NCBI GenBank assembly: GCA_902560855.1
Contig: CACENJ010000008.1
Coordinates: 1-43,442 of the forward strand
Reading direction: 5' to 3'
From: an uncultured Pelagibacteraceae bacterium
Lineage (GTDB): Bacteria > Pseudomonadota > Alphaproteobacteria > Pelagibacterales > Pelagibacteraceae
Length of the DNA: 43,442 nucleotides
The notes below the pieces were generated by a model. That model did not search any database. It was not told the DNA's origin and was given only the letters and a program-made list of their open reading frames with translations. Made by a program: the position numbers and the translations under genes. Shown in pieces: positions 1 to 43,442 of the stretch (the stretch's first letter is position 1; the number at the start of each line of letters is the position of its first letter).

Positions 1-101
1 GAATTAGCGGAATTAGTCGTTTTTCATTAAGATCAATCATTGCAACAATAACTTTTATGTTAATTGGAATATTAACTGTTTTAATTACAGGAGTTTTATG
101 A
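1..101 (+). CDS. YeeE/YedE family transporter, C-terminal end (partial)
   Basis: Only the last 32 codons are present, in the frame starting at base 3 and ending with the TGA at 99-101. They encode a hydrophobic helix, preceded by a G-I-S-R-F-S-L-R-S stretch typical of the end of YeeE/YedE (sulfur transport domain) proteins. The stop overlaps the ATG of the next gene (ATGA), so the two are translationally coupled. YeeE/YedE members include thiosulfate and sulfur-compound permeases. The assignment rests on this tail plus the neighbouring YeeE-like half and is therefore moderate. Confidence 0.6.
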   Translation, partial: ISGISRFSLRSIIATITFMLIGILTVLITGVL

Positions 102-502
102 GCAAGATAGTGTCGCTAGTTTGTGGAATAATTTTTGGTATTGGACTGGTTATTTCTGAAATGATTAATCCTGAAAAAGTGCTAGGTTTTTTAAATATTT
201 TTAGAGACTGGGACCCTTCATTAGCCTTTGTAATGATAGGAGCACTTGTTGTTTCTACTCCAATATTTCATTTATTTAAAAATAAAAATAAACCATTATT
301 TTCATCAAATTTTTCTATTCCAACAATTAAAGAAATAGATAAAAAACTACTTATTGGCTCTGTTTTTTTTGGAGCCGGCTGGGGTTTAATTGGGTTATGT
401 CCAGGGCCAGCTATTACTTCTATAGCTTTGTTAAATACGAGTTCTGCTATTTTTGTAGTTTCAATGTTTTCTGGTTTTTATATAGCATCGAAAGTTAATT
501 AA
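98..502 (+). CDS. YeeE/YedE-like (DUF6691) membrane protein
   Basis: A 134-residue membrane protein with about four hydrophobic helices. The N-terminal motif G-I-I-F-G-I-G-L-V-I-S-E-M-I-N-P-E-K-V-L-G-F-L and the later G-x-G-W-G-L-I-G-L-C-P-G-P-A are the hallmark of the second half of split YeeE/YedE transporters; the conserved Cys of G-L-C-P-G-P is present. Family members move sulfur compounds such as thiosulfate across the inner membrane. It overlaps the upstream half by 4 bases, so both subunits are probably made together and assemble. The substrate cannot be read from the sequence. Confidence 0.8.
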   Translation: MSKIVSLVCGIIFGIGLVISEMINPEKVLGFLNIFRDWDPSLAFVMIGALVVSTPIFHLFKNKNKPLFSSNFSIPTIKEIDKKLLIGSVFFGAGWGLIGLCPGPAITSIALLNTSSAIFVVSMFSGFYIASKVN

Positions 503-1072
503 ATGAAAAAAATTTTTATTGTCTATGCGCATTATAATGATGCATCTTTTAATGCAGCTATTAAAAAAACATTTATAGAAGAAGCAAAAGAAAAAAATAA
601 TGAAGTTGATTGTGTTGATTTATATAAAGAAAAATTTGATCCAGTTTTTTCTGGTGAGGAAGCGGATTCCGTAGTAATTGATCACCGTAAAAGAATAGAA
701 AGATCTGACATAATTGTTTTAATTGCACCAATATGGAATTTTAGAATGCCAGCAATTCTTGAAGGATGGATTGATAAAGTTTTAGCTCCACCTTGGGCTT
801 TTAAGTTTAAAAAATTATTTGGAAATTATGGTTATCCAATAGGTAATTTGGAAGGAAAAAAAGCGATTGTATTTTGCACATATGGATCTCCACAGTTTGC
901 AATTAGAACTTTTTTCTTAAATATGCCAACTAAAAGACTACGAAGAGGCGTTTTTAACATTTGTGGAATAAAAGATGTTATATATAAAAGATATTTTGCA
1001 GTACCTTTTGTGAGCGATGCTAAAAGAAAAAAGTTTTTAGAAGATGTAAGAAAAACTGCTTCAAATATATGA
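503..1072 (+). CDS. NAD(P)H dehydrogenase (quinone)-like flavodoxin-fold protein
   Basis: 189 residues. The start M-K-K-I-F-I-V-Y-A-H-Y-N-D-A-S-F matches the flavin phosphate-binding loop of the NQO/KefF/MdaB flavodoxin-like family, and the A-P-I-W-N-F-R-M-P-A-I-L-E-G-W-I-D segment (near residues 76-92) is the conserved flavin-contact region. Such enzymes make two-electron reductions of quinones or other electrophiles using NAD(P)H and FAD or FMN in the cytosol. The gene starts right after the stop of the YeeE-like gene and its end overlaps the YqgE start by 4 bases, which suggests one operon. The physiological substrate is unknown. Confidence 0.8.
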   Translation: MKKIFIVYAHYNDASFNAAIKKTFIEEAKEKNNEVDCVDLYKEKFDPVFSGEEADSVVIDHRKRIERSDIIVLIAPIWNFRMPAILEGWIDKVLAPPWAFKFKKLFGNYGYPIGNLEGKKAIVFCTYGSPQFAIRTFFLNMPTKRLRRGVFNICGIKDVIYKRYFAVPFVSDAKRKKFLEDVRKTASNI

Positions 1073-1722
1073 AAAAAATTTTTTCTATTTTTTTAATATT
1101 ATTTCTAACAAACTTATGTCTTTCGGCTAGATCAATTGATTTACCAAAACACTACAAGTTTCCAAAAAATTATTTTAAAGGAAAACACTATGACAGCGTA
1201 GAAGATTTTTTATTAATCGCTACAGAAAAAATTAGAGATTCTAGATTTGAAAAAACAGTAATATTAATGTTAGAACATGACAAAAAAGGAGCATTAGGCA
1301 TAGTCGTAAATAAACCATTAGGAAAAATTTCTCTAGGTCCATTAATTAGCAAGGTAAATGATAAATCAATAAATAAAAAAGAATTATATGATTATAAAAT
1401 TCCAATTTATTGGGGAGGACCAGTTGATAACAATAAAATATTAGTATTACATTCAAAAGATTATAAAAATCAAAGTACAAAAGAATATAATAATTTGTCA
1501 ACAAGTAGCGATTTAATAACCTTGATTGAAATTGCAGAAAAAAAAGGACCAAAAAAAAGTTTAATTGTTTTAGGACTTGCCGCTTGGGATGTTGAACAAC
1601 TTGATGGAGAAATAGAATTAGAAAGATGGACCTTATCAGAAAGTAGTATGGATTTAATATTTGAAATAGAAGATAATAAAAAATGGATGAAAGCTATTCA
1701 GAATAGTTTTGTTAGATTATGA
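1069..1722 (+). CDS. yqgE: YqgE/AlgH family protein (DUF179) with N-terminal signal peptide
   Basis: 217 residues. The body contains the YqgE signature: S-x-F-E-K-T-V-I-L-M-L-E-H-D near residue 60, G-A-L-G-I-V-V-N-K-P-L-G near 73, and Y-W-G-G-P-V near 115. Typical family members are about 185 residues and cytosolic. This one begins with a basic, hydrophobic, Ala-ending leader (M-K-K-I-F-S-I-F-L-I-L-F-L ... C-L-S-A-R) of about 20 residues that looks like a signal peptide, possibly a lipoprotein-like variant. The molecular function of YqgE is not established. ATGA overlaps at both ends place it in one operon with its neighbours. Confidence 0.85.
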   Translation: MKKIFSIFLILFLTNLCLSARSIDLPKHYKFPKNYFKGKHYDSVEDFLLIATEKIRDSRFEKTVILMLEHDKKGALGIVVNKPLGKISLGPLISKVNDKSINKKELYDYKIPIYWGGPVDNNKILVLHSKDYKNQSTKEYNNLSTSSDLITLIEIAEKKGPKKSLIVLGLAAWDVEQLDGEIELERWTLSESSMDLIFEIEDNKKWMKAIQNSFVRL

Positions 1723-2213
1723 AAAAGTTTATTAAATACTCTTTATATGGAATAATTTATTTAATAATTATTTATTTTTTAGCAATAATGTTCATTGTTA
1801 CTGCTAAAGCAGATATTGTTAGTCCAAATAGTGGAATAGAACCATATCAAGTTGTCAAAATACAATTAAGAGGCTTAATGAACAATGACGATCCATCCGC
1901 AGATTATGGTATCAAACAAACATGGGAGTTTGCACACCCCTCAAATAAAAAATACACCGGTCCTCTTCCTAAGTTTATAAAAATGATTAAAGGAGAAGGA
2001 TATAAAATGCTGTTAAATCACATTGATAATGAAATAGTTGAGGTTTTTAAATCAAATAGCCAATATGGTTTTGCGGTTACAATTCTTGGTAAAGATAAGA
2101 ATTATTATAAATTTCAATGGATTGTTGAAAAGTATTTACAAGAAGGACCTTTAAAAGATTGTTGGTTAACTACCTCGGTTTCAAACCCAATTTCACTAGG
2201 CTCTTCAATTTGA
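1719..2213 (+). CDS. DUF4864-type protein with N-terminal membrane anchor
   Basis: 164 residues. One hydrophobic helix at about residues 8-29 is followed by a soluble domain beginning near S-P-N-S-G-I-E-P-Y-Q-V-V. The pattern Q-L-R-G-L-M-N-N-D-D, then I-K-Q-T-W-E-F-A-H-P-S-N-K and T-G-P-L-P-K-F, resembles DUF4864 / NTF2-like proteins found in bacteria and in plants and cyanobacteria. The domain would sit on the periplasmic side if the helix is an uncleaved anchor. Its start overlaps the YqgE stop. The function is unknown; the family call comes from pattern memory. Confidence 0.65.
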   Translation: MKKFIKYSLYGIIYLIIIYFLAIMFIVTAKADIVSPNSGIEPYQVVKIQLRGLMNNDDPSADYGIKQTWEFAHPSNKKYTGPLPKFIKMIKGEGYKMLLNHIDNEIVEVFKSNSQYGFAVTILGKDKNYYKFQWIVEKYLQEGPLKDCWLTTSVSNPISLGSSI

Positions 2214-2265
2214 TTGGGTTAAAATTAATCTTTAATTATTTATAAAATCTAGTAGGAATCCTGTA

Positions 2266-4698
2266 ATGAAATCAAAAGCAAAAGTAGTTGTTATTGGAGG
2301 TGGAGTTGTTGGTGTTAGCATGCTTTACCATTTAGCAAAAAAAGGTTGGTCAGATGTAGTTCTTGTTGAAAGAAAAGAATTAACTTCAGGCTCTACTTGG
2401 CATGCAGCAGGATTGCTTCCATTATTTAATATGAGTTATTCAGTAGGACAACTTCATAAATATGCAGTCAATTTTTATAAAACTTTAGAAGAAGAAACAG
2501 GAAAAAATGTAGGTTTTAGTGTTGTTTCAAATATTAGATTAGCAAGCACCAAAGACAGAATGGATGAGTATCACCAATACGCTGGTGTTGCCCAAACAAT
2601 TGGCGTGGACGTAAAATTTTTAAAACCTGAGCAAGTAAAAGAAATTTGGCCTTTGTGTAATATTGAAGGTTTAGTTGGTGCAATTCAACATCCAGAAGAT
2701 GGTTATATTCAACCGGCAGATTTAACTCAAGCTCTTGCAACAGGCGCAAGGAACAGGGGAGCAGAAATTTATAGAAACACAACAGTTGTTGGAATGAAAC
2801 AAGTAAAAAATGGATGGGTAGTTGAAACTGACAAAGGATCAATAGAATGTGAACATGTTGTTTCATGTTCAGGAAATTTTGCAAGACAAACTGGTAAAAT
2901 GGTGGGATTGGAAATTCCCGTTATTCCAGTTGAGCACCAATATATTGTAACAGAACCACATCCAGAAATTGTTAAAAGAAAAAAAGAAGGTTTACCTGAA
3001 ATGGGAGTTCTTAGAGATAGTGATAGTCGCTGGTACTTAAGAGAAGAAGCAGGAGGTTTGATATTAGGACCTTATGAAGATGGTGCACCTTGTTGTTATG
3101 TAGATGGACCAACAAAAGATTCTGAATACGAATTATTTCAAGAAGATTTAGAAAGACTCGCACCTCACATTGAAGGTGCAATTCATCGTGTTCCTGCGTT
3201 TGGTGAAGTTGGAGTTAAAAAAGTTTATAACGGTGCCATTTGCTATACACCAGATGGAAATCCTATAGTAGGCCCTGCTTGGGGTTTAAAAAACTTTTGG
3301 ATAAATGAAGGACATAGTTTTGGAATTACTGCCGCAGGAGGTGCTGGTTGGCAACTTGCAGAATGGATTGTAGATGGAGAACCAACCGTTGATATGCTTG
3401 GTGTGGAACCAAGAAGATATGGAGATTATTGCTCAAAATCATATCTAAAAGAAAAAAACGAAGAAGCTTACAGAAATGTTTTTATTATTCATTACCCAGA
3501 TGAGGAAAGAGAAGCTGCAAGACCATTAAGAACAGCACCATGTTATGATCGTATGAAACAAATGGGTGCAGTTTTTGGACAAAAATTTGGATGGGAGAGA
3601 GCAAATTTTTTTGCAACAGATGGAATGGAACAAAAAGATGATTGGTCATTTAGAAGATCAAAATGGTTTAAAGCGGTTGAAAAAGAATGTAAAAATGTAA
3701 AAGAAAATGTAGGCCTATTAGATATGACAGCTTTCGCAAAATGTAGAATTAAAGGCCCAAAAGCAGAAGAATTTTTAGATTATTTAGTTGCAAACAAACT
3801 TCCTAAAAAAATTGGACGTGTAAATCTATGTCACGCTCTTAATACAAAAGGCGGTGTTCATTCAGAATTTACTATCATGAGAGAGTCAGAAGATAGTTTT
3901 TATTTGGTTTCAGCAGGAGCATTTCAAAGATTAGATCACGATTGGATACAAAAATGGATGCCAAGAGATGGATCAGTTCAATTTGAAAATTTAACTAACT
4001 CAACAGGTGTTTTGGTGGTTGCTGGACCTAAAGCACGCGATTTAATGAAAAAAGTTTCTAAAGACGATTTTTCAAATGAGAATTTTAAATGGCTTAGCTC
4101 TAAAAAAGTAGACATAGGGTATGCTCCGTGTACAGCTATAAGAGTAAATTTTGTTGGTGAACTAGGATGGGAAATTCATCATCCATTAGAATATCAAAAT
4201 CATATATTTGACAAGTTAATTGAAAATGGAAAAGAACTCGGTTTGAAACCTTTTGGAATAAGAGCTATGAATAGTTTAAGAATTGAAAAATCTTATAAAT
4301 TGGTAGGAACCGAACTGTCTATTGAGTATTCACCATATGAATCTGGATTAGATAGATTTATACATCCTAACAAAGGAAAATTTATTGGACTTGAAGCTTT
4401 AAATAAATGGAGAGAAAAAGGATTTGCAAATAAGCTGGTTACTATGGAAGTTCATAACATAACAGATGCTGATGTTCTTGGTAATAATCCAATTTATGAA
4501 AACGGTAAAGTTGTTGGTAGAGCAACGGGGGGAGACTTTGGTTTTAGACTAAATAAATCAATAGCATTAGGAATGATAAAGCCTGAACTTGCGACAACAG
4601 GGCAAAAATTAAAAATTGATATTTTAGGAAAAATGCACGACGCTACTATTTTGGATGACAGTCCATATGATTCAGAAAATAAACTATTAAGAGCATAA
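2266..4698 (+). CDS. Dimethylglycine dehydrogenase-like FAD protein (DAO + GcvT domains)
   Basis: 810 residues, the usual length for DMG/sarcosine dehydrogenases. The N-terminal FAD site is G-G-G-V-V-G at 11-16, followed by S-T-W-H-A-A-G-L, where His46 is the likely covalent flavin histidine of this family. The D-amino-acid-oxidase-like domain runs to about 390, then an FAO_M-type linker, an aminomethyltransferase (GcvT) domain at about 430-710, and a GcvT C-terminal barrel to the end. Known relatives demethylate dimethylglycine or sarcosine, pass the methyl group to tetrahydrofolate and the electrons to ETF. The etfB start overlaps this stop (TAATG), which strongly supports ETF as partner. 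Dimethylglycine versus sarcosine, or another methylated amine, cannot be decided here. Confidence 0.88.
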
Positions 4699-5447
4699 TG
4701 AAAATACTAGTAGCAGTAAAAAGAGTGATTGATTATAACGTTCAGGTTAGAGTTAAAGAAGATGGTACTGGAGTTGTTACAGACAATGTTAAAATGTCAA
4801 CTAATCCTCCAGATGACAATGCTATCGAAGAAGCTGTAAAAATAAAAGAGTCAGGCAAAGCTAAAGAAGTTGTAGCTATTACAGTAGGAGAAGAAAAAGC
4901 ACAAGAAACAGTCAGAAAAGCTTTAGCAGTTGGAGCTGATAGAGGAATTCATGTTAAAACTGAAAGCACAATAGAACCACTTGCTGTTTCAAAAATTCTT
5001 CAAAAAATTATTGAGAAAGAAAAACCAGATTTAGTTTTCATGGGAAAACAAGCTATTGATGATGATTGCAACCAAACAGGACAAATGCTTGCTGCTCTTT
5101 TAAATTGGCCACAAGCTACTTTTGCATCTAAAATAATAATAAAAGAAAAAACTTTAGAGGTAACTAGAGAAGTTGATGAAGGTTTAGAAACTATTGAAAC
5201 AAATATTCCTTCAATAGTTACTTGCGACCTAAGATTGAACGAACCAAGATATGCATCTCTACCAAATATTATGAAAGCAAAGAAAAAACCTTTAGAACAA
5301 ATAAACGTTTCAGAATTAGGAATTGATACAAAACCAAGAATCGAACAGATTAAAGTTGTAGAGCCACCAAAAAGAAAAGCAGGAATTAAAGTAGCAAGCG
5401 TAGAGGAATTAGTACAGAAATTAAAAAATGAAGCAAAGGTAATATAA
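4698..5447 (+). CDS. etfB: Electron transfer flavoprotein beta subunit
   Basis: 249 residues, full length. The N-terminus [12 protein letters not shown], the [11 protein letters not shown] segment near residue 37, and the C-terminal [20 protein letters not shown] block, which includes the ETF-beta signature and the dehydrogenase recognition loop, identify it. With EtfA it forms a soluble FAD/AMP heterodimer that accepts electrons from acyl-CoA or DMG/sarcosine-type dehydrogenases. It is coupled by overlapping TAATG junctions to the dehydrogenase gene before it and to etfA after it. Confidence 0.97.
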
Positions 5448-6400
5448 TGTCAGTACTTTTAATTGCAGAACATGATAACAAAGAAATTAGACCATTTACT
5501 TTAAATGCGATCACGGCTGCAACTCAAATTGATCAAGATCTTCATGTTTTAGTAATTGGAAATAAAGCAGAACCAGTTGTAAAATCGATTTCAGAAATTC
5601 CGAATGTAAAAAAAGTAATTCATATAGATAACGAAATTTATGAAAATTACTTAGCAGAAAATTTTACTCCTGTGATAGTTAAAAAAGCTGAAAATTATTC
5701 ACATATTGTATGTTCAGCTAATACCTTTGGAAAAAATTTAATGCCTAGAATTGCAGCTCTGTTAGACACTTCTCAGGTAAGCGATATTATTAAAGTAATT
5801 TCTCCAGATACTTTTGTAAGACCCATCTACGCCGGAAATGCATTTGCAACAGTTAAAAGTAATGATACTAAGAAATGTGTTACAATTAGACCAACTTCTT
5901 TTGACCCATCTCCTACAACTGGTGGATCAGCAGAAATTGTAAAAGCCGATGCAGAAGAAAGCACTTTGTTGTCAAAATTTATTAAAAGAGAGGAAGTTAA
6001 ATCTGATAGACCTGAACTTGGCACTGCAAGAATAGTAATTTCAGGTGGAAGAGGAATGCAAAGTGGAGATAATTTTAAATTAATCACAGCAATTGCAGAT
6101 AAATTAAATGCAGCAATAGGAGCATCTAGAGCAGCTGTAGATGCTGGCTATATAACAAATGACCATCAAGTAGGACAAACTGGAAAAGTTGTTGTTCCAG
6201 ATTTATATATTGCAGTTGGTATTTCAGGAGCGATTCAGCATTTGGCTGGAATGAAAGAAAGCAAAGTAATAGTTGCAATAAACAAAGATGGTGAGGCACC
6301 TATTTTTAGTGTTGCTGATTATGGATTAGAAGCAGATTTGTTTGAAGCACTTCCTAAATTCCTAGAGGAATTGAACAAATTAAACACTATACAAAAATAA
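5447..6400 (+). CDS. etfA: Electron transfer flavoprotein alpha subunit
   Basis: 317 residues. The N-terminal alpha/beta domain is followed by the FAD domain with I-R-P-T-S-F-D-P-S-P near residue 147, G-R-G-M-Q-S-G-D-N-F near 203, G-A-S-R-A-A-V-D-A-G near 225, and the C-terminal signature I-Q-H-L-A-G-M-K-E-S-K-V-I-V-A-I-N-K-D near 262, ending in the D-Y-G-L-E-A-D-L-F motif. It holds the FAD of ETF and hands electrons to ETF-ubiquinone oxidoreductase, which is the next gene (24-base gap). The start overlaps the etfB stop. Confidence 0.97.
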   Translation: MSVLLIAEHDNKEIRPFTLNAITAATQIDQDLHVLVIGNKAEPVVKSISEIPNVKKVIHIDNEIYENYLAENFTPVIVKKAENYSHIVCSANTFGKNLMPRIAALLDTSQVSDIIKVISPDTFVRPIYAGNAFATVKSNDTKKCVTIRPTSFDPSPTTGGSAEIVKADAEESTLLSKFIKREEVKSDRPELGTARIVISGGRGMQSGDNFKLITAIADKLNAAIGASRAAVDAGYITNDHQVGQTGKVVVPDLYIAVGISGAIQHLAGMKESKVIVAINKDGEAPIFSVADYGLEADLFEALPKFLEELNKLNTIQK

Positions 6401-6424
6401 CAAATACTGTAAAAAAATAACATT

Positions 6425-8047
6425 ATGTCCAACAGGGAAGTAATGGAATATGATGTGGTTATAGTGGGTGGAGGACCATCTGGGCTATCAACCGCAATAA
6501 AACTTAAACAATTAAAATCTGATTTAAATGTTTGTTTGTTAGAAAAAGCATCTGAAGTTGGTGCTCACATTCTATCAGGTAATGTTTTTGAAACAAGAGC
6601 TCTCGATGAATTAATTCCTAATTGGAAAGAATTAAATAGTCCAATTAAAACAAAAGTTTCAAAAGAAAGGTTTTTATTTTTAGGAAAAACAAAATCTCTT
6701 AGTTGGCCTACATGGCTCTTACCTAAAGTACAACAAAATCATAAAAACTATATTATTAGCCTTGCCAATTTATGTAGATGGTTAGCTGAACAAGCTGAGA
6801 CATTGGGAGTAGAAATTTTTCCAGGATTTCCCGCAAGTGAAATTTTATATAATGTTGACGGTTCTGTTAAAGGAATAGTTACTCAAGATATGGGATTAGA
6901 TAAGGAAGGAAATAAAAAAGATAGTTTTGAATCTGGTATGGAGCTTCATGCAAAAGTTACAGTTTTTGCAGAAGGTTGTAGAGGTCATTTAGGAAAACAA
7001 TTAATTAAAAAATTTGAGTTGAGTAAAGGAAAAAATCCACAACAATATGGAATTGGTTTTAAAGAGATTTGGGAAGTAAATGAAAAAAATCACGAGGAAG
7101 GTTTAGTAATGCATACCGCTGGCTGGCCACTTGATAATAAAACCTACGGAGGAAGCTTTGTTTACCATGCTGAGAATAAACAAATATTTTTAGGTTATGT
7201 AATTGGTTTAGATTATCAAAACCCATATCTTTCTCCTTTTGATGAATTTCAAAGATTTAAAACTCACCCAGCTATCAAAAAAATAATTCAAGGAGGAAAA
7301 AGAATTTCTTACGGAGCAAGAGCATTAATCGAAGGAGGATTGCAAAGTTTACCTAAAATGTTTATGCCTGGCGCACTATTAGTTGGTTGTGATGCGGGAA
7401 CATTAAATATGCCAAAAATTAAAGGTTCTCATACAGCAATGAAAAGTGGCATGATTGCTGCTGAAACTATAGTTGAGCACATAGAACAACAAAAGGATTT
7501 GTCAATTTATGCTGAAAAGTTTAAACAAAGCTGGGTATATGATGAACTTCATACAGCAAGGAATGTTAAACCTAGTTTTAGCTGGGGTTTAATTTTAGGC
7601 ATAATTTTTACCGGTATTGATCAAATACTTTTTAGAGGAAAACTTCCATTTACTTTAAAACATAAACACGCTGATCACGAAACATTAAAAGCCGCTAAAG
7701 ACATGCCTAAAATTGAGTATCCAAAACCTGATAACGTTATAACGTTTGATAAAACAAGCTCAGTATACTTAACTGGAACAAATCATACAGATAATCAGCC
7801 TGTACATTTAAAACTAAGTGACCCAGATTTACCTATTAATTTTACGCTAGATAAATTTGATGAACCTGCCCAAAGATATTGTCCTGTTGGTGTTTATGAG
7901 ATTCAAACAGAGAATAATATAAAAAAATTTGTAATAAATTCACAAAATTGTATTCATTGTAAAACTTGTGATATTAAAGAACCATCACAAAACATAAATT
8001 GGGTAACCCCCGAAGGTGGAGGAGGTCCTAAATACGGAAATATGTAA
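6425..8047 (+). CDS. Electron-transfer flavoprotein:ubiquinone oxidoreductase
   Basis: 540 residues. The FAD-binding Rossmann motif D-V-V-I-V-G-G-G-P-S-G-L is near residue 9, the G-A-H-I-L-S-G-N-V segment near 46, and the hydrophobic membrane-contact region G-L-Q-S-L-P-K-M in the middle. The C-terminal domain has a [4Fe-4S] ligand set C-P-V-G-V-Y-E and N-C-I-H-C-K-T-C-D-I-K, followed by the family-typical W-x-x-P-E-G-G-G-G-P-x-Y end. The enzyme sits on the inner membrane and passes electrons from reduced ETF to ubiquinone. An alternative start is the internal Met7 (6443). Its placement after etfBA completes the electron path. Confidence 0.96.
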   Translation: MSNREVMEYDVVIVGGGPSGLSTAIKLKQLKSDLNVCLLEKASEVGAHILSGNVFETRALDELIPNWKELNSPIKTKVSKERFLFLGKTKSLSWPTWLLPKVQQNHKNYIISLANLCRWLAEQAETLGVEIFPGFPASEILYNVDGSVKGIVTQDMGLDKEGNKKDSFESGMELHAKVTVFAEGCRGHLGKQLIKKFELSKGKNPQQYGIGFKEIWEVNEKNHEEGLVMHTAGWPLDNKTYGGSFVYHAENKQIFLGYVIGLDYQNPYLSPFDEFQRFKTHPAIKKIIQGGKRISYGARALIEGGLQSLPKMFMPGALLVGCDAGTLNMPKIKGSHTAMKSGMIAAETIVEHIEQQKDLSIYAEKFKQSWVYDELHTARNVKPSFSWGLILGIIFTGIDQILFRGKLPFTLKHKHADHETLKAAKDMPKIEYPKPDNVITFDKTSSVYLTGTNHTDNQPVHLKLSDPDLPINFTLDKFDEPAQRYCPVGVYEIQTENNIKKFVINSQNCIHCKTCDIKEPSQNINWVTPEGGGGPKYGNM

Positions 8048-8048
8048 C

Positions 8049-8423
8049 TTAAGAAAGATCTATTGCAAATTTTTTTAATTTTTCAATAGGAACAAGTTTA
8101 AGAGTATTTTCGTGAGTCCTTTTCAAATAGATTGAACATCCTTTTCCTTCATCAATAGCTTTAGCAACCCAAGCAGCACAAACACACCATTTATCTCCAT
8201 CTTTTAATCCCGGAAAACCAAATTCAGGATGAGGTGTAATTAAATCATTACCAGCATTTTTACACCATGTTAAAAATTCATCATTAACTTTTACACATAC
8301 TGTATGAAGTCCATGATCGTTTTCGTCTGTATTACAACAACCATCTCTAAACCATCCAGTTAAAGGATCTGATGAGCATTCTTCAAGATCTTCACCTAAT
8401 ACGTTTTTTTGTTTTTTTTCCAT
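8049..8423 (-). CDS. DUF2237 family protein
   Basis: 124 residues. N-V-L-G-E-D-L-E-E-C-S-S-D-P-L-T-G-W-F-R-D-G-C-C near residues 7-30, then T-V-C-V-K-V and the D-K-W-C-V-C-A-A-W-V-A-K-A region, are typical of DUF2237, small conserved proteins with several invariant cysteines and no established function. The cysteines suggest a metal or redox role, but that is inference. The stop lies one base from the stop of the convergent ETF-QO gene, so there is no room for a separate terminator. Confidence 0.88.
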   Translation of the reverse strand: MEKKQKNVLGEDLEECSSDPLTGWFRDGCCNTDENDHGLHTVCVKVNDEFLTWCKNAGNDLITPHPEFGFPGLKDGDKWCVCAAWVAKAIDEGKGCSIYLKRTHENTLKLVPIEKLKKFAIDLS

Positions 8424-8458
8424 AAATTTTAAAAAAAAATTAAATTTAAATTAAAGTT

Positions 8459-9082
8459 TTAATTTCCATAAACATTGTAAATACCATCGTTTATTTTAGC
8501 ATTAAACGAAATAGATCTTCTTTCAGAATTACTATTTTTAAATGGGTAAACACAATGCATCAAATAATTTGGAAAAAAAAAGAATTCACCAACTTTGGGT
8601 TTAATATTTAATGTTATTGGCGAGAGAAACATTTCTGAACCATGTATTAATTGCAAGTGACCATTTAAATTTTTAATTTTTGTATCTTGAACCGTTTTTC
8701 CAAAATCGTTAGGTAATTTTAAATATCCAACACCTGATATATGCCCACCGTGAGCATGCATTGGATTATATTCATTTTCAAACTGTCTTACTATCCAGCT
8801 ATCTATTATATTAAATTTAGTTACTTTTTTATTTGTTGATTTTAAAATCCATTCTTCTGTGTTTTTTTTTAAAAAATTTTCCCAACCGCAAGAAATCATA
8901 AATTCTTTTTCTAATAAAAATTCTTGCTTAACGTTTCCTGCGAGATTTTTTCCGTAATCTAATTTAGTAGATTTTTCATTATCAATTAATACATCATCTA
9001 TATAATTATTTAATTTATTTATTATTTCTTTTGGCATTGTAACCTTTGCAATTGTTGGTCCAAAAGGTCTTATTATTTCCAT
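8459..9082 (-). CDS. 2OG-Fe(II) oxygenase-like protein (TIGR02466 type)
   Basis: 207 residues. The N-terminal I-I-R-P-F-G-P-T-I and the region N-P-M-H-A-H-G-G-H-I-S-G-V-G-Y-L-K-L-P, followed about 55 residues later by F-F-F-F-P-N-Y-L-M-H-C-V-Y-P-F and R-R-S-I-S-F-N, match the putative 2-oxoglutarate/Fe(II) dioxygenases of the TIGR02466 group common in marine bacteria and their phages. The histidines in the first motif and the later M-H-C are the likely iron ligands, and the R near the end the 2OG-carboxylate partner. The substrate is unknown. It lies 5 bases downstream of hisI on the same strand. Confidence 0.78.
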   Translation of the reverse strand: MEIIRPFGPTIAKVTMPKEIINKLNNYIDDVLIDNEKSTKLDYGKNLAGNVKQEFLLEKEFMISCGWENFLKKNTEEWILKSTNKKVTKFNIIDSWIVRQFENEYNPMHAHGGHISGVGYLKLPNDFGKTVQDTKIKNLNGHLQLIHGSEMFLSPITLNIKPKVGEFFFFPNYLMHCVYPFKNSNSERRSISFNAKINDGIYNVYGN

Positions 9083-9087
9083 ACAAT

Positions 9088-9555
9088 TTATACTTTGGTC
9101 GGATTAGTTTGATTTTTATAAATTTTCTTTGGATCAAATTTTTTTTCTTTTTCTTCAAATTTCATTTCAATTTTTCTAGCATTGTCGATTTTTCCAAGAG
9201 GTATTGACCTATAAAAACACGATCTGTAACCCACGTGACAACTTGATCCATCTCCAATATCAACCAAAAGCCATATTGAATCTTGATCGTCATCGATTCT
9301 AATTTCTTTTATTCTTTGAACGAAGCCACTTATTTTGCCTTTGTGCCATATTTGTTTTCTCGATCTACTCCAGTAATGAGCTTCCTTTGTTTCAATGGTT
9401 TTTTTTAAAGCTTCAACATTCATATAACCATGCATCAAAATGTCTTTTGTTTTGTGACACATAGTAATAACTGGTATCAATCCATCGTTATCAAATTTTG
9501 GAGAAAGTAAATTTCCCTCTTCTATTTCGGCAACATTTTCTCTTTTTTTAAACAT
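9088..9555 (-). CDS. hisI: Phosphoribosyl-AMP cyclohydrolase
   Basis: About 155 residues from the ATG at 9555. An upstream in-frame start at 9576 adds 7 residues; I prefer the inner one because family members begin near M-F-K-K-R. The P-K-F-D-N-D-G-L-I-P-V-I-T start of the domain, the H-Y-W-S-R-S-R-K-Q-I-W-H-K-G core and the Zn-binding D-G-S-S-C-H-V-G-Y-R-S-C-F segment are diagnostic. It opens the purine ring of phosphoribosyl-AMP in the third step of histidine synthesis. It is divergent from folE, with a short AT-rich gap that must hold both promoters. Confidence 0.95.
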   Translation of the reverse strand: MFKKRENVAEIEEGNLLSPKFDNDGLIPVITMCHKTKDILMHGYMNVEALKKTIETKEAHYWSRSRKQIWHKGKISGFVQRIKEIRIDDDQDSIWLLVDIGDGSSCHVGYRSCFYRSIPLGKIDNARKIEMKFEEKEKKFDPKKIYKNQTNPTKV

Positions 9556-9632
9556 ATATGTGTAATTATGTAACACATATATTAATATAATAAATATTTT
9601 AAAAACAATGTTTTATATGTATAACCTTCCAC

Positions 9633-10238
9633 ATGAAATTAGTAAAAAATGAAGACCAAAAGAGTATAAACAATAAAGTTTCAGATAAAGAAGCTGAAGA
9701 GGCTTTTGTTAAAATTATAGAGTGGATAGGTGAAGATCCTTCTAGAGAAGGCCTTAAATCAACCCCAGCAAGATTAATAAAAGCATATAGAGAATATTTT
9801 AAAGGATACAGTGAAGATGCAAAAAAAATTTTAGAAAAAACATTTGGTGATGTTCAAGGCTACGACGACATGGTTATACAAAAAAATATATCTTTACAAA
9901 GTCATTGCGAACATCATATGGCCCCAATTATTGGTGTAGCTCACGTTGCATATATACCTAAAGATAAAGTAGTTGGCCTAAGTAAGCTCGCAAGAGTTGT
10001 AGAAGTTTTTTCAAAAAGACTTCAAACTCAAGAAAGACTTACTATGCAAATTGCAAATACATTAATGGATGGACTGCAAGCTAAGGGAGTAGCAGTTTCG
10101 ATTGATGCAACTCATCAATGTATGACTATGAGGGGAATTAAAAAAGAACAAGCAACAACTGTTACAAATTATTATTTAGGTAAGTTTAAAGACGATTTAA
10201 GTTATCAAAATAGATATTTAAGATTTATTAGTAAATAA
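9633..10238 (+). CDS. folE: GTP cyclohydrolase I
   Basis: 201 residues. The Zn and catalytic segment S-H-C-E-H-H-M-A-P-I-I-G is near residue 90, with V-V-G-L-S-K-L-A-R-V-V-E near 113, Q-E-R-L-T near 132, and the second zinc region A-T-H-Q-C-M-T-M-R-G near 160. All expected metal ligands are present. It converts GTP to dihydroneopterin triphosphate, the entry to folate, so it belongs with the pabB-pabA-pabC genes about 18 kb downstream. Head-to-head with hisI; a hisI/folE neighbourhood is common in alphaproteobacteria. Confidence 0.97.
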   Translation: MKLVKNEDQKSINNKVSDKEAEEAFVKIIEWIGEDPSREGLKSTPARLIKAYREYFKGYSEDAKKILEKTFGDVQGYDDMVIQKNISLQSHCEHHMAPIIGVAHVAYIPKDKVVGLSKLARVVEVFSKRLQTQERLTMQIANTLMDGLQAKGVAVSIDATHQCMTMRGIKKEQATTVTNYYLGKFKDDLSYQNRYLRFISK

Positions 10239-10258
10239 ATTTTTAATATAATTCAACT

Positions 10259-11260
10259 ATGTCAGACAAATTTAAAGCTATCGTAATTAATCAAGAAGGT
10301 AAAAATTTCTCAAGAGAAATTAAAGAAGTAGATAAAAATTTTTTAGGTGAAGGCGATGTTTTAGTAAAAGTAGATTATTCGGACTTAAATTATAAAGATG
10401 CTTTGATATTGCAAGATGGTGGAAAGCTTGTAAAAGAGTTTCCAAGAATTCCAGGTATAGATTTATCGGGAAAAGTCATCGAAAGCAATACTGATAATTT
10501 TAAGAAAGATGATGAAGTTATAATAACAGGATGTAGAGTTGGAGAGATATCTCATGGAGGCTATTCTCAGTATGCTAAAGTCAAAAAAGATTTTTTAGTA
10601 AAAGCTCCAAAAAATATTTCAACTAAGCAATCAATGATATTAGGTACAGCTGGATTTACAGCTTTACTGTGTGCTTTTGCAATAAAAGCTAGAGAAGAAA
10701 TTTTATTAGGAGAAAAAGTAAAGGAAGTTTTAGTTACCGGTGCATCAGGAGGTGTTGGCAATGTTGCAATAATGGTTTTATCTAAATTAGGTTACAACGT
10801 TACTGCTGCGACAGGCAAACCAGATCATTCAGAAGCTTTAAAAAAACTAGGCGCATCAAGTATTATAGATCGAAAAGAATTTGAAGCTGACCCTAAATTA
10901 CTGGGAAAAGGTATTTGGGATGGTGTAGTTGATACTGTAGGAGGAAATATTTTAGCACATGCTATTTCTCAAACCAAACACTCTGGAATTGTTGCAGCTT
11001 GTGGTAATGCAGGAGGTATAAAATTAAATACAAACGTTATGCCATTTATTTTGAGAGGTGTTAAGCTCTGGGGAATAGATTCTGTTGCAGTAGGTCTAAA
11101 AAGACGAGAATTTGTGTGGAGTCAAGTGCCAAATTTAATTGATTTTAATATTTTAAACGAAACAGTAAAAGTAATTTCAATGGAAGAACTTTTAAATTTA
11201 TTTCCAAGCATGCTTAAAGGTCAAACATCTGGAAGAATAGTTGTAGATGTTAATAAATAA
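10259..11260 (+). CDS. acuI: Zinc-free MDR reductase, YhdH/AcuI type (acrylyl-CoA reductase-like)
   Basis: 333 residues. Key segments: Y-S-D-L-N-Y-K-D-A-L near residue 40, R-I-P-G-I-D-L-S-G, G-G-Y-S-Q-Y-A, the NADPH-binding V-T-G-A-S-G-G-V-G-N-V-A near 158-169, and the family-specific A-A-C-G-N-A-G-G ... V-M-P-F-I-L-R-G-V-x-L-W-G-I-D-S-V near 245-275. These match YhdH/AcuI, which reduces acrylyl-CoA to propionyl-CoA, a detoxification step in DMSP catabolism in marine bacteria. No DMSP lyase or demethylase gene is in the window, so the physiological role is inferred from family. A LysR gene follows by 2 bases. Confidence 0.85.
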   Translation: MSDKFKAIVINQEGKNFSREIKEVDKNFLGEGDVLVKVDYSDLNYKDALILQDGGKLVKEFPRIPGIDLSGKVIESNTDNFKKDDEVIITGCRVGEISHGGYSQYAKVKKDFLVKAPKNISTKQSMILGTAGFTALLCAFAIKAREEILLGEKVKEVLVTGASGGVGNVAIMVLSKLGYNVTAATGKPDHSEALKKLGASSIIDRKEFEADPKLLGKGIWDGVVDTVGGNILAHAISQTKHSGIVAACGNAGGIKLNTNVMPFILRGVKLWGIDSVAVGLKRREFVWSQVPNLIDFNILNETVKVISMEELLNLFPSMLKGQTSGRIVVDVNK

Positions 11261-11262
11261 AA

Positions 11263-12153
11263 ATGGATTGGGACAAACTTAAAATATTTCATGCTGTCGC
11301 TGAAGCTGGAAGTTTTACAAGCGCAACAGTTATTTTAAATACAAGTCAATCAGCAATAAGTAGACAAATTCAATCTTTAGAAGAAGAATTAAATATAAAA
11401 TTATTTGAAAGACATGCGAGAGGACTTACGCTTACTGAAAATGGAGAATATGTTTACAAAACTGCACGCGAGGTTATCAGTAAATTAAAAGAAGTTGAAA
11501 CCACTCTAGGAGATAAAAAGAACAAACCATCAGGAAAATTGATAGTTACAACTGTTGTAAGTTTTGGAACAACTTGGTTAACACCAAGAATTCAAGAGTT
11601 TATGCAATTAAACCCAGAAATTGAAATAGAATTAATTTTTGATGATAAAGAACTAGATTTAAGCATTAGGCAGGCCGATATAGGTATTTTTATGAGAAGA
11701 CCAAAGCAACTTAATTACATTCAGAGAAAATTAATAGATATTAATTATCACATTTATGGATCTCCGAAGTATCTTGAAAAACATGGTTATCCCAAAACGA
11801 TAAAAGATTTAGATAGACATAGTTTTATTTCTTTTGGTAAAGGAGCACCCTCACCAGTCTACAATCCAGATTGGGCTTTAAAACTTGGAATGAAAGATAA
11901 TAAAAAAAGAAAAACAGTTATGAGGGTTAATAGTGTATACGGATTGTTATTAGCGGTTCAGAGCGGAGTAGGATTAGCTGCTTTACCAGATTATTTAACT
12001 GTTAAACAACCAAATATTGTCAAAGTTTTACCAAATATAGAAGGACCAATTACAGAAGCACATTTTGTATACCCACAATCAATGAAAAATGTAGCAAGAG
12101 TACAAGCTTTTAGGAACTTTCTTTACAGCAAGATATCTGAATGGGAGTTTTAG
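11263..12153 (+). CDS. LysR family transcriptional regulator
   Basis: 296 residues. The N-terminal winged helix-turn-helix (residues about 3-62) has the typical F-H-A-V-A-E-A-G-S-F-T-S-A ... S-Q-S-A-I-S-R-Q-I-Q-S-L-E-E-E-L series. A linker helix and the periplasmic-binding-protein-like effector domain follow from about residue 90. It starts 2 bases after the AcuI-like gene and is co-directional, which is unusual because LysR genes normally diverge from their targets. It may be co-transcribed with and control the reductase. The effector is unknown. Confidence 0.93.
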   Translation: MDWDKLKIFHAVAEAGSFTSATVILNTSQSAISRQIQSLEEELNIKLFERHARGLTLTENGEYVYKTAREVISKLKEVETTLGDKKNKPSGKLIVTTVVSFGTTWLTPRIQEFMQLNPEIEIELIFDDKELDLSIRQADIGIFMRRPKQLNYIQRKLIDINYHIYGSPKYLEKHGYPKTIKDLDRHSFISFGKGAPSPVYNPDWALKLGMKDNKKRKTVMRVNSVYGLLLAVQSGVGLAALPDYLTVKQPNIVKVLPNIEGPITEAHFVYPQSMKNVARVQAFRNFLYSKISEWEF

Positions 12154-12160
12154 AATAAAT

Positions 12161-12182
12161 CATAAAAGTGCGACATTTTATG
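12161..12182. other. Small inverted repeat after the LysR gene
   Basis: CATAAAA at 12161-12167 and TTTTATG at 12176-12182 form a perfect 7-base inverted repeat with an 8-base loop, just after the LysR stop and just before the Fur-like operator. It could be a weak terminator or a regulator half-site pair; it lacks a following T-run, so termination is uncertain. Confidence 0.3.
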
Positions 12183-12186
12183 CGAT

Positions 12187-12223
12187 TGATAATCATTCTC
12201 ACTGAGAATAGTTACCATTATCA
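12187..12223 (+). promoter_or_regulatory. Fur-box-like iron operator upstream of the iron ABC transporter
   Basis: TGATAAT at 12187-12193, a C, then ATTCTCA at 12195-12201 match the 7-1-7 Fur consensus (TGATAAT-N-ATTATCA) at 13 of 14 arm positions. It is immediately followed by C and TGAGAAT (12203-12209), giving an ATTCTCA/TGAGAAT palindrome, and by ATTATCA at 12217-12223, which pairs as the inverted partner of the first TGATAAT. Overlapping half-sites in this arrangement are typical of strong Fur operators. It sits 22 bases before the ATG of the ferric iron binding protein gene, so iron repression is the natural reading. Confidence 0.75.
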
Positions 12224-12244
12224 TTAAATTTAAAAGGAGAAATA

Positions 12245-13270
12245 ATGAGAAAATTACCAATATTGGCATTTATGATTTCTTTGTTTGCAACAACTGTTTT
12301 AGCAAACGAGGTAAACATTTTTAATGCAAGACATTATAAAGCAGACGCTGAACTTTATGGAAAGTTTACAGCAGCGACTGGAATTAAGGTAAATTTAATT
12401 AATGGTAAATCAGGAGCCTTAGAAAAAAGAATGATAGAAGAAGGCGCTGACTCTGCAGCAGACCTTTACATCACAGCAGACGCTGGAAGATGTGGTGCTT
12501 TTCAAGCAAAAGGTATGACGCAAAGTGGATTAGTTTCACCAACAATTAAATCATCTGTTCCAAAAAACTTTAGAACATCACACTGGACGGGAGTAGCAAA
12601 AAGAGCAAGAATAATTTACTACTCACCAGAAAGAGTTACTGGTGCTGAATTATCTGGAATGACTTATGAAGGTCTAGCAGATCCAAAATGGAAAGGTAGA
12701 TTAGTAATTAGAAAATCTAGCAACATTTACAATAAATCTCTTGTAGCTTCATTAATTAATAATAATGGAAAAAAAGCTACTGCTGAATGGGCAAAGGGAG
12801 TTGTTGCTAACATGGCTAGAGAATCTACAGGAAACGATAGAGCTCAAATTATGGCAGTAGCTGCTGGAGAAGCAGATATTGCTGTAGCTAACACATATTA
12901 TTTAGCTCTTATGTTATCTGGTAAAAAAGGTGCAGAACAACAAGAAGCTGCTAAAAAAGTTAAAGCATTTTTTCCAAATCAAGATGGTAGAGGAACACAC
13001 ATGAATATTAGTTGTGCTGCTCTAGTTAAAGGTGCTCCAAACAAAGCAAATGCTATCGCTCTTGTTGACTATTTATTGTCACCAGAGGCTCAAGAACACT
13101 TTACTAATAATACTTTTGAGTTTCCAATGATTGCTGGTGTTTCACCTAGTCCAATAGTAGTAAACAATTTGGGATTAGATTTTAAACAAGATCTAAAAAC
13201 AAAAGTTTCTAGTTATGGAAAACATCAAGCAGCTGCATTAGAAGTAATGACCGCAGCAGGTTGGAAATAG
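12245..13270 (+). CDS. sfuA: Ferric iron ABC transporter, periplasmic binding protein
   Basis: 341 residues with a clear signal peptide (residues about 1-20, cleavage near T-V-L-A-N). The mature start E-V-N-I-F-N-A-R-H-Y, the S-G-A-L-E-K-R-M segment, and the iron-ligand tyrosine pair A-N-T-Y-Y near residues 216-220 are typical of FutA/SfuA/FbpA proteins. It captures Fe(III) in the periplasm and delivers it to the permease encoded about 300 bases downstream. The Shine-Dalgarno AAAGGAG lies 5 bases before the ATG. A Fur-like operator precedes it. Confidence 0.95.
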   Translation: MRKLPILAFMISLFATTVLANEVNIFNARHYKADAELYGKFTAATGIKVNLINGKSGALEKRMIEEGADSAADLYITADAGRCGAFQAKGMTQSGLVSPTIKSSVPKNFRTSHWTGVAKRARIIYYSPERVTGAELSGMTYEGLADPKWKGRLVIRKSSNIYNKSLVASLINNNGKKATAEWAKGVVANMARESTGNDRAQIMAVAAGEADIAVANTYYLALMLSGKKGAEQQEAAKKVKAFFPNQDGRGTHMNISCAALVKGAPNKANAIALVDYLLSPEAQEHFTNNTFEFPMIAGVSPSPIVVNNLGLDFKQDLKTKVSSYGKHQAAALEVMTAAGWK

Positions 13271-13292
13271 AAGAAAGATAGTTATAAAAACT

Positions 13293-13469
13293 ATGAAACA
13301 AAATTTGTCTAATATTGATTATAATGATTCTTCCGAGAGTTGCCTTCCTTGCAGCTCGGAGTGTGAAAAAATCAATAAAAAGATAAATGGAAGAGAACTT
13401 TCAAGTATTGAAGATAATGAGATCCATGAAATCTTAAGTCTTTTCAATAAAAGAGATAAGTTCCTTTAA
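13293..13469 (+). CDS. Tiny Cys-rich ORF inside the iron transport operon
   Basis: A 58-codon ORF with ATG at 13293 and TAA at 13467-13469. Its middle reads S-E-S-C-L-P-C-S-S-E-C-E-K, a C-x2-C-x3-C motif, followed by a charged, probably helical tail ending K-R-D-K-F-L. The motif could bind iron, an Fe-S cluster or zinc, which would suit its place between the iron-binding protein and permease genes. I recognise no family. A stable hairpin (13332-13360) lies within the coding sequence over the Cys codons, so an RNA element rather than, or as well as, a peptide is possible. Confidence 0.5.
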   Translation: MKQNLSNIDYNDSSESCLPCSSECEKINKKINGRELSSIEDNEIHEILSLFNKRDKFL

Positions 13470-13483
13470 TAACAGAGAGAGAT

Positions 13484-13531
13484 AAGTGCTCGTATAATAT
13501 AGGTTTACCCCCTTTTCTTATGCGAGCACTT
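13484..13531 (+). terminator. Large hairpin between iron-binding protein and permease genes
   Basis: The arms AAGTGCTCGTATAA (13484-13497) and TTATGCGAGCACTT (13518-13531) pair over 14 bases with a single G-U, around a 20-base loop containing CCCCC. A moderately T-rich stretch follows. It may be a partial terminator that lowers permease expression relative to the abundant binding protein, or an mRNA-stabilising 3' structure. The long loop and weak T-run make an ordinary intrinsic terminator uncertain. Confidence 0.5.
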
Positions 13532-13584
13532 TAAATTTCGTATTTACTTCTATAAGCTTTATTTACTAATATAAATTTATAAAA

Positions 13585-15213
13585 ATGTGGTCTGGAAAAT
13601 TAAGCATTTGGTATTTAGCATCTTTTACTATTTCTTTAATTGTAGTTATTCCAATATTAACAGTTTTTTCTAGTTTTTTTGAAGATACTTCTCAATATTT
13701 TGAAATACTTAAAAAAACTTTTTTTATCGAATATATATTTAATTCGTTAATTCTTTTGATTGGAGTTTTATTTTTAACATTTATTTTAGGAGTAGGATCA
13801 GCATATATAGTTTCTTTTTATCAGTTCCCAGGTGCTAATTTTTTTAAATGGGCTCTAATACTATCTTTTGCAGTACCTCCTTATATTTATGCTTATTCTC
13901 TATTCGCTTTTTTTGAAAATTATGGAACAGCATTTACAATCTTAAAAATTTTGTTTGGAGATGGAAATTACAACAAACATATTCCAAAATTAGATGGTAT
14001 GTTTGGATTGGTATTATCAATCTCTTTTTCTCTGTATGCTTATGTATATATACTTGCAAGATCGTCATTTTTATATCAATCACAAAATTTAATAGAATTA
14101 GGTAAAAATCTTGGTTTTTCAAAATTTAAATCTTTTTATTCAATAATATTACCTGCGGCACGTCCCGCTATTGTTGCGGGTTTATCATTAGTAGCAATGG
14201 AAACATTAGCTGAATTTGGAGCAGTAGATTTTTTTTCTGTGAACACTTTAACAACCGGTATTTATAATGCTTGGATATCTTTCGATGACTTGGCATTCGC
14301 AAATCGAATATCTTTTTTTCTTTTATTATTTATCTTTATATTATTTTTAATTGAAAATTTATCTAGGAAAAAAGCCAAGTATCATTTGGAAACAAAAGGT
14401 GGATTTAAAAAAAAAGAAAAAATTAAGCTTCATGGAGGGAAATCTTTTTTTGCATTTATATTTTGTTTTACTTTATTTTTTTTAAGTTTTTTATTTCCAT
14501 TAAGTCAAATGTTATACTGGACAATTAAATTTCCTGAAAATTTAATTGATTTACAAATAATAGATCTTTTTTTAAATACTTTATATCTTGTTTCTTTATC
14601 AAGTTTAGTTTTAATATTTTTCGCTTTAATATCTAATTATGGAAATAGAGTTTCAAATAAAAAAAGTTTAAATGTATTATCCACTTTATCAATTTCTGGA
14701 TATGCAATACCAGGAGTAATTCTTGCTATAGCTTTTATAACTTTTGTTGCATGGTTTGATGAAAATATACTTAAAGCATTAGGATTTTTTTCTATAAAAA
14801 AAATATTTATTGGTTCAGTTTTAGGTTTAGTTATTGTTTATTTTGTTAGATTTTATTCATTAGCTTTTAATGGAATAAAATCAGGATACGAAAAAATGAA
14901 CATTGCTGTTGATGAGAGCGCTTATCTTCTTGGATATTCTAAGAGTAAAACTTTTTTAAATATTCACATTCCTTACTTAAGGAATTCACTTTTATTTGTT
15001 ATTATATTAATTTCATTAGAAATAATCAGGGAATTACCAATTACATTAATTTTAAGACCTTTTAATTTTGAGACTTTTGCAACTACAGCTTATATTTCTG
15101 CATCTGAGGATTTATTGGAAGCTGCTGCTGTACCTTCATTATGTTTGATAATCATTGCAAGTTTCTTTATTTTACTTACGTCAAAATATATTTTAAGAGA
15201 TAGAGATGAGTAA
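13585..15213 (+). CDS. sfuB: Ferric iron ABC transporter permease (fused double domain)
   Basis: 542 residues with about 12 transmembrane helices arranged as two homologous permease domains. Each carries an EAA-type loop: E-L-G-K-N-L-G-F-S-K-F-K-S-F near residue 171 and E-S-A-Y-L-L-G-Y-S-K-S-K-T-F near 447. This fused architecture is typical of SfuB/FbpB iron permeases. It passes Fe(III) from the periplasmic binding protein to the cytosol. The ATPase gene overlaps its end by 8 bases, so the two are coupled. It is separated from the binding protein gene by about 315 bases containing a micro-ORF and a hairpin. Confidence 0.94.
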   Translation: MWSGKLSIWYLASFTISLIVVIPILTVFSSFFEDTSQYFEILKKTFFIEYIFNSLILLIGVLFLTFILGVGSAYIVSFYQFPGANFFKWALILSFAVPPYIYAYSLFAFFENYGTAFTILKILFGDGNYNKHIPKLDGMFGLVLSISFSLYAYVYILARSSFLYQSQNLIELGKNLGFSKFKSFYSIILPAARPAIVAGLSLVAMETLAEFGAVDFFSVNTLTTGIYNAWISFDDLAFANRISFFLLLFIFILFLIENLSRKKAKYHLETKGGFKKKEKIKLHGGKSFFAFIFCFTLFFLSFLFPLSQMLYWTIKFPENLIDLQIIDLFLNTLYLVSLSSLVLIFFALISNYGNRVSNKKSLNVLSTLSISGYAIPGVILAIAFITFVAWFDENILKALGFFSIKKIFIGSVLGLVIVYFVRFYSLAFNGIKSGYEKMNIAVDESAYLLGYSKSKTFLNIHIPYLRNSLLFVIILISLEIIRELPITLILRPFNFETFATTAYISASEDLLEAAAVPSLCLIIIASFFILLTSKYILRDRDE

Positions 15214-16267
15214 AAGTTTTTTAGAAATTAAAAATGTCAGTTTTAGAGCTGGGGGAAAAACCAAAGTAAGAAACGTCTCTTTTAATATTGAGAATAAGGG
15301 AGATATAATCTGTCTTTTGGGACCATCCGGTGTAGGCAAAACTACAATTCTTAGAACAATCGCAGGATTAGAAAAAATTAAATCTGGATCAATAAAACTT
15401 AAAGGTAATATTTTATCTTCTGCAAAAGATCATATTGAACCAGAAAACCGAAATATATCTCTGTCATTTCAAGAAAATAGTTTATTTCCTCATTATAATG
15501 TTGAAAAAAATATATATTTAGGTGCTGAAGCAAAAAAGCCAAATGGAAAAAAAAAGATAAACCCAAAAAAAATAATTAAATTATTGGATATAGAAAAAAT
15601 ATTAAGCAAATATCCTCACCAAATAAGTGCTGGAGAAGCGCAAAGAGCAGCTCTTGCTAGATCATTAGTTACGCAGCCCGATCTTTTGTTACTAGATGAA
15701 CCATTATCAAACGTCGATCAAAGTTTTAAAGAAGAAATACAAGTTCAGCTAAAAAAACTTTTAAATGATTTAAAAATAACGACCATTGTAGTCACTCATG
15801 ATTCTTACGAAGCTTTTTATTTAGGAAATAAATGTGGTTTAATTTTGGAAGAAAAACTTAAGCAGTTTGACGATCCGTATAATGTTTATCATTTCCCTAA
15901 TTCTATAGAAGTTGTTAATTTTTTGAATAGAGGCATTTTAATTCCAGCAAAAGTAACTGGTGAAAATAGTCTTGAAAATGAAGATCTTGGAACAATTAAA
16001 GGAAACTTTATTAAACATTATCCAAAAGGGTCTAAGGTAAAACTTTTATTACAACCAGAGGACTTAGAGCACGATGACAAAAGTAATTTAAAATTGGAAG
16101 TCATCGATAGAAAGTTTAGAGGGACTAATTTTATTTATACACTTAAAACTCCAAGTAACAAACTAATACCTGTTTTTGTTCATTCGCATCATATTCATCA
16201 ACATGAAGTAGATGAAAAATTTGGAATTAAACGTCCAATTAATATAGATCATATAGTTTGCTTTTAA
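15206..16267 (+). CDS. sfuC: Ferric iron ABC transporter ATP-binding protein
   Basis: 353 residues. Walker A is G-P-S-G-V-G-K-T near residue 38, the Q-loop is S-F-Q-E-N near 89, Walker B L-L-L-L-D-E-P-L-S is near 159, the D-loop N-V-D follows, and the switch His is in V-T-H-D-S. The signature motif reads I-S-A-G-E-A-Q-R rather than the usual L-S-G-G-Q-Q-Q-R. A C-terminal TOBE-like regulatory domain (about 245-353) follows, as in FbpC/PotA-type ATPases. It energises iron uptake with the preceding permease. Confidence 0.94.
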   Translation: MSKSFLEIKNVSFRAGGKTKVRNVSFNIENKGDIICLLGPSGVGKTTILRTIAGLEKIKSGSIKLKGNILSSAKDHIEPENRNISLSFQENSLFPHYNVEKNIYLGAEAKKPNGKKKINPKKIIKLLDIEKILSKYPHQISAGEAQRAALARSLVTQPDLLLLDEPLSNVDQSFKEEIQVQLKKLLNDLKITTIVVTHDSYEAFYLGNKCGLILEEKLKQFDDPYNVYHFPNSIEVVNFLNRGILIPAKVTGENSLENEDLGTIKGNFIKHYPKGSKVKLLLQPEDLEHDDKSNLKLEVIDRKFRGTNFIYTLKTPSNKLIPVFVHSHHIHQHEVDEKFGIKRPINIDHIVCF

Positions 16268-16291
16268 TTTTAACTTATTATAAATTTTAAA

Positions 16292-16361
16292 TTATAGGGG
16301 TGTCGAAAGACTGAGATAATACCCATATAACCTGTCCGGTAATTCAGAAAGGGAGCTTAAT
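16292..16361 (+). promoter_or_regulatory. TPP (thiamine pyrophosphate) riboswitch
   Basis: The conserved THI-element pieces appear in order: GGGGTG (from 16297), a minimal TC-GAAA-GA hairpin, CTGAGA then TAATACCC, ATAACCTG, TCCGG, TAATTCAG, and AAAGGGA. The distal helix is almost absent, so the element is very compact (about 60 bases). A short closing helix can form between ATTA (16291-16294) and TAAT (16358-16361), the latter including the AU of the start codon. The AAGGGAG at the 3' end doubles as the Shine-Dalgarno sequence. The arrangement implies translational repression of the downstream symporter when TPP is abundant. Confidence 0.93.
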
Positions 16362-17790
16362 GATAAATTTAAATATATTAAGTCAAAGTTCATCAATAAT
16401 ATTAATAATAACTCTTAGCTTAGTTTTTGTTATTATTGGAATTTTATATACAAAAAAAAATAAAAGTTTAGATAACTACTTAGTTGCAAATAGAAATATA
16501 GAAACATTTTCTTTAACAACAAGTTTTGTAGCTTCAGCACTAGGAGCATGGATATTGTTTGGTCCCGCTTCAGCCGCAACATGGGGAGGTATAGGAGCTG
16601 TAATAGGTTATGCCTTGGGAACAGCGTTTCCTTTATTTGTTTTAATTTATTTGGGAGAGAAGTTTAGGAAATTTTTTCCACAAGGAAAAACTTTAATTGA
16701 AGTTATTAGAATTAGATTTGGAAAAAAATTATTTAAATTAGTTCTATTATTAACTATTTTTTACATGTTTATTTTTTTTGTTGCCGAGGTTACTGCAGTT
16801 TCAATGTTAGTAAATTATATTTCAGGAACAAGTTTATGGATCACTTCCTTTATCGTTATAGTTAGTTCACTTATTTATACTTTATACGGAGGTTTAAGAG
16901 CGTCAATTTTTACAGACAATATCCAGTTTATAATAATTATACTATTATTATTGTTTTCATTAAATTATTTAATTTCATCAAATCTTAATGAGTTTAATAT
17001 GGAATTCATAAAGCATAATAAACCAATTTTGTTAAGCACTACTTATTTACCAAATTTTACTGCTGGACTAACATTTTTTATAGCTGTTGCGGCAACAAAT
17101 TTATTTCATCAAGGTAATTGGCAAAGAGTTTATGCAGCAAAAAACATTAAAGTTTTAAAAAAAAGCTTAACTTTTTCTTTTTTTATTATAATACCAATTG
17201 TTTTTTTTATGGGTTTTTCCGGATTAGTTGCAGTATCAGAAAATTCAGATGTAATTGCAGACCTAGCTTTTTTTTCATTATTGTTAAAAGAGCAATCAGT
17301 ATCAATTGCAATAATATTAATAGTTTTAGCTATCTCTCTTACTATAAGTAGCATCGACACTCTGATAAATGCAATTTCGTCTTTAATAGTAGTTGATGGA
17401 AATAAAGTATTTAAGTTTAAAGGTAATAAATTAAAGTTATCTAAAAATATAATTATTTTATTATCAATTGTTGCCTTCTTTATTTCTTCAAAAGGTATAA
17501 GTATTTTATACTTATTTTTATTAGCTGATCTATTGTGTTGTTCGGCAGTATTAAGTGTTTTTTGCAGTTTTTATAATGAAAAAATTTCTGAAAAAAGTAT
17601 ATATATTTCAATTCTATTCGGTTTATTTTCAGGATTATTACTTTTTCCAAGTCCAGATTTTTCACAATCTATACTTATAGGAATTATATTTCAGATAAGC
17701 GATTTTCCTGCATTTATGTCACAATCATTACTTTTTTTGTCATTTTTAGTCGCAACTTTTTGTCCAATACTTACTTGGAAATTAAAATAA
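16360..17790 (+). CDS. thiV: Sodium:solute symporter, probable thiamine-precursor (HMP) transporter ThiV
   Basis: 476 residues with about 13 transmembrane helices and SSS-family features: the N-terminal D-N-Y-L-V-A-N-R-N-I segment near residue 37, A-S-A-L-G-A-W-I-L-F-G-P-A near 60, and L-Y-G-G-L-R-A-S-I-F-T-D near 174. It is preceded directly by a TPP riboswitch. SAR11 strains lack de novo synthesis of the thiamine pyrimidine HMP, and a riboswitch-controlled symporter named ThiV has been proposed as the uptake system. The substrate is therefore inferred from regulation and published SAR11 physiology. The ATG lies 4 bases after the GGGAG. Confidence 0.88.
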   Translation: MINLNILSQSSSIILIITLSLVFVIIGILYTKKNKSLDNYLVANRNIETFSLTTSFVASALGAWILFGPASAATWGGIGAVIGYALGTAFPLFVLIYLGEKFRKFFPQGKTLIEVIRIRFGKKLFKLVLLLTIFYMFIFFVAEVTAVSMLVNYISGTSLWITSFIVIVSSLIYTLYGGLRASIFTDNIQFIIIILLLLFSLNYLISSNLNEFNMEFIKHNKPILLSTTYLPNFTAGLTFFIAVAATNLFHQGNWQRVYAAKNIKVLKKSLTFSFFIIIPIVFFMGFSGLVAVSENSDVIADLAFFSLLLKEQSVSIAIILIVLAISLTISSIDTLINAISSLIVVDGNKVFKFKGNKLKLSKNIIILLSIVAFFISSKGISILYLFLLADLLCCSAVLSVFCSFYNEKISEKSIYISILFGLFSGLLLFPSPDFSQSILIGIIFQISDFPAFMSQSLLFLSFLVATFCPILTWKLK

Positions 17791-17810
17791 AATGATTAGA
17801 ATCATTAAAA

Positions 17811-18920
17811 ATGTTTAATTTTGTATTACCATTTATTGTATTGATATTAGTAGTAGTTTTTATACATGAGTATGGCCACTATTATTTTGCTAAAAAATAT
17901 GGCGTAGGGGTTACTGACTTTTCTATAGGTTTTGGAAAAGAAATATTCGGCTGGAATGATAAATCAGGAACTCGTTGGAAAATATGTTGGATTCCCCTCG
18001 GCGGATATGTAAAATTCTTTGGTGATAGAAATGTTTTTTCTCAAAGTGATCAAGAAAAAATTATCCAAAAATATAACGAAGAAGATAGAAAAAAGCTTTT
18101 TGTTCTCAAACCTTTATACCAGCGATCTTTAATAGTCGCTGCAGGTCCAATTGCTAATTTTATCTTAGCTATAGTTTTATTTTCATTTATTTATATGTTT
18201 GTTGGAAAAGATTTTACACCTGCAGTTATAAACGAAGTTCATAAAGATAGTCCCGCTGAAATAGCTGGTTTAAAGAAAAATGATGTAATTCTTGAAATTG
18301 ATGGAGTAAAAGTTAAAAGTATATTAGACGTTTCTAAATTAATAACATTGTCGACTTCTGAACTTATTGATTTTAAAGTTTCGAGATATGATCAGGAAAT
18401 TTTATTAAAAATTAGACCCAATCTTGTTCAAGCTGAAGACAACTTAGGAAATAAAGTTAAAAAAAGAATCATTGGAATTCAATTAGGAGCTTATAACAAT
18501 CAAATAAATCATGTTAGGCTTGGTCCTGCTAAGGCAGTATATTATTCTGTAAATGAAGTTTTTTTTATTACCACATCTACTCTTAAATATTTAGGATCAA
18601 TTTTAACTGGATCTGGCGATAGTTCTCAATTGGGTGGTCCAATTCGTATTGCTAAAGTTACAGGACAAGTTGCCGAATTTGGGATTGTCCCTTTTTTAAA
18701 TTTGATGGCTTATATTTCTATAAGTTTAGGATTAATTAATTTATTTCCTATTCCATTGCTTGATGGTGGTCATTTAATGTTTTATGGATTTGAAAAAATT
18801 TTGGGAAGACCATTAAGTCAAAAAACTCAGGAAGGTTTTTTTCGAATCGGAATGTTTTTAATATTATCTTTAATGTTTTTCGCAACTTTTAATGATCTTA
18901 AAGATTTTGGTTTATTTTAA
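17811..18920 (+). CDS. rseP: RIP metalloprotease RseP
   Basis: 369 residues. The zinc motif H-E-Y-G-H is at residues 19-23 in the first transmembrane helix. A PDZ domain (about 130-215) has the S-P-A-E-I-A-G-L-K-K-N-D-V-I-L-E-I-D-G pattern, and the third zinc ligand lies in I-P-L-L-D-G-G-H near residue 321. It performs intramembrane cleavage of anti-sigma factors or of signal peptide remnants. In most alphaproteobacteria rseP lies with bamA and dxr; here it stands between a symporter and HU, an unusual setting. Confidence 0.95.
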   Translation: MFNFVLPFIVLILVVVFIHEYGHYYFAKKYGVGVTDFSIGFGKEIFGWNDKSGTRWKICWIPLGGYVKFFGDRNVFSQSDQEKIIQKYNEEDRKKLFVLKPLYQRSLIVAAGPIANFILAIVLFSFIYMFVGKDFTPAVINEVHKDSPAEIAGLKKNDVILEIDGVKVKSILDVSKLITLSTSELIDFKVSRYDQEILLKIRPNLVQAEDNLGNKVKKRIIGIQLGAYNNQINHVRLGPAKAVYYSVNEVFFITTSTLKYLGSILTGSGDSSQLGGPIRIAKVTGQVAEFGIVPFLNLMAYISISLGLINLFPIPLLDGGHLMFYGFEKILGRPLSQKTQEGFFRIGMFLILSLMFFATFNDLKDFGLF

Positions 18921-19013
18921 AGGGTTTTTAATAGTTAAATAAAGTCAATAAAATCAATAGTTTTTGAGCACAACATCTTGTGTGGAAAAGTACACTACAT
19001 ACTAAAAAAAAGC

Positions 19014-19044
19014 TTGAATTATCAACGATTTTGTTAAGTATATT
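19014..19044 (+). promoter_or_regulatory. Candidate sigma70-type promoter for the HU gene
   Basis: TTGAAT at 19014-19019 and TATATT at 19039-19044 could be the -35 and -10 boxes (19-base spacing, long but possible), upstream of a GGAG ribosome site and the HU ATG at 19071. The 150-base gap between rseP and HU is the obvious place for this promoter. A small CACAA/TTGTG inverted repeat also lies in the gap. Confidence 0.35.
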
Positions 19045-19070
19045 AATAAACCTTATAAACCGGAGCTAAA

Positions 19071-19346
19071 ATGAACAAAAAACAATTAGTTGCCAAATTG
19101 GCTGGTTCTTTGAACCAAAGCAAGGCTGATGCAGAGCGTACTTTTGATACTATTACCAACACTATTTTAGATGCCCTAAAAGGAGATGATTCAGTTAAAA
19201 TAGCTGGTTTTGGTACCTATAAAGTGGCTAAAAGAAAAGCGCGAATAGGACGTAATCCTCGTACGGGAGAACAGATTCAAATAGCAGCTTCTCAAAAGGT
19301 AAAATTTTTACCTGCAAAAGCACTAAAAGAAATATTTAATAAATAA
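19071..19346 (+). CDS. hupB: HU family DNA-binding protein
   Basis: 91 residues, the standard HU length. M-N-K-K-Q-L-V-A-K-L-A at the N-terminus, the G-F-G-T-Y-K-V-A-K-R-K-A-R-I-G-R-N-P-R-T-G segment (about 45-65) with the DNA-intercalating N-P-R-T-G beta-arm, and the V-K-F-L-P-A-K-A-L-K end identify it. It bends and compacts chromosomal DNA. It is a single-gene transcription unit with a strong ribosome site and a strong downstream hairpin, consistent with high expression. Confidence 0.96.
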   Translation: MNKKQLVAKLAGSLNQSKADAERTFDTITNTILDALKGDDSVKIAGFGTYKVAKRKARIGRNPRTGEQIQIAASQKVKFLPAKALKEIFNK

Positions 19347-19354
19347 TTTCACAT

Positions 19355-19389
19355 TGATAACAGCCTTTATAATTAGAAGGCTGTTATCA
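19355..19389 (+). terminator. Strong hairpin terminator after HU
   Basis: TGATAACAGCCTT (19355-19367) and AAGGCTGTTATCA (19377-19389) form a perfect 13-base stem around a 9-base AT loop, just after the HU stop. A short T-run (GATTTTTTAA) follows about 10 bases later. It also lies just past the end of the convergent gene at 19411-20442 and may serve both. Confidence 0.8.
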
Positions 19390-19410
19390 CAGTAATGATT
19401 TTTTAAGCTG

Positions 19411-20442
19411 TTATTTTAATTCACTTTCATCCCAATTTTTTTTCCAGTCAATATTTGGAGACAACCCGAATACAGAATTAATATTTGTCAAATGTATAGC
19501 CAATGAAGGTATTGGTGTAAAACAGTACTCTTTTTCATAAATATTATGTAGTGGTTTTTCAAATGGATAATGTTCGAATTTGCACATAGATGTTAATTCT
19601 TCCCAATATTTTATAACCATCTCTTTACTCATTAAAAAAGTGCATAATGTCTCTTTAACTGATCTCCAATGCCATTTATCGCCAAGTAAAACTTTGGTAT
19701 TTTCAATTTCGCCATATAAATAAGGATAATCAGTAGGACAAAGTATTAATTCAGTTTTTAGCATACTTGATAATTTTTCATAGGTTAAAACCATTTCTTT
19801 AAAAGCTTGGATAGAATGTATGTAATCATCTTCAACAAAATATACTAAATCCTCTGATTCTCTAGCAAGTAGAAGAGATTGGTAAATATTTGACATATTC
19901 GATATTTGATTAAATATTACTTTCTCTTTTTTTTCATTAACAGGATTTATATCTTTTTTAAAATCATCAACATTGAGTGAGACAAATTTACTTTTAAAAA
20001 ATTGATCTGAAAGAATCGATTTTATTTTATCAATAACTTTTTTTTCAGAGTTATGATCAACGATAATTAATTCTAAATTAATATTATTAAATAATTCTTT
20101 TGCATAATTGATTGATTTTATTATAGAGTTCAGCGATCTTAATGTGTATTCTGATTTTTCTTGATCAAATAGCCTTTTTTTAGACTGTGTAAGCATATTT
20201 ACAGAAGCACAAGTTCTCAAAATTATAGTTAAAGATTTTATAGGTCTAGTTATTTGAACTTTGCCCATGGGCATTGTTAATGATCTTTTGCCAATTTTTG
20301 AAAGATCATCATTTATATGTTGATTTGTAACAGGTAAATAAAAATTACCCTGATCTATAATTTCATAATCAAGCAATCTACAAATTTTTATAAAAATCTT
20401 TTTAAAAAAAGATTTTTTATTTGCTTTATTTTTTACCTTCAT
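19411..20442 (-). CDS. Predicted glycosyltransferase-like protein (GT-A type)
   Basis: 343 residues. After a basic N-terminus, I-K-S-L-T-I-I-L-R-T-C-A near residue 68 begins a Rossmann-like domain, L-E-L-I-I-V-D-H-N-S-E-K-K near 124 resembles the nucleotide-sugar segment of GT2 enzymes, and V-Y-F-V-E-D-D-Y-I-H near 200 is a plausible D-x-D-type metal motif. The C-terminal half, with several Trp and His residues, is family-specific. A glycosyltransferase acting on surface polymers is likely but unproven. No membrane segment is visible. It is convergent with HU and divergent from the rhodanese gene. Confidence 0.6.
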   Translation of the reverse strand: MKVKNKANKKSFFKKIFIKICRLLDYEIIDQGNFYLPVTNQHINDDLSKIGKRSLTMPMGKVQITRPIKSLTIILRTCASVNMLTQSKKRLFDQEKSEYTLRSLNSIIKSINYAKELFNNINLELIIVDHNSEKKVIDKIKSILSDQFFKSKFVSLNVDDFKKDINPVNEKKEKVIFNQISNMSNIYQSLLLARESEDLVYFVEDDYIHSIQAFKEMVLTYEKLSSMLKTELILCPTDYPYLYGEIENTKVLLGDKWHWRSVKETLCTFLMSKEMVIKYWEELTSMCKFEHYPFEKPLHNIYEKEYCFTPIPSLAIHLTNINSVFGLSPNIDWKKNWDESELK

Positions 20443-20463
20443 TTAAATATAATTTATCTCAAA

Positions 20464-20847
20464 ATGAAGATTAAATCATCTCAAACTCTTGTTCAAGAAG
20501 CTTTAAAAGTAGTTAAAACTATTACTCCCAATGAAGCTTTAGAAAAATTAGAAAAAAACCAATGTAATTTAATTGATATTAGAGATGCTGTAGAGTTGCA
20601 AAGAGAAGGAATAATTGAAAATTCATTTCATATACCTAGAGGTTTGTTAGAATTTGCAATACAACCAGAAAGTCCTTATGCTAAAAAAGAGAAAATAGAT
20701 TTTAATAAAGAAATTGTGCTATTTTGTGCAGCAGGAGGTAGGTCAGCGTTAGCAGTAAAAACACTTGAAGATATGGGTTTTGAAAAAGTTTCTCATGTGG
20801 AGGGTGGTTTTAATTTAATGAGAAATAGTGGATTTAAAGTTAAATAG
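20464..20847 (+). CDS. Single-domain rhodanese-like sulfurtransferase
   Basis: 127 residues. The N-terminal I-T-P-N-E-A-L-E-K-L, then N-L-I-D-I-R-D-A-V-E, and the active-site loop F-C-A-A-G-G-R-S-A-L-A with Cys88 as the persulfide-carrying residue, followed by the V-E-G-G-F end, are the standard rhodanese pattern. It probably transfers sulfane sulfur in the cytosol; donor and acceptor are unknown. Its end overlaps the convergent thioredoxin-fold gene by 8 bases. Confidence 0.9.
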   Translation: MKIKSSQTLVQEALKVVKTITPNEALEKLEKNQCNLIDIRDAVELQREGIIENSFHIPRGLLEFAIQPESPYAKKEKIDFNKEIVLFCAAGGRSALAVKTLEDMGFEKVSHVEGGFNLMRNSGFKVK

Positions 20848-21430
20848 ATTTTTTATATTCATCTAATGCATAATCTAATCTATCTTGACCCCAAAATAAT
20901 TTTTTATTTACTGTAAAAGTCGGTGCACCAAAAATTTCTTTATCGAAAGCTTCTTGCGTAAGCTTTTTTAATAAATCTTTTACTTTTTGCTCATTTATTT
21001 TTTTGAAAAAAAAATCACAATCTATATCTAATTTTCTTAAAATTTTTTTAGTTATTTCTTCATCCGATAAATCTAAATTTAAAGACCAATAAGCATCAAA
21101 AAAATTTTCTATATATTTTTTTCTAACATTTTGATCTACAATCAAAACACCTCTCATTAATTTAAGAGAATTAATTGGAAATTTTTTATTGAATTTAAAT
21201 TTAATATTAAATTTTTTTGCAACTAATTCACAGTCATTAATTGTAAATTTTTTTTTAGCCTCAATAAATGCAGCAGGAGTTATTTTTCTTAAATTATGTA
21301 ACCCTCCCAATAAAATTGGTTTATAAATAAATTTAATTTTTTCTAATTTTTCAATCATCATTACTCTTTTGTGAGCTAAATAAGTATATGGACTCACAAA
21401 ATCAAAATAGAATTCAATTTGATTAGTCAT
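20840..21430 (-). CDS. 2-hydroxychromene-2-carboxylate isomerase-like (DsbA/kappa-GST fold)
   Basis: 196 residues. I-E-F-Y-F-D-F-V-S-P-Y-T-Y-L-A near residue 5 is the hallmark of the HCCA isomerase / kappa glutathione transferase group. F-G-A-P-T-F-T-V-N near 168 is the conserved cis-Pro region, and W-G-Q-D-R-L-D follows. There is no C-x-x-C, so it is not a disulfide oxidoreductase. Family members use glutathione for isomerisation or conjugation. Its start overlaps the end of the ABA4-like gene by 8 bases. Confidence 0.87.
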   Translation of the reverse strand: MTNQIEFYFDFVSPYTYLAHKRVMMIEKLEKIKFIYKPILLGGLHNLRKITPAAFIEAKKKFTINDCELVAKKFNIKFKFNKKFPINSLKLMRGVLIVDQNVRKKYIENFFDAYWSLNLDLSDEEITKKILRKLDIDCDFFFKKINEQKVKDLLKKLTQEAFDKEIFGAPTFTVNKKLFWGQDRLDYALDEYKKSI

Positions 21431-21896
21431 AAAGAGCTATTTTTTTAGCAAAAAAGATTCTAATTAACCAATAAATGACCAAACCTATTGGGCCTATAAA
21501 ATAAGTTAAAACTATAGGAATAAAAGCTAACGATTTAGGCATGTAGATTTTTTGATAATCGTTTACTATCCAACATCCGCAAAATAAGTTTATTGATAAA
21601 AAATGTATCCAAAAAATAATTGCATATTCTTTTTCAGAAAAAAGATTAATTAACTCATCTATTCCTAAGTATAGATTGAAAATATCTAAAAAATTGAATC
21701 CTTTTTTAGAAATTTCATAAATTAAATATATATCAATCACAGCAAGTATTAAGAGTGGAAAAATAGATGTAACAAATATTTTAGAAATTTTACTTTGGGG
21801 AAAGAAAAGCAGCATAAACCAAAAAGGTAAAACGCCAAAGGTTAGCCAGATGTAAATCATTTCAATCGTAAAAAAATTATAAATTTGATCAATCAT
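21423..21896 (-). CDS. ABA4-like (DUF4281) membrane protein
   Basis: 157 residues with four hydrophobic helices. The signature W-I-H-F-L-S-I-N-L-F-C-G-C-W-I-V-N-D near residues 96-113 and the later T-Y-F-I-G-P-I-G-L-V-I-Y-W-L-I-R correspond to the ABA4-like family. The plant founder, ABA4, is involved in neoxanthin formation; the role of the bacterial homologues is unknown. It overlaps the downstream isomerase gene, so they are probably co-transcribed. Confidence 0.75.
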   Translation of the reverse strand: MIDQIYNFFTIEMIYIWLTFGVLPFWFMLLFFPQSKISKIFVTSIFPLLILAVIDIYLIYEISKKGFNFLDIFNLYLGIDELINLFSEKEYAIIFWIHFLSINLFCGCWIVNDYQKIYMPKSLAFIPIVLTYFIGPIGLVIYWLIRIFFAKKIALYD

Positions 21897-21928
21897 AATT
21901 AAGAATTTATATTATATTACATCATCAT

Positions 21929-22492
21929 ATGATTCCTATAAAAAATAAAAGAAAAAATTTGGAAATGACCATAGAAGAGATGCGAAATTTTGCTTCTGCA
22001 TATATAGAAAAATATGCACCCTCAAAACAACAGGTAAAAACTTATTTACTAAAAAAATATTTAAAATCTTCTATTTCTTCTGTCAAAAAAGATGATCTTA
22101 CTAATTTAATTAATTTGGTAACTGAAGATTTGGAAAATTCTAAGTTTATTAATGATAAGTTTTATTCTGAGAGTAAAGCAAAAAACTTAATTAAGAGAGG
22201 AAGCTCAATAAATAAAATAAGAAATTATTTAATCTCTAAAGGAATTAAAGATAAATACATCAAGGAAACAATACACAAAATTAATGAAAAGAATGAAGAT
22301 CAAGATTTTTTTTCAGCTATAAAAGTATGTAAAAAAAAAAAAATTGGACCTGAAAGAGATCAAGATAATAGATTATTATTTTATAAAAAAGATATATCGA
22401 TTTTAGCTAGATCAGGTTTTAATTTTGAAACATCTAAAAGAGTAATGGATATGGAAAAAGATGATTATTTGAGAATTGTTAATTTTTTATAG
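21929..22492 (+). CDS. recX: Regulatory protein RecX
   Basis: 187 residues. Two or three of the helical triple-repeat units of RecX are visible: A-S-A-Y-I-E-K-Y-A-P-S-K-Q-Q-V-K-T-Y-L near residue 23, F-I-N-D-K-F-Y-S-E-S-K-A near 75, and I-R-N-Y-L-I-S-K-G-I-K-D near 96. RecX modulates RecA filaments. An alternative start is Met13 (21965). A run of 13 A residues (22331-22343) in the coding sequence encodes the K-K-K-K-I stretch. recA is not in this window. Confidence 0.82.
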   Translation: MIPIKNKRKNLEMTIEEMRNFASAYIEKYAPSKQQVKTYLLKKYLKSSISSVKKDDLTNLINLVTEDLENSKFINDKFYSESKAKNLIKRGSSINKIRNYLISKGIKDKYIKETIHKINEKNEDQDFFSAIKVCKKKKIGPERDQDNRLLFYKKDISILARSGFNFETSKRVMDMEKDDYLRIVNFL

Positions 22493-22627
22493 TTTTTTTT
22501 TATTTTTTTCGTTTAAATAATATTCTAATTTTTTTTTAATATGATTTTTTACATAAACAAAAACCAAAAGTCCAAATATTGAAACTGAAACTATAATTAT
22601 TAATATAATTCTTATTTTTTCATCCAT
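22487..22627 (-). CDS. 46-residue single-helix membrane protein coupled to cysQ
   Basis: ATG at 22627 shares bases with the cysQ stop (TAATG), and the ORF ends with TAA at 22487-22489, overlapping the convergent recX end by 6 bases. The product begins M-D-E-K-I-R, has one hydrophobic helix at about residues 6-26 (I-I-L-I-I-I-V-S-V-S-I-F-G-L-L-V-F-V), then a very basic tail with repeated lysines. The coupled start and clean N-in/basic-tail topology make it a credible gene. I know no family for it. Confidence 0.65.
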   Translation of the reverse strand: MDEKIRIILIIIVSVSIFGLLVFVYVKNHIKKKLEYYLNEKNKKKL

Positions 22628-23400
22628 TAAAGTTTTATTCCTCTTTTCAAAATTATACTTGGATTTTTAAAATTTTTTTTTCCATAACTAATTTCATTTC
22701 CATCAAAATCTGTAATTATGCCTCCTGCATGTTTTAAAATTGCGTGTCCCGCAGCTATATCCCATTCATGAGCCCTAGCTTCTGCTGCATAAAAATCAAA
22801 TTCTCCCGAGGCAATAACGCAAAATTTAAGGGAGCTTCTCATATTAGTAAAATTTGTAATATTATATTTTTTATATAATTTATTTATTTCTGGGTTTGTT
22901 TTTCTTGAATATGCAACGGCATTTATTTCATTTTCTTTACTTCTTTTTTCGCATTTTAATCTAACTTTACCTTTTTTATTTAATTCAAAACTATTTGAAC
23001 TATCGTAAGAGTAAAAAATTCTTCCTTTGGCAGGTGCATTAATTATTCCAGCAGCTGGTTTATTATTTAAGATCAATGCGGCATTAATAGTAAATTCCTC
23101 TTTATCTTTAATATAATCCGAAGTTCCATCTATTGGATCTATTAACCAAAAATCTTTTAAATCATCGCTATCTTTATTAGCTGAAGTTTCTTCGGATACA
23201 ACTTTTAGATTTGGAGTTAAACTTTGTATTTTTTTTGTTATTAACTTGTTTACTTCAATATCTCCATTTGTAACTGGAGTATTGTCTGACTTAATTTTTT
23301 TGATTAATCCCTTTTTTCTTAATTCCAATGAAATATTCCCTGAATCAACAAAAGTATCTATTAGATTAAGAATTATTTTTTCAATTTCTGCTACGTCCAT
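22627..23400 (-). CDS. cysQ: 3'(2'),5'-bisphosphate nucleotidase CysQ / inositol monophosphatase family
   Basis: 257 residues. The metal-binding motifs are V-S-E-E-T near residue 77, D-P-I-D-G-T-S-D-Y near 91-99, and W-D-I-A-A-G-H-A-I-L-K-H-A-G-G near 212. The extended loop and the T-P-V-T-N-G-D-I-E-V-N segment near 42 fit CysQ better than SuhB. It hydrolyses PAP to AMP and phosphate, linked to sulfate activation. Its start overlaps the DUF3553 gene and its stop is shared with the small membrane protein gene. Confidence 0.88.
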   Translation of the reverse strand: MDVAEIEKIILNLIDTFVDSGNISLELRKKGLIKKIKSDNTPVTNGDIEVNKLITKKIQSLTPNLKVVSEETSANKDSDDLKDFWLIDPIDGTSDYIKDKEEFTINAALILNNKPAAGIINAPAKGRIFYSYDSSNSFELNKKGKVRLKCEKRSKENEINAVAYSRKTNPEINKLYKKYNITNFTNMRSSLKFCVIASGEFDFYAAEARAHEWDIAAGHAILKHAGGIITDFDGNEISYGKKNFKNPSIILKRGIKL

Positions 23401-23566
23401 AATTTATTTTTCTTAATAATATATTTTTTGAATTTATTACTTTTTTGCCAACATTTTCAAAATTTACTGTAATTTTATTCTTTATTATAGTCTGTACTTG
23501 CCCAATACCCCATTCCTTATTTAAAGGATTTATAACTTTATCTCCAGGCTCGAAATCTATAATCAT
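23381..23566 (-). CDS. DUF3553 family small protein
   Basis: 61 residues. F-E-P-G-D-K-V-I-N-P-L-N-K-E-W-G-I-G-Q-V near the N-terminus, and K-I-T-V-N-F-E-N-V-G-K-K-V-I following, are the SH3-like DUF3553 pattern common in alphaproteobacteria. It resembles the nucleic-acid-binding CarD/KOW-like barrels, but its function is not established. It overlaps cysQ by 20 bases and is divergent from mnmA. Confidence 0.85.
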   Translation of the reverse strand: MIIDFEPGDKVINPLNKEWGIGQVQTIIKNKITVNFENVGKKVINSKNILLRKINYGRSRN

Positions 23567-23609
23567 TTAATATAATATATATTGTATATAAATTTAAATA
23601 TCATCATTT

Positions 23610-24728
23610 ATGAGTAAAATAATAAATTCACTTGGCTTATATAAAGAACCAAAAGATACGACTGTAGTTGTTGCAATGTCTGGAGGCGTAGACTCATCTA
23701 CGGTAGCAGGAATCATGAAGAACGAAGGTTATAATGTAATTGGCATAACATTAAAACTGTATGATGATGCAAAAAAAAATATAAAATCGAGACAGTGCTG
23801 CGCAGGACAAGATATAATGGATGCCAAAAGAGTTGCTCACAAACTGAACATTAAACATAAGATTTTATATTATCAAGACAAGTTTAAATCAGCAGTTGTT
23901 AATAATTTTATAGATAGCTACCTTAATGGAGAAACACCGATTCCTTGTGTTCAATGCAATCAAACAGTTAAATTTAAAGATTTATTTGAAGAAGCAAAAA
24001 CTTTAAATGCTGATGCATTGATAACTGGACATTATGTAAAAAGCATAACAGAGAACAATATTACCAACATGTATCAAGCAGACGATATAAATAAAGATCA
24101 GAGTTATTTTTTATTTAGCACAACTAGAAAACAATTAAATTTTTTGAGATTTCCACTAGGAAGATTAAATAAAAATCAAACAAGAGAAATAGCACATAAA
24201 CTTGAATTAAATGTAGCTGATAAACCAGATAGTCAAGACATATGTTTCGTTCCAAACGGAGATTACGCTTCAGTTATAGAAAAATTTAGACCAAATTCTC
24301 ACAAGAAAGGGAATATAAAAAAAATAGATGGTTCAGTCGTAGGAGTGCATGATGGCATTATTAACTTTACAATAGGTCAAAGAAAAGGAATAAAAGTTGC
24401 AGATAAGGAACCTCTTTATGTAATAGAAATTAATCCTACAAAAAATGAAATTATAGTAGGACCTAAAAAAAACTTAATGAAAAAAAAAATAAAATTAAAA
24501 GATTTAAACTTATTAAATCAAGATCAGAGCGAACTTGAAAAAGAACTTTTTGTTAAAGTTAGATCAACAGGAAAGTTAATTAAAGCTAAGGTTGAATTGC
24601 TCAATGGGTCTGCAAATGTGCATTTAGAAGAAGAAGAATATGGTATTTCGCCAGGTCAAGCATGTGTTTTTTATTCAAAAAAAAAAGAAGGTTTTAAAGT
24701 TTTAGGCGGAGGTTGGATTAAAAAATAG
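23610..24728 (+). CDS. mnmA: tRNA 2-thiouridine(34) synthase MnmA
   Basis: 372 residues. The PP-loop M-S-G-G-V-D-S-S is at about residues 23-30, the catalytic Cys is in P-C-V-Q-C-N near 110, the second Cys in D-S-Q-D-I-C-F near 210, and the G-Q-R-K-G and C-terminal S-P-G-Q-A-C-V-F-Y motifs are present. It thiolates U34 of Glu, Gln and Lys tRNAs with ATP and a persulfide relay. It is monocistronic here, divergent from DUF3553/cysQ and followed by a structured RNA candidate. Confidence 0.97.
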
Positions 24729-24746
24729 TTATCCCCATTGTCCACA
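24729..24746 (+). other. Two adjacent DnaA-box-like 9-mers
   Basis: TTATCCCCA (24729-24737) is followed without a gap by TTGTCCACA (24738-24746). Each differs by one base from the consensus DnaA box TTATCCACA. They lie directly after the mnmA stop. Two boxes alone do not make an origin, and chance cannot be excluded. Confidence 0.3.
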
Positions 24747-24821
24747 AGATTTTTGTTTAGAAAAAAAATCAACTAAAAAGTGATACAAAACTAATATTAA
24801 ATAAAATAATGTATAAATTAA

Positions 24822-25003
24822 TTAAGAGGCAACTCTTAACTGGCCAGCTAAGGAAAAACCGAGAGGTTCAAGCTTAGCGGGCAGAAAGTCTTGCAGAGTA
24901 GCGCTAAAATTGTAAGGCGGTCATGGCTTGGCGGTAGCGCATACAACGACGAGCCAAATCTTATCACACGCCCGAAAGGGTGTGTGATTGGGGTTTCCAG
25001 CTG
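24822..25003 (+). ncRNA. GC-rich structured RNA candidate, class not recognised
   Basis: About 180 bases of markedly higher GC than the surroundings and no convincing ORF. Hairpin 1 is TTAAGAG-GCAA-CTCTTAA (24822-24839), a 7-base stem with a GNRA loop. A long-range closing helix pairs CAGCT (24845-24849) with AGCTG (24999-25003) and GGAAA (24852-24856) with TTTCC (24994-24998). Inside are TTAGCG/CGCTAA, a GGCTTG.../CGAGCC stem, and an 11-base stem ATCACACGCCC/GGGTGTGTGAT (24963-24988) capped by GAAA. Two GNRA loops on the plus strand favour that strand. I checked for hallmark motifs of RNase P, tmRNA, SRP RNA and common riboswitches and found none; 6S RNA or a marine RNA such as an IMES type remains possible. 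Confidence 0.75.
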
Positions 25004-25632
25004 AAAAAAGTCATCAAATAAAAAATCTGAATTAAAAAGAAATAATTCCATGAAATTATATTTTTAATTTCTGGAAAACTTTCTATTTTTGCTACAAGTA
25101 TTGGAACTAGCAGTATACCTAGTGATATCAGTACGACTGATAGTAAAAGTTTAGCTTTTATAAAATTGCGATTAAAATTTGACTCATTTTTAAGCTTAAA
25201 ATATTGAAGGGCTAAAAGAAGCTGAGCAATAACTGTAAAAAATATATATATATAAATGCCGATTTTTCTAAAAAATCTGTAAATATTGCTTTCACCTAAA
25301 AAAAAAATATATAAAAAAAGAAATAATACTGAAACCACCCCAATTACATAGGAAATTGTTATCTGTTTATTATTTTTAATTAATGGCTTTAATTTTAAAA
25401 AGTTTTCTCTCCAATAAAGTAATAGAAAAATGCCAAAAGAATACATAAAAGGCTTAAAAAAATATTTAACAGGCTCATATCTACCAACTCTTGAAATAGA
25501 GGTGCAACCATCTAGGTTTGGAATGCAAAAAGGAACTAGGTCGAGTCTTACTGACACGATATAAGATACTACCACTGTAAAAAGTGGCAAAGCAAATACA
25601 ATAAAAGATAAATACCTTATATTTATCCTCAT
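24964..25632 (-). CDS. Six-helix membrane protein, possibly Frag1/DRAM-like
   Basis: 222 residues with about six hydrophobic helices. After the first helix comes an extracytoplasmic loop C-I-P-N-L-D-G-C-T-S-I-S-R-V-G-R-Y-E-P with two cysteines, then helices near residues 60-75, 92-112, 127-145, 160-180 and 194-214. The S-I-S-x-x-G-x-x-x-P pattern in the first loop recalls Frag1/DRAM/Sfk1-type proteins; this is tentative. The last 14 codons run into the RNA candidate at 24822-25003 on the opposite strand, so the true 3' end or the RNA boundary deserves care. Confidence 0.6.
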   Translation of the reverse strand: MRINIRYLSFIVFALPLFTVVVSYIVSVRLDLVPFCIPNLDGCTSISRVGRYEPVKYFFKPFMYSFGIFLLLYWRENFLKLKPLIKNNKQITISYVIGVVSVLFLFLYIFFLGESNIYRFFRKIGIYIYIFFTVIAQLLLALQYFKLKNESNFNRNFIKAKLLLSVVLISLGILLVPILVAKIESFPEIKNIISWNYFFLIQIFYLMTFFSWKPQSHTLSGV

Positions 25633-25661
25633 AGGATTATTTATATATTATTTTTTGATTA

Positions 25662-25745
25662 TTATTTTTTCTTATTCTTTTTTCTAGCTCTTCTTTTTTT
25701 TGAGCCCATTTTCCTACGACCTCTATGTTTTTTTGGGTATCCCAT
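25662..25745 (-). CDS. 27-residue very basic micro-protein (ribosomal-protein-like)
   Basis: ATG at 25745 with an AAAGGAG just upstream, TAA at 25662-25664. The product reads M-G-Y-P-K-K-H-R-G-R-R-K-M-G then S-K-K-R-R-A-R-K-K-N-K-K-K, over half Lys/Arg. It resembles the tiny basic ribosomal proteins and COX24/AURKAIP1-type peptides annotated in some bacteria, and uses CGT and AGG codons uncommon in this AT-rich context. It lies between two divergent genes. A real micro-gene is likely, but the family is a guess. Confidence 0.5.
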   Translation of the reverse strand: MGYPKKHRGRRKMGSKKRRARKKNKKK

Positions 25746-25818
25746 AATCTCCTTTGATTCTTTTTATTGACATATTTAAGGGATATAGCATTGTCATCAA
25801 TACATATCAATTTTTATT

Positions 25819-26997
25819 ATGTCTAAATTTTTTAAAACCTTTCTTAAACATGCAGGTAAAGATTATTACAATCGATCAGTAAACCCACCTGTTGTTAGAG
25901 CATCTACTCTAATTTTTAGATCTATTGATGAATTAAGAAAGACCCAAAATAAAGCATTAAAAAATCCTACCGGGGGGCACTTTAGTTATGGCAGAGAAGG
26001 TAGTTCAACATTATTTGCTTTGCAAAAAATACTAAGAGATTTAGAGCAATGTTATCATGTATTTCTAACACCAACAGGCTTTGGGTCGGTATTTCTTTCT
26101 ATTTTCAGTGTAGTTAGACCAGGAGATGAAATTCTTTTATCTGATCCTATTTATTCCCCAACACGTTTACTAACTGAAAATTATTTGAAAGAATTTAATA
26201 TAAGCTCTAAATTTTATAATCCTAACAATATTAGTGATTTAAAAAATAAAATTTCAAAAAAAACAAAACTAATTTTTGTTGAAAATCCAGGAAGTAACAC
26301 ATTCGAATTTCAAGATTTATCTAAAATTATTTCTTTAGCAAAAAAAAATAAAATTTTTACAGCGATAGATAATACTTGGGGCACACCATATTTGCTCAAA
26401 CCTATAAAATTAGGATTTGACATGTCTATCGTTGCTGCAACAAAATATTATTCGGGACATTCAGATGTTATGGGAGGAAGTTTAGCAGTAAATAAAAGAG
26501 TTTTTAAATATGTTGAAAAAGCCAACAAAGTTACTGGGTTAAGATTATCACCTGATGATGCATATTTAATAACTAGAGGAATTAGATCTTTGGATGTTAG
26601 GTTGGATAAACATCAAGAAAATGCAAAAAAAGTCGCTAATTTTTTATCAAGAAATAAAAAAATTTTAGAAGTCTTATATCCTATTAAAAAACATACCCAA
26701 AGATATAAAATGTGGAAAAAATATTATTCAGGAGCTTCTGGATTGCTTGGTTTAAAAATTAAATCAAAAAACAAAAGATCGGTTATTAAATTTGTTAATT
26801 CTTTAAAACTTTTTGGTTATGGTTATAGTTGGGGCGGCTTCGAAAGTCTTGCCCTGTATCAAGATGTAAGAGAACAAGGGAATAGAAAATTTTTAAGTTT
26901 AAAAAAAGATGAACATTTAGTAAGACTTCATATAGGCCTTGAAGATTCAAAAGATTTAATTGAAGATTTAAAAAAATCTTTAAGGTTTATTAAATGA
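25819..26997 (+). CDS. metC: Cystathionine beta-lyase-like PLP enzyme (Cys/Met metabolism family)
   Basis: 392 residues. N-P-P-V-V-R-A-S-T-L-I-F near residue 22, Y-G-R-E-G-S near 57, D-N-T-W-G-T-P-Y near 188, and the PLP lysine in A-A-T-K-Y-Y-S-G-H-S-D-V-M-G-G near 213 are diagnostic of the Cys/Met-metabolism PLP fold. W-G-G-F-E-S near the C-terminus fits cystathionine beta-lyase. It would cleave cystathionine to homocysteine, pyruvate and ammonia. The next gene (MFS transporter) overlaps its stop by 4 bases. Confidence 0.88.
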   Translation: MSKFFKTFLKHAGKDYYNRSVNPPVVRASTLIFRSIDELRKTQNKALKNPTGGHFSYGREGSSTLFALQKILRDLEQCYHVFLTPTGFGSVFLSIFSVVRPGDEILLSDPIYSPTRLLTENYLKEFNISSKFYNPNNISDLKNKISKKTKLIFVENPGSNTFEFQDLSKIISLAKKNKIFTAIDNTWGTPYLLKPIKLGFDMSIVAATKYYSGHSDVMGGSLAVNKRVFKYVEKANKVTGLRLSPDDAYLITRGIRSLDVRLDKHQENAKKVANFLSRNKKILEVLYPIKKHTQRYKMWKKYYSGASGLLGLKIKSKNKRSVIKFVNSLKLFGYGYSWGGFESLALYQDVREQGNRKFLSLKKDEHLVRLHIGLEDSKDLIEDLKKSLRFIK

Positions 26998-28226
26998 GTT
27001 CAGAAAAATTTATTCCAAATAAAAAAGCACTTACAACATTAGTAGCTGCATGTTTGGTAGTTATTGTTTCATTAGGTATTAGACAAACTTTTGGGTTATT
27101 TTTTTTTGATTTTGAAATTGATCTTGGTTGCACTCAAACAGAATTTGGTTTTGCTATGGGTATACAACTATTTTTTTGGGGATTATTTGGACCAGTTTTT
27201 GGAATAATTACAGACAAGTTTAGTGGAAGAGTGGCTGTATTTATAGGTTTTTTATTTTATTTAGCTGGAATTTACTTTTTAAATTATGGACCCAATACAG
27301 GATTTTGGTTTACTTTTGATTTAGGAATTTTAATTGGAATTGGTCTTGCTGCAACTGCAATTAGTATTCCTGTTTCAATAGTGTCAAAACACTTTCCTTT
27401 GAATACTAGAACTATCGCAATAGGAATTGTTACTGCAGCCGGATCATTTGGATATTTTGTCTCTCCAATGTATACAAGATTTACACTTTTAGAATATGGT
27501 TGGAACACAACATTAGTTATTTTTGGAGCTATGGTTTTAGTTGGTTTGATTATTTCATTGTTTCTTTCAACTCCGATGCAAGATTTTAAACAAGAACAAG
27601 AAAACAAACAAACAGCTATGGAAGCCGTTAAAGAAGCATTTTCAAATAAAAGTTTTAATTATTTAACATTAGGTTTTTTTGTTTGCGGGTGGCACATAGC
27701 ACTTGTAGCAACTCATATCCCTATGCATATTAGAGATAAAGGACTCGAAGATTGGACAGCAACAGCAATTTTAGCATTAATTGGTCTATTCAATGTGTTT
27801 GGAACTTTAACTAGTGGATATATGTCTACAAAGGTTAGTAAGAAAAAATTACTAAGCGCTATTTATTTGTTAAGAGGAGTTTCAATAATGTATTTTATTT
27901 ATATGCCGCCTAGCGTATTAAATGCACTAATTTTTGGAGCGACATTTGGTTATTTATGGTTATCTACGGTACCACCAACCAGCGGTATAGTAGGTCATAT
28001 TTTTGGAACAAGATATGTATCATTATTATATGGATTTGTATTTTTAAGTCATCAAGTAGGCTCGTTTCTTGGTGCTTACCTTGGTGGTTTATTTCATGAT
28101 TTATATGGATCTCTTGATTATGCGTGGTACATTTCTATCGCTTTATCTTTATTTGCAGGCTTGATACATTTGCCTATAAAAGAGAAAGCAATTGAAAGAA
28201 AACAGCTCGCAACATCTGAAATTTAA
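26994..28226 (+). CDS. MFS transporter
   Basis: 410 residues with 12 predicted helices. G-I-R-Q-T-F-G-L-F-F-F near residue 23 and the loop G-I-I-T-D-K-F-S-G-R near 65 fit the major facilitator fold; a second half begins after the central cytoplasmic loop (about 196-215). Members with this N-terminus include oxalate/formate-antiporter-like and monocarboxylate-like carriers. The substrate is unknown. The gene is coupled to the preceding PLP enzyme and overlaps pabB by 35 bases. Confidence 0.9.
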   Translation: MSSEKFIPNKKALTTLVAACLVVIVSLGIRQTFGLFFFDFEIDLGCTQTEFGFAMGIQLFFWGLFGPVFGIITDKFSGRVAVFIGFLFYLAGIYFLNYGPNTGFWFTFDLGILIGIGLAATAISIPVSIVSKHFPLNTRTIAIGIVTAAGSFGYFVSPMYTRFTLLEYGWNTTLVIFGAMVLVGLIISLFLSTPMQDFKQEQENKQTAMEAVKEAFSNKSFNYLTLGFFVCGWHIALVATHIPMHIRDKGLEDWTATAILALIGLFNVFGTLTSGYMSTKVSKKKLLSAIYLLRGVSIMYFIYMPPSVLNALIFGATFGYLWLSTVPPTSGIVGHIFGTRYVSLLYGFVFLSHQVGSFLGAYLGGLFHDLYGSLDYAWYISIALSLFAGLIHLPIKEKAIERKQLATSEI

Positions 28227-29406
28227 TCCTTATTTAGAAAAACTATATCATTCTGATAAGTCTTTGATAATTTATAAAGTTCAAGATGGCTACAATCTAT
28301 ATACTGATTTTTCAAAAAAAATTATATTAACAAAAAAAAATATAAATAATTTTTTTAATTTCTTTAATAATAAAAAGTTTAAGAAAGATACTGATCTTTT
28401 AATAGGATTTTTCGGATATGAAATTCTTTGCAATTTATTAAATATTAAAATTAAAAATCAAAGAAAACTTAATTTTTACAAAGGTATTTTTTACAAGCCA
28501 GAAACGTTAATAAAGATAAGAAAAGATATAAAAGTAATATCATCAGTCAAAAAACATAATTTTAATAGTTTTTTTAACAAAACCCAGATTTTGAGTCCGT
28601 TTAAAACAAATATTAACTATAAAAAATATAAAAAAATATTTGATTTATTTTCAAAAAAAATAAGACAAGGAGAGACGTACCAGATTAAAATTTGTACCAA
28701 ATATAAAAATAAATCAACAATTAACCCTGTTAATTTTTTTTGGAAATTAATGAAAATAAATTCATCACCCGAGTCTTTTATGATTAGAGATAAAACCTTT
28801 TCAATAGTAAGTTGTTCACCTGAAACTCTTATCGAGAAGAAAGGAAATAGTATAATTACCAAACCTATTGCTGGGACACTTAAAAAAAGTAAAAAAATTA
28901 ATAAAATAAAAGCACTAAATTTTTTCAGAAATAATGAAAAAGAAACTAAAGAACACAACATGATTGTTGATATGGAAAGAAGCGATTTATCAAGAATATG
29001 TAAACCTGGATCGGTAAAAATATTGAAGAAGAAATATGTAGAAGAATATAAGCATCTTTTTCATTACGTTACATCGATACAAGGTAAATTAAAAAAAAAT
29101 ACTACTCCAAAAAACATAATTAAATCAATGATGCCCGGGGGTTCAGTTATTGGGTGTCCAAAAATTAGAACCCTAGAACTTCTAAACAAACAAGAAACAG
29201 AAGATAGAAATATATTCACGGGAAGTTTTGGATATATCAAATTTAATCAAGATATGAAATTCAATATAATTATAAGATCAATTTTAAATTATAAAAATAT
29301 TTCAGAAATATCTGCAGCCTCTGGAGTTGTATTGGATAGTTCATCTAAAAAAGAATTTAATGAAAATTTTATTAAGGCAAAATCTTTATTGGAGCTTTAT
29401 AAATGA
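28192..29406 (+). CDS. pabB: Aminodeoxychorismate synthase component I
   Basis: 404 residues from a TTG start at 28192, overlapping the MFS gene by 35 bases; I see no better ATG or GTG upstream of the conserved core. The chorismate-binding domain shows R-Q-G-E-T-Y-Q-I-K near residue 160, the P-I-A-G-T-L-K region near 225, the D-M-E-R-S-D-L-S-R-I-C near 260, the P-G-G-S-V-I-G-C-P-K near 315, and the terminal F-T-G-S-F-G-Y-I. It aminates chorismate to ADC with PabA. Immediately followed by pabA and pabC. Confidence 0.92.
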   Translation: MKENSSQHLKFNPYLEKLYHSDKSLIIYKVQDGYNLYTDFSKKIILTKKNINNFFNFFNNKKFKKDTDLLIGFFGYEILCNLLNIKIKNQRKLNFYKGIFYKPETLIKIRKDIKVISSVKKHNFNSFFNKTQILSPFKTNINYKKYKKIFDLFSKKIRQGETYQIKICTKYKNKSTINPVNFFWKLMKINSSPESFMIRDKTFSIVSCSPETLIEKKGNSIITKPIAGTLKKSKKINKIKALNFFRNNEKETKEHNMIVDMERSDLSRICKPGSVKILKKKYVEEYKHLFHYVTSIQGKLKKNTTPKNIIKSMMPGGSVIGCPKIRTLELLNKQETEDRNIFTGSFGYIKFNQDMKFNIIIRSILNYKNISEISAASGVVLDSSSKKEFNENFIKAKSLLELYK

Positions 29407-29960
29407 TTTATATAATTGATCATCAAGACTCTTTTACCTGGAATGTTGTCCATCAATTTTCGAAGTTTGACAAAGTTTATTGCTCTAATTATTTTAATAT
29501 TAATAAAAAAAAATTAGATCAATCTACAACAATTGTTTTATCACCTGGGCCAGGATCTCCAAAAGACTATCCACTAACTTCAAAGATTTATAAAAAATAT
29601 AAAGGTAGAAAGAAAATTATAGGAATTTGTCTTGGGTATCAGCAAATTTTATTTAACGAAAAAGGAAAAATAGTACAGCAAAAAAATATTTTTCACGGTT
29701 ATCAATCAAAAGTAAAAGTAACAAAAGAGAGTAAATTATTTAAAAAAAATAAAATATTTAAAGTAGGACGGTATCATTCTTTAAAATTGTATGAACCATA
29801 CAAATCAAATAGTATAAAAATTACAATGAGGTGTGCTAAATCAAATATTCCAATGGCTATCGAAAATAAAGAAATTAATGTATATGGTTTTCAGTTTCAT
29901 CCAGAATCTTTTTTAACAGAAAATGGTAACTTTATTATTAAAAAAATCTTATCGTCATAA
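29403..29960 (+). CDS. pabA: Aminodeoxychorismate synthase glutamine amidotransferase
   Basis: 185 residues. The class I glutamine amidotransferase triad is visible: Cys76 in G-I-C-L-G-Y-Q, and His166 and Glu168 in F-H-P-E-S. The start I-D-H-Q-D-S-F-T-W-N matches PabA/TrpG. Because pabB precedes it and pabC follows, PabA is more likely than TrpG, though a shared role in tryptophan synthesis cannot be excluded. It overlaps pabB by 4 and pabC by 38 bases. Confidence 0.93.
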   Translation: MIYIIDHQDSFTWNVVHQFSKFDKVYCSNYFNINKKKLDQSTTIVLSPGPGSPKDYPLTSKIYKKYKGRKKIIGICLGYQQILFNEKGKIVQQKNIFHGYQSKVKVTKESKLFKKNKIFKVGRYHSLKLYEPYKSNSIKITMRCAKSNIPMAIENKEINVYGFQFHPESFLTENGNFIIKKILSS

Positions 29961-30699
29961 AGATCTAAAAGAAATTAAATTTAACGATCTTTGGAATTCT
30001 TATGGAGTATTTACTACCATGAGGGTTATAGGCAAATCTGCTAAGATTTTATTTTTTAAAGCTCATATAGACAATTTAATAAAATCGTTAAAAAAATATA
30101 AAATTTATAAAAAAAATTTAAAAAAAAATATTACTGATTTAATAAAAATAAATTTAAAAAAAAATAAAAGTTATGATCATTTATTAAGAGTTGCTTCAAA
30201 TAATAAAATTATTTCTATTTCTTTGCGAAAAAGACCAAAACCAAAAAAAAATTTTAAACTTAAAATAATAAACTACAAAAGAATAGATGCTAAATATAAA
30301 AATTTAAAATATAAAAAAATTTTAAAAATATTAAGCAAATTAGATACAACAAATAACGATATTGCTCTTTATAAAAATAAAAAATTACTTGAAACTGGCA
30401 CATCAAATCTTCTATTTGTAAAAAAAAATAAAATTTTTTCACCCGATAGAGATTGTTACAAAGGTACTACGATTAAATTTTTTAGCAAAAAAGTTAAAAT
30501 AAATTATACTAATGTATTTTTAAATAATCTTAATAATTTTGAAGAAATTTTAATTGTAGGATCAGGAAAAGGAGTAGTTTCAGTCTCTTCGATTGATAAA
30601 AATATATGGAAAAGAAAAAGTATTAAATTATTTAATAAACTTGCAAAAATATACAAATCTGAAATAAAAAATAATTCAAAATTAATTAATATAATATGA
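29923..30699 (+). CDS. pabC: Aminodeoxychorismate lyase-like class IV aminotransferase
   Basis: 258 residues. Y-G-V-F-T-T-M-R-V near residue 27 is the PLP class IV entry motif. The PLP lysine region, K-K-I-L-K-I-L-S-K-L-D-T-T-N near 127, replaces the common K-T-x-x-R-L pattern. L-L-E-T-G-T-S-N-L-L-F-V near 155 is the conserved E-x-x-x-S-N cofactor motif. It would convert aminodeoxychorismate to p-aminobenzoate for folate. It starts inside the pabA end (38-base overlap). It is very Lys/Asn rich and divergent. Confidence 0.85.
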   Translation: MVTLLLKKSYRHKDLKEIKFNDLWNSYGVFTTMRVIGKSAKILFFKAHIDNLIKSLKKYKIYKKNLKKNITDLIKINLKKNKSYDHLLRVASNNKIISISLRKRPKPKKNFKLKIINYKRIDAKYKNLKYKKILKILSKLDTTNNDIALYKNKKLLETGTSNLLFVKKNKIFSPDRDCYKGTTIKFFSKKVKINYTNVFLNNLNNFEEILIVGSGKGVVSVSSIDKNIWKRKSIKLFNKLAKIYKSEIKNNSKLINII

Positions 30700-31097
30700 A
30701 AGACCCAAATAATCCCTGTTTATTCTGCGCAATTAAGAAAAATGAAATAATCGATGAAAATGAGTTTGCTTATGCTGCGTTTGACTCTTATCCAGTTTCT
30801 AAACACCACTGTTTAATTATTCCAAAGAGACATATAGAAAGTTATTTTAAATTAAATAAAGAAGAAGTTATTTGGTGTGATCAATTAATCAAAAAAGTTA
30901 AGAATATGATTGAAAAAAATGATAAAACCATAAAAGGATTTAATATTGGTATTAATTCTGGAAAAGTAGCGGGCCAATCTATTATGCACTGTCATATACA
31001 TTTGATTCCAAGAAGAGAAGGAGATGTGGATAATCCTCAGGGTGGAGTAAGAGGAGTTATTCCTTTAAAACAACATTATACAAGAGAAAATAAATAA
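30696..31097 (+). CDS. HIT family (histidine triad) protein
   Basis: 133 residues. The C-terminal histidine triad M-H-C-H-I-H-L-I-P-R-R and the N-terminal C-L-F-C-A-I-K-K zinc-type cysteine pair with F-A-Y-A-A-F-D-S-Y-P-V-S-K-H-H identify an HIT nucleotide hydrolase or transferase of the HinT/Ap4A group. The exact substrate is not readable. It overlaps pabC by 4 bases and ends the folate operon. Confidence 0.93.
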   Translation: MKDPNNPCLFCAIKKNEIIDENEFAYAAFDSYPVSKHHCLIIPKRHIESYFKLNKEEVIWCDQLIKKVKNMIEKNDKTIKGFNIGINSGKVAGQSIMHCHIHLIPRREGDVDNPQGGVRGVIPLKQHYTRENK

Positions 31098-31138
31098 ATT
31101 TTGATTTATTAATGTTACTAAATAGCCCCATTACATGG

Positions 31139-31167
31139 TTGATCTATTTTGTTAACTGTACTAAATA
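31139..31167 (+). promoter_or_regulatory. Candidate promoter of the apr operon
   Basis: TTGATC (31139-31144) and TAAATA (31162-31167) with a 17-base spacer could be -35 and -10 boxes. They stand in the roughly 100-base gap between the HIT gene and aprM, with the AAAGGGA ribosome site downstream. The -10 match is weak. Confidence 0.3.
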
Positions 31168-31193
31168 CTTTATTCGAAAGGGAAAAAATCATA

Positions 31194-31994
31194 ATGCTAT
31201 CCGTTAATCCATTTGCAATACTGGCTGATACTGTATCACCATTATATATGCAGTCTTTTGTAATATTAATGGTACTACTTATTATTGTTGGAACTCTTTT
31301 AGATATTATACACAAAAAAAATGTTAAATATTTTTTTGAAAATGCAAAAAAAGCAAAGTTATCAGCTACTAAAACTTTAACCAGTGGCGAAAAAATAACT
31401 GTAATTTCTAAAACTATTATTAGCGATATAGCCACTACATCCGAACTTGGCGCTGGAAAAAGAAGAGCAGCTCATTTACTTGGAATGTATGGAACAATTT
31501 TATTCTGGATTGGATCAACAGTGATGATTTTTTGTTATTCAAGCTCATCATCTGACACTCCATCTTTTTGGCCAATCATTTGGCACGTTGGAGCAATAAT
31601 GACAGTTGTAGGAGGAAGTTGGTTTTGGTTTTTTTTAAGAGTAGATGTTTATTCTGAAGCGCAGCCTTGGTATAGAATTATTAAAGCTGATTTATTTGTA
31701 CTTGCACTCGTTGCCTCATCTTTATTTGGATTAATTTGGTCTTATTTACAATCATTAAACTTGAATGATAGATGGGATGATAAAGTATTTTTGGCCTTGT
31801 ACATTGTCTCTAACTTAGTTTTATTCGGCGGTGTGTATTGGTCAAAATTTGCGCATATGTTTTATAAACCTGGTGCAGCAATTCAAAAAAATTTAGCAGA
31901 AGCTGATGGATCTAGAGACAATTTGCCGCCAGAGTCTGATGCCCCAAAACAATTTGGATTAGGTATAACAAGGGAAGATCCAAAACATTATTAA
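31194..31994 (+). CDS. aprM: Adenylylsulfate reductase membrane anchor AprM
   Basis: 266 residues from the ATG at 31194, which has AAAGGGA about 10 bases upstream; a TTG at 31149 would add 15 residues but has no good ribosome site. Five hydrophobic helices are visible (about 18-40, 92-114, 120-148, 157-183, 194-216), the last followed by Y-W-S-K-F-A-H-M-F-Y-K-P. A membrane protein directly before aprBA in sulfur-oxidising bacteria is AprM, thought to anchor AprBA and link it to the electron transport chain. The assignment rests mostly on context. Confidence 0.85.
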   Translation: MLSVNPFAILADTVSPLYMQSFVILMVLLIIVGTLLDIIHKKNVKYFFENAKKAKLSATKTLTSGEKITVISKTIISDIATTSELGAGKRRAAHLLGMYGTILFWIGSTVMIFCYSSSSSDTPSFWPIIWHVGAIMTVVGGSWFWFFLRVDVYSEAQPWYRIIKADLFVLALVASSLFGLIWSYLQSLNLNDRWDDKVFLALYIVSNLVLFGGVYWSKFAHMFYKPGAAIQKNLAEADGSRDNLPPESDAPKQFGLGITREDPKHY

Positions 31995-32022
31995 CATGAT
32001 GCAGAAAGGAAAAAAATAAATT

Positions 32023-32493
32023 ATGTCAACTTTTGTATACATGACTCGTTGTGATGGATGTGGTCATTGTGTCGATATCTGTCCTTCAGATATCATGCAT
32101 ATAGATGAAACTATTAGACGTGCAAAAAATATTGAACCAAATTTTTGTTGGGAATGTTATTCATGTGTGAAAGCATGCCCAAATCATGCAATTGATGTTA
32201 GAGGTTATGCTGACTTTGCTCCTATGGGCCACAGTGTAAGGGTAAGAAGAGAAGAAGAAAAAGGAACAATCTCTTGGAAGATTAAATTTAGAAATGGAAC
32301 AGTAAAAGACTTTGTTTCTCCAATTACAACAAAACCATGGGGAAAATTTATTCCAAAACTTGCAGATGGAGAAAAACCAAACCAAGGAGAAATAAATTCA
32401 CAAATTCTTTATTCAGAACCAGAAGGATTAAATACAAAAAAAGAATTACCCAAAGTAGAAAAAAGTGCATTTAAAAAAGGTGTTTATTATTAA
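32023..32493 (+). CDS. aprB: Adenylylsulfate reductase beta subunit
   Basis: 156 residues. Two [4Fe-4S] ligand sets are present: C-D-G-C-G-H-C-V-D-I-C-P near residue 9 and C-W-E-C-Y-S-C-V-K-A-C-P near 45. The C-terminal tail with W-K-I-K-F-R-N-G and K-P-W-G, which wraps AprA, fits the family. It moves electrons between the AprA flavin and the membrane side. Its stop overlaps the aprA ATG (TAATG). Confidence 0.96.
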   Translation: MSTFVYMTRCDGCGHCVDICPSDIMHIDETIRRAKNIEPNFCWECYSCVKACPNHAIDVRGYADFAPMGHSVRVRREEEKGTISWKIKFRNGTVKDFVSPITTKPWGKFIPKLADGEKPNQGEINSQILYSEPEGLNTKKELPKVEKSAFKKGVYY

Positions 32494-34349
32494 TGGCTAG
32501 AAAAACTATATTTGAGGATTGTGATATTCTTGTTGTAGGCGGAGGCATGGCAGGAACTGGTGCTGCTTTTGAAGCTAGACACTGGGGAAGAGACTTAAAA
32601 ATTATCTGTGCTGAAAAAGCAAATATAGATAGAAGTGGTGCTGTAGCTCAAGGACTTTATGCAATCAATTGCTATATGGGAATGCAATGGGATGAAAATC
32701 AGCCAGAAGACCATGTCAGGTATGCTCGAAATGATTTAATGGGCATGGTAAGAGAAGATTTAGGTTATGACATGGCTCGTCATGTAGACTCAACAGTACA
32801 CATGTTTGATGAATGGGGTTTGCCCATGATGAAAAATGAAAAAACTGGACGCTATCTAAGAGAAGGTAAATGGCAGATAATGATACATGGGGAAAGTTAC
32901 AAACCAATCGTTGCTGAAGCTGCAAAAAAATCTGCTGATAAAATATATAATAGAATTATGATTACCCATCTTCTGATGGATGAAGCAAAAGAGAATAGAG
33001 TAGGTGGAGCAGTTGGATTTAACATGAGAACAGGGGACTACTATGTTTTTAGAGCAAAAACAGTAATAGTTGCTGCAGGTGGAGCGTCACATATATTTAA
33101 ACCAAGAGCTGTTGGCGAAGGAATGGGTAGAACTTGGTATGCACCTTGGAGTAATGGTTCAGCTTATGCATTACCAATCGCTGTTGGCGCCAAAATGACT
33201 CAAATGGAAAATAGAATTGTTTTATGCAGATTTAAAGACGGATATGGACCAGTGGGTGCATATTTTTTACATTTAAAAACTTATACTCAAAATGCTAATG
33301 GAGAGAATTATGAAAAAAAATGGTATGAACATACCAAAGAAATGGTTGGTGAATACATAGATCACCATCCAACGCCAACTTGTTTACGTAATCATGCTTT
33401 TATTCAAGAAACAATGGCAGGAGGTGGACCAATTCATATGGTCACTACAGAAGCATTTCAAGATCCACATTTAGAAACTGTTGGATGGGAAAATTTTTTA
33501 GGGATGACAGTCGGACAGGCAGTTGTGTGGGCATCTCAAAATATTGACCCAAAATATACTAATCCCGAACTAACTACATCAGAACCATATGTTATGGGTT
33601 CGCACGCTACCTGTTCAGGTGCATGGGTGAGTGGTCCAGAAGATCTTTCGCCTCCAGAATATTTTTGGGGGTATAATAGAATGTTAACTGTAGACGGTCT
33701 TTTCGGAGCAGGAGATACAGTGGGTGGTAGCGCTCATAAGTTTTCATCTGGTTCTTTTACAGAAGGTCGTTTAGCTGCAAAAGCTGCAGTAAAATATATA
33801 CAAGATAAAAAAGCCGAAGGGGTCAATGTATCTGATGCACAATGTGAAAATTTTAAAGAGATTATTTACAAACCATTAGAGAATTATACTGTTGGCAGAA
33901 ATGAAATTACTGGAGGAACAGTATCTCCAAGCTATATTTCTCCAATCCAAGGACTTCAAAGACTTCAAAGAATTATGGATGAATATGTGGGTGGTATAGC
34001 TACTAACTACATGACTAATGCCAATATGCTTAAAAAAGGCCTAGAGTTATTAGAATGGCTACAAGAAGATTTAGAAAATGTTGGTGCTGAAGATTATCAC
34101 CAGCTAATGCGTGCTTGGGAACTTAAACATCGAGCACTTACTTCACAGTGTGTAACAGAGCATACGATGTTTCGTGAAGAAACTCGTTGGCCAGGTTATT
34201 ATTACAGGGGAGATCATTTAAAATTAGATGACGAAAATTGGCATTGTTTAACAGTATCAAGAAGAGATCCTAAAACTGGTAAATTTACTTTAGAAAAAGT
34301 GCCTGTTTATCATATTGTAGATGAAAAAGAAAAAAAACAAGCATCCTAG
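32493..34349 (+). CDS. aprA: Adenylylsulfate reductase alpha subunit
   Basis: 618 residues. The FAD motif G-G-G-M-A-G is at 16-21, A-Q-G-L-Y-A-I-N-C-Y near 53, the H-G-E-S-Y-K-P region near 130, and the conserved R-N-H-A-F and S-G-S-F-T-E-G-R-L-A-A-K-A segments further on, all as expected of AprA. In sulfur-oxidising mode it joins sulfite and AMP to form APS, releasing two electrons. In SAR11 the apr genes are thought to serve sulfite handling. No sat (ATP sulfurylase) gene is in the window. Confidence 0.97.
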   Translation: MARKTIFEDCDILVVGGGMAGTGAAFEARHWGRDLKIICAEKANIDRSGAVAQGLYAINCYMGMQWDENQPEDHVRYARNDLMGMVREDLGYDMARHVDSTVHMFDEWGLPMMKNEKTGRYLREGKWQIMIHGESYKPIVAEAAKKSADKIYNRIMITHLLMDEAKENRVGGAVGFNMRTGDYYVFRAKTVIVAAGGASHIFKPRAVGEGMGRTWYAPWSNGSAYALPIAVGAKMTQMENRIVLCRFKDGYGPVGAYFLHLKTYTQNANGENYEKKWYEHTKEMVGEYIDHHPTPTCLRNHAFIQETMAGGGPIHMVTTEAFQDPHLETVGWENFLGMTVGQAVVWASQNIDPKYTNPELTTSEPYVMGSHATCSGAWVSGPEDLSPPEYFWGYNRMLTVDGLFGAGDTVGGSAHKFSSGSFTEGRLAAKAAVKYIQDKKAEGVNVSDAQCENFKEIIYKPLENYTVGRNEITGGTVSPSYISPIQGLQRLQRIMDEYVGGIATNYMTNANMLKKGLELLEWLQEDLENVGAEDYHQLMRAWELKHRALTSQCVTEHTMFREETRWPGYYYRGDHLKLDDENWHCLTVSRRDPKTGKFTLEKVPVYHIVDEKEKKQAS

Positions 34350-34362
34350 AAATATTTAAAAA

Positions 34363-34713
34363 ATGAATCTTCTTGAGAAAACTGACCAAGAGATAATCGA
34401 TTTAGCAAAACCTATTTGGGAAAATCTCGTCAAATCATCAAATATTAAAGATTACGGAGGCTTTACAAGAGACTTTTCATCTCAGATGCTTTTCGGCGCT
34501 AACGAAGTAGAGCTAGGCAAGCAATGGTCAAACAATAAATTATTAACCAGCCTATCTGATAAATATGAAGCTTTTGGATGTTTAAGAAGAAATTTACATG
34601 TGACTGTATTATTTAAACAAACTAGCAAAGATGTTCCGGGAGAATTTCTAGGGCGTTTGGTTCTTGGAATTGAAGATGAAGAAATAAAAGTTTTTGGAGC
34701 AACAATCTATTGA
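34363..34713 (+). CDS. Conserved protein of unknown function in the apr operon
   Basis: 116 residues, soluble, starting 13 bases after aprA. The sequence starts with helical L-L-E-K-T-D-Q-E-I-I-D-L-A-K-P-I-W-E-N-L, has G-G-F-T-R-D-F-S, a single Cys in F-G-C-L-R-R-N, and ends in beta-rich L-V-L-G-I-E-D-E-E-I-K-V-F-G-A. The layout (helices then sheet) recalls NTF2/cystatin-like small folds, but this is a guess. Position indicates a role linked to APS reductase or sulfite. Confidence 0.8.
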   Translation: MNLLEKTDQEIIDLAKPIWENLVKSSNIKDYGGFTRDFSSQMLFGANEVELGKQWSNNKLLTSLSDKYEAFGCLRRNLHVTVLFKQTSKDVPGEFLGRLVLGIEDEEIKVFGATIY

Positions 34714-34753
34714 TCCTTCCTAAGGTTAAAAAATTCAAATAAATAAAAAAGAT

Positions 34754-34781
34754 TTGACAAATTTTTAAGTAGTGGTATTGA
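34754..34781 (+). promoter_or_regulatory. Candidate promoter for the 49-residue membrane protein
   Basis: TTGACA (34754-34759) is a perfect -35 box; TATTGA (34776-34781) after 16 bases is a weak -10. The predicted transcription start would fall at about the ATG at 34788, hinting at a leaderless or near-leaderless transcript. Confidence 0.35.
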
Positions 34782-34787
34782 AGATTT

Positions 34788-34937
34788 ATGGCCAAGTTTT
34801 TTAATAAAAATTATGAAAAAATATTAAAAAAACTTCCATCTCCATCCTTATTACAAAGCTCAAAACCTGTGGTAATTTTGGGACTTTTATTTTATTGGAG
34901 CGTTATCTTAGTAGGTACTTTTTTAAATTTTAATTAG
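34788..34937 (+). CDS. 49-residue single-helix membrane protein
   Basis: ATG at 34788, TAG at 34935-34937. A basic N-terminus (M-A-K-F-F-N-K-N-Y-E-K-I-L-K-K-L-P-S-P-S) is followed by one helix, P-V-V-I-L-G-L-L-F-Y-W-S-V-I-L-V-G-T-F-L, and a short end. The clear positive-inside pattern and a preceding TTGACA support a real gene in the 299-base gap between the unknown gene and the TauE-family gene. I recognise no family. Confidence 0.6.
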   Translation: MAKFFNKNYEKILKKLPSPSLLQSSKPVVILGLLFYWSVILVGTFLNFN

Positions 34938-35011
34938 AAATAACTTTAAAATTTTGTTCATTAACAATCTATTGATTGACAATATTGAACTAGAGGAATA
35001 CTTAATAGTTA

Positions 35012-36094
35012 ATGGAAGTTTTTCTCCCAATTGCTGAAGTATCAGTAAATGTAATTACAATTTTTTCTTTAAGTACAGTCGTAGGTGTTTTATCAGGATT
35101 ATTTGGAGTTGGAGGTGGTTTTCTTATGACTCCTTTTTTAATCTTTTTAGGTATACCTCCTTCATATGCAGTAGCGAACGAAGCTAACAACATACTAGCT
35201 ACCTCTGTTTCAGGCTCAACAACACATTGGTTAAAAGACACGTTAGATTACAAGATGGGAATTATGATTGTTGTTGGAGGAGTTGCAGGAACTATAATAG
35301 GAATTATTACTTTTACTTATTTTAAAGAAATTGGAAAAATCAATATAGTAATTTCATTGGCATATATGTACATATTGGCAATAATTGGAACTTTAATGTT
35401 GGTTGAAGGACTTTCTGAAATAGATAGGGCTAGAAAAAAAATTATTGTAAAAAAAAAATTACATTCACATTATTGGATACATGGACTTCCTTTAAGAATG
35501 AGATTTAAAAAATCAAAATTATATGAAAGTGTTTTTACACCAATTATAATTGGTTTAATTGTTGGTTTTATTGCTTCAATCATGGGCATTGGTGGAGCAT
35601 TTATATTAGTTCCAGCAATGATTTATATTATTGGAATGCCCACTAAATTAGTTCCAGGAACTTCTTTATTTGTAACTATTTTTGTTAGCGCAATAGTAAC
35701 TGTTCTTCATGCATTTAATTATGGATCAATAGACTTAATTTTAGTAGCAATGTTAATTTTGGGTTCGATTCTAGGAGTTCAAATTGGACAAAAACTAGGA
35801 GAACGTATTGATAGCTCTGAACTTAAAGCTCTTTTAGCAATTTTACTATTATTAGTTGGTATAGCAATTGCTTATGACAGTTTTTTTGCAGAAAAAACAG
35901 TTCAAGAGGTCACTTATAACGGCGCAGAAAATTTAGGAAACTTTTCAATTTTTATTAAAAACCTTTCTAAAGATTTTCCAATCCAGTATGGAATAATTTC
36001 TATTATTTTTGCAATTGTATTAGGAGTTGGAGCAGCTTTTGTTAGAAGATTTTTTTCTAATTTAAGAAAAAAATATGCTTCTGAAACAAAATAA
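35012..36094 (+). CDS. TauE/SafE family permease, probable sulfite exporter
   Basis: 360 residues with about eight to nine helices. The duplicated family motif is clear: G-V-L-S-G-L-F-G-V-G-G-G-F-L-M-T-P near residue 24 and G-F-I-A-S-I-M-G-I-G-G-A-F-I-L-V-P-A near 187, each followed by a G-x-x-x-x-x-x-x-T-S-x-F-type helix. A hydrophilic insert (about 133-165) and a C-terminal segment with an extra helix enlarge it beyond the usual 250-300 residues. Family members export sulfite, sulfonates or other anions. Sulfite is inferred from the neighbouring Xsc, SuyAB-like and Apr genes. The cytochrome c gene overlaps its stop. Confidence 0.88.
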   Translation: MEVFLPIAEVSVNVITIFSLSTVVGVLSGLFGVGGGFLMTPFLIFLGIPPSYAVANEANNILATSVSGSTTHWLKDTLDYKMGIMIVVGGVAGTIIGIITFTYFKEIGKINIVISLAYMYILAIIGTLMLVEGLSEIDRARKKIIVKKKLHSHYWIHGLPLRMRFKKSKLYESVFTPIIIGLIVGFIASIMGIGGAFILVPAMIYIIGMPTKLVPGTSLFVTIFVSAIVTVLHAFNYGSIDLILVAMLILGSILGVQIGQKLGERIDSSELKALLAILLLLVGIAIAYDSFFAEKTVQEVTYNGAENLGNFSIFIKNLSKDFPIQYGIISIIFAIVLGVGAAFVRRFFSNLRKKYASETK

Positions 36095-36414
36095 TGAAAA
36101 AAAATTTTATAATTTTATTTAAATTTATAATTTTATTTAATTTTTTTATTTTTCCTACAAAATCTGACCCAATGTTTGAACTTGGTAAAAATATTTTTTT
36201 AAATAAAGCAGTATGTTCAGCTTGTCACGTACTTGCGGATGCAGGTTCTAATGGTCAGATAGGACCAAATTTAAATGAGATTAGACCTGATAAAAATAGA
36301 ATATTGAATGCTGTAAAAAATGGTATAGGAGTTATGCCTATGTATGAGGGTGAACTTACACCAGAGGAAATCGAAGCAGTTGTGCACTATGTTTTTACAA
36401 GTGCAAACAACTAA
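36094..36414 (+). CDS. Small periplasmic class I cytochrome c
   Basis: 106 residues with a signal peptide of about 24 residues. The haem motif C-S-A-C-H is at 41-45, G-P-N-L near 57-60, and the axial methionine is in V-M-P-M (Met81 or Met83). The C-terminal helix E-I-E-A-V-V-H-Y-V is typical. It carries electrons in the periplasm. Coupled by a TAATG junction to the TauE-family gene, it might accept electrons from a sulfite-oxidising step, but no such dehydrogenase is seen here. Confidence 0.92.
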   Translation: MKKNFIILFKFIILFNFFIFPTKSDPMFELGKNIFLNKAVCSACHVLADAGSNGQIGPNLNEIRPDKNRILNAVKNGIGVMPMYEGELTPEEIEAVVHYVFTSANN

Positions 36415-37581
36415 TTAAGCACTTCTAAACAACTTAGTCATTATAAATTCTTTATGACCCAATACTTCAGCGCAAGTTAAACGACCACTAGCTGCTCTTA
36501 TTGTTATTTTTATTAATTCATCTCCAGCTTGTTCCATATTCATTTCCCTTTTTAAAATTTTTGAAACATCTAGATCAATATGTTCTTTCATGTTAATAGC
36601 TGTGCTCGGATTTCCTGTTAATTTAACAACAGGTTCAATAGCATTTCCAATAATATTTCCTTGTCCAGTTGGAAATAAATGAATATTAAAACCTGCAGCA
36701 GCTTGTAGAGTTAGACATTCTCCAGCAGCTGATGAGGTATCCATAAAATATAGACCAGGGCCTTTTTTTGGTTCTTCAGCAGGCGTTAATACATCTATAA
36801 ACTTTCTTGATCCAATTTTTTGAAAATTTCCAAATGCCTTTTCTTCAATCGTAGTAAGACCACCAGCAATATTACCTGCTGTTGGCTGGCTTTCAGAAAG
36901 ATCATTTGTTGCTTCTTTTAGAATAAAATCATTATAATCACTCCAAGTTTTCATAAATTTTTCTGAAGCTTCTGGAGTAGCACCTCTTGTTGCGCAGACT
37001 TTTTCAGCTCCAGTAAGTTCTGAGGTTTCTCCAAAACAAAGATGAACACCTAATGGTTCTAATTTATCCATTAAATTTCCAACTGCAGGGTTTGCTGCCA
37101 TTCCTGAAGTTGTATCTGACTCACCACATTTTACTGAAATCCATAAATCACTTAGAGGACATTCTTCTCTTTGTTTTTCAGAAGCCCATTGAGAAAATTC
37201 TTGTGCTTTTTGAGATGCTTTCATAATAGTTTTAATATCTCCAGCACCTTCAATACTAAAACCTTCAACAGGTTTTCCTGTAGTAGCTATTGCATCAACT
37301 ATTCTTTTAGTCCACTTTGGTTCAATACCAATCACAACACACGCTGCAACATTTGGATTTTTTCCTGTTCCTATCATTGTGTCAAAAAATAATTCTAAGT
37401 CAGCTCCAAATTGAAGTCTTCCATAAGCATGAGGAATTGCAAAAGTACCTTTTATATTATTAGCAACAGCTTCTGCACATGCATTTGAAATATCATCAAC
37501 AGGTAGAATGACCACATGGTTTCTTGTACCGACTCTTCCATTTTCTCTTTTATAGCCTAAAAAACTTTTTGGAATTTCCAT
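36415..37581 (-). CDS. suyB: SuyB-like (UxaA/GarD family) large subunit, probable sulfolactate sulfo-lyase
   Basis: 388 residues. [14 protein letters not shown] near residue 8, C-V-V-I-G-I-E near 80, [17 protein letters not shown] near 150-165, and H-L-F-P-T-G-Q-G-N near 305 are typical of the altronate/galactarate dehydratase C-terminal domain. Altronate dehydratase itself is a single chain of about 500 residues; a separate 388-residue and 95-residue pair is the pattern of SuyAB, which splits (2R)-3-sulfolactate into pyruvate and sulfite. The nearby xsc supports that. Substrate is inference. Its stop almost touches the convergent cytochrome c stop. Confidence 0.8.
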
Positions 37582-37585
37582 ACTA

Positions 37586-37873
37586 TTACCACTTCTTAGT
37601 TTTTACATTGTGAACATGAACATGTTCACCTTTTTTAATTGATTTAACAACTTTACCAATATCATGACCATATTTTAGTATTGTGTCACCTTCTTTAAAG
37701 TCGATCATTGCTATTTTATGCCCTAAAGGAATTTCACTTTCTGATTTAATTGTCACAGAACCATCATTTTCCATAACCCAGCAATTACACTCTTGGTTGG
37801 GAGTGATTTTTTCAATAACAACAACACCTACATTGTCTTTTTCATCATGTATAATAATGTCAGTTTTTGCCAT
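37586..37873 (-). CDS. suyA: SuyA-like SAF-domain small subunit
   Basis: 95 residues forming a single SAF domain, with D-N-V-G-V-V-V near residue 10, I-P-L-G-H-K-I-A near 46, and the end-of-domain pattern [22 protein letters not shown] near 68-90. This is the small (alpha) half of UxaA/SuyAB type lyases. It lies 4 bases before the large subunit gene. It is divergent from xsc. Confidence 0.82.
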
Positions 37874-37889
37874 ATGACGATTTCTTTAT

Positions 37890-37917
37890 TTGAAATTTAG
37901 TAGATCTTATATATTAA
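37890..37917 (+). promoter_or_regulatory. Candidate promoter of xsc in the shared suyA/xsc gap
   Basis: TTGAAA (37890-37895), a 16-base spacer and TATTAA (37912-37917) form a plausible sigma70 promoter reading toward xsc, about 40 bases before its ATG. The same 87-base gap must also hold the promoter for suyAB on the other strand, so shared regulation of the two sulfonate branches is possible. Confidence 0.4.
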
Positions 37918-37960
37918 TCGTGTTCATTAACAAATAAAAATTTTTAAAGAGAATTAATAT

Positions 37961-39736
37961 ATGACTAAAATGACAACCGAGGAAGCTTTTATAAAAGTTC
38001 TACAAAAGCATGGAATAGAACATGCTTTTGGAATTATAGGTTCAGCATTTATGCCAATTTCAGATTTGTTTCCTAAAGCTGGAATAACTTTTTGGGATGT
38101 TGCCCACGAAACAAATGGAGGTCTAATAGCTGATGGCTACACAAGATCAACCGGAAAAATCTCAATGGTTATTGCACAGAATGGTCCAGGTATTACCGGA
38201 TTAGTTACACCAATTAAAACAGCTTACTGGAATCATACACCTTTACTTTTAGTAACTCCACAAGCTGCTAATAAAACAATGGGTCAAGGAGGTTTTCAAG
38301 AAGTTGAACAAATGAATTTATTTAAAGATATGGTTTGTTATCAAGAAGAGGTAAGAGACCCATCAAGAATGGCTGAAGTTTTAAATAGAGTTATAGAGAA
38401 GGCTATTAGAGGATCAGCTCCTGCACAAATAAATGTTCCTAGAGATTATTGGACACAAGTTGTTGATATTGAAATTCCCCCAATAGTAAGATTTGAAAAA
38501 CAAGGAGGCGGTAAGGATGCCATAGAAAGAGCAGCGAAATTATTATCTGAGGCAAAATTTCCCGTTATTTTATCTGGAGCAGGTGTTGTTATAGGTGGCG
38601 CAATAGAAGAATGTAAAAAACTTGCAGAAAAAATAGATGCACCAGTTTGTAGCGGCTATCAACATAATGACAGTTTCCCAGGAAGCCATCAATTAGCAGT
38701 AGGACCTTTAGGGTACAATGGATCAAAGGCTGCAATGGAATTAATTTCAAAAGCAGATGTTGTTTTGGCTTTAGGCACAAGACTGAATCCATTTTCAACT
38801 TTACCAGGTTATGGAATTGACTATTGGCCTAAAAACGCATCAATAATTCAAGTAGATATAAATCCTGATAGAATTGGTTTAACAAAAAAAGTAACAGTAG
38901 GTATTTGTGGTGATGCAAAATTAGTATCACAACAATTATTAGAAAAACTTTCGTCCAAAGCAGGAGATATTGGCAGAGAAGAAAGAAAAAATTTAATTCA
39001 TCAAAAAAAATCAGCATGGCTTCAAACTTTAACAGGACTTGATCATGAAGAAGATGACCCAGGTACAGTTTGGAATAAAGAAGCAAGAGAAAGAGATAAA
39101 GATAGAATGTCACCTAGACAATCATGGAGAGCAATTCAAGCAGCTATGCCGGAAGATGTTATTATTTCTAGTGATATAGGTAATAATTGTGCTATAGGAA
39201 ACGCTTATCCAACATTTGAAAAAGGAAGAAAATATTTAGCTCCAGGTTTATTTGGACCTTGTGGCTATGGGTTTCCTTCAATCTTAGGTGCAAAAATTGG
39301 CTGCCCCAACACACCTGTTATAGGTTTTGCTGGTGACGGAGCATTTGGAATAAGCATGAATGAAATGAGTTCATGTGCAAGAAAAGAATGGCCAGCTATA
39401 ACAATGGTAATTTTTAGAAACTATCAATGGGGAGCAGAAAAAAGAAACTCTATATTATGGTTTGATGATAATTTTGTAGGAACTGAATTAGATCCAGAGT
39501 TAAGTTATGCAAAAATCGCTAATGCATGTGGTTTAAAAGGTGTAGTTGTTAAAACAATGGAAGAAACTACAAAAGCGATTAAACAGTCTTGCGAAGATCA
39601 AAAAAATGGAATTACAACTTTTATTGAAGTGATTTTAAATCAAGAATTAGGAGAACCTTTTAGAAGAGATGCTATGAAAAAACCAGTTAAGGTGGCGGGT
39701 ATTAATAAAAAAGATATGAGACATCAAACTCCTTAA
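37961..39736 (+). CDS. xsc: Sulfoacetaldehyde acetyltransferase
   Basis: 591 residues, as expected for Xsc. Thiamine-diphosphate-enzyme features are clear: Glu50 in V-A-H-E-T-N-G-G (activator), the P-L-L-L-V-T-P-Q-A near 90, the central domain from about 180, and the TPP/Mg motif G-D-G-A-F-G-I-S ... W-G-A-E-K-R-N near 454-490. The G-Q-G-G-F-Q-E-V-E-Q-M-N-L-F stretch is Xsc-specific rather than of acetolactate synthase. It converts sulfoacetaldehyde and phosphate to acetyl phosphate and sulfite. Taurine is the usual source; no taurine transaminase lies here. Confidence 0.95.
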   Translation: MTKMTTEEAFIKVLQKHGIEHAFGIIGSAFMPISDLFPKAGITFWDVAHETNGGLIADGYTRSTGKISMVIAQNGPGITGLVTPIKTAYWNHTPLLLVTPQAANKTMGQGGFQEVEQMNLFKDMVCYQEEVRDPSRMAEVLNRVIEKAIRGSAPAQINVPRDYWTQVVDIEIPPIVRFEKQGGGKDAIERAAKLLSEAKFPVILSGAGVVIGGAIEECKKLAEKIDAPVCSGYQHNDSFPGSHQLAVGPLGYNGSKAAMELISKADVVLALGTRLNPFSTLPGYGIDYWPKNASIIQVDINPDRIGLTKKVTVGICGDAKLVSQQLLEKLSSKAGDIGREERKNLIHQKKSAWLQTLTGLDHEEDDPGTVWNKEARERDKDRMSPRQSWRAIQAAMPEDVIISSDIGNNCAIGNAYPTFEKGRKYLAPGLFGPCGYGFPSILGAKIGCPNTPVIGFAGDGAFGISMNEMSSCARKEWPAITMVIFRNYQWGAEKRNSILWFDDNFVGTELDPELSYAKIANACGLKGVVVKTMEETTKAIKQSCEDQKNGITTFIEVILNQELGEPFRRDAMKKPVKVAGINKKDMRHQTP

Positions 39737-39775
39737 ATAACTGGCTTATTATCATTAGACAGTGTATTTCTAATT

Positions 39776-40498
39776 ATGAGGAAGATAATAAAAGATTTTT
39801 TAAAAAATATATTCAGATTCCTTACGTACGACTTTTACGTTAAGTATACCGAAATACCTGAATATGTTAGATCGTCTAACAAATTTTATTCAGAGCTTGA
39901 AAGTAGATATGCAAAAGAAGCTGTGGACTTCGTTAAAGAAAATTGCCAGAAAGCAATGCCATTTCATCACAAACATGAACTTTTAAAACATGCTTTAAAA
40001 ATATCAAATATTGAAGGTAGTATTTTAGAATTCGGTGTTTTTAGAGGTAAATCAATAAACTTAATTGCTTCAAACACAAAACAAAATGTTTATGGATTCG
40101 ACTCATTTTTAGGTCTCCCAGAAGATTGGAGTGGGAGCAATCATTATGTTTCTAAAAAACATTTTGACCTAAAAGGAACGCTACCTAAATGTAAAGAAAA
40201 TGTTAATTTAATAAAAGGATGGTTTAAAGATACTATTCCTATTTTTTTAAATGAAAATAAAGAAAATGTAAAACTCATGCACATTGATTGTGATCTTTAT
40301 AGTTCCACCTACTTTGTGCTAGAATCTTTCAGAAATAATTTTGTACCTGGTTCATTAATTGTATTTGACGAATTTTATAATTTTCATGGGTGGAAAAATC
40401 ATGAATATAAAGCTCTTATTGATTTTAAAAATAAATATAATGTTAATTATGAATACATAGGCTTTACAGATAGGCGGATGCTTATTCGTATAATTTAG
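39776..40498 (+). CDS. TylF/MycF-like SAM-dependent methyltransferase
   Basis: 240 residues. The SAM-binding start I-L-E-F-G-V-F-R-G-K-S near residue 84, V-Y-G-F-D-S-F-L-G-L-P-E-D-W near 105, and the metal-binding H-I-D-C-D-L-Y-S-S-T ... G-S-L-I-V-F-D-E-F-Y near 163-200 are the macrocin-O-methyltransferase family pattern. It probably methylates a sugar of a surface glycan or related metabolite. The neighbouring glycosyltransferase and FkbM genes on the opposite strand support a glycan setting. Confidence 0.88.
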   Translation: MRKIIKDFLKNIFRFLTYDFYVKYTEIPEYVRSSNKFYSELESRYAKEAVDFVKENCQKAMPFHHKHELLKHALKISNIEGSILEFGVFRGKSINLIASNTKQNVYGFDSFLGLPEDWSGSNHYVSKKHFDLKGTLPKCKENVNLIKGWFKDTIPIFLNENKENVKLMHIDCDLYSSTYFVLESFRNNFVPGSLIVFDEFYNFHGWKNHEYKALIDFKNKYNVNYEYIGFTDRRMLIRII

Positions 40499-40504
40499 TT
40501 AATA

Positions 40505-42193
40505 TTAGTCTTGCAAATTATAACCAGAAGGATTTTCTCCTTTTAGTTTTTGCTCTAATCTTTTTTTATACCAACTTTCATTTTTTAATCGCCATTCATG
40601 AGTCATGTATTCTTGACTTTCTTTAGAATTAATTTTTCTCAAGGTAGAAAGTTTTAGTCCTAATCTTTCAACGCTCACTATATCTTCTCCTGTAAAAAGT
40701 TGATAACAATTCATCTTTCTGTATCTTAGATTTCTATCTGTCATTATAACGTATTCAGCATCTTCAGCTTCTGTTTGTTTAATTTTTAGTTTTTCTCTAA
40801 AATTGTAGTTATTTGCAAAAAAATGATTGTCGCAGGTTCTTATTTTTAATTTTGATGTTTCCAAATCGCCAAACTTTTTTCTAATTTTTTTCATTAATTC
40901 TGGATAAGATGTGTAAACGTAATCATGTTCAAATTTATTTTCTCCCATAATATATTTTGGTGCACTTAAATAATTAGTATAAGCATACTGATAAGGAGTT
41001 AAAGATACGAATCTATATAAAGATAAAACTAATAAAAAAAGCAAAATATAGGAAAAAGATTTATATAAAAAAGTTAATTTTTTAAAATTTGTTAAAATAT
41101 AAAATAAACCTATAGATCCAATTGTTGCAAAAAATGGCATAGTAAATAAAAATAATCGAGCATTATCATAAAGATTTGTTTTTGTGATTATCATCGTTGT
41201 AATCGGAAAAAATAAAATTAAATTTAATAAAGAAAAATAGAATATAAAGTTAAAACTTGTATTTTCTAAAAAATACTTTCTATGAATAAAAATAATTGTG
41301 TAAGAAAAAACTATTAATAAAGAAAAATATAAAGGAACTCTATATAAGAATATATTAAATATATATGTTCTAGGTGTGTTTCCTACCTCGTAAAATTCTC
41401 CATTAACTATACCATGTTTAAAAGCTATCAGCCATTTAGAAGACTTTTGAAGTATTTCTATCAATAAATGGAATTCCCCATTATGTATTTGGGGCCAAGT
41501 CAAAAAAGCTAAAATAGATATTATTATTAATGCACAAAACACATCTGAAATTATTGATAAAAAATTTATTTTTTTTTTAAAAATTACAAAAACCCAAATT
41601 AAAAATAGCGGAACAAGTAAAGCTAGAAAGGTAAATCTGACACCAGTTCCAAATCCAGCAAAAAAAGACATTAATAAAAGATATTTAAAACGATATCCTT
41701 CCAAGCTTTCTAAATAATTAATAAAAAAATATATAGTCCAAATAAGCGCAGTAAATACAATTGGATCCTTAGGATTCATACCTGAGTGTCCAAAGAAAAT
41801 TGGATTAAGAAGTGTTAAAATACATGATAATATTGCTATTTCTTTATTAAATATTTTTTTATTTACAAAAAACAATCCAATCACTCCAAAAATAGAGAAC
41901 GAATAGTTTATAAAGTGTCTAATTTCTGCTGTATATTTTGCGTCTATAAAATTATCAAACAACCTACATAGTGCATAAACAATTGTATCATACAATCCTG
42001 GATACCATTTAGTGTTTTCCCAATCATAACCTTTAAAATTTCCCATACTTTGTAAGTATAAGAAACGCAAACCACCATTTGTGTGATGATACGGTTCATC
42101 TGCAAACAGTCCAATTTTAAAAGCACAATAAGCCCCAAACAGAATAATAATTAAAGTAAAATAAAACAATAAATTGTAATGGGATTTTTGCAT
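40505..42193 (-). CDS. Membrane glycosyltransferase (GT39/ArnT-like, dolichyl-P-mannose transferase fold)
   Basis: 562 residues with about 11-12 hydrophobic helices in the first 430 residues and a soluble C-terminal tail. Helix 1 is followed by an acidic loop, L-F-A-D-E-P-Y-H-H-T-N-G-G, resembling the catalytic D-E segment of GT-C enzymes. The Y-P-G-L-Y-D-T loop (about 64-70) and G-M-N-P-K-D-P-I-V (about 133-141) also fit the GT39/PMT pattern. It would transfer a sugar from a polyprenyl-phosphate donor on the periplasmic face. Donor and acceptor are unknown. Confidence 0.75.
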   Translation of the reverse strand: MQKSHYNLLFYFTLIIILFGAYCAFKIGLFADEPYHHTNGGLRFLYLQSMGNFKGYDWENTKWYPGLYDTIVYALCRLFDNFIDAKYTAEIRHFINYSFSIFGVIGLFFVNKKIFNKEIAILSCILTLLNPIFFGHSGMNPKDPIVFTALIWTIYFFINYLESLEGYRFKYLLLMSFFAGFGTGVRFTFLALLVPLFLIWVFVIFKKKINFLSIISDVFCALIIISILAFLTWPQIHNGEFHLLIEILQKSSKWLIAFKHGIVNGEFYEVGNTPRTYIFNIFLYRVPLYFSLLIVFSYTIIFIHRKYFLENTSFNFIFYFSLLNLILFFPITTMIITKTNLYDNARLFLFTMPFFATIGSIGLFYILTNFKKLTFLYKSFSYILLFLLVLSLYRFVSLTPYQYAYTNYLSAPKYIMGENKFEHDYVYTSYPELMKKIRKKFGDLETSKLKIRTCDNHFFANNYNFREKLKIKQTEAEDAEYVIMTDRNLRYRKMNCYQLFTGEDIVSVERLGLKLSTLRKINSKESQEYMTHEWRLKNESWYKKRLEQKLKGENPSGYNLQD

Positions 42194-42200
42194 AATTAAC

Positions 42201-43025
42201 TTAGTAATTTTTTTTAAAATCTATTTTATGTTTCAAAAAATTTTCTAGATTATTTTCTCCTGTTAATGCATCTAGTTTAGTGATTAGTAAGTGCACTAAA
42301 TCGTAAGATTGAAAAGACCAAAACATAATAAGTATAATTTTTTTTAAACTGTCAGCATCAATTTCTTTTAAATTATTTAATTTTTTTATGAACACACAAT
42401 CAAGCTGAAATAGATGTTTTAGACCAGAGTAAATATTATTATTTAGAACCATAGGTTTAAAAATTCTTGTATTTATGTTGTTAAACATATGTAAATTAAA
42501 TCCTAATTCTTCTAACTGATTGCAAACATAAGAAAAAGGTTTTTCATTGTGGTAAAGAGGAATTGGAGAAGTTTCAATTTGTACGACAAGAGAGTCTTTA
42601 ATTTTATTTTTTCCATTTTTTATTATTTCAGACTCATAACCTTGAACGTCTATTTTTATTAAGTCGAATTTATTTTCTATTTGATCTAATTTTTTTGTTT
42701 TAACTGGTACTTTTTTTAATACTTGAGACCATTTTTCAAAACCATGGAAAAGTTTTAAATATTCAATATCCGGTTCTAAAAAAGATGTCATTCCGGGCAT
42801 AGCACAAATATTTAAATTTTTAATCTTTCCGTCACCAATTGCATAATTATAATATTCTTTATTTGGTGAATTTTTCAGTTTTTTAAACTCATCATTGTTG
42901 GGTTCAAAACCTATTATCTTTGAGTCCGTATTATTTAACAACTTATCTATAAAAGGTGTAGATTCACAAGGGCTTGAGCCAATATCACAAATGTTTATTG
43001 TTGAGTAATTTTTAATAAAATTCAT
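42201..43025 (-). CDS. FkbM family methyltransferase
   Basis: 274 residues. N-I-C-D-I-G-S-S-P near residue 11 is the SAM-binding start, I-I-G-F-E-P-N-N-D-E-F near 38 the acidic loop, and D-L-I-K-I-D-V-Q-G-Y-E near 120 is the FkbM signature. The C-terminal part is family-variable. FkbM enzymes methylate hydroxyls of sugars or polyketides. It lies 7 bases before the glycosyltransferase gene on the same strand and is likely co-transcribed with it. Confidence 0.9.
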   Translation of the reverse strand: MNFIKNYSTINICDIGSSPCESTPFIDKLLNNTDSKIIGFEPNNDEFKKLKNSPNKEYYNYAIGDGKIKNLNICAMPGMTSFLEPDIEYLKLFHGFEKWSQVLKKVPVKTKKLDQIENKFDLIKIDVQGYESEIIKNGKNKIKDSLVVQIETSPIPLYHNEKPFSYVCNQLEELGFNLHMFNNINTRIFKPMVLNNNIYSGLKHLFQLDCVFIKKLNNLKEIDADSLKKIILIMFWSFQSYDLVHLLITKLDALTGENNLENFLKHKIDFKKNY

Positions 43026-43134
43026 AATATCAAACTAGTTTTAATGTATCATAATAGTAATTAAAATATTAATATTTTAACAATTATCCTTATAAATAAA
43101 TGACTATAATTAAAGCTTGTACTAAAATATATTA

Positions 43135-43344
43135 ATGATGATGACAAACAATTTTAAAATGATTGCTATAATAGTATTTGCAGTAATTGCTCTTTATATT
43201 TTTCGGACGGTAAATTCTGACTATAATTTAAATAAAACAATTTCTGCATGTATGGTAGCGCAAAAAAATGTTTCTGAGTCATTTGATATAAATGAAGCTA
43301 GAAAATTTTGTAAAGAAGAAATAACAAAAGAAACTTCACGCTAA
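43135..43344 (+). CDS. Small membrane-anchored protein of unknown function
   Basis: 69 residues from an ATG-ATG-ATG start (43135). One hydrophobic helix (about 8-23) acts as an anchor or signal. The rest is charged with two cysteines, in I-S-A-C-M-V-A-Q and A-R-K-F-C-K-E-E, that could form a disulfide in the periplasm. No family is recognised. It lies 11 bases before the metallo-beta-lactamase-fold gene and may be co-transcribed. Confidence 0.65.
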   Translation: MMMTNNFKMIAIIVFAVIALYIFRTVNSDYNLNKTISACMVAQKNVSESFDINEARKFCKEEITKETSR

Positions 43345-43355
43345 AAAAATTAAAG

Positions 43356-43442
43356 ATGATAGGATTCGAAACTATTGGAAATGCAACTTTAACAGTTTTT
43401 GATGATATTCCTGTTTTAAGCACCGATCCATGGATTAATGGA
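43356..43442 (+). CDS. Metallo-beta-lactamase-fold (UlaG-like) protein, N-terminal part
   Basis: The first 29 codons of a gene that runs off the window. M-I-G-F-E-T-I-G-N-A-T-L-T-V-F, followed by V-L-S-T-D-P-W-I-N-G, is the N-terminal beta-hairpin pattern of UlaG-like MBL-fold hydrolases. The metal-binding H-x-H-x-D-H motif is beyond the edge, so function cannot be verified. Confidence 0.6.
   Translation, partial: MIGFETIGNATLTVFDDIPVLSTDPWING

Follow-up and report, generated by a model that had tools for sequence, protein, structure and literature searches.

SAR11 bacteria rank among the most numerous cells in the ocean. Marine sequence yielded two RNA families named in one series, IMES-1 and IMES-2, and the original description of IMES-2, by Weinberg in 2009, is said to have included its transcription in sea water. 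6S RNA is a standalone structured RNA of similar length to IMES-2, which forms a rod with a central bubble. Our literature search found no paper on IMES-2 itself, and the name was mentioned once, in a squid genome paper. For 'Cand. P. ubique' HTCC1062, Meyer 2009 (PMC2704228) lists RNase P, SRP and tmRNA; the terms '6S RNA', 'mnmA' and 'trmU' occur 0 times in the main text of that paper. SAR11 start sites have been mapped to HTCC7211, according to PMC5069720.

Here we describe a GC-rich patch in a window of 43,442 nucleotides, the whole stretch analysed, from an uncultured Pelagibacteraceae bacterium. In all likelihood the patch is a genuine gene for a small RNA, of the catalogued IMES-2 family of SAR11-type ocean bacteria. 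The family itself was already known as RF02035. Added here are the probable gene boundaries, the host range, the gene contexts and a supported loop-loop contact, which make the function of IMES-2 testable.

Identity and extent of the RNA

The RNA is a member of the IMES-2 family. The Rfam match covers the model from end to end (positions 1-141 of 141, not cut off) and scores about three times the cut-off, with an E-value of 6.1e-42 (Table 1). IMES-2 is the sole Rfam family above cut-off across the whole window; a permissive search of 24700-25100 returned two further matches, with E-values of 1 and 5.3. RNase P RNA and SRP RNA gave nothing above the Rfam cut-off in the window. The same holds for tRNA and tmRNA, of which ARAGORN also found 0 genes.

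The original prediction placed an unassigned structured RNA at 24822-25003 and reported no match to a known class. It correctly recognised a structured non-coding RNA in a low-GC, SAR11-type genome, and its coordinates lie near the transcript, which we put at about 24815-25000. The class, in contrast, already exists as RF02035: the Rfam search including the IMES types, which the prediction itself had proposed, returned IMES-2, and the curated family takes away part of the novelty. The predicted GC island is borne out: 100-base windows at 24850-24999 have 50-52% GC, and the RNA-free windows between 23800 and 26199 have 16-40%. Strong structure was rightly expected as well, since the stretch 24815-25012 folds at -73 kcal/mol (z -5.85), and 0 of 200 shuffles folded as low.

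Relatives were collected for comparison. A 20-base pattern search of genome_contigs found at least 119 stretches; among the matches listed (80 of at least 119), 79 come from records named for Pelagibacter, Pelagibacteraceae or Pelagibacterales and one, L154, from a cyanobacterial MAG. The records of the named relatives are SAR11 single-cell genomes and MAGs. The listed matches, together with 20 of 51 loci from genomes, make up 100 loci. R1, a model derived from 24 relatives, recognised every locus but L154 (99 of 100). The alignment fitted to R1, termed A2, has 99 rows (90 distinct) and takes in all 99 matches, including L113 and L153, which are cut at the locus ends, and the partial L141.

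Table 1 Features of the IMES-2 unit in the window
Feature	Position	Strand	Remarks
Upstream box: two adjacent TTATCCACA-like 9-mers, TTATCCCCA and TTGTCCACA	24729-24746	+	conserved among relatives
-35-like element GTGATA	24780-24785	+	G[TC]GAT conserved
Probable -10 region, AT-rich	24802-24811	+	putative, placed by eye; TGATAAT or TGATTTAAT-like in relatives
Probable IMES-2 transcript	24815-25000	+	from the Rfam match and the adjacent 3' hairpin; both ends approximate
RF02035 IMES-2 full-length match	24815-24957	+	158.9 bits, cut-off 54.7
Hairpin P1, GCAA loop	24822-24839	+	helix 1: 100% of cells paired, 5/7 pairs changed on both sides
Arm P2/P3, GAGA loop	24840-24884	+	helices 2 and 3: 94.4% and 90.2% of cells paired
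Hairpin P4	24888-24918	+	helix 4: 95.7% of cells paired, 8/8 pairs changed on both sides
Loop-loop helix, P4 side (GCGCUA)	24901-24906	+	pairs with 24935-24940
Hairpin P5	24925-24955	+	helix 6: 88.6% of cells paired, 5/9 pairs changed on both sides
Loop-loop helix, P5 side (UAGCGC)	24935-24940	+	pairs with 24901-24906
3' hairpin P6, terminator-like	24956-24996	+	no run of at least four U after P6 in the window

Comparison of the loci indicates that the IMES-2 unit is wider than the Rfam model, to which a 3' hairpin and a conserved upstream region can be added. All 60 distinct tails directly after P5 (L113, L153 and L141 excluded) fold as one hairpin, P6, with a mean of -21.5 kcal/mol and a mean z of -6.6; every fold is at or below -18.0 kcal/mol and z -4.25. 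A run of at least four T is present in 74 of 96 tails (L113 and L153 excluded) and absent from that of the window. In a stricter stretch just past P6, 21 of 95 tails (L113, L153, L141 and L178 excluded) have no such run. Nineteen of the 21, the window included, are among the 34 loci in the mnmA context, so termination is less certain there.

A small protein encoded inside the unit was considered and rejected, as no frame is common to the loci and the longest frames differ in start and length (the longest is a frame of 29 aa starting at offset 102 in 15 of 96 loci, one of 25 aa starting at 111 in 14 and one of 12 aa starting at 112 in 12, among others). On the minus strand of the window, a convergent membrane-protein frame (24964-25632) reaches into P6. 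Its counterpart ends 26-34 bases farther from the RNA in six of seven relatives, and L037 has an extra frame in between; the copy in the window seems to have a run-on C-terminus.

Upstream of the RNA, G[TC]GAT is found at -33 to -36 from the model start in all 94 distinct upstream sequences (shuffled rate 0.02). A TTATCC-type box, in the loose form termed box 1, occurs at -95 to -65 in 83 of the 94 (shuffled rate 0.04), and in a stricter form in 76 (0.14). These rates refer to plain shuffles, and L141 and one sequence that was too short are excluded. In the mnmA context most copies of the box sit around -75, in the other context around -86, a shift of roughly one helical turn; in the window, which belongs to the mnmA context, the position is -86. 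The box heads the unit in three gene contexts. Independent transcription of the unit is well supported by these upstream sequences, which would serve as its promoter.

The two adjacent 9-mers of the box resemble DnaA boxes. A replication origin is not supported: the window contains 14 TTATCCACA-like sites with one mismatch allowed, against 14.1 expected by chance. In a coarse GC skew, the RNA falls close to the cumulative maximum for G015 and close to a local minimum for G001; the measure is weak, as its 10 tiles of 20 kb per genome span 14.5% and 16.5% of the two genomes. A regulon sharing the box was also sought, and none was shown. With up to two mismatches allowed, the pattern matched 7 sites, spread over 5 of 8 genomes, and 1 in the backwards control; three of the 7 sites are the IMES-2 box itself (G265, G001, G048) and four lie elsewhere. 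The pattern was too strict to speak against a regulon, as three further carriers in the search (G000, G015, G038) have the IMES-2 box and it was missed there.

Covariation of the stems and the P4-P5 loop contact

The original prediction suggested looking for covariation across relatives, which proved strong. On A2, the stems and the loop-loop helix are paired in 94.3% of cells, and 32 of 45 pairs changed on both sides among the 90 distinct rows, although the fitting of A2 to the stems biases the stem counts towards them. None of 500 shuffles reached the pairing or the both-side counts, and slid partners give 33-40% pairing. The MAFFT alignment A1, comprising 24 sequences and not fitted to structure, gives 92.0% pairing with 27 of 45 pairs changed on both sides.

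Both-side changes affect 7 of 11 pairs in helix 2 and 4 of 4 in helix 3; in 52 of 89 rows one P2 position (columns 35-66) does not pair. In P5, one of the nine pairs is non-standard in every one of 87 rows, and L035 has a rewritten P5 stem. Within P1, 88 to 90 of 90 rows share the same pair at five of the seven positions. Conservation of the CAGAAA segment, which lies between P2 and P4, reaches 90% or more. L141 carries, at 263-381, a partial, odd IMES-2 copy without the P5 loop or the 3' hairpin, which may reflect decay or an assembly error.

The GNRA loops described from the single sequence are present, GCAA in P1 and GAAA in the 3' hairpin of the window, and GAGA also tips the P2/P3 arm. 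The long-range closing helix of the same description is not supported. In the single-sequence fold it comprises only 3 bp, between 24840-24842 and 24998-25000, and the comparative structure pairs the same CUG locally with the CAG at 24882-24884 in all 89 distinct rows having letters; these pairs are invariant and so give no covariation signal. The 3' partner CCAG is rare, occurring in 4 of 95 tails (the window, L036, L039 and L148), and CCAGCTG is found in the window alone.

Covariation supports a 6-bp kissing helix between the loops of P4 and P5, which could form in cis or between molecules. The structure line of RF02035 printed by cmscan draws both loops unpaired; such models carry no pseudoknots. 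The helix was also absent from the model to which A2 was fitted. Taken by itself, it is paired in 96.6% of 522 cells, and three of the six pairs changed on both sides. The 12 both-side cells compare with a shuffle mean of 1.2, and 0 of 500 shuffles reached as many. Sliding the partners lowers pairing to 4-56%. Two measures stand against the helix: further pair types are not above shuffles (361 of 500), and a slide of +1 yields 16 both-side cells against 12, though with 27% pairing.

The loop-loop helix was also traced on a tree of 96 rows built from 119 columns with the two loops excluded (L113, L153 and L141 left out), in which 51 of 84 inner branches are weak. It requires at least four compensated changes. 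UCGCU/AGCGA arose by one change and GUACU/AGUAC by one to two, while GCACU/AGUGC was compensated twice, as forced by supported branches. Incomplete states also exist: UCGCU/AGCGC, in 16 of 96 rows, keeps one U-C mismatch, and GCGCU/AGCGA keeps a G-A mismatch in one row (L149). The sequence GGUAGCGC resembles a tRNA D-loop. A tRNA mimic was rejected on this point, as the loops vary (AGUACU, AGCACU/AGUGCU and others) yet stay mutually paired.

If the loop-loop helix formed between molecules, IMES-2 would be a small self-assembling RNA, a dimer or a chain. AGCGCU and AGUACU loops are self-complementary, and in L035, L112 and L155 both loops read AGUACU. The larger bacterial RNAs GOLLD, ROOL and OLE homo-oligomerise, partly via kissing loops, according to PMC12286853. 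Rows with GCACU/AGUGC or UCGCU/AGCGA, however, keep the P4-P5 pairing without self-complementary loops, so that simple pairing between two copies of one loop does not explain those rows; moreover, the neighbouring hairpins could make the contact in cis. We regard self-assembly as unlikely.

Gene contexts and occurrence

The RNA is found in several genomic settings. A tyrosine-recombinase-like and/or ogt-like gene adjoins it in 62 of 99 loci, and mnmA in 34, of which 33 also have the membrane-protein gene seen in the window. Two loci, of genus g2, are near neither, and one (L141) is odd. The gene names come from reading the proteins and are provisional. The tyrosine-recombinase-like gene lies about 480-1300 bases upstream of IMES-2 (L043, L044, L045, L048 and others). 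It has glycosyltransferase-like genes nearby, is what most often adjoins IMES-2 in the ogt context, and also occurs in genomes without the RNA.

Seven genomes of the same genus without IMES-2 (G003, G005, G011, G013, G020, G024 and G026; 99-100% complete) keep the recombinase and ogt genes. In G003 the gap between them is 265 bases long, has a small frame and does not exceed 34% GC in any 80 bases, whereas the corresponding gap of 548 bases in G048 contains the RNA. In the other six the gap is longer and looks coding. Either loss or gain of IMES-2 may account for the difference.

The occurrence of the RNA in at least three gene contexts and its absence between the same neighbours in G003 argue for a standalone RNA that is neither a part of mnmA nor a fixed part of either neighbour. 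The RNA could otherwise be read as a 3' UTR or attenuator element of mnmA, given that its model start is 86 bases past the mnmA stop codon in the window. The position downstream of mnmA, named in the original prediction, holds for the window and the mnmA-context loci and fails for the 62 loci elsewhere, which makes mnmA incidental. With the recombinase-like and/or ogt-like context predominating, two loci in a third context, and G[TC]GAT upstream of every copy compared, an mnmA element is highly improbable.

Of 297 genomes of the order, sampled evenly from a larger group, 140 have IMES-2 by the Rfam model, in one copy each; one of the 140 matches, in G230, is a piece at positions 29-91 of its contig. 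The carriers fall in 4 of 11 genera. Genomes of at least 90% completeness and no more than 5% contamination divide into 75 with and 75 without a match, so IMES-2 would be dispensable in many SAR11 bacteria. A class-wide search, whose strict filters can lose weak matches, gave 3 of 385 genomes, all in the family of the window. In viral_contigs, each of two exact patterns gave 0 hits, which concerns exact phage copies only.

R1 matched 149 of the 297 genomes. The nine extra genomes and a second hit in G189 all score below 30 bits, and these ten places were treated as false. Eight were inspected, G244 and G225 not among them: seven are one conserved coding junction, and that in G189 is an unrelated stretch. 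The junction (L074-L077, L079-L081), as read from its sequence rpoA-rplQ, mimics P1 and the P2 arm with per-genome E-values down to 1.5e-6, which calls for caution with weak model hits.

Proposed function and relation to described RNAs

We propose that IMES-2 is a standalone structured regulatory RNA with its own promoter and terminator-like hairpin, which would act by binding a protein in preference to Hfq-assisted pairing with mRNAs. We consider this proposal about as apt to be right as wrong. The promoter, comprising the upstream box and the -35 and -10 elements, would make a non-coding RNA of about 185 nt that folds into P1, the P2/P3 arm, P4, P5 and P6. The P4-P5 kissing contact would fix the 3' half, while P1 and the CAGAAA segment would be the surface that is read. 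The near-invariance of these two elements amid freely covarying stems fits such a protein-read surface, and IMES-2 may thus bind a protein.

No Hfq (PF17209) was detected in any of 13 genomes, 11 of which are at least 90% complete and one of which, that of the window, is 75% complete; the same search detects it in 5 of 14 controls. 6S RNA (RF00013) was found at E-values up to 1 in 0 of 97 genomes of the order, that of the window included, and in 5 of 14 controls, among them Caulobacter. The 97 genomes include some with and some without IMES-2. These results disfavour both Hfq-assisted antisense action and a simple exchange of 6S for IMES-2.

A trans-acting RNA that pairs with its targets without Hfq, using a loop or junction as the seed, would agree with the standalone unit, its 3' hairpin and the frequent T run in the tails, and conserved unpaired segments are available in the loops and between P2 and P4. 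Against it, no Hfq was detected, the conserved loops of P4 and P5 complement one another, and the RNA is heavily structured, without a long open stretch. This reading is possible and, in our view, doubtful.

It is very unlikely that IMES-2 replaces 6S RNA as the RNA polymerase regulator of SAR11. Such a role would suit a single-copy RNA in genomes where the 6S search found nothing while detecting 6S in controls. However, 6S was likewise not found in IMES-2-free genomes (e.g. G003, G005, G011 and G013), so there is no exchange pattern. The IMES-2 fold also differs from the 6S rod, and 24700-25100 has no 6S match up to an E-value of 10. A broader picture, in which a self-assembling IMES-2 acts in cells without detected 6S or Hfq and the unit of box, promoter, RNA and hairpin is moved or lost as a cassette, is distinctly improbable.

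A conserved single-copy RNA carried by nearly half of the genomes of the order, where searches found neither 6S nor Hfq, offers a handle on RNA regulation in SAR11.

Among the described RNAs, IMES-1 (RF02034) gave no match at its cut-off in any of 97 genomes of the order or in the window; a single match, in G052, fell below it at 27.4 bits. The 6S model has 187 positions and no match in the 97 genomes. OLE, GOLLD and ROOL are likewise structured bacterial RNAs with covariation-supported kissing loops, as given in PMC12286853, where they are described as large and shown to be multimers. The closest relation is with RF02035 itself. The RNA in the window has the same P1, P2/P3, P4 and P5, failed no defining feature tested, and extends beyond the model by the putative P6 hairpin, the upstream elements and the predicted loop-loop helix.
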